DNA of 20,790 bases. Origin: a virus. The stretch spans positions 1 to 20,790 of IMG/VR virus record IMGVR_UViG_3300027881_001202. One strand, given 5' to 3'. Shown piece by piece: positions 1 through 20,790 of the stretch; the first letter of the stretch is position 1, and every line of letters starts with the position of its first letter. Below the pieces are notes generated by a model that was not told where the DNA came from, made no database searches, and saw nothing but the letters and a program-made list of their open reading frames with translations. Both the position numbers and the translations under genes were made by a program.

Positions 1-1
1 T

Positions 2-1975
2 ATTGCATTACCGACCGAATACCAACAATTTATACACCTTAGCAGATACGCACGATATAGAGAGGAACTTGGAGGAAGAGAGACTTGGAGTGATACCGTT
101 AATCGCTACCTTGATTTTTTTGAAGGACATCTTGCAGAGTATTATCCTGACGGTGTTAAAGCATACAAAAAAGTTCGTCCCGAACTTGAATTTTCAATTC
201 TAAATTTAGAAGTAATGCCATCCATGCGTTGTATGATGGCCGCAGGGAAAGCATTAGAACGTGATGCTGTAGCAGGTTACAACTGTTCTTTCCTTGCTGT
301 CGATTCTATGCGAGCATTTGACGAAACAATGTACATCTTAATGTGTGGCACTGGCGTTGGTTTTAGTGTTGAGCGTCAAGAAGTAGCAAACCTTCCGCCA
401 GTAGCGGAGGACTTCTTTGATAGTGATACTGTTATTGTCGTTCCAGATTCCAAGCTAGGGTGGGCCGCGAGCTTTCGCGAATTGGTTGCGATGCTCTACA
501 ACGGTCGCATTCCTAAGTGGGACCTGAGTCGTTTGCGTCCAGCGGGTGCAAGACTTAAAACATTCGGTGGTCGCAGTTCAGGCCCAGGACCATTAGATGA
601 ATTGTTTCGTTTCACAATTGACATCTTTACAAATGCAAAAGGACGTAAACTAAACAGCATTGAGTGTCACGATCTTATGTGTAAGATTGGAGACATAGTT
701 GTAGTAGGTGGGGTACGTCGTTCTGCGTTGATTTCTCTATCAAACTTGTCAGACGAACGTATGCGTCACGCTAAATCTGGTAAATGGTGGGAACTAGAAG
801 TACAACGTGCATTGGCAAATAATAGTGTTGCGTATACTGAGCGTCCAGAGATGGAAATTTTTATGCGTGAGTGGTTATCACTAGTAGAATCAAAATCTGG
901 TGAGCGAGGTATTTTCAATGTAGAGGCGGCACAGAAACACGCAAGCAAAAATGGTCGTCGAGATGGTTCGCTTGTTAAAGGCACGAATCCTTGTTCGGAG
1001 ATTTTACTACGCAACAAACAATTTTGTAACCTATCTGAAGTAGTGGTGCGTGTAAATGACGACTTTGAATCTCTTGCACGTAAAGCGCGTATCGCAACTA
1101 TATTAGGAACACTACAATCCTCACTTACTAATTTCCGTTACCTTAGCAAAGACTGGGCACGTAATACAATTGAAGAATCATTGCTGGGCGTTAGCCTAAC
1201 AGGCATTATGGACAATGAATTTTTGAGTGGCAAGAAAGGCAAGCGCGATATTACATTACCTGATTTTCTTGAAGACCTTAAAGACGTCTGTGTTCAGGAA
1301 AACAAGAAATGGGCAAACACAATTGGCGTTAATCAATCAACAGCAATCACATGCATCAAGCCGTCGGGCACAGTCTCACAGCTTGTAGATTCAGCAAGTG
1401 GAATTCATCCACGTTACAGCGAATATTATATTCGTACAGTACGCGCAGATAAGAAAGATCCACTTGCTGTTTTTATGAACGCATATTCTTTCCCTGTTGA
1501 GGACGATGTAACAAAGCCAACACATAATTCTGTATATTCTTTCCCTGTTCATGCTCCAAGAAATAGCGTTATGCGCGACGACATGAACGCTATTGAACAA
1601 CTAGAACTTTGGAAAATTTATGCAACACACTGGTGCGAACACAAACCATCCATTACAGTTTACGTACATGAAAATGAATGGTTGGGAGTTGGCGCTTGGG
1701 TGTACGAAAACTTTGACCATATGAGCGGCGTATCATTTTTGCCACATACAAATCACTCATATCGACAAGCCCCGTACCAAGAGATCGACAAAGAAACATA
1801 CAACACACTTGTAAAAGAAATGCCAAAGAATGTTGATTGGTCATTACTCTCCGAATACGAACACGAAGACAACACAGCAGGCGCGCAAACCCTTGCATGT
1901 ACATCAGGATCATGCGAGATTGTAGACCTCACATCCGACACAGTAAACACACTAGACATACCGACAGGAGAATAA
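2..1975 (+). CDS. nrdJ: Adenosylcobalamin-dependent ribonucleoside-triphosphate reductase (class II), 5'-truncated
   Basis: This enzyme reduces ribonucleotides to deoxyribonucleotides with coenzyme B12, supplying dNTPs for phage DNA synthesis. The reading frame is already open at base 2, so the gene starts upstream; 657 residues are visible, against about 739 in the Lactobacillus enzyme. Counting from base 2, C95 (in NCSF), N329/C331/E333 (in GTNPCSEILL) and C342 match the catalytic C119, N406/C408/E410 and C419 of that enzyme, with the same 11-residue gap between the last two Cys. The PSGTVS segment and the tail pair C633/C638 (C-x4-C, used for re-reduction by thioredoxin) also fit. The segment HLSRYARY before the first internal Met (215) is typical of the family, so 215 is not the real start. 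The Sm-like gene follows 1 base later. Very confident. Confidence 0.96.
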   Translation: MALPTEYQQFIHLSRYARYREELGGRETWSDTVNRYLDFFEGHLAEYYPDGVKAYKKVRPELEFSILNLEVMPSMRCMMAAGKALERDAVAGYNCSFLAVDSMRAFDETMYILMCGTGVGFSVERQEVANLPPVAEDFFDSDTVIVVPDSKLGWAASFRELVAMLYNGRIPKWDLSRLRPAGARLKTFGGRSSGPGPLDELFRFTIDIFTNAKGRKLNSIECHDLMCKIGDIVVVGGVRRSALISLSNLSDERMRHAKSGKWWELEVQRALANNSVAYTERPEMEIFMREWLSLVESKSGERGIFNVEAAQKHASKNGRRDGSLVKGTNPCSEILLRNKQFCNLSEVVVRVNDDFESLARKARIATILGTLQSSLTNFRYLSKDWARNTIEESLLGVSLTGIMDNEFLSGKKGKRDITLPDFLEDLKDVCVQENKKWANTIGVNQSTAITCIKPSGTVSQLVDSASGIHPRYSEYYIRTVRADKKDPLAVFMNAYSFPVEDDVTKPTHNSVYSFPVHAPRNSVMRDDMNAIEQLELWKIYATHWCEHKPSITVYVHENEWLGVGAWVYENFDHMSGVSFLPHTNHSYRQAPYQEIDKETYNTLVKEMPKNVDWSLLSEYEHEDNTAGAQTLACTSGSCEIVDLTSDTVNTLDIPTGE

Positions 1976-1976
1976 A

Positions 1977-2300
1977 ATGTTAGAAAATAAAGAAGTAAAA
2001 TTTGAAAAAGACAAAATCATTGCGATCCGTATTAGCACGGGCGATGAAATTATTGGGCAAATTAAAGAATTTGATAGTAGCTCAATTACATTACACATGC
2101 CATGTTCTTTGGCGATGCAGGAAAAAGGCATTGGTCTAGTTCCAGCAACAATGATGGGTGACCCAGGTGCACCAGTTAAATATGAGCGTTCCGCAATTAT
2201 TGCAACTATGTCACCTAACAAGCAGTTTCTATCAGTATATGAAAATCATATTTCACCAGTACTTGTGCCTAAGGAGCAGACATTAATCGTACCTAAATAA
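1977..2300 (+). CDS. Sm-like (LSm/Hfq-fold) phage protein
   Basis: A 107-residue protein whose first half reads like an Sm fold: a short charged helix, then strands around IIAIRISTGDEIIGQIKEF, with the G-D-E-x-x-G turn and a following hydrophobic strand (SITLHMPCSL). Sm-like proteins of this type are known from marine phages, including a crystal structure of one of putative cyanophage origin; RNA binding is plausible but not shown. The C-terminal half (residues 60-107) carries a Gly/Pro-rich segment and further strands. It begins one base after the reductase stop codon, so it is probably translated from the same mRNA. It could instead be a structural protein using a similar barrel. Family assignment is from pattern only. 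Confidence 0.6.
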   Translation: MLENKEVKFEKDKIIAIRISTGDEIIGQIKEFDSSSITLHMPCSLAMQEKGIGLVPATMMGDPGAPVKYERSAIIATMSPNKQFLSVYENHISPVLVPKEQTLIVPK

Positions 2301-2309
2301 ATAGATTAC

Positions 2310-2317
2310 GATAAATA
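2310..2317 (+). promoter_or_regulatory. GATAAATA late-promoter-like element
   Basis: GATAAATA followed by TACG, 33 bases before the ATG at 2351. It is one of six identical octamers ahead of genes in this window and resembles the T4 late promoter TATAAATA, which is recognised by a phage sigma factor. The expected transcript start is near 2323. Confidence 0.6.
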
Positions 2318-2350
2318 TACGTGTATTTGTAACACACACAGGAGCATATA

Positions 2351-2560
2351 ATGGCACAAGGAAAATCACCTTTTGAACTACGCGCAGACCTGCTAAAGCT
2401 GGCTTTTAGTATTTTACAAGCCAAGCATTGTGCAGCCGCGGTAGCTAATGGTTGTGACCACGCAGAGACAGCACCAACCTCAGAAGAAGTAATTGACGAA
2501 GCACGGAAGCTTAATGATTTCATCTCCAAATCTGGAAGTGATCGCATACCCCGCACGTAA
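2351..2560 (+). CDS. Small conserved phage protein, unknown function
   Basis: A 69-residue protein with a good ribosome binding site (AGGAG at 2340-2344) and a late-promoter-like element upstream. Residues 8-28 (FELRADLLKLAFSILQAKH) look like an amphipathic helix, and residues 43-61 (TSEEVIDEARKLNDFISK) a second one. This two-helix arrangement with a TSEEVI-E--KL pattern resembles small proteins of T4-type marine phages, as I remember them. No catalytic motif or membrane segment is seen. Function unknown; it may be a small DNA- or protein-binding factor. Confidence 0.7.
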   Translation: MAQGKSPFELRADLLKLAFSILQAKHCAAAVANGCDHAETAPTSEEVIDEARKLNDFISKSGSDRIPRT

Positions 2561-2588
2561 GTCCTTGATTTTTAGTAATAGATAATTG

Positions 2589-2617
2589 TTGACAACCATT
2601 CACTAGTTTGCTATAAT
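2589..2617 (+). promoter_or_regulatory. Consensus sigma70 promoter with dyad on the -35 box
   Basis: TTGACA (2589-2594), 17-base spacer, TATAAT (2612-2617): a perfect match to the sigma70 consensus. The -35 box lies inside an inverted repeat, AATTGTTG-A-CAACCATT (2584-2600), with one mismatch, which could be a repressor site. It should drive the phosphoesterase group starting at 2641. Confidence 0.88.
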
Positions 2618-2640
2618 ACTAATACTATTAAGGAAATCCT

Positions 2641-3456
2641 ATGAAATTTCGCCTAATGAGCGACCTGCACTTAGAGTTCGGGTTGGCTCGTCCAAAAGAC
2701 CATAATCCAGTTGCGCTGGACGATGACAAATATACAGTCCTCATTCTTGCAGGAGATGTTTGCACGGGTCTTGATGCGGAAGGTTTCATTTACGCAATGT
2801 GCAAGCGTTTCTACAAAGTTGTCTATGTCCTAGGCAACCATGAATTCTATCACAAAGAATACAACAAACTTCGTCGTCAGTGGAACGATTATCCTGCACT
2901 ACCAGGTAACTTCATTTTGCTAGACGATCATGTTGCAATTATTGATGATCCGTACGAGACTGGAAAACAGGCTCGTTTGGTCGGCGGAACACTGTGGACT
3001 GATTTTAACAAACAGGACTACGTTGCAATGTACAGGGCAAAAGGCGGCATGAATGACTTCTACTGCATTAAGTGGAAGGGCAAGAATGACGCTGGTGTTT
3101 ATTACAAGCGTAAATTTGATCCTGCTGATACAGTGCGGATACATAAGCAAACGTTGTTTCTTATCACAGAAACAGTACGTGAGCCATTTGACGGACCGAC
3201 AGTGGTCGTAACACATCACCTGCCACATCCGTTGTGCGTACATCAACAGTTCAGAACTGATGCGCTTAACCCTGCATACATGACAAATCTTGATGATGTA
3301 ATTGCAGACAATGACATTGCTGTTTGGTGCCACGGTCATACGCACACAAACGTCGATGTTGAGATTCATGGCACACGGATTTTGTGCAATCCTCGGGGAT
3401 ATGTACCCGATGATTTAAACCCAGGATATATCGATGCCCTTACTTTCGAGGTTTAG
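2641..3456 (+). CDS. Calcineurin-like metallophosphoesterase
   Basis: A 271-residue member of the binuclear-metal phosphoesterase superfamily. The motifs appear in order: D8-x-H10 (SDLHLEFG), D39 (LAGDV), N66-H67-E (GNHEFY), H192-H193 (VVTHH), and H231-G-H233-T-H235 (HGHTHTN). All metal ligands expected for the fold are present, so it should be active on a phosphate ester. Substrate is not predictable: nucleotides, cyclic nucleotides, nucleic acid ends or phosphoproteins are all possible. The RBS AAGGAAA sits just before the ATG, and a consensus promoter lies 24 bases further up. It heads a group with a membrane protein, a second metallophosphoesterase and a HAD phosphatase. The last 23 bases overlap the next gene. 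Confidence 0.92.
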   Translation: MKFRLMSDLHLEFGLARPKDHNPVALDDDKYTVLILAGDVCTGLDAEGFIYAMCKRFYKVVYVLGNHEFYHKEYNKLRRQWNDYPALPGNFILLDDHVAIIDDPYETGKQARLVGGTLWTDFNKQDYVAMYRAKGGMNDFYCIKWKGKNDAGVYYKRKFDPADTVRIHKQTLFLITETVREPFDGPTVVVTHHLPHPLCVHQQFRTDALNPAYMTNLDDVIADNDIAVWCHGHTHTNVDVEIHGTRILCNPRGYVPDDLNPGYIDALTFEV

Positions 3457-3784
3457 TATTTGGAACACATTCGCTATTTTAGCGATGCTTAATGTTTTGG
3501 ATGCTGCATCTACGGCAGTATTAGTAAATCAGTTTGGCCCTGAGATTGAGGGGAATCCCATGGTACGCTACTGGATCGAAGCATACGGAGTCACAGGACT
3601 CTATATGATTAAATTCATTGTAGTAGCGTTCATGGGTCTTGTCCTTTCTGTAATTGACCAATGTTACAAATCAAATATCCGCGTACACATAATAGCGCAC
3701 ACTTGTATGTGGATTTTGAACACAATTCTCGCCCTAATCGTTATAAACAATGTAATTCTTGTCTTTGCAACGATAAATACATAA
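3434..3784 (+). CDS. Small membrane protein, DUF5658-like
   Basis: A 116-residue protein with three predicted membrane helices (about 8-31, 53-74, 84-111). The pattern LNVLDAASTAVLVNQFGPEIEGNP followed by a Gly-rich second helix is typical of the DUF5658 family, whose function is unknown. The start at 3434 is preferred over 3485 because AGGA (3423-3426) is well spaced before it; this makes a 23-base overlap with the phosphoesterase gene and suggests translational coupling. The sequence between helices 1 and 2 (PEIEGNPMVRYW) is the most conserved-looking part. A late-promoter-like GATAAATA lies inside its last codons and serves the next gene. Confidence 0.78.
   Translation: MPLLSRFSIWNTFAILAMLNVLDAASTAVLVNQFGPEIEGNPMVRYWIEAYGVTGLYMIKFIVVAFMGLVLSVIDQCYKSNIRVHIIAHTCMWILNTILALIVINNVILVFATINT
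3772..3779 (+). promoter_or_regulatory. GATAAATA late-promoter-like element
   Basis: GATAAATAC, 19 bases before the ATG at 3799 and inside the end of the membrane-protein gene. The expected start site, near 3785, would leave a leader of about 14 bases containing the ribosome binding site CAGGGA. Confidence 0.6.
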
Positions 3785-3798
3785 ACAGGGAAACATTA

Positions 3799-4563
3799 AT
3801 GGACTTGAGGAAGATTGTAGCTGGCAGCGGCTACAGTGGATTGGCTACTTTTAGCGACATTCACGGACATGCTAAGAAGTTAAAGAAGGGTATTAAGTAT
3901 GCCCTCAATAATAACCTATTCATCGTTTTCCTGGGTGACTTAGTTGACGGGCATGACAAACCACTTGAGACTGTGCTAGCAGTAAAAACTATTCTTGATG
4001 AAGGCAATGGTGTGCTTGTTATCGGAAATCACGATGATAAGTTTTATCGTTACGCAAAGGGTAATCCCGTTATATTGAAAAAGGCTAATAAGCAGACACT
4101 TGCAGATATACCTAAGAATGGTCAGAAATTGTTTTTACAAACAATGATCGACCTTAATGACCACCCTCGTTCTGATTATCATTTTGAATATGACAATTGG
4201 GTGTTTATACATGGTAGCTGCCACGAAGAAATTTGGCAACAGCCTGAAAAGCTTTCTACAAAGGCAAAGCATCGCGCATTGTATGGTGAGGTAAATGGTG
4301 AAACTGACGAAACAGGTTTCCCTATACGCTTATATAATTGGGTGGATGAAATACCTTCGGGAAGAGGTGTCGTAGTAGGACACGACAGAAAGCCCTACGG
4401 CGGCGAGAAGCTTGCCGATACAGGCCCGTTTGACCATACAAACGATCAGGGCGGTCGAGTAATTTTCAGCGACACTGGTTGCGGCAAGGGCGGTAAACTA
4501 ACATTAACTGTTTTCAGATTTGAAGGCGACACAATCGAGCAAGCGGGTTATGAAACTCTTTGA
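3799..4563 (+). CDS. Metallophosphoesterase of the PnkP / Ser-Thr phosphatase type
   Basis: A 254-residue phosphoesterase unrelated in detail to the one at 2641. Motifs: D20-I-H22-G (FSDIHGH), G-D47-L-V-D50 (FLGDLVDG), G-N77-H78-D (VIGNHDDK), H138 (FIHGS) and H195 (VVGHDRKP). This order matches the PrpA, ApaH and PnkP-phosphatase group, which act on phosphoproteins, dinucleoside polyphosphates or RNA ends. The usual GDxVDRG has become GDLVDGHD, so the Arg often used to bind phosphate is missing there. The start at 3799 follows CAGGGA; an in-frame ATG at 3661 lies deep inside the membrane-protein gene and has no motif support. The end overlaps the HAD gene by 14 bases. Confidence 0.87.
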   Translation: MDLRKIVAGSGYSGLATFSDIHGHAKKLKKGIKYALNNNLFIVFLGDLVDGHDKPLETVLAVKTILDEGNGVLVIGNHDDKFYRYAKGNPVILKKANKQTLADIPKNGQKLFLQTMIDLNDHPRSDYHFEYDNWVFIHGSCHEEIWQQPEKLSTKAKHRALYGEVNGETDETGFPIRLYNWVDEIPSGRGVVVGHDRKPYGGEKLADTGPFDHTNDQGGRVIFSDTGCGKGGKLTLTVFRFEGDTIEQAGYETL

Positions 4564-5053
4564 GATGAAAAAGGATTATAAGATTTACGTTGACTTGGAC
4601 GGCGTTATGGCTGACCTTGACAAACACGTAAAAGAACGTACGGGCATGAGTTTTGAACAACTACGTGCAACAGGTAGCGGCTTCACTCAGTTTTGTGCAG
4701 CAGAACGTAAAGAGGGAAACACTGTATTTGACAATTTAGATAAAATGCCAGACGCAGACGAATTGTGGAATTTTGTAGTCAAGTACAATCCAGATATTTT
4801 AACAGCAACAGGATATCCTATTGAGAAAGCAACAGCAGAAAAGATACGTTGGGTGATGAACAATCTTAGCGGATACGATCAAATCCTAACAACCGTTTCA
4901 GGGGTGAACAAACACAAATACGCAGCCCCTAATCACATATTAATAGATGATCGAAATAAAGCTATTCTGCCTTGGCGCAAGGCGGGCGGCATCGGCATCC
5001 TACATACCAGCGCAGCAGACACCATATCACAACTACAAAAATTGGGTTTATAA
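4550..5053 (+). CDS. HAD-family 5'(3')-deoxyribonucleotidase-like phosphatase
   Basis: A 167-residue HAD hydrolase. Motif I is D15-L-D17-G-V (YVDLDGVMAD), with D15 the expected nucleophile and D17 the acid/base. Motif II is T87 within ILTATGYP, the motif III Lys is K121 or K123, and motif IV is D133-D134 (ILIDDR). This compact layout matches the NT5C / YorS-type nucleotidases common in phages, which remove 5' phosphates from (deoxy)nucleoside monophosphates. The start is uncertain: 4550 has an AGCGGG upstream, 4565 (MKKDYKIY) is also possible, and 4520 is less likely. It overlaps the previous gene and closes the three-phosphatase group. A dyad and promoter follow. Confidence 0.85.
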   Translation: MKLFEMKKDYKIYVDLDGVMADLDKHVKERTGMSFEQLRATGSGFTQFCAAERKEGNTVFDNLDKMPDADELWNFVVKYNPDILTATGYPIEKATAEKIRWVMNNLSGYDQILTTVSGVNKHKYAAPNHILIDDRNKAILPWRKAGGIGILHTSAADTISQLQKLGL

Positions 5054-5090
5054 TCAACAGCTTATAAGTTATTGATTTTAAAAAGGGTAC

Positions 5091-5131
5091 ATAAGTCCTT
5101 GAATTTTAACAGGATTAAGATATTGACTTAT
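5091..5131. repeat. Inverted repeat overlapping the -35 box of the next promoter
   Basis: ATAAGTC (5091-5097) and GACTTAT (5125-5131) are perfect inverted copies 27 bases apart. The right copy covers most of the -35 box TTGACT (5123-5128). This could be an operator pair or a weak hairpin; no T run follows, so it is not a terminator. Confidence 0.5.
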
Positions 5132-5151
5132 GGGCACCTTTAACGTATAAT
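5123..5151 (+). promoter_or_regulatory. sigma70-type promoter for the cell-wall hydrolase unit
   Basis: TTGACT (5123-5128), 17-base spacer, TATAAT (5146-5151). The start site should be near 5158, which lies after the ATG at 5155. That rules out 5155 as a start for this transcript and supports 5185. Confidence 0.8.
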
Positions 5152-5184
5152 TATATGTCTAAAGTAAGGATTCAGATAGATTAC

Positions 5185-5877
5185 ATGAAAACTGTAACCA
5201 AAATCAAAGATGCACTTATTTCAACACTCGCTGTGGCGGGTGTTTTGCTAACTGCACCAATGGTTTATGCGACACTAAATGTAATGACCCGTCCTGAAAT
5301 GATTACAGTTACAGTAGAACTTCCACAGCGCCGCAAAGGCGTTGTTACACTTTGGGATGCAGTTGACAACGACGTTGGCTTAGGTGATTCGCCAGATTGG
5401 TATGTTGACTACGAAGCTCAAAGTCGAAATTACGTAGAGCCAGAATACGTCTTTTATAATCACAGGACCTATACAGCAGCAGAACACGTATGTCTTGCTA
5501 AAAACATATATTTCGAGGCTCGCAATGAATCCCTCAAAGGTCAGGTTGCTATTGCTCTTGTAACGCTAAATCGTTTACAAGAGGCGCGCTGGTCAAGTGA
5601 AGTTTGTGGCGTAGTCTATGACAACAATCAGTTTTCTTGGTATTGGGATGGTCTATCTGATCGCCCACGTAATCACACCTCTTACAACGATATTGCTTTA
5701 CTTGCAAGTGCAATGCTTGATCCAGATACAGCAATGTATGATTTCACGTATGGATCAACCCATTATCATGCGACTTATGTGGAGCCGTACTGGATTGATT
5801 ATATGGTACTTAGAGCGAAAATCGACACACACATTTTTTACTATGAGCCACCTGTCACAATAACCGCTCGTCTATGA
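5185..5877 (+). CDS. SleB-type (Hydrolase_2) cell-wall hydrolase with N-terminal export signal
   Basis: A 230-residue peptidoglycan hydrolase. Residues 100-221 match the SleB/CwlJ Hydrolase_2 domain: the catalytic Glu is E111 (IYFEARNE), followed by GQVAIALVTLNR, CGVVYDNNQFSW and the THYHA...PYW end pattern. This domain acts as a lytic enzyme on peptidoglycan. Residues 12-29 are hydrophobic and end in MVYA, so the protein is probably exported by Sec or held as a signal-anchor-release endolysin. It is the only lysin candidate in the window. The start at 5185 is chosen because the promoter's start point lies beyond 5155; AAGGA at 5166-5170 is rather distant. Its stop overlaps the next ATG (ATGA), so the two are coupled. 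Confidence 0.88.
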   Translation: MKTVTKIKDALISTLAVAGVLLTAPMVYATLNVMTRPEMITVTVELPQRRKGVVTLWDAVDNDVGLGDSPDWYVDYEAQSRNYVEPEYVFYNHRTYTAAEHVCLAKNIYFEARNESLKGQVAIALVTLNRLQEARWSSEVCGVVYDNNQFSWYWDGLSDRPRNHTSYNDIALLASAMLDPDTAMYDFTYGSTHYHATYVEPYWIDYMVLRAKIDTHIFYYEPPVTITARL

Positions 5878-6482
5878 TAATTTCTCACCGTAAAAAGTTT
5901 GCCTTTTTTGCAAACCCGAAAACAGGCAGTAAAGCAGTTGGCTTGACACTACGCTTGTCAGGAATTTTCGATCAAGATGATATAATGTCAGCACAGCCAT
6001 TCCCTGCTACGCGCACAGCACGAATAGAACTCCCCGAATATAATCTTAACGGTCACAAAACATATCTAGTGGATCACATGAATCCTGCAGAGGCAATTGA
6101 GGCAGGATTCATAACGTTAGAACAGTTACGTGAATATAACTGCTACGCCTTTTTACGCGAACCTGAAGAAAGGTTTTATGCGGCAGAGGTTTGTATGCAA
6201 ATCAATCGGCACGGACAAATTGCAGCACTTGAAGACTTAGGCGAACTAACCGCACCACCACAACACACCTATTTCTTTGTTGATGGAGAACAAGTTGTCA
6301 CTCCATTGGATTTCGGACATCTCGAAATGGAAATGAAATTTGTGTTATCAGAATTGGGTGCAACACAAACAGAAATTCCACAAGTACGCAAGATAGTTCG
6401 TGCAAATATGGTGTATGACGTTCTATACGAACCAAGTGAACACATGGAAGACATCCTCTTCTACAAAAATATGATACAATAA
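5874..6482 (+). CDS. Sulfotransferase-like protein
   Basis: A 202-residue protein with two patterns of the PAPS-dependent sulfotransferase fold. Near the N-terminus, FFANPKTGSKAV (11-22) resembles the 5'-phosphosulfate loop (xxPKTGSTx). Residues 93-104, FLREPEERFYAA, resemble the 3'-phosphate-binding motif (xRDPxERxxSxY). The first strand and loop sit right at the start, as in Sulfotransfer_2 proteins. The substrate is unknown; in bacteria, relatives modify carbohydrates or glycolipids. It is coupled by an ATGA overlap to the cell-wall hydrolase, which hints at an envelope target. It could alternatively be a P-loop-like kinase, but no Walker B is evident. A terminator-like hairpin follows. 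Confidence 0.62.
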   Translation: MIISHRKKFAFFANPKTGSKAVGLTLRLSGIFDQDDIMSAQPFPATRTARIELPEYNLNGHKTYLVDHMNPAEAIEAGFITLEQLREYNCYAFLREPEERFYAAEVCMQINRHGQIAALEDLGELTAPPQHTYFFVDGEQVVTPLDFGHLEMEMKFVLSELGATQTEIPQVRKIVRANMVYDVLYEPSEHMEDILFYKNMIQ

Positions 6483-6501
6483 CAAATCCACAAGATAGTG
6501 G

Positions 6502-6533
6502 AAAGCTCCTTTGTCTTGACATTGGGGCTTTTT
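6502..6533 (+). terminator. Intrinsic-terminator-like hairpin overlapping a promoter
   Basis: AAAGCTCC (6502-6509) pairs with GGGGCTTT (6524-6531), eight pairs with one G-U, followed by a short T run (6529-6533). The 14-base loop contains the -35 box of the promoter at 6516. Confidence 0.55.
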
Positions 6534-6544
6534 CTGTGTATACT
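6516..6544 (+). promoter_or_regulatory. sigma70 promoter of the five-gene motif cluster and thyA
   Basis: TTGACA (6516-6521), 17-base spacer, TATACT (6539-6544). The sequence TTGACATTG is shared with the promoters at 17808 and 19106. It should drive 6574 through at least 8780, since all those genes overlap. Confidence 0.85.
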
Positions 6545-6573
6545 ACATACTAACATCTTTTTAGGAGTAGGAA

Positions 6574-6972
6574 ATGTTAGATCAAGTTCTTTCAGTATAT
6601 GTTACTGGACTAGGCTATACGTTAATAGGTAGCGTGATTATTGGATTATCGTTTGCAATTTATCGTTGGTACAAGTGTGTGCAACAATATATCGAAACAG
6701 GAAATATTGATAGTTCAGATGACAGTTGGGTCCTCATGGAAAATAACTGGTTTCACGGCAGTAGAAGTCAATATGATTTTGGAACAAATCCCTGGGTTGC
6801 AGCAGCAGACATAGTTACAGTTACAGTAATGGCTGGCATATTATCATTAGCTTGGCCTGTTACAATCATCACCACCACTGTAATTACATACGCAAGAATA
6901 GCTCGCGTAAGGTTTGCACGTAAAAAAGAATTCATGGACAGGTTACAGGGCGAGCATGTGGAAGTCGTTTAA
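6574..6972 (+). CDS. Membrane protein with C-terminal KKEFMDRLQG motif (cluster gene A)
   Basis: A 132-residue protein of unknown function. Predicted membrane helices are at about 9-31 and 78-107, with a hydrophilic, Asp/Ser/Trp-rich loop between them. The short basic tail carries R116-K-K-E-F-M-D-R-L-Q-G126, the first of five related motifs in five consecutive genes. Positive charges near residue 31 and after residue 108 would place the tail and the loop on the same, cytoplasmic side, if both helices cross the membrane. The RBS TAGGAG precedes the ATG and a strong promoter lies 29 bases further up. It may anchor a complex whose soluble members share the tail motif; that is inference. Confidence 0.8.
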   Translation: MLDQVLSVYVTGLGYTLIGSVIIGLSFAIYRWYKCVQQYIETGNIDSSDDSWVLMENNWFHGSRSQYDFGTNPWVAAADIVTVTVMAGILSLAWPVTIITTTVITYARIARVRFARKKEFMDRLQGEHVEVV

Positions 6973-7318
6973 TACTATCATACAAAAGGTCTGGCCTCCA
7001 TCACGAGAAAGAACTAAAAAGCAAGAATTCTTAGATAGACTAAAGGGTTTAACCGAAGTACAAATAAAAAATGGCACTCCTGTGGGTGTGACTTTTATGG
7101 TAACTGACGAGACCACAGGTCATGTAGATAATTATTTTCAAATAGGCCCAAGTGACTGGATTTCTTGGGGTACGTCACCAAAACCAGGTGAGTCAGTAAC
7201 ACAGCAATTTACTTCGCGAGAACTAGAAATACACTTGACTGATTTACTTCGTAAAGCGCGTCCAAATGGAAAGATTACAATGATAGATGAATCTTGTTGC
7301 ATAGTATTTGACAAATGA
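6956..7318 (+). CDS. Unknown protein with N-terminal KKQEFLDRLKG motif (cluster gene B)
   Basis: A 120-residue protein of unknown function. The motif K21-K-Q-E-F-L-D-R-L-K-G31 lies near the N-terminus, after a basic segment. The rest (40-120) alternates strands and turns and looks like a small folded domain, with TPVGVTFMVTDE, a W-I-S-W-G turn near residue 70, and a helix around TSRELEIHLTDLLRKA. The start at 6956 (AGGGCGAG upstream) gives a 17-base overlap with gene A; a start at 6914 would add a stretch that only mirrors gene A in another frame. The stop overlaps the next ATG as ATGA. It is the only member with a sizeable extra domain. Confidence 0.72.
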   Translation: MWKSFNTIIQKVWPPSRERTKKQEFLDRLKGLTEVQIKNGTPVGVTFMVTDETTGHVDNYFQIGPSDWISWGTSPKPGESVTQQFTSRELEIHLTDLLRKARPNGKITMIDESCCIVFDK

Positions 7319-7467
7319 AATACTCAAAATTCAAAAAGTTAGGACGCGGAATTACTTTGAAAATACTCAGAGATCGTATGCGCGAACACAGGCGCAGAAA
7401 GGAGTTTGTCGGACGTTTGAAACATGGCGCAGGTTGGGGCAAAACAGATGATCCAGGGCCCTACTAA
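7315..7467 (+). CDS. 50-residue basic protein with RRKEFVGRLKHG motif (cluster gene C)
   Basis: A 50-residue, strongly basic protein in an ATGA overlap with gene B and a TAATG overlap with gene D. It carries R27-R-K-E-F-V-G-R-L-K-H-G38, close to the gene D motif (both end in LKHG). The part before the motif, LKILRDRMREHRR, is likely a continuous basic helix; the tail is Gly/Asp/Pro-rich. Being sandwiched between two coupled genes and sharing the motif argues that it is translated. Function unknown. Confidence 0.72.
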   Translation: MKYSKFKKLGRGITLKILRDRMREHRRRKEFVGRLKHGAGWGKTDDPGPY

Positions 7468-7664
7468 TGTTTAAAGAGACAGTAATAGAAGTTTTCAAGA
7501 AGCACAGTATTCTTCAAAAAATGAAGGAAAAGAAAGAATCAGAGGACAGGAAAGAATTCCTCAAGCGATTGAAACATGGTCAGCCGAGAGGCAGGACAAG
7601 GCCGCCATTTAGGATAGTTCCAAGAGTTCCTCGCCAACTTGATGGCGGTGGTTTAGATGATTAA
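7467..7664 (+). CDS. 65-residue basic protein with DRKEFLKRLKHG motif (cluster gene D)
   Basis: A 65-residue basic protein that starts on the last base of gene C's stop codon. Residues 7-38 form a probable long helix ending in D27-R-K-E-F-L-K-R-L-K-H-G38, at the same residue position as in gene C. The tail (39-65) is rich in Arg and Pro and ends in GGGLDD, so it is likely unstructured. Genes C and D appear to be diverged copies of one another. No enzyme motif is seen. It overlaps gene E by 8 bases. Confidence 0.72.
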   Translation: MFKETVIEVFKKHSILQKMKEKKESEDRKEFLKRLKHGQPRGRTRPPFRIVPRVPRQLDGGGLDD

Positions 7665-7908
7665 AATGCGTAAAATGAAACAAACAGTTAAGAAGAACAA
7701 AGGACTTGAACTACGCATTAAGCGAGAAAAATTCCTACAAGAACTGAAAAATCCTACGACAAAATTACAAGAAGCAGAATCTGAGATATTAAAGAAAATT
7801 CGCAATCGACGCATGGGAAAACCAGGATCAAATCCTTATAACGCAGGTGCTGACGGCCCAATGGGTAGCTTACTGAAAAGATTACAGCGGAAAGCAGGAA
7901 TAAGATGA
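7657..7908 (+). CDS. 83-residue basic protein with KREKFLQELKN motif (cluster gene E)
   Basis: An 83-residue, Lys/Arg-rich protein carrying the most diverged motif, K22-R-E-K-F-L-Q-E-L-K-N32. A long charged helix (33-54) follows, then a Gly/Pro/Asn-rich linker and a last short basic helix (SLLKRLQRKAG). The start is either 7657, overlapping gene D, or 7666; both lack a strong ribosome binding site and fit coupled translation. The stop overlaps the thyA start as ATGA, so thyA is tied to this cluster. Function unknown; nucleic-acid or membrane-surface binding would suit the charge. Confidence 0.7.
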   Translation: MIKMRKMKQTVKKNKGLELRIKREKFLQELKNPTTKLQEAESEILKKIRNRRMGKPGSNPYNAGADGPMGSLLKRLQRKAGIR

Positions 7909-8780
7909 AAAACTATTTAGACCTATTGCAAGACATAATGGACAATGGCATTGACAAGGATGATCGAACGGGAATTGGGTCACGATCTGTTTGGGGCCGC
8001 ACATTACGTTGGGACTTGTCCGAAGGATTTCCAATCATTACGACCCGTAAAGTAGCATTTAGGATTGCGTTTGAGGAAACAATGTTCTTCTTGCGGGGTG
8101 GGCGCGACACGACAGAACTTGAGGATAAAAACATACACATATGGACAGACAACACAACAAGATCATTTCTGGACGCAAGAGGTTTAGACTGGCTGGACGA
8201 AAAGGATATAGGCTACGGTTATGGCCATCAATGGCGAAACTTCGGTGGCTACGATGCAAAGGACAGTCCCGAAGGATGGCACTACAACGGAGTAGATCAA
8301 GTGGTGCCAATGCTAGAAGCTATGAAGGAAGATCCTTTAAGCCGTCGTCATCTCATAACAGCATGGAACCCGCAGCAAATATACGGAACAGCACTTCCAC
8401 CATGTCACATTCTGCACCAGTATCAAATTACGCCAAACGGAAAACTAAACTCAAGCTTTCTCATGCGAAGCAACGATGTTCCCTTCGGTTTGCCCTACAA
8501 CATAATGGGGTATGCTCTGCTAAATCATTTGTTCGCGGAATATCTAGGTTACGAACCAGGTGAACTTGTTTATCAAGGCAACGACGTCCACATTTACAAC
8601 AACCAATTTGAAATGGTGGAAGAACAATTGCAACGCACGCCACATCCACTTCCAAAACTAAAAATAACAAAAAGCCTAAATACACTTGACGAATTGTTTG
8701 AAATGCAGTATAATAACGTATTGTTGGAGAACTATATCGCGGAGCCCGACATTAAAAACAAACCAAAAATGGCAGTATAG
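7905..8780 (+). CDS. thyA: Thymidylate synthase
   Basis: ThyA methylates dUMP to dTMP using methylene-tetrahydrofolate. The 291-residue protein has the full set of family marks: D20-R21-T-G (phosphate binding), W80 in HIWTDN, the catalytic C167 in LPPCHILHQY, R188-S-N-D191 and G-L-P-Y-N199. N199 marks a dUMP enzyme; dCMP hydroxymethylases have Asp at that position. It ends in KMAV, as bacterial ThyA ends in a short hydrophobic tail that closes the active site. It is coupled to the small gene before it by ATGA. A promoter for the next unit lies inside its 3' end (8686-8714). Together with NrdJ and FolE it fits nucleotide supply. Confidence 0.97.
   Translation: MKNYLDLLQDIMDNGIDKDDRTGIGSRSVWGRTLRWDLSEGFPIITTRKVAFRIAFEETMFFLRGGRDTTELEDKNIHIWTDNTTRSFLDARGLDWLDEKDIGYGYGHQWRNFGGYDAKDSPEGWHYNGVDQVVPMLEAMKEDPLSRRHLITAWNPQQIYGTALPPCHILHQYQITPNGKLNSSFLMRSNDVPFGLPYNIMGYALLNHLFAEYLGYEPGELVYQGNDVHIYNNQFEMVEEQLQRTPHPLPKLKITKSLNTLDELFEMQYNNVLLENYIAEPDIKNKPKMAV
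8686..8714 (+). promoter_or_regulatory. sigma70-type promoter inside thyA
   Basis: TTGACG (8686-8691), 17-base spacer, TATAAT (8709-8714), within the last quarter of thyA. It would start transcription near 8721, about 68 bases before the gene at 8789. Confidence 0.65.
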
Positions 8781-8788
8781 GAATACAC

Positions 8789-9211
8789 ATGACCGACACA
8801 ACAGAAGAACAACAAAACTTTGAAATACTAGATGAGAAAACAGTTCAAACGATGGATTACATCTTACGTGGTCTTGAACTGGGCAAATTTAACGACACAG
8901 CAAAGAAAGTGGAGTTTTTAGGTAAGTTGTCAGGTGACAAATCGCCTAAATACATAGCAACACTTTTGGGTCGTATTAAGAAACTAGAAGATGAAAATCT
9001 CGAACTTGAAGGCCAGCTTGCAAATCACAATAGTCGCATTATTGAACTGGAAAACACCAAAATTGAACTAGAAGCAAAGATCAATACTTTAGATAATGAT
9101 ATGCGTGATGTAGCAACAGCAATACGTCAACTATTTGAACCACAGCCACTCAAGCAAAACTGGGATATGAACGAGATTCAAAATTTCTGTAGTAGACGTG
9201 GATCAATATAA
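8789..9211 (+). CDS. Coiled-coil protein, paralogue of the next gene
   Basis: A 140-residue protein of unknown function. Residues 12-60 hold a helical domain starting ILDEKTVQTMDYIL; residues 62-115 form a clear heptad coiled coil (LEDENLELEGQL...IELENTKIELEAKI). The N-terminal domain aligns with that of the neighbour at 9212 (DLDEETVETFDAIL), so the two are tandem duplicates. The segment KKVEFLGKLSG (39-49) recalls the motif of the 6574-7908 cluster, but more weakly. The RBS TAGGAA is good, and it may be transcribed from the promoter inside thyA. No membrane or catalytic signature. Confidence 0.78.
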   Translation: MTDTTEEQQNFEILDEKTVQTMDYILRGLELGKFNDTAKKVEFLGKLSGDKSPKYIATLLGRIKKLEDENLELEGQLANHNSRIIELENTKIELEAKINTLDNDMRDVATAIRQLFEPQPLKQNWDMNEIQNFCSRRGSI

Positions 9212-9604
9212 ATGGATAAAATAGAAGGATTTGATTTAGACGAAGAAACAGTTGAAACATTCGACGCAATTCTTCTAGCACTGGCAAAAGATCCTGAACT
9301 AGCAGAGGAGTTTACTAAACTGAAATTCATCCAAGTGTTGAAGGATGAATTTGATGGTTCAGACGGACCGATCAAACAGATTATGCAGAAACTAGCTCAA
9401 ATTGAGCAGGGGTATAGTCATATGGTCACGGAACACGCAAAAGCACAGATGGATACGAAGCGGGCTGTAAGTGATTTGACTATGGCAACAGATGCAATAC
9501 GAGCAGCAGCAGAAGCAAAAAATAAAGAAGAAAAATACCAAGCTTTGAAGAAATTAGAAGGGGTAAAATTTCGGCAGGGCTCATATACATGGAACCAAAA
9601 ATAA
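9212..9604 (+). CDS. Coiled-coil protein, paralogue of the preceding gene
   Basis: A 130-residue acidic protein starting directly after the stop of its paralogue. Residues 8-60 repeat the same domain (DLDEETVETFDAILLALA ... LKFIQVLKDEF), with the same spacing of the LDE-TV-T-D-IL pattern. The C-terminal part (62-115) is helical and Ala-rich rather than a strict heptad coiled coil. Such pairs often form heteromers; that is inference. Its stop overlaps the folE start. Function unknown. Confidence 0.76.
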   Translation: MDKIEGFDLDEETVETFDAILLALAKDPELAEEFTKLKFIQVLKDEFDGSDGPIKQIMQKLAQIEQGYSHMVTEHAKAQMDTKRAVSDLTMATDAIRAAAEAKNKEEKYQALKKLEGVKFRQGSYTWNQK

Positions 9605-10287
9605 TGGCACTTAATAAAAACAAAACAGATGCAGAACTTGGACAAAGGATACATGAACATTTGGTTGAGTTAGGTGTGGAGACGCCGCTACTGACAACTA
9701 TGGGCTTGATTGACCTCAAAGACAGTTCGATGATCGAATTGATCGCACTTGACTTTACACATATTATGGAAACGATGGGTTTGGACTTGAGTGATGACAG
9801 TTTACAAGACACGCCCAAGCGCGTAGCAAAAATGTTTATAGAAGAAACATTTTATGGGTTACGTACGGAGAATTTCCCAAAAATTACTGTAGTTCAGAAC
9901 AAATTCAACTACGATGAAATGCTTGTAGAGAAAGGCATTAACGTTATGTCTGTTTGCGAGCACCACTTTGTTGGTATTGTGGGCAAGGCAACAATCGGTT
10001 ACATTCCTAAGAGTAAGGTAATCGGATTGTCAAAATTAAATCGTGTTGTAGACTATTTTGCACGTAGGCCACAAGTACAAGAGCGCCTAACAGCACAAAT
10101 CTACCACGCACTATCAGAAATTCTAGGCACAGATCAAGTTGCAGTAGTTATCGACGCAGATCACTATTGCGTTAAGTCACGCGGCATTGAAGACACTAGT
10201 TCAAGCACAGTAACAAGTAAGCTTGGTGGTGGATTTAGGTCGCATGACGGTACAAGAGCAGAATTTATGGCGTTAGCAAGAGGTTAA
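9604..10287 (+). CDS. folE: GTP cyclohydrolase I
   Basis: FolE converts GTP to dihydroneopterin triphosphate, the first step of folate, biopterin and 7-deazaguanine (preQ0) synthesis. The 227-residue protein follows the E. coli enzyme (222 residues) along its whole length: DLSDDSLQDTPKRVAKMF, the zinc ligands C118 and H121 (VCEHHFVGIVGKA), IGLSKLNRVVDYFARRPQVQERLT, and the third ligand C189 (HYCVKSRG). All active-site elements are present. A start at 9589 (CAGGG upstream) would add five residues; 9604 overlaps the previous stop and has GGAA upstream. A QueD-like gene lies 0.9 kb downstream, so a 7-deazaguanine route is an alternative to folate supply for ThyA. Confidence 0.97.
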   Translation: MALNKNKTDAELGQRIHEHLVELGVETPLLTTMGLIDLKDSSMIELIALDFTHIMETMGLDLSDDSLQDTPKRVAKMFIEETFYGLRTENFPKITVVQNKFNYDEMLVEKGINVMSVCEHHFVGIVGKATIGYIPKSKVIGLSKLNRVVDYFARRPQVQERLTAQIYHALSEILGTDQVAVVIDADHYCVKSRGIEDTSSSTVTSKLGGGFRSHDGTRAEFMALARG

Positions 10288-10288
10288 T

Positions 10289-10510
10289 ATGCGAGAATAC
10301 CCAACAATGAGTAAGTCCAATGAACCGAAAGAGCCTACTATGTGGGATAACTTACGTACAAAAGTAGATAACGATATGAGTGGGTTTGAGGAGGCCCTAT
10401 TAGTAGTTACGCAGTCACATACATACGATGGCGGGCAAATGGACTTGTTTCCAAACGAATTAGTAAAGGAAAGCTCATTATTTTTGAGCAAGGTAGAAGC
10501 TGATGAGTGA
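10289..10510 (+). CDS. Small acidic protein, unknown
   Basis: A 73-residue protein with AGAGG before its ATG, one base after folE. The N-terminal 18 residues are polar (a start at 10307, MSKSNEP, is also possible). Then comes a helix (WDNLRTKVDNDMSGFEEALLVVTQ) and a QMDLFPNELVKE segment. I do not recognise the family. It overlaps the next small gene by 8 bases and so belongs to the folE-rpoZ transcription unit. Confidence 0.65.
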   Translation: MREYPTMSKSNEPKEPTMWDNLRTKVDNDMSGFEEALLVVTQSHTYDGGQMDLFPNELVKESSLFLSKVEADE

Positions 10511-10664
10511 AAAAATGGTAGAAGTAGAAATTGATTTTGAGGAAGAGGACCTTATGTACCTTGCAATGAAGGCACATGAAAAAGACATCACCTTAAATCA
10601 ATTAATTAACGAAATGTTAACAGAATTTATTGAGGGGAACAAAGATGGCACGAGTAACGATTGA
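10503..10664 (+). CDS. Ribbon-helix-helix (Arc/CopG-like) small protein
   Basis: A 53-residue protein with the classic ribbon-helix-helix layout: a strand (VEVEIDF, 6-12), helix A ([16 protein letters not shown]) and helix B ([15 protein letters not shown], 30-44), with the turn D-I-T-L-N between helices. Dimeric proteins of this fold bind DNA through the strand; here the strand is acidic rather than basic, so DNA binding is doubtful. Similar small proteins occur in T4-type phages. It overlaps both neighbours, ending 20 bases inside the omega-like gene, which suggests coupled expression. Confidence 0.75.
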
Positions 10665-11073
10665 GGATTCACTAAAGGCATGTCCGAACCTGTTTCATTT
10701 GATTCGGTTAGCATCATTTAGGGCGCACCAGCTACAACGCGGTGCAACACCGAAAATTGAGGTTAAGCGAACTGAGGAAGGGCGGGTCGATGCGCCAACT
10801 GTCTTTGCGTTACGTGAAATTGCAGCAGGATTTACTGATTTTGAGAACGAAGTAATCCCACAAAGAGACGCATGGGGCAATCCTATTCCTGTAAGGGATA
10901 TAAAGAAAAAAGAACCAGAATCATACGTAGTACGAAACAAAGAAACAAAAGAAGTTTTCGGAACGGACTTATCTAAGGAAGAAGCAGAAGAATTAAAGGA
11001 TGAAGTAGTTGCTGAGTTACGTGCCGAACAAAAACGAAAAGAGGATAAAGACGATGGAACTGACATTTTATAA
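10645..11073 (+). CDS. rpoZ: RNA polymerase omega subunit-like protein
   Basis: A 142-residue homologue of bacterial RpoZ, the subunit that clasps the beta' chain of RNA polymerase. The N-terminus [10 protein letters not shown] matches the family start (MARVTVxD), followed by [18 protein letters not shown] (E. coli: FDLVLVAARRARQMQVG) and [13 protein letters not shown] (50-62; E. coli TVIALREIEEG). This covers the whole core fold. A C-terminal extension (63-142) is charged and helical, longer than in E. coli (91 residues total). The start at 10645 is fixed by GAGGGG at 10632-10637 and by homology. It lies between a ribbon-helix-helix gene and a DUF1508 gene. Presumably it enters host polymerase and alters its behaviour; that is inference. 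Confidence 0.88.
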
Positions 11074-11224
11074 AGATAACGGTGGTAAATGGCGTTGGAG
11101 AGTGAGAGCAGACAATGGAAGGATTGTCGGCGCTTCATCACAGGGGTTTGCAAGTAAGCAAATGGCAGGAGAAAATGCAGATTTGCTAAAAGATGCACTA
11201 ACAAATTGTAATAACGGCGGATAA
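11054..11224 (+). CDS. DUF1508 (YegP-like) domain protein
   Basis: A 56-residue single-repeat DUF1508 protein: [33 protein letters not shown] shows the family's pattern of two strands, the W-R-W-R-x-x-A-x-N-G core, and the S-x-G-[FY]-x-S-K turn. Bacterial YegP has two such repeats; phage copies are often single. Its biochemical role is unknown. AGGA (11042-11045) selects the ATG at 11054, giving a 20-base overlap with the omega-like gene; a start at 11009 would only add omega-gene sequence read in another frame. Confidence 0.82.
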
Positions 11225-11226
11225 TA

Positions 11227-11721
11227 ATGTACGTATCAACTAAAAGTTACGATACACGTAACGGATTTTCTATTGCTTACAGACAATGGAAAGCTGATTC
11301 ACATTGCCGTTTTATTCACGGTTATGCACTAGGATTTGACTTTGAGTTTGAATCTGAGAAGCTTGATGTGCGTAACTGGGTTTGCGACTTTGGCGGATTT
11401 AAAACACTGAAGGCTTTTCTTGAAGAATATTTCGATCACACGCTATTGGTAGCTTCTGATGATCCTGAATTAGAATTTTTCAAGGAAATTGACAAGCGTG
11501 GGCTTGCACAAGTGCGTGAAGTAGATGCAACGGGCTGCGAAGGATTAGCAGACTTTTTATATTGGTATATGAACCAGGTTTGGCTTCCAGAAAATGGCTA
11601 CGGCGAAGAATCTGGCGTACATTGTCGCAAAGTACACGTACATGAGACGGCTGCAAACAGTGGTTGGGTTGAATTTACACGCGAGGGCTGGGCAAAACAC
11701 GTAGAAGACAATGATCTCTGA
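11227..11721 (+). CDS. QueD-like / 6-pyruvoyltetrahydropterin synthase family protein with altered zinc site
   Basis: A 164-residue member of the T-fold family that acts on dihydroneopterin triphosphate, the product of FolE. Matches to E. coli QueD: catalytic Cys C27 followed by H31-G (HCRFIHGY), DFGGFK (54-59), D70-H71 (FDHTLL), C104-E for the helix before the active site, and E140 in VHVHET. However, two of the three zinc His are replaced: the FSAAH position is FSIAY18, and HGH is HGY33. H26 next to C27 might compensate. This variant looks like a phage branch of the family. It could make 6-carboxy-tetrahydropterin for 7-deazaguanine synthesis or a different pterin. Overlaps the next gene by 11 bases. 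Confidence 0.83.
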   Translation: MYVSTKSYDTRNGFSIAYRQWKADSHCRFIHGYALGFDFEFESEKLDVRNWVCDFGGFKTLKAFLEEYFDHTLLVASDDPELEFFKEIDKRGLAQVREVDATGCEGLADFLYWYMNQVWLPENGYGEESGVHCRKVHVHETAANSGWVEFTREGWAKHVEDNDL

Positions 11722-12016
11722 GGTAGACCATAATCATCCCGATCATCCCGATAAAAAGCTGCAAAAGGCGCTAGAAAACATAAAACTTTCGCACTCGTTA
11801 GTGATTAATGGTGAAGGTGCATTAGTTATATACGTTCCTAACACAAATCAGTACCCGCCGCAAAGATGGCATAAGTATGTAGAGTCGGTTAGGGAAACAT
11901 TCGAGGCTATTTTTCCAGATATTACGATTGTAGCTAGCGAGTATAAGATGGAATTTACAACAATAACGAAAAAACAAGTATTCTCTGAAAAATTAGCAGG
12001 GAACATAAAACAATAA
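11711..12016 (+). CDS. Unknown alpha/beta protein, possible relative of the next gene
   Basis: A 101-residue protein of unknown function starting inside the end of the QueD-like gene. After a His/Asp-rich start (DHNHPDHPDKK), it shows strand (ALVIYVPN), long helix (RWHKYVESVRETFEAIF) and strands (ITIVASEYKMEF). This strand-helix-strand order, ending in a V/M-x-[VF] strand, is similar to the repeat unit of the protein encoded at 12027. The His-rich N-terminus could bind metal but lacks a known motif. No RBS stands out, in line with coupled translation. Confidence 0.68.
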   Translation: MISEVDHNHPDHPDKKLQKALENIKLSHSLVINGEGALVIYVPNTNQYPPQRWHKYVESVRETFEAIFPDITIVASEYKMEFTTITKKQVFSEKLAGNIKQ

Positions 12017-12026
12017 GGAAAACACA

Positions 12027-12353
12027 ATGAGCATAGTATTAATCAAGCAGTACACAGAAAAAGATAATCAAAAAGCAATAAACAAAGCATTGCAGGCAGA
12101 CTTTACTCAGCGGGGCGTTACAACAGTAATTGTGCCTTCGGAAGTTGACGTAGAATGGCTTAACAATGGTGATCTTGCAATTATTAAAAGGTATACTGAC
12201 ACAACAAAAGTAAAAGAGGCTGCAGAACAAGTGCAAGCTGACCTTTTAAAATATGATATTGATTCAATTATCCTGCCAACGAACGTCAATGTAGAGGTTG
12301 CGCCCGAGAATTTGGGAGCCTTTGGCATAGAATCAGGTGAAAAGCTCGCCTAA
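12027..12353 (+). CDS. Unknown protein made of two tandem strand-helix-strand repeats
   Basis: A 108-residue protein built of two copies of one unit. Residues 5-44 (LIKQYT...IVPSEVDVEW) align without gaps to 52-91 (IIKRYT...ILPTNVNVEV) at an offset of 47; 13 of 40 positions are identical and many more are conservative. Each unit predicts as strand, helix, strand. The fold is likely a compact alpha/beta sandwich, with the last strand ending in V-x-V-E. The RBS AAGGAAA is good. I do not recognise the family. It ends the folE-rpoZ-queD run; the next gene has its own late-promoter-like element. Confidence 0.75.
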   Translation: MSIVLIKQYTEKDNQKAINKALQADFTQRGVTTVIVPSEVDVEWLNNGDLAIIKRYTDTTKVKEAAEQVQADLLKYDIDSIILPTNVNVEVAPENLGAFGIESGEKLA

Positions 12354-12379
12354 TATACTTTAATTTAGCGTAGAAATGC

Positions 12380-12387
12380 GATAAATA
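12380..12387 (+). promoter_or_regulatory. GATAAATA late-promoter-like element immediately before a start codon
   Basis: GATAAATAATAC, only 4 bases before the ATG at 12392. If it works as in T4, the transcript would begin at or next to the ATG, giving a leaderless or almost leaderless mRNA. Confidence 0.5.
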
Positions 12388-12391
12388 ATAC

Positions 12392-13372
12392 ATGTTCGGA
12401 ATTTTAACACTTATAACAGGACTAGCCCTGTCAGCGGTGGCTGCGTGGTTTGCAGTCTTAGGAATAATGGCCCTGTTCGCAGGGCTTCCAGTCTATGCAA
12501 TGATTATGGGCATAGTAGTTGAGGCTGGTAAGATTGTAGCAATCACCTGGATCTATCGTAACTGGGAAAACAAAACAGTACTCAAGTATGTAATGATACC
12601 TGTGGCTATTGTGGCTATGCTACTTACAAGTATGGGCATCTTTGGTCTATTATCTAAGGCACACCTTGAGCAAACCGCTCCTGTTACTAACAACTCAGCA
12701 AAAATTGAACGTTTAGATCAGCGCGTTGCGCGTGAACGTGCAGAAATTGCAGATGCAGAACTCATTATTGACCAATTAGATGATACAGTACGAGTACTTG
12801 TAGATGCTAGAAAGATTAGTCACCCTACCGAAGGGTCAAAGGTTGTACGCATCGCTCAACAACCACAACGTGACCAACTTAAAGCTATTATTGACGATTC
12901 AATGGACTCGATTGATGAGTATGAGGACGAAAAACTGTCACTAAACCAAGAACTAAACGAACTTGAGTTAGAAGTTGGACCCGTCAAATACATTGCTGCA
13001 ATCATTTATGAAAATCCTGAAGATAGTTTAGAAGAAGCTGTGCGCATAGTAATCATGGCGTTCATTTTCGTCTTTGATCCTATGGCTATCCTGCTATTGA
13101 TGGCAGGCAACTACACCATAATGGGAAGAATTGGTGCCGCACCAACCGTACCAAAGCCTAAGAAAATCATCCCCAATGCAAAGACAGAATTTGTTCCAGC
13201 CAAAGTTATAGCTGAGGTCATTTCTGAAACAGTAGAAGAGGCCGTTGCAGAAGTACGGGCGCCTAAACAAACAGCAAAAGCAAAATCAGAAGACATACCA
13301 GCAGAACCGTCCGCTATTAAACCCCATGGTCACGGAGTATATTCACCACACAATTTTAAGGATAAAAAATAA
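12392..13372 (+). CDS. Multi-pass membrane protein with large coiled-coil loop
   Basis: A 326-residue protein of unknown function. Three membrane helices (about 4-30, 33-55, 65-88) are followed by a long charged coiled coil (103-195), a fourth membrane helix (217-239) and a Pro/Ala/Lys-rich tail (250-326) ending near HGHGVYSPHNF. The segment MGIVVEAGKIVAITWIYRNW and LTSMGIFGLLSKAH give it a distinctive, family-like look; similar proteins occur in marine T4-type phages as far as I recall. No ribosome binding site precedes 12392; ATG 12467 has AGGA at 12460-12463 but the spacing is too short. Stop and clpX start overlap (TAATG), so ClpX is coupled to this membrane protein. Confidence 0.8.
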   Translation: MFGILTLITGLALSAVAAWFAVLGIMALFAGLPVYAMIMGIVVEAGKIVAITWIYRNWENKTVLKYVMIPVAIVAMLLTSMGIFGLLSKAHLEQTAPVTNNSAKIERLDQRVARERAEIADAELIIDQLDDTVRVLVDARKISHPTEGSKVVRIAQQPQRDQLKAIIDDSMDSIDEYEDEKLSLNQELNELELEVGPVKYIAAIIYENPEDSLEEAVRIVIMAFIFVFDPMAILLLMAGNYTIMGRIGAAPTVPKPKKIIPNAKTEFVPAKVIAEVISETVEEAVAEVRAPKQTAKAKSEDIPAEPSAIKPHGHGVYSPHNFKDKK

Positions 13373-14586
13373 TGGTCGAAAGTATCGTTAAGTGTAGTTT
13401 TTGCCCCAACACAAGGAAAGAAGTTAGTAAAATCATTGCTGGGCCAGATTTAGGAGACGATACAGTTTATATTTGTGAAGAATGTATTGAAGTTGGATAT
13501 AAAATCATAAGTCCTAAGGCCATTACCAAACCCGCAGTAACAGGCATTACACCACTTGACATTAAAGCATATTTGGATGCATACATCATCGAACAGACTG
13601 TCGCCAAAGAAGCATTGTCAGTCTCGCTATACAATCACTACAAACGTATTAACAATCCTGTAATAAACGGCACAACACTCAAGAAATCAAATGTTTTGCT
13701 TATAGGGCCGAGTGGATCAGGCAAAACATTACTCGTAAGCACTATTGCAGAGCTATTGGAGTTGCCTTTTGTACATGCAGACGCGACAACCCTAACAGAA
13801 GCAGGGTACGTTGGCGACGATGCAGAGAGCATAATAGATCGACTAATCAAATCAGCAGGCGACGATGTTGAGTTAGCGCAACAGGGTATAGTGTATCTCG
13901 ACGAGATCGACAAAAAGACTCGCAAAAATGATACAGCCACCGTAAATCGTGATGTTTCAGGTGAAGGTGTGCAACAGGCACTCCTAAAGATGGTGGAAGG
14001 AACAGAAATCAAACTAAGTAATGGCAGAAATTTTAGCACGGACAATGTTCTGTTCATTGCAGCAGGCGCCTTTATCGGCATTGACAAAATTATCGAACAA
14101 CACAAGAAACATGCAACTGGAATCGGTTTCAGCGCAAAGGTTGACAAATCGCCTAGAGATGTGTTACTATTAAACACTACACCTTCTGACTTAATTGAAT
14201 ACGGAATGATACCAGAATTTGTAGGACGCTTTCCAACAATGGTACCACTACATGAGTTGGATAAGGATATGTTAGTTCGCATCCTTATTGAGCCAAAGAA
14301 TTGTTTGATAGATCAATACAAGGGTTTGTTTCTACTGGATGGCATAGAATTACTATTTGAAGACGCATATTTAAATGACATAGCAGAACAGGCAGTAGAA
14401 CAAGAAACTGGAGCACGGGGTTTGCATTCACTATTAGAGAAGTCCCTGCTGCACACACAATTTAAGTTGCCACAACTGAAAGCAAGAGGGGCAACACAGA
14501 TTATTATAACGAAAAGTGGAACTCCACAAATCGTATACACAAAGAGTAAAATTAATGGACAGACGACCAAAAAACAAGCACAATAA
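13372..14586 (+). CDS. clpX: ClpX, AAA+ unfoldase of the ClpXP protease
   Basis: A full-length ClpX (404 residues; E. coli 424). The N-terminal zinc domain has C8/C11/C35/C38, the part that dimerises and binds adaptors. Walker A is G-P-S-G-S-G-K118-T119, pore loop 1 is GYVG (145-148), and Walker B is VYLDEID (174-180). The conserved RDVSGEGVQQALLKMVEG (193-210) follows, then I251-G-F253, the loop that docks ClpX on ClpP, an Arg finger region (EFVGRFP), and sensor 2 (TGARGL). Nothing essential is missing, so it should unfold substrates and feed host ClpP. No clpP is in the window. It is coupled to the membrane protein before it and overlaps the bS21 gene by 32 bases. Confidence 0.97.
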   Translation: MVESIVKCSFCPNTRKEVSKIIAGPDLGDDTVYICEECIEVGYKIISPKAITKPAVTGITPLDIKAYLDAYIIEQTVAKEALSVSLYNHYKRINNPVINGTTLKKSNVLLIGPSGSGKTLLVSTIAELLELPFVHADATTLTEAGYVGDDAESIIDRLIKSAGDDVELAQQGIVYLDEIDKKTRKNDTATVNRDVSGEGVQQALLKMVEGTEIKLSNGRNFSTDNVLFIAAGAFIGIDKIIEQHKKHATGIGFSAKVDKSPRDVLLLNTTPSDLIEYGMIPEFVGRFPTMVPLHELDKDMLVRILIEPKNCLIDQYKGLFLLDGIELLFEDAYLNDIAEQAVEQETGARGLHSLLEKSLLHTQFKLPQLKARGATQIIITKSGTPQIVYTKSKINGQTTKKQAQ

Positions 14587-14851
14587 CTACAGCAAGAAAA
14601 AAGAATTTGATGTACGTACCGTATGCCCTGGGCTGAAGGTTACTGTGCAAGGTGACGACGAACGCGCATTCACAAAAGCGTTCCGCATTTTCAACAAAAA
14701 GGTTCAAGACTCTCGCATCCTACGCGAGCTACGCGAAAGAGAGTACTATGAAAAGCCTTCTATCATCAGAAAGCGGAAGAAGGCAATTGCAGTAAAACGT
14801 GAAGAGAAAAGAGTGGAATCACTTATCACTTCTCGGAAAAGACTTTACTAA
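14555..14851 (+). CDS. rpsU: Ribosomal protein bS21 homologue
   Basis: A 98-residue homologue of bS21, the small-subunit protein that sits near the anti-Shine-Dalgarno end of 16S rRNA and helps initiation. Residues 33-98 follow E. coli RpsU (71 residues): AFTKAFRIFNKKVQDSRIL, then the hallmark ELREREYYEKPS, IRKRKKAIAVKR and the final RKRLY. Residues 1-26 are an extra basic extension (MDRRPKNKHNNYSKKK). bS21 genes are known in other phages and may tune host ribosomes towards phage mRNA. The start at 14555 is chosen over 14516, whose extra residues simply read through the clpX end in another frame. A promoter for the next unit follows. Confidence 0.93.
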   Translation: MDRRPKNKHNNYSKKKEFDVRTVCPGLKVTVQGDDERAFTKAFRIFNKKVQDSRILRELREREYYEKPSIIRKRKKAIAVKREEKRVESLITSRKRLY

Positions 14852-14869
14852 AATAAATTCTCATAAAGC

Positions 14870-14898
14870 TTGACAAACAAGCGATAATCTAGTATAAT
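14870..14898 (+). promoter_or_regulatory. Consensus sigma70 promoter of the exported-protein operon
   Basis: TTGACA (14870-14875), 17-base spacer, TATAAT (14893-14898). A small dyad, GCTTG-ACAAA-CAAGC (14868-14882), overlaps the -35 box. Transcription should start near 14905, giving a leader of about 110 bases. Confidence 0.88.
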
Positions 14899-14905
14899 AC
14901 CCGTA

Positions 14906-14973
14906 TCAGCAATTTTTTAATTGTTGAATCGGCAGTTGGTATTCCTGTTCGGTAGGACCCCACCAATTTGAAC
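14906..14973 (+). promoter_or_regulatory. Structured 5' leader of the exported-protein operon
   Basis: Two hairpins can be drawn. The first is 14906-14927 (TCAGCAATT/AATTGTTGA, one G-U, TTTT loop). The second is 14936-14966 (TTGGT/ACCAA outside, TCCT/AGGA inside, loop GTTCGGT). GTTC in that loop (14947-14950) is complementary to GAAC at 14970-14973, so a pseudoknot is possible. No known riboswitch class is recognised. Confidence 0.45.
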
Positions 14974-15014
14974 TCGGTCGATAAAAAATATTTATATAAG
15001 TAGGAGTAATAAAA

Positions 15015-16109
15015 ATGAGATTAGTAATAGTACTACTGGCAGGCATTATGCTTGCAAGTCCAGTTTGGGCGGGTGGCAATAGCCACGACTGTAATGCAAA
15101 TGGTCAAGGTGATGACATTGTATGTAGCGTAGTTGGTGGAGATACTAACTACAACGACAACAGCACATACAACGACGACAGCGTTACAAATACGCAAGGT
15201 CAGCAACAGGGTCAGATTCAAGGCCAGATTGCTACAGGCGGAAACGCTGAAGGCGGAGACGGCTTTGGTGTAGGCGTAGGCATCGGTGAAGGCGGAGACG
15301 GCGGAGACGGCGGAAACGCTATCGTAACTGATTTTTCGCGCACAACTGCTACGGGTGGTTCAGTTGGTGATACATCTGCAACAGGCGGAGAGGGTGGTTC
15401 TTCTAACTCTGACGCTACAGGCGTAAATGTTGGCGGAGCGTTTAATGACGTTCTTTCACCAGAAAGCAATTCACGTTCTGATGCTGATTCAGAAAGCAAC
15501 AGTAGCGTATTCGCTTCTGGCAACAGTCATACAGACGTTGATACAGACGTTGATACAGACGTTGACGTAGACGCTTCAAGTCGTAACACAAACATCGTTG
15601 GTGGCGGAACAGCTATCGCTGGTGGCGGTGATGCGAACATTATCATCGGCGGAGCAGGCCAAGGCGAATGCTACGAAGGTGAATGTGAAGGCGGCGGCAA
15701 CGGCGCATTCTCTAATGAGAATAACGTAAGCAACGATAGCTCTGCATCTAGCTCAAGTGACAACGAAAATGACAACAGCAACCAAGTTGCAAATGACGTA
15801 GTTGTTGAAAATGACGTAGTTGTTGAAGGCGATGATATTGTTTATGAAGCAGCGGAGATTCCAGTTAATTCTGCTCCACCTTCATTCTCAGCTATCTGCT
15901 CAAGCGGCGGCGCTGGATCTGGTAAGAGCTTCTCACTATCACTTGCAGTAACAAACGACGTATGTCAGGCACTTATGGTTGCTGATGCATATGCAGCAAT
16001 GGGTGATATGGAAAATGCTATGAAGTGGGTTGAAGCAGCAGCACGACACGCTAAGTGGAAAGGTGGCTTGGGTTACATTCGCCACGTACTCACAATAGGC
16101 ATCATGTAA
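15015..16109 (+). CDS. Exported low-complexity Gly/Asp/Asn/Ser-rich protein
   Basis: A 364-residue protein with a clear signal peptide (residues 1-19, cleavage after PVWA). Residues 20-285 are low-complexity: QGQ repeats near 62-71, GGDGG runs, a D-V-D-T repeat (about 172-184), Gly-rich blocks and Asn/Ser stretches. The last 80 residues differ: they begin about SAPPSFSAICSS, contain two Cys about 27 residues apart, and include helices like VADAYAAMGDMENAMKWVEAAARHAKW. Four further Cys lie in the N-terminal half and centre. It may be a secreted coat, adhesin-like or periplasmic spacer protein; acid-rich repeats could bind calcium. The RBS TAGGAG is good. The exported OmpA-like gene follows 12 bases later. 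Confidence 0.82.
   Translation: MRLVIVLLAGIMLASPVWAGGNSHDCNANGQGDDIVCSVVGGDTNYNDNSTYNDDSVTNTQGQQQGQIQGQIATGGNAEGGDGFGVGVGIGEGGDGGDGGNAIVTDFSRTTATGGSVGDTSATGGEGGSSNSDATGVNVGGAFNDVLSPESNSRSDADSESNSSVFASGNSHTDVDTDVDTDVDVDASSRNTNIVGGGTAIAGGGDANIIIGGAGQGECYEGECEGGGNGAFSNENNVSNDSSASSSSDNENDNSNQVANDVVVENDVVVEGDDIVYEAAEIPVNSAPPSFSAICSSGGAGSGKSFSLSLAVTNDVCQALMVADAYAAMGDMENAMKWVEAAARHAKWKGGLGYIRHVLTIGIM
15291..15317 (+). repeat. Nine-base tandem repeat (GGCGGAGAC)
   Basis: Two exact copies and one copy with a single change (GGCGGAAAC), coding Gly-Gly-Asp units. Another exact copy lies at 15252-15260. Confidence 0.7.
15529..15564 (+). repeat. Twelve-base tandem repeat, three perfect copies
   Basis: ATACAGACGTTG three times in a row with no mismatch, coding the D-T-D-V repeat. 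The lack of synonymous change suggests a recent or frequently copied expansion. Confidence 0.85.
15792..15827 (+). repeat. Eighteen-base tandem repeat, two perfect copies
   Basis: AATGACGTAGTTGTTGAA occurs twice in tandem, coding the N-D-V-V-V-E unit twice. Confidence 0.85.
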
Positions 16110-16121
16110 GGGAGAATCATC

Positions 16122-16874
16122 ATGGGAAAACTAATACTAACAACAGTATTGATGTTTTCTGCGACAGTTTCGGCGCAGGGTATTTTTCCTGACCAGCCTG
16201 TTGAGATGAAGCCAGGATACGGAGCAGATGGTGCAGGATTGCACTTTGGTGTTCCGTACGGCCTCCCAGGAAACGATTGTGTAATCAATCCAGTTTCAAT
16301 GACGCGCATGACCGTAGAACAGACACGAACAGTTACAGAAATGGTTCCAGGTGATATAATTTCAATCCCTGCAACTGTACTATTTGATTTTGATAAAGAT
16401 TTTGTTCGTCCAGAAGGTAAGAGTATTCTGGCAGATAGAATTTATGCAAAGCTTGTAGAATTCGGCGTAACTGAAGTTGATGTAATTGGTCACACTGATT
16501 CAAAGGGTACGCACGAGTACAATGATGGCTTAGGACTACGTAGAGCAGAGGCAGTATCTTCTGTTCTAGTATTTCTTGGCTTTCCATCTGAGGCAGTAAC
16601 GGCAAGTTCGGGTGGGGAGAACTTCCCGCTTACAGCTAATGAAAATGCTGATGGTAGTGATAATCCTGAAGGTCGTCAGACCAATCGCAGGGTTGAGCTA
16701 ATTGTAAATCGCGTAGCTGACGTAGAAGTAAAAACTGAGGTGGTAGAAGACGTGGTAGTTGGACGTAATCCACAAATCTTTCATCGTCTAAGTTCAGATG
16801 CGGATGTAATATGTAGTAGTAATCGTAGGGCATATGGTCCTTACAATCGTTACAACTACAACTACAATTACTGA
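16122..16874 (+). CDS. Exported OmpA-like peptidoglycan-binding protein
   Basis: A 250-residue protein with a signal peptide (1-18, cleavage after TVSA). Residues 82-196 form an OmpA C-terminal domain: TVLFDFDKDFVRPEG, V-I-G-H-T-D-S (121-127, D126 for diaminopimelate), LGLRRAEAV (137-145, R141), and R-Q-T-N-R-R-V-E (185-192). Such domains bind peptidoglycan non-covalently in the periplasm of Gram-negative cells. There is no beta-barrel or lipobox, so it should be periplasmic. The N-terminal part (19-75) is Pro/Gly-rich, and the C-terminus ends in YNRYNYNYNY, an odd aromatic tail that might insert into or sort to the outer membrane. It forms an operon with the low-complexity gene and ends at a strong terminator. 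Confidence 0.92.
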   Translation: MGKLILTTVLMFSATVSAQGIFPDQPVEMKPGYGADGAGLHFGVPYGLPGNDCVINPVSMTRMTVEQTRTVTEMVPGDIISIPATVLFDFDKDFVRPEGKSILADRIYAKLVEFGVTEVDVIGHTDSKGTHEYNDGLGLRRAEAVSSVLVFLGFPSEAVTASSGGENFPLTANENADGSDNPEGRQTNRRVELIVNRVADVEVKTEVVEDVVVGRNPQIFHRLSSDADVICSSNRRAYGPYNRYNYNYNY

Positions 16875-16894
16875 TAGTTAAATTGATCAGACAA

Positions 16895-16920
16895 GGTTGG
16901 CGTACTTCGGTGCGCCAACC
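16895..16920 (+). terminator. UUCG-capped intrinsic terminator
   Basis: An 11-pair stem, GGTTGGCGTAC (16895-16905) with GTGCGCCAACC (16910-16920), closed by TTCG (the very stable C-UUCG-G loop) with one U-G pair. The T run after it is broken (AATCTTATTT), so it may act as an RNA-stabilising or partial terminator. Confidence 0.8.
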
Positions 16921-16941
16921 AATCTTATTTAAAGGAAACGC

Positions 16942-17304
16942 ATGGACATCAAAGAACTTGAGTGGATTAGGGATGTAATTGAAAAATTGCAACACCCATT
17001 AACATACACCGAACGCAAACGCCTAACAAATACATTAGTTAAGGTTGCTCCCGCATTAATCAAAGTTGTAGATTACACAGCAATAGTCGGATTTAGCACC
17101 TATCATACTGACGATGACGGCAAAGACACATTGGTAAAAGCAGGACACACATGCAACGGTTGTGGACAAGACCACTACTTTGCAGAGGACAACCCCAAAC
17201 ATTATTCAGGTGGAACAAGAGACGACCCAGACGCTAAATTGCCCTGTGTAGTTGAAGATTTGCTCCAGCTTTTAGAAGACACAAGAACAGAAGAAGATAA
17301 ATAA
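16942..17304 (+). CDS. Unknown small protein with CxxC site
   Basis: A 120-residue protein of unknown function with RBS AAGGAAA. The N-terminal half is helical (ELEWIRDVIEKLQ ... LTNTLVKVAPALIKVV). The middle has a putative metal site, H-T-C-x-x-C-G-Q-D-H (about 69-78), with a lone Cys near residue 102. The C-terminus is acidic and helical (EDLLQLLEDTRTEEDK). It lies between a terminator and the Hsp20 leader, so its own promoter is unclear. The last codons contain a GATAAATA that may serve hsp20. Confidence 0.72.
   Translation: MDIKELEWIRDVIEKLQHPLTYTERKRLTNTLVKVAPALIKVVDYTAIVGFSTYHTDDDGKDTLVKAGHTCNGCGQDHYFAEDNPKHYSGGTRDDPDAKLPCVVEDLLQLLEDTRTEEDK
17296..17303 (+). promoter_or_regulatory. GATAAATA late-promoter-like element for hsp20
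   Basis: GATAAATAATTACG overlaps the stop of the previous gene. The expected start near 17309 would give a leader of about 75 bases that contains just the hairpins described next. Confidence 0.5.
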
Positions 17305-17308
17305 TTAC

Positions 17309-17384
17309 GTAGGAATGCTGCAATGGCGTGGCGATTCTACAGGGCATGGTGCCCACTTTACTTGCTTAATAATAGGAGTATATT
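17309..17384 (+). promoter_or_regulatory. ROSE-like RNA thermometer in the hsp20 leader
   Basis: Three hairpins can be drawn. The first pairs GTAGGAAT (bulged G) with ATTCTAC. The second is GGGCA-TGG-TGCCC (17342-17354). The third is ACTTGCT (17360-17366) with the ribosome binding site AGGAGT (17374-17379), leaving G17364 bulged opposite the site. T-[TC]-G-C-T facing AGGA with an unpaired G is the signature of ROSE elements, which control bacterial small heat-shock genes. Here the sequence is a by-eye match; folding was not computed. Confidence 0.55.
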
Positions 17385-17795
17385 ATGAATAAGCTAACAA
17401 CGATCCTACCCGACGACATTTTTAGTCGTCATTTCATTGGATTTGATCGAGTCTTCGATCAATTTTCCAGTTTCCCAACTAACAGTTATCCACCACACAA
17501 CGTAGTACGCACAGGCGAAGACACACAGATCATCGAATTTGCACTTGCAGGGTTCTCTGCAGATGACGTTGACATTAATGTGGAAAACAGCATGGTAACC
17601 ATCACAGGCGAGAAGGAAGAAGACGACCGCGACTATATTTGGAACGGTATCTCTGCTCGTAAGTTTGTCAAGAAATTCACTTTGACCGACTTCTGGGAGG
17701 TTCTTGGGGCAGAATTTAAAGACGGCATCCTAGTAATTTCACTTAAACAGGAAATTCCAGACGCGCAAAAACCAAAGCAGATTGAAATTAAATAA
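17385..17795 (+). CDS. Small heat-shock protein, Hsp20/IbpA type
   Basis: A 136-residue holdase chaperone. The alpha-crystallin domain covers about 36-122: YPPHNVVRTGED, the A-L-A-G-F turn, VTITGEKEE, a short loop (YIWNGISARKF), and G108-A-E-F-K-D-G-I-L, the family's A-x-x-x-n-G-v-L equivalent. The tail ends in Q-I-E-I-K, an I-x-I motif used for oligomer assembly. Hsp20 genes are common in cyanophage-type T4-like phages. The leader carries a ROSE-like structure and a GATAAATA element, so both temperature and late timing may control it. A hairpin with T run and a new promoter follow. ClpS comes next, which fits a protein-quality theme. Confidence 0.94.
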   Translation: MNKLTTILPDDIFSRHFIGFDRVFDQFSSFPTNSYPPHNVVRTGEDTQIIEFALAGFSADDVDINVENSMVTITGEKEEDDRDYIWNGISARKFVKKFTLTDFWEVLGAEFKDGILVISLKQEIPDAQKPKQIEIK

Positions 17796-17807
17796 TTTCA
17801 CTACTGG

Positions 17808-17836
17808 TTGACATTGCTGGATAGGTATGCTATTAT
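17808..17836 (+). promoter_or_regulatory. sigma70-type promoter for clpS
   Basis: TTGACA (17808-17813), 17-base spacer, TATTAT (17831-17836). The -10 box sits in the loop of a perfect inverted repeat. The start should be near 17843, about 25 bases before clpS. Confidence 0.8.
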
Positions 17837-17855
17837 ATGTACCTATCCAGCTTTT
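17816..17855 (+). terminator. Perfect 12-bp inverted repeat with T run, holding the clpS -10 box
   Basis: GCTGGATAGGTA (17816-17827) and TACCTATCCAGC (17840-17851) are perfect complements with a 12-base loop, followed by TTTT. It can end hsp20 transcripts. The clpS transcript starts inside the right arm and so lacks the stem. Confidence 0.8.
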
Positions 17856-17867
17856 AACGAGTAAAAT

Positions 17868-18173
17868 ATGAGTTTTACAGACGTACAAGAAAAAGTAGAT
17901 GAAGAACTAGATTTGAAGCGTCCAAACATGTGGCGTGTCATTTTTCATAATGATAACAAGACGACAATGGAATTTGTTATCCTCTTGTTATTGCGCGTAT
18001 TTCACAAATCTGAGCAAGAAGCAACGGATATTATGCTTCATGTACACGAAAAGGGACAGGCAATTGTAGGCGTGTACACACACGAAATTGCCGAAAACAA
18101 AATGGAAATTTGCATAAACACAGCAAAAGAATATGAGTTTCCATTGCGTGTTACAATCGAAGAAGAAATCTAA
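17868..18173 (+). CDS. clpS: ClpS, N-end rule adaptor for ClpAP
   Basis: A 101-residue homologue of ClpS (E. coli 106), which delivers proteins with destabilising N-termini to the ClpA unfoldase. The pattern N28-D29-N30-K-T32-T-M34-E-F-V37 matches N34-D35-D36-x-T38-x-M40-E-F-V43 of E. coli. H60 in IMLHVHEKG matches H66, and E73-x-x-E76-x-K78 matches the ClpA-contact E79/E82/K84. The only pocket change I see is D36 to N30. It should therefore bind N-degrons and dock on host ClpA. ClpS does not serve ClpX, so it complements rather than partners the ClpX at 13372. Own promoter; no clpA in the window. Confidence 0.94.
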   Translation: MSFTDVQEKVDEELDLKRPNMWRVIFHNDNKTTMEFVILLLLRVFHKSEQEATDIMLHVHEKGQAIVGVYTHEIAENKMEICINTAKEYEFPLRVTIEEEI

Positions 18174-18260
18174 AATAGTGGCCTAGCGCCATATTTCCAC
18201 GACTAAAAATCATTTAGAGCGTTAAAAAACGTACATTTGCGAATACCCATCTATAATTGT

Positions 18261-18268
18261 GATAAATA
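18261..18268 (+). promoter_or_regulatory. GATAAATA late-promoter-like element, best T4 match
   Basis: GATAAATACTTTTAT is close to the extended T4 late consensus TATAAATACTATT. It lies in the 162-base gap after clpS, 68 bases before the next ATG. The same gap holds a short hairpin near the clpS stop (TGGC/GCCA, 18179-18191) without a T run; nothing else is seen there. Confidence 0.65.
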
Positions 18269-18335
18269 CTTTTATAGTACGGAAACTATTGGTTATACAT
18301 ACACATTTCCTAATTACAAATAAGGAGAAGTTGAT

Positions 18336-18461
18336 ATGAAAATGACATTTGCCCAACATTTGCGAAATAGGCAAGAATTATTGAAGACCTTAGACCAACT
18401 TGTCACAGAACGAAAGGAGAAAAAATCCCAAAACAAAGACACAAATCCACCAAAAAAATAA
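18336..18461 (+). CDS. 41-residue basic protein, unknown
   Basis: A 41-residue, Lys/Arg-rich protein with a strong ribosome binding site (AAGGAGA, 18322-18328) and a late-promoter-like element upstream. Residues 4-27 form a likely amphipathic helix (FAQHLRNRQELLKTLDQL), followed by a Lys/Asn/Pro tail ending in PPKK. The RxRxELLKxL part faintly recalls the motif of the 6574-7908 cluster, but not enough to call it a member. Function unknown. Confidence 0.62.
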   Translation: MKMTFAQHLRNRQELLKTLDQLVTERKEKKSQNKDTNPPKK

Positions 18462-18488
18462 CACTAACAATTGCTGGAGTACAAAACA

Positions 18489-18779
18489 ATGTGTACAGAA
18501 GAACAGTGGGAGTCTTGCAATACTTCCGAAGCGTATCACGCTGCAACCCAATTTGCAATTGCATTAGAAGAGACGGCGAGACAACAGGGATTTAAACCAA
18601 AAACAATTAAAATAAGGACAAAAGAACAAATTATAAAAGGCGGATTCGGAAAGTCAGACGCACAAGTTATCTGGTCAGAAGGGCCTGCTGATTGGACAGA
18701 ACAGCTAAAAAGCAAACTGTTCCAAAACATTGACTATGTAATAGAAAGTCCTAGCACAATAGCTTTCTATAAACGATAA
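18489..18779 (+). CDS. Unknown 96-residue protein
   Basis: A 96-residue protein with an N-terminal helical part (TEEQWESCN ... ATQFAIALEETARQQG) and a strand-rich rest (TIKIRTKEQIIKGG, QVIWSEGPADW, IDYVIESPSTIAFYK). The ATG at 18489 with GGAG at 18475-18478 is preferred to an in-frame TTG at 18471. I do not recognise the family. It follows the small basic gene by 27 bases and precedes the next gene by 7, so the three are probably one unit. Confidence 0.7.
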   Translation: MCTEEQWESCNTSEAYHAATQFAIALEETARQQGFKPKTIKIRTKEQIIKGGFGKSDAQVIWSEGPADWTEQLKSKLFQNIDYVIESPSTIAFYKR

Positions 18780-18786
18780 GGAATAA

Positions 18787-19131
18787 ATGGAAAAATTCGA
18801 TTTCACAAATATAGGCACGAATTACACGATACTTGACAAAGAAACAAACAATACGTCTAGTATTCGGGTTATTGATGCACATGAGCTATACGCGGCTATA
18901 GGCACGTATGCGGGAACGAATTATACATATATAAACGAACACTTGGGAGAACTACTGAAACATTTTCGTGGATTCGCCCGAACCCCGTGGAACGTTTCTT
19001 GGTATTCCGCGCCAGAAAGTACGTTTCAGACTACAAATGCCATCATCCAAGCAAGGCGTGAGGGCAATGAAATAGTGGTTATGGAGGTTTTGCCAAATAT
19101 AGAACTTGACATTGCTGCAAAAATAAGCTAG
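18787..19131 (+). CDS. Unknown 114-residue protein
   Basis: A 114-residue protein with RBS AAGGAA. It begins with mixed strands, has Tyr/Asn/Thr-rich middle parts (GTYAGTNYTYINEHLG), a Trp-rich turn (TPWNVSWYSAPEST) and ends with strands (EIVVMEVLPNIELDI). No known domain is recognised and no membrane segment is seen. Its last codons hold the promoter of the next genes. Confidence 0.7.
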   Translation: MEKFDFTNIGTNYTILDKETNNTSSIRVIDAHELYAAIGTYAGTNYTYINEHLGELLKHFRGFARTPWNVSWYSAPESTFQTTNAIIQARREGNEIVVMEVLPNIELDIAAKIS

Positions 19132-19134
19132 AAT
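19106..19134 (+). promoter_or_regulatory. sigma70-type promoter inside a gene end
   Basis: TTGACA (19106-19111), 17-base spacer, TAGAAT (19129-19134). It shares TTGACATTGCTG with the clpS promoter. It should drive the zinc-ribbon gene at 19166. Confidence 0.75.
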
Positions 19135-19165
19135 ACATATCACAATCACCGTTGAGGAGAACTCT

Positions 19166-19336
19166 ATGAGAGAAATGACCGATGTTGAAGCAATATCTGG
19201 CCCATACCGTGCAGTATTATGTGAGTGGACCCACCCAGTACCTTGTTTGAAGCCTGTTCAGGCTAGCAAGGCGTACTGCCCTGATTGCATGAAGTTGGCA
19301 TATCAGCCAGCTAAAAAGAGGTCAAGTGGAAGATAA
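19166..19336 (+). CDS. 56-residue zinc-ribbon-like protein
   Basis: A 56-residue protein with four Cys placed as a possible zinc site: C19 and C27 (C-x7-C), then C38-x-x-C41 (AYCPDCMK). The tail is basic (KKRSSGR). The RBS GAGGAG is good and a promoter lies just upstream. Small proteins like this may bind nucleic acid or host proteins. The first Cys pair is wider than in classic ribbons, so the metal site is tentative. It overlaps the next gene by 11 bases. Confidence 0.65.
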   Translation: MREMTDVEAISGPYRAVLCEWTHPVPCLKPVQASKAYCPDCMKLAYQPAKKRSSGR

Positions 19337-19628
19337 ATCTTACCATTTTGAGCATGAGCAATTAATAGTCGCCTTCGATCAAGCTGACCAGTTTGCTGGT
19401 ATTTTTGTAACACGTTCGGATGAGGAAATATCCAAGTCCGAACTGTTAGACTTTTTCTATGATCGCCCACCGAACTATTTGATAGTTGCAGAACTCCCGC
19501 AAGTAGACGATGAAGAACTGACGGCAGAAAACTATCTTACCGTGCTAGAAGACCTTGTCGAGGATTTACGCAAAAATGACATAAGTAGCCTTGATATAGA
19601 ATACTACATTCCGAAAACTATACACTAA
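19326..19628 (+). CDS. Unknown acidic protein with GTG start
   Basis: A 100-residue, strongly acidic protein that starts with GTG at 19326, after AGAGG, inside the end of the zinc-ribbon gene. It has strands (QLIVAFDQADQFAGIFVT), an acidic helix (SDEEISKSELLDFFYD), the strand NYLIVAELP, and a final helix with strand (NYLTVLEDLVEDLRK ... LDIEYYIP). Its charge could mimic DNA or bind a basic partner; no family recognised. Confidence 0.68.
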   Translation: MEDKSYHFEHEQLIVAFDQADQFAGIFVTRSDEEISKSELLDFFYDRPPNYLIVAELPQVDDEELTAENYLTVLEDLVEDLRKNDISSLDIEYYIPKTIH

Positions 19629-19640
19629 TAACGACTTTGA

Positions 19641-19648
19641 GATAAATA
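19641..19648 (+). promoter_or_regulatory. GATAAATA late-promoter-like element
   Basis: GATAAATACACG, 26 bases before the ATG at 19675. The predicted start near 19654 leaves a short leader with GGAGAAG as ribosome binding site. Confidence 0.6.
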
Positions 19649-19674
19649 CACGATACAACTCGGAGAAGAAGAAA

Positions 19675-20790
19675 ATGACGGCACGAGAAAAACTAAATGA
19701 AATGAAGCAATTTATGAACATTGCTCGTGGCGATCTACAAAAAGAAAAAATTAACGAAGTGTATACTATTGAACTTGGCGGTCAACAGCACCCACAGCGT
19801 CGAGTTCCTATTGAATTTTACGACGAATTTAAGGCAAAATTTCCAGGATCAATAGTAAGATTTCGCGGCCTTAGATACGGCAGGGACAATACACGTAAGG
19901 CAGACGCTACACATTTTTATATTGTGCGCATAGGTCGTCCTGATCGTGCATCAGGCCAGGGACTAGGCGATGATCCTGTATCTGACCTACCCTATGAGCC
20001 GCCAACAGATCGCCCCCACACCCCAGGCTACAACAAGCAAGGCAGTGCTGGCCGCGCCGCAGCCGATAGCCGCGCACAAGCATTTATCTTTGACGATGTA
20101 AATGATGATTATGATGATTATGATTATGAAGAAGAAGATGAGTGGGCAGAGCATTTCGAGATGAAAGATGCCGAGAAGGAAAAGTTCAAAGGCAAAACCA
20201 TTATAGTAACAGATCTTTATGACGGTGATGTTTACGGTATTTTTAACAAGAAACGCTTTATGATTAGTAGTCCATTAGATCGAGGCTGGGGCGTCGGTGA
20301 AGTCAGTGATGATGAAATTGAAGTTGCTGACCTTGATTATAGCTTGAGTCCTAAAGAAGAAGATTTTCTAAGAGCTTGGCATCGTAGTCATATAGATGAA
20401 TCTGTAAACGAAGACCTTGATCCAGAAGGTATGGGTTACTATGATGTCACTGTTGAAACAGACAATACAAGTTACCCAAGTGAAATTCAAACTGCAATAC
20501 CATATGACGAAGCGATCTCCTTCGCACAAGAATACGTTAAGAACAATTTTGCTTTCAGAGCAGAACGTGTTGAAAAATGGAAGCGTAACGATGGTGTTGA
20601 GTGGAATGGTCTTGATCGCAACGGCGACAGCTTTTTTGTTAGGGTTCTTCCGTCAGAAGATGCAGACGTAGAAGCATGGTACGGCGAAAGTATTGAGCTT
20701 GATTCGGTTGTAGAAAATGTTCTCGAAGAATTCCCAGGCCAACCAAAAGATTACGTAGATCCAGAAGATAATTTTGATCCATATGACGAT
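19675..20790 (+). CDS. Long acidic protein, cut by the window end
   Basis: The frame stays open for 372 codons to the last base, so the C-terminus is missing. Residues 1-20 form a helix (MTAREKLNEMKQFMNIARGD). Residues 28-90 are a mixed domain with an R-F-R-G-L-R-Y-G-R patch. Residues 100-145 are Pro/Gly/Ala-rich. Residues about 140-155 are a run of Asp, Tyr and Glu. The rest is very acidic, with possible repeated strand-rich units around residues 170-200 and 260-345. A late-promoter-like element and a good RBS (CGGAGAAG) suggest late expression, as for a structural or scaffold-type protein. I do not recognise the family. Confidence 0.75.
   Translation, partial: MTAREKLNEMKQFMNIARGDLQKEKINEVYTIELGGQQHPQRRVPIEFYDEFKAKFPGSIVRFRGLRYGRDNTRKADATHFYIVRIGRPDRASGQGLGDDPVSDLPYEPPTDRPHTPGYNKQGSAGRAAADSRAQAFIFDDVNDDYDDYDYEEEDEWAEHFEMKDAEKEKFKGKTIIVTDLYDGDVYGIFNKKRFMISSPLDRGWGVGEVSDDEIEVADLDYSLSPKEEDFLRAWHRSHIDESVNEDLDPEGMGYYDVTVETDNTSYPSEIQTAIPYDEAISFAQEYVKNNFAFRAERVEKWKRNDGVEWNGLDRNGDSFFVRVLPSEDADVEAWYGESIELDSVVENVLEEFPGQPKDYVDPEDNFDPYDD

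Follow-up and report, generated by a model that had tools for sequence, protein, structure and literature searches.

What does it mean when five small, overlapping genes in front of a phage thymidylate synthase gene encode proteins that are otherwise unlike each other and still share one 11-residue peptide? The question arises from the 20.8-kb IMG/VR record analyzed here, a genome fragment that we refer to in its entirety as the window, in which these genes (A to E) occupy positions 6574-7908. The window features the gene order NT5C-like nucleotidase, SleB-type hydrolase, thyA, gene F, folE, ClpX, bS21, Hsp20 and ClpS. Because this order resembles that of blocks in the Pseudomonas phages Deifobo/PA5oct and in Salicola phage SCTP-2, the uncultivated phage of the window belongs among the jumbo phages, its lineage having PA5oct and SCTP-2 as relatives. 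In PA5oct and Deifobo (Arenbergviridae) the similarity concerns the thyA-folE block, including an F orthologue, gp232, with the peptide EKENIMDKLKG and a small membrane protein, gp234, just before thyA, while in SCTP-2 it concerns the ClpX-bS21-ClpS block. These blocks differ from the window in that they lack B-E and in that a clear motif is missing from the membrane protein. Two further features of the window may be mentioned here. Positions 215-1975 encode a B12-dependent ribonucleotide reductase, where the closest annotated relatives have class I enzymes, and the gene for a phage bS21 (14546-14848; PF01165, TIGR00030) adjoins that for the phage ClpX and is followed by those for Hsp20 and ClpS.

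The gene block upstream of thyA

Relatives were obtained via a thyA profile only, yielding 40 loci. When homologues of A, B and D were sought directly in viral contigs, and those of A and B also in phage records, nothing usable turned up, and a profile made from the motif alone returned 154 unconfirmed candidates. Among the recovered loci there is only one close relative, L011, the thyA of which is 84% identical to that of the window. It contains the entire A-E block with the motif in each gene, and the motif is kept in F as well. A search with B and its L011 orthologue found L011 alone again.

Table 1. Features of the thyA island and related elements in the window
Feature	Position	Strand	Remarks
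Hairpin overlapping promoter	about 6500-6533	+	-35 box in loop
Sigma-70-like promoter, TTGACA-17-TATACT	6516-6544	+	Near-consensus, 11/12 positions
Gene A	6574-6972	+	Membrane protein with YIETG loop; motif forms C-terminal tail
Motif in A, RKKEFMDRLQG	6919-6951	+	Profile match
Gene B	6956-7318	+	Soluble; N-terminal amphipathic stretch, then motif, then domain without fold assignment
Motif in B, KKQEFLDRLKG	7016-7048	+	Profile match
Gene C (50 aa)	7315-7467	+	L011 orthologue 70% identical
Motif in C, RRKEFVGRLKH	7393-7425	+	Profile match
Gene D (65 aa)	7467-7664	+	L011 orthologue 52% identical, with E-like motif form
Motif in D, DRKEFLKRLKH	7545-7577	+	Profile match
Gene E (83 aa)	7657-7908	+	Stop overlaps thyA start; L011 orthologue 59% identical
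Motif in E, KREKFLQELKN	7720-7752	+	Profile match
thyA, thymidylate synthase	7905-8780	+	PF00303, E 3e-82; anchor of the island
Gene F	8789-9211	+	Coiled-coil protein between thyA and folE; motif helix in N-terminal hairpin
Motif in F, KKVEFLGKLSG	8903-8935	+	17.2 bits with a profile not trained on F
Gene G	9212-9604	+	Degenerate motif TKLKFIQVLKD; F-G alignment by eye and MAFFT only
Seventh, weaker copy, KKQVFSEKLAG	11969-12001	+	C-terminus of gene 11711-12016

The reading frames overlap by 17 (A/B), 4 (B/C), 1 (C/D), 8 (D/E) and 4 nt (E/thyA). Gene B most likely starts with the ATG at 6956 and not with the mechanically assigned TTG at 6914, because this is where the L011 orthologue begins. 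All five genes are real and under purifying selection where this is measurable: dN/dS against L011 amounts to 0.17 for A, 0.18 for B and 0.16 for E, while for C and D, which show an excess of third-position changes, dS is saturated and the ratio is therefore not measurable. The promoter lies 29 nt before gene A. Since it precedes A and is kept in L011, it is probable that A-E and thyA form a single transcription unit starting from the promoter at 6516. Around 6598-6640 of L011 the same promoter and hairpin are present, the stem featuring two compensatory pairs between both sequences. This terminator-like hairpin with the -35 box in its loop represents a compact terminator-promoter junction conserved in two phages.

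Comparison of A-E with Pfam and PHROGs gave no convincing family match, and PADLOC (A-E) and NCBIfam (A, B and E) provided weak matches or none. The first 13 residues of B are amphipathic with a hydrophobic moment of 0.62, and the protein may thus touch the membrane by itself. An AlphaFold2 (AF2) model of B reached a pLDDT of 49.7 and was therefore left out of the fold search; the folded domain that the original prediction ascribed to B is accordingly unproven.

A peptide shared beyond chance

All five peptides were found within the block exactly as originally quoted, and they follow the common consensus [KR][KR]x[EK]F[LMV]x[RE]L[KQ] within the 11-residue peptide. The best common ungapped 11-mer of A-E has a sum-of-pairs score of 294, as compared to 91±11 (maximum 131) for 100 residue shuffles, which places it 18 SD above the shuffles. 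As a small control, groups of five neighboring small genes were taken from other phages; the best 11-mers of these eight real sets reached at most 123. The comparison with shuffled and unrelated sequences, which had been named as a possible refutation, thus came out in favor of the motif. A profile built from the five copies assigns 25-31 bits to each of them and, applied to all six frames of the window, gives 17.2 bits at 8903 in gene F and about 11 bits or less elsewhere. A match at 2038 (RAMKLLGKLKN) was disregarded since it lies in another frame over the gene at 1977-2300. As originally stated, the shared residues are mostly encoded by different codons, with identical ones at 0/6 positions for A/C and 3/8 for C/D. 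A sequence pattern common to A-E beyond chance is therefore present in proteins that are otherwise unlike. As a correction to the differing layouts originally noted, the motif of B-E starts at a similar place in all four proteins, between residues 21 and 27.

Identities between A-E and their counterparts in L011 range from 52 to 70%. Of the 11 motif columns, L011 keeps 10 in A, 8 in B, 6 in C, 3 in D and 9 in E, so that the motif is better conserved than the rest of the protein in A, B and E and not in C and D. The motif of D reads DRKEFLKRLKHG in the window, where it resembles that of neighboring C, and AKRKFLMELQEP in L011, where it resembles that of neighboring E; only 3/11 residues are kept while the pattern KRKFLMELQ survives.

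Membrane proteins bearing the peptide ahead of thyA

Gene A encodes a protein with predicted membrane spans, a [YF][VI].TG loop (YIETG) after the first span, a location upstream of thyA and a motif tail. Proteins of this A-type were found upstream of thyA in L011, L014, L021 and L042, their alignment being shallow and divergent. A profile of A and its L011 orthologue retrieved those of L021 (1.2e-6) and L014 (1.8e-6) and, weakly, those of L042.

The richest arrangement is that of L042 (IMGVR 3300034417_000033), where six small membrane proteins are encoded in tandem directly upstream of thyA and all six end with the peptide (KLLAEKLAG, VLIDGLKGDGRAAH, RFVERLRGEEG, KFINRLTGK, AFVEKLKGE and ALVQKLQGE). 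Their bodies are unlike: for five of them, identity to one another's reference is 14-32%. The array resembles gene A of the window in its A-type layout, position and peptide tail and, in most copies, in a YV.TG loop ([YFH][VI].[TS]G in 5/6 proteins, compared to YIETG in A). It differs from the window in that six membrane copies are present and soluble B-E are not. Directly after thyA, at 8849-9115, L042 encodes another small membrane protein, which bears the peptide N-terminally (RTEKDRVLAKLQG); both ends of membrane proteins can thus accommodate the motif.

Single membrane carriers are present in L014 (tail RKDNFINALKG) and L015 (tail KRMEFVSKLSG). The two A-type membrane genes of L021 have tails without the motif, the two membrane proteins of L029 show a poor match at most, and the match is also poor for the Deifobo/PA5oct protein in the position of A, which ends with RTFNKLKK in Deifobo. 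Relatives that keep the genes and lack the motif had been named as an argument against the original prediction. This is in part what we found, namely in the L021 tails, the Deifobo/PA5oct protein and D of L011.

The coiled-coil protein between thyA and folE

Gene F encodes a protein that exhibits all features of a family found in about 20 related phages: location between thyA and folE, a hairpin motif, a coiled coil and a conserved C-terminus. In most of these phages the protein encoded there is about 107 residues long and consists of a helical hairpin at the N-terminus, followed by a coiled coil and a tail that commonly ends with KHGIY or similar; F of the window ends with SRRGSI, a divergent form of the latter. 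Most members contain [IVF][VLA]x[RK]LxG in the equivalent position, with the second helix of the hairpin ending in ESEQIVARLKG, EAEKIVQRLKG, EKEEIVGKLKG, the Deifobo form given above, RKVEFVDNLKG (L014) or KKVEFLGKLSG (window). The last of these had been considered a possible weak sixth copy. The copy is indeed present, and it is the most widely kept one. In an AF2 model based on 18 sequences, F forms helices at residues 16-30, 34-48 (containing the motif), 55-116 and 127-137, with a mean pLDDT of 75.5 and 63-68 for the hairpin. Foldseek of F against viral models gave no match at E 0.001, and family libraries returned coiled-coil matches only. Sequence searches of the PDB yielded coiled-coil or chance matches only.

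Gene G resembles F (LDEETVETFDAIL against LDEKTVQTMDYIL) and is possibly a divergent paralogue of it, although a G profile did not find F significantly. The seventh copy of the peptide (Table 1) has the form GKQVFSQKLAG in L011.

Profile comparisons across phages

When the profile trained on A-E was applied to the coding strand of other phages, seven matches of at least 14 bits fell near thyA and three elsewhere (p=3e-4), several of the matches being orthologues so that these cross tests are not fully independent. With lower thresholds p changes to 0.0016 at 13 bits, 0.003 at 12 bits and 0.08 at 11 bits; at 12 bits, four of the eight matches near thyA are F orthologues. In the reverse direction, a profile of the membrane tails from L042, L014 and L015 had its six best places in the window in A, B, the tail of 11711-12016 (17.8 bits), C, F and E, with a background of 3.5 matches of at least 13 bits per million residues. 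This reverse test is partly circular because two of the six L042 tails, like those of L014 and L015, were first noticed through the window profile.

A profile of F alone gave 10.7 bits for B, 5.8 for A, 1.6 for C, -5.3 for D and 1.0 for E and supported some of the L042 tails. As only B scores well, F is connected to A-E mostly by position and a shared core, and this link is weaker than that between the membrane tails and A-E. Loosely similar hhxKLKY elements are found in other small-gene arrays of L042, and because such look-alikes are common there we do not claim a genome-wide spread of the motif in this phage. On the L042 contig (G001), locus L056 (360-2370) encodes about six tandem paralogous small proteins that are unrelated to the thyA island; they share a TGYxPWEY motif and, at the N-terminus, an hhxKRLKY element. 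Locus L057, at about 20.8-26 kb, encodes several proteins that end with [EN]ED.I[FL]LKLKY and another small set that begins with MSEDD[FV][FV]R[KR]L.

What the shared peptide may do

A real protein-level motif is thus kept throughout a five-gene block and recurs around thyA in other phages. We tentatively favor the explanation that it quite possibly serves as a short helical docking peptide through which phage proteins, both membrane-bound and soluble, come together at a single partner, docking to a common partner being what we infer from the sharing of the motif. Recurrence on membrane and soluble proteins of the same thyA island is the pattern expected from such a peptide, and the docking originally proposed gains further from the conservation in L011. 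It is weakened by the A-type tails of L021 that have no motif, the poor match in Deifobo/PA5oct and the 3/11 residues kept by D of L011. The carriers would comprise the A-type proteins, which are small, have about three membrane spans and bear the peptide on a presumably cytoplasmic tail, then F, with the peptide in helix two of its N-terminal hairpin, and, in the lineage of the window, the small soluble proteins B-E. All of them would offer one face made up of F/I, L/V, L and R/K at +3 from F, often with a final G, and membrane-bound and soluble carriers would gather at, or compete for, the single partner. The helical state is modeled for F and, with low confidence, for B, and would apply to the other members of A-E. 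ThyA, F itself, an enzyme of the folate pathway or a host protein may be considered as partner candidates on the basis of position. As tails and F recur in other phages, they are probably the old carriers, while B-E are probably lineage-specific recruits.

The main rival is that partial tandem duplication around the tail of A left the motif as the best-kept paralogous piece without any common partner today. This is plausible, though on the whole somewhat unlikely, and it is compatible with docking since the two are not mutually exclusive. Weak profile links centered on the motif chain neighboring genes (C to D 0.0056, D to L011 E 0.0083) and, together with the tandem array into which the same locus is expanded in L042, render such a duplication plausible; the similar place of the motif in B-E points in the same direction. 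On the other hand, the codons of the motif have diverged while the residues stayed and hardly anything else is common, and the peptide is also present in two proteins of other layout, F and the product of 11711-12016, where it is terminal. It is quite unlikely that the motif helices instead bind each other or the hairpin of F, such that A-E would be assembly partners of F and not competitors. The motif of F does form one half of a predicted helical hairpin ahead of a long coiled coil, and F co-occurs with A or B-E in the window, L011 and L014, but most phages with F are devoid of A-E and of a recognizable motif-bearing membrane protein, and the confidence for the hairpin is limited to the pLDDT of 63-68.

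A generic basic helix with affinity for RNA, the ribosome or the inner surface of the membrane would fit the Lys/Arg-rich copies in A-E, the amphipathic N-terminus of B and the presence of a bS21 gene in the same phage. We regard it as very unlikely, given fixed F, E, R and L positions that go beyond composition and F copies in relatives that are acidic to neutral (ESEQIVARLKG). The hydrophobic moment of the motif, about 0.3, is ordinary and a little lower than the median for shuffled versions of the motif, which makes a surface-active helix unlikely and led us to reject a membrane-surface helix as the main reading. A degradation or adaptor signal for the phage ClpX (13372-14586) or ClpS (17868-18173) appears highly improbable: both genes are nearby, as in SCTP-2 and PA5oct, yet proximity is weak evidence, most carriers have the motif in an internal position and it resembles no Clp signal that we know of. 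Chance likeness of Lys/Glu/Leu-rich helices could be invoked because other parts of such genomes contain elements of loose similarity; with the shuffle, real-gene and cross-phage tests all standing against it, it is extremely improbable.

Relation to known systems and implications

Docking peptides common to several proteins of the same virus are well known from eukaryotic viruses; to our knowledge they have hardly been described in phages, and our literature searches found no description of such a motif. With eukaryotic-style short linear motifs the peptide shares its shortness, a degenerate consensus, carrier proteins that are unlike and varied positions. In contrast to these, it resides in a phage island, often forms a tail beside membrane spans and may have spread by local gene duplication. 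The capsid-targeting sequence of phage T4 occupies the N-terminus and is subject to cleavage by the prohead protease, and its carrier is packaged in the head. It likewise is a short peptide on otherwise different small phage proteins, which in T4 directs them to one place. The peptide described here differs from it in being internal or C-terminal, with an N-terminal location found neither in A-E nor in F, and in having one carrier class that is membrane-embedded. The T4 sequence on internal head proteins is covered in PMC3012670.

Going further, the peptide could constitute a recruitment code by which membrane arrays and soluble carriers build, or gate, a membrane-associated thymidylate/folate assembly, with carriers added or diversified by local gene expansion, an extension of the docking explanation that we consider unlikely. 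Recruitment as such is open to experiment because F has orthologues in the cultivated Pseudomonas phages PA5oct, Deifobo and Paride. If the motif does recruit both kinds of carrier, membrane and soluble, to a single partner, it would provide a handle on the roles of many uncharacterized small genes of jumbo phages.
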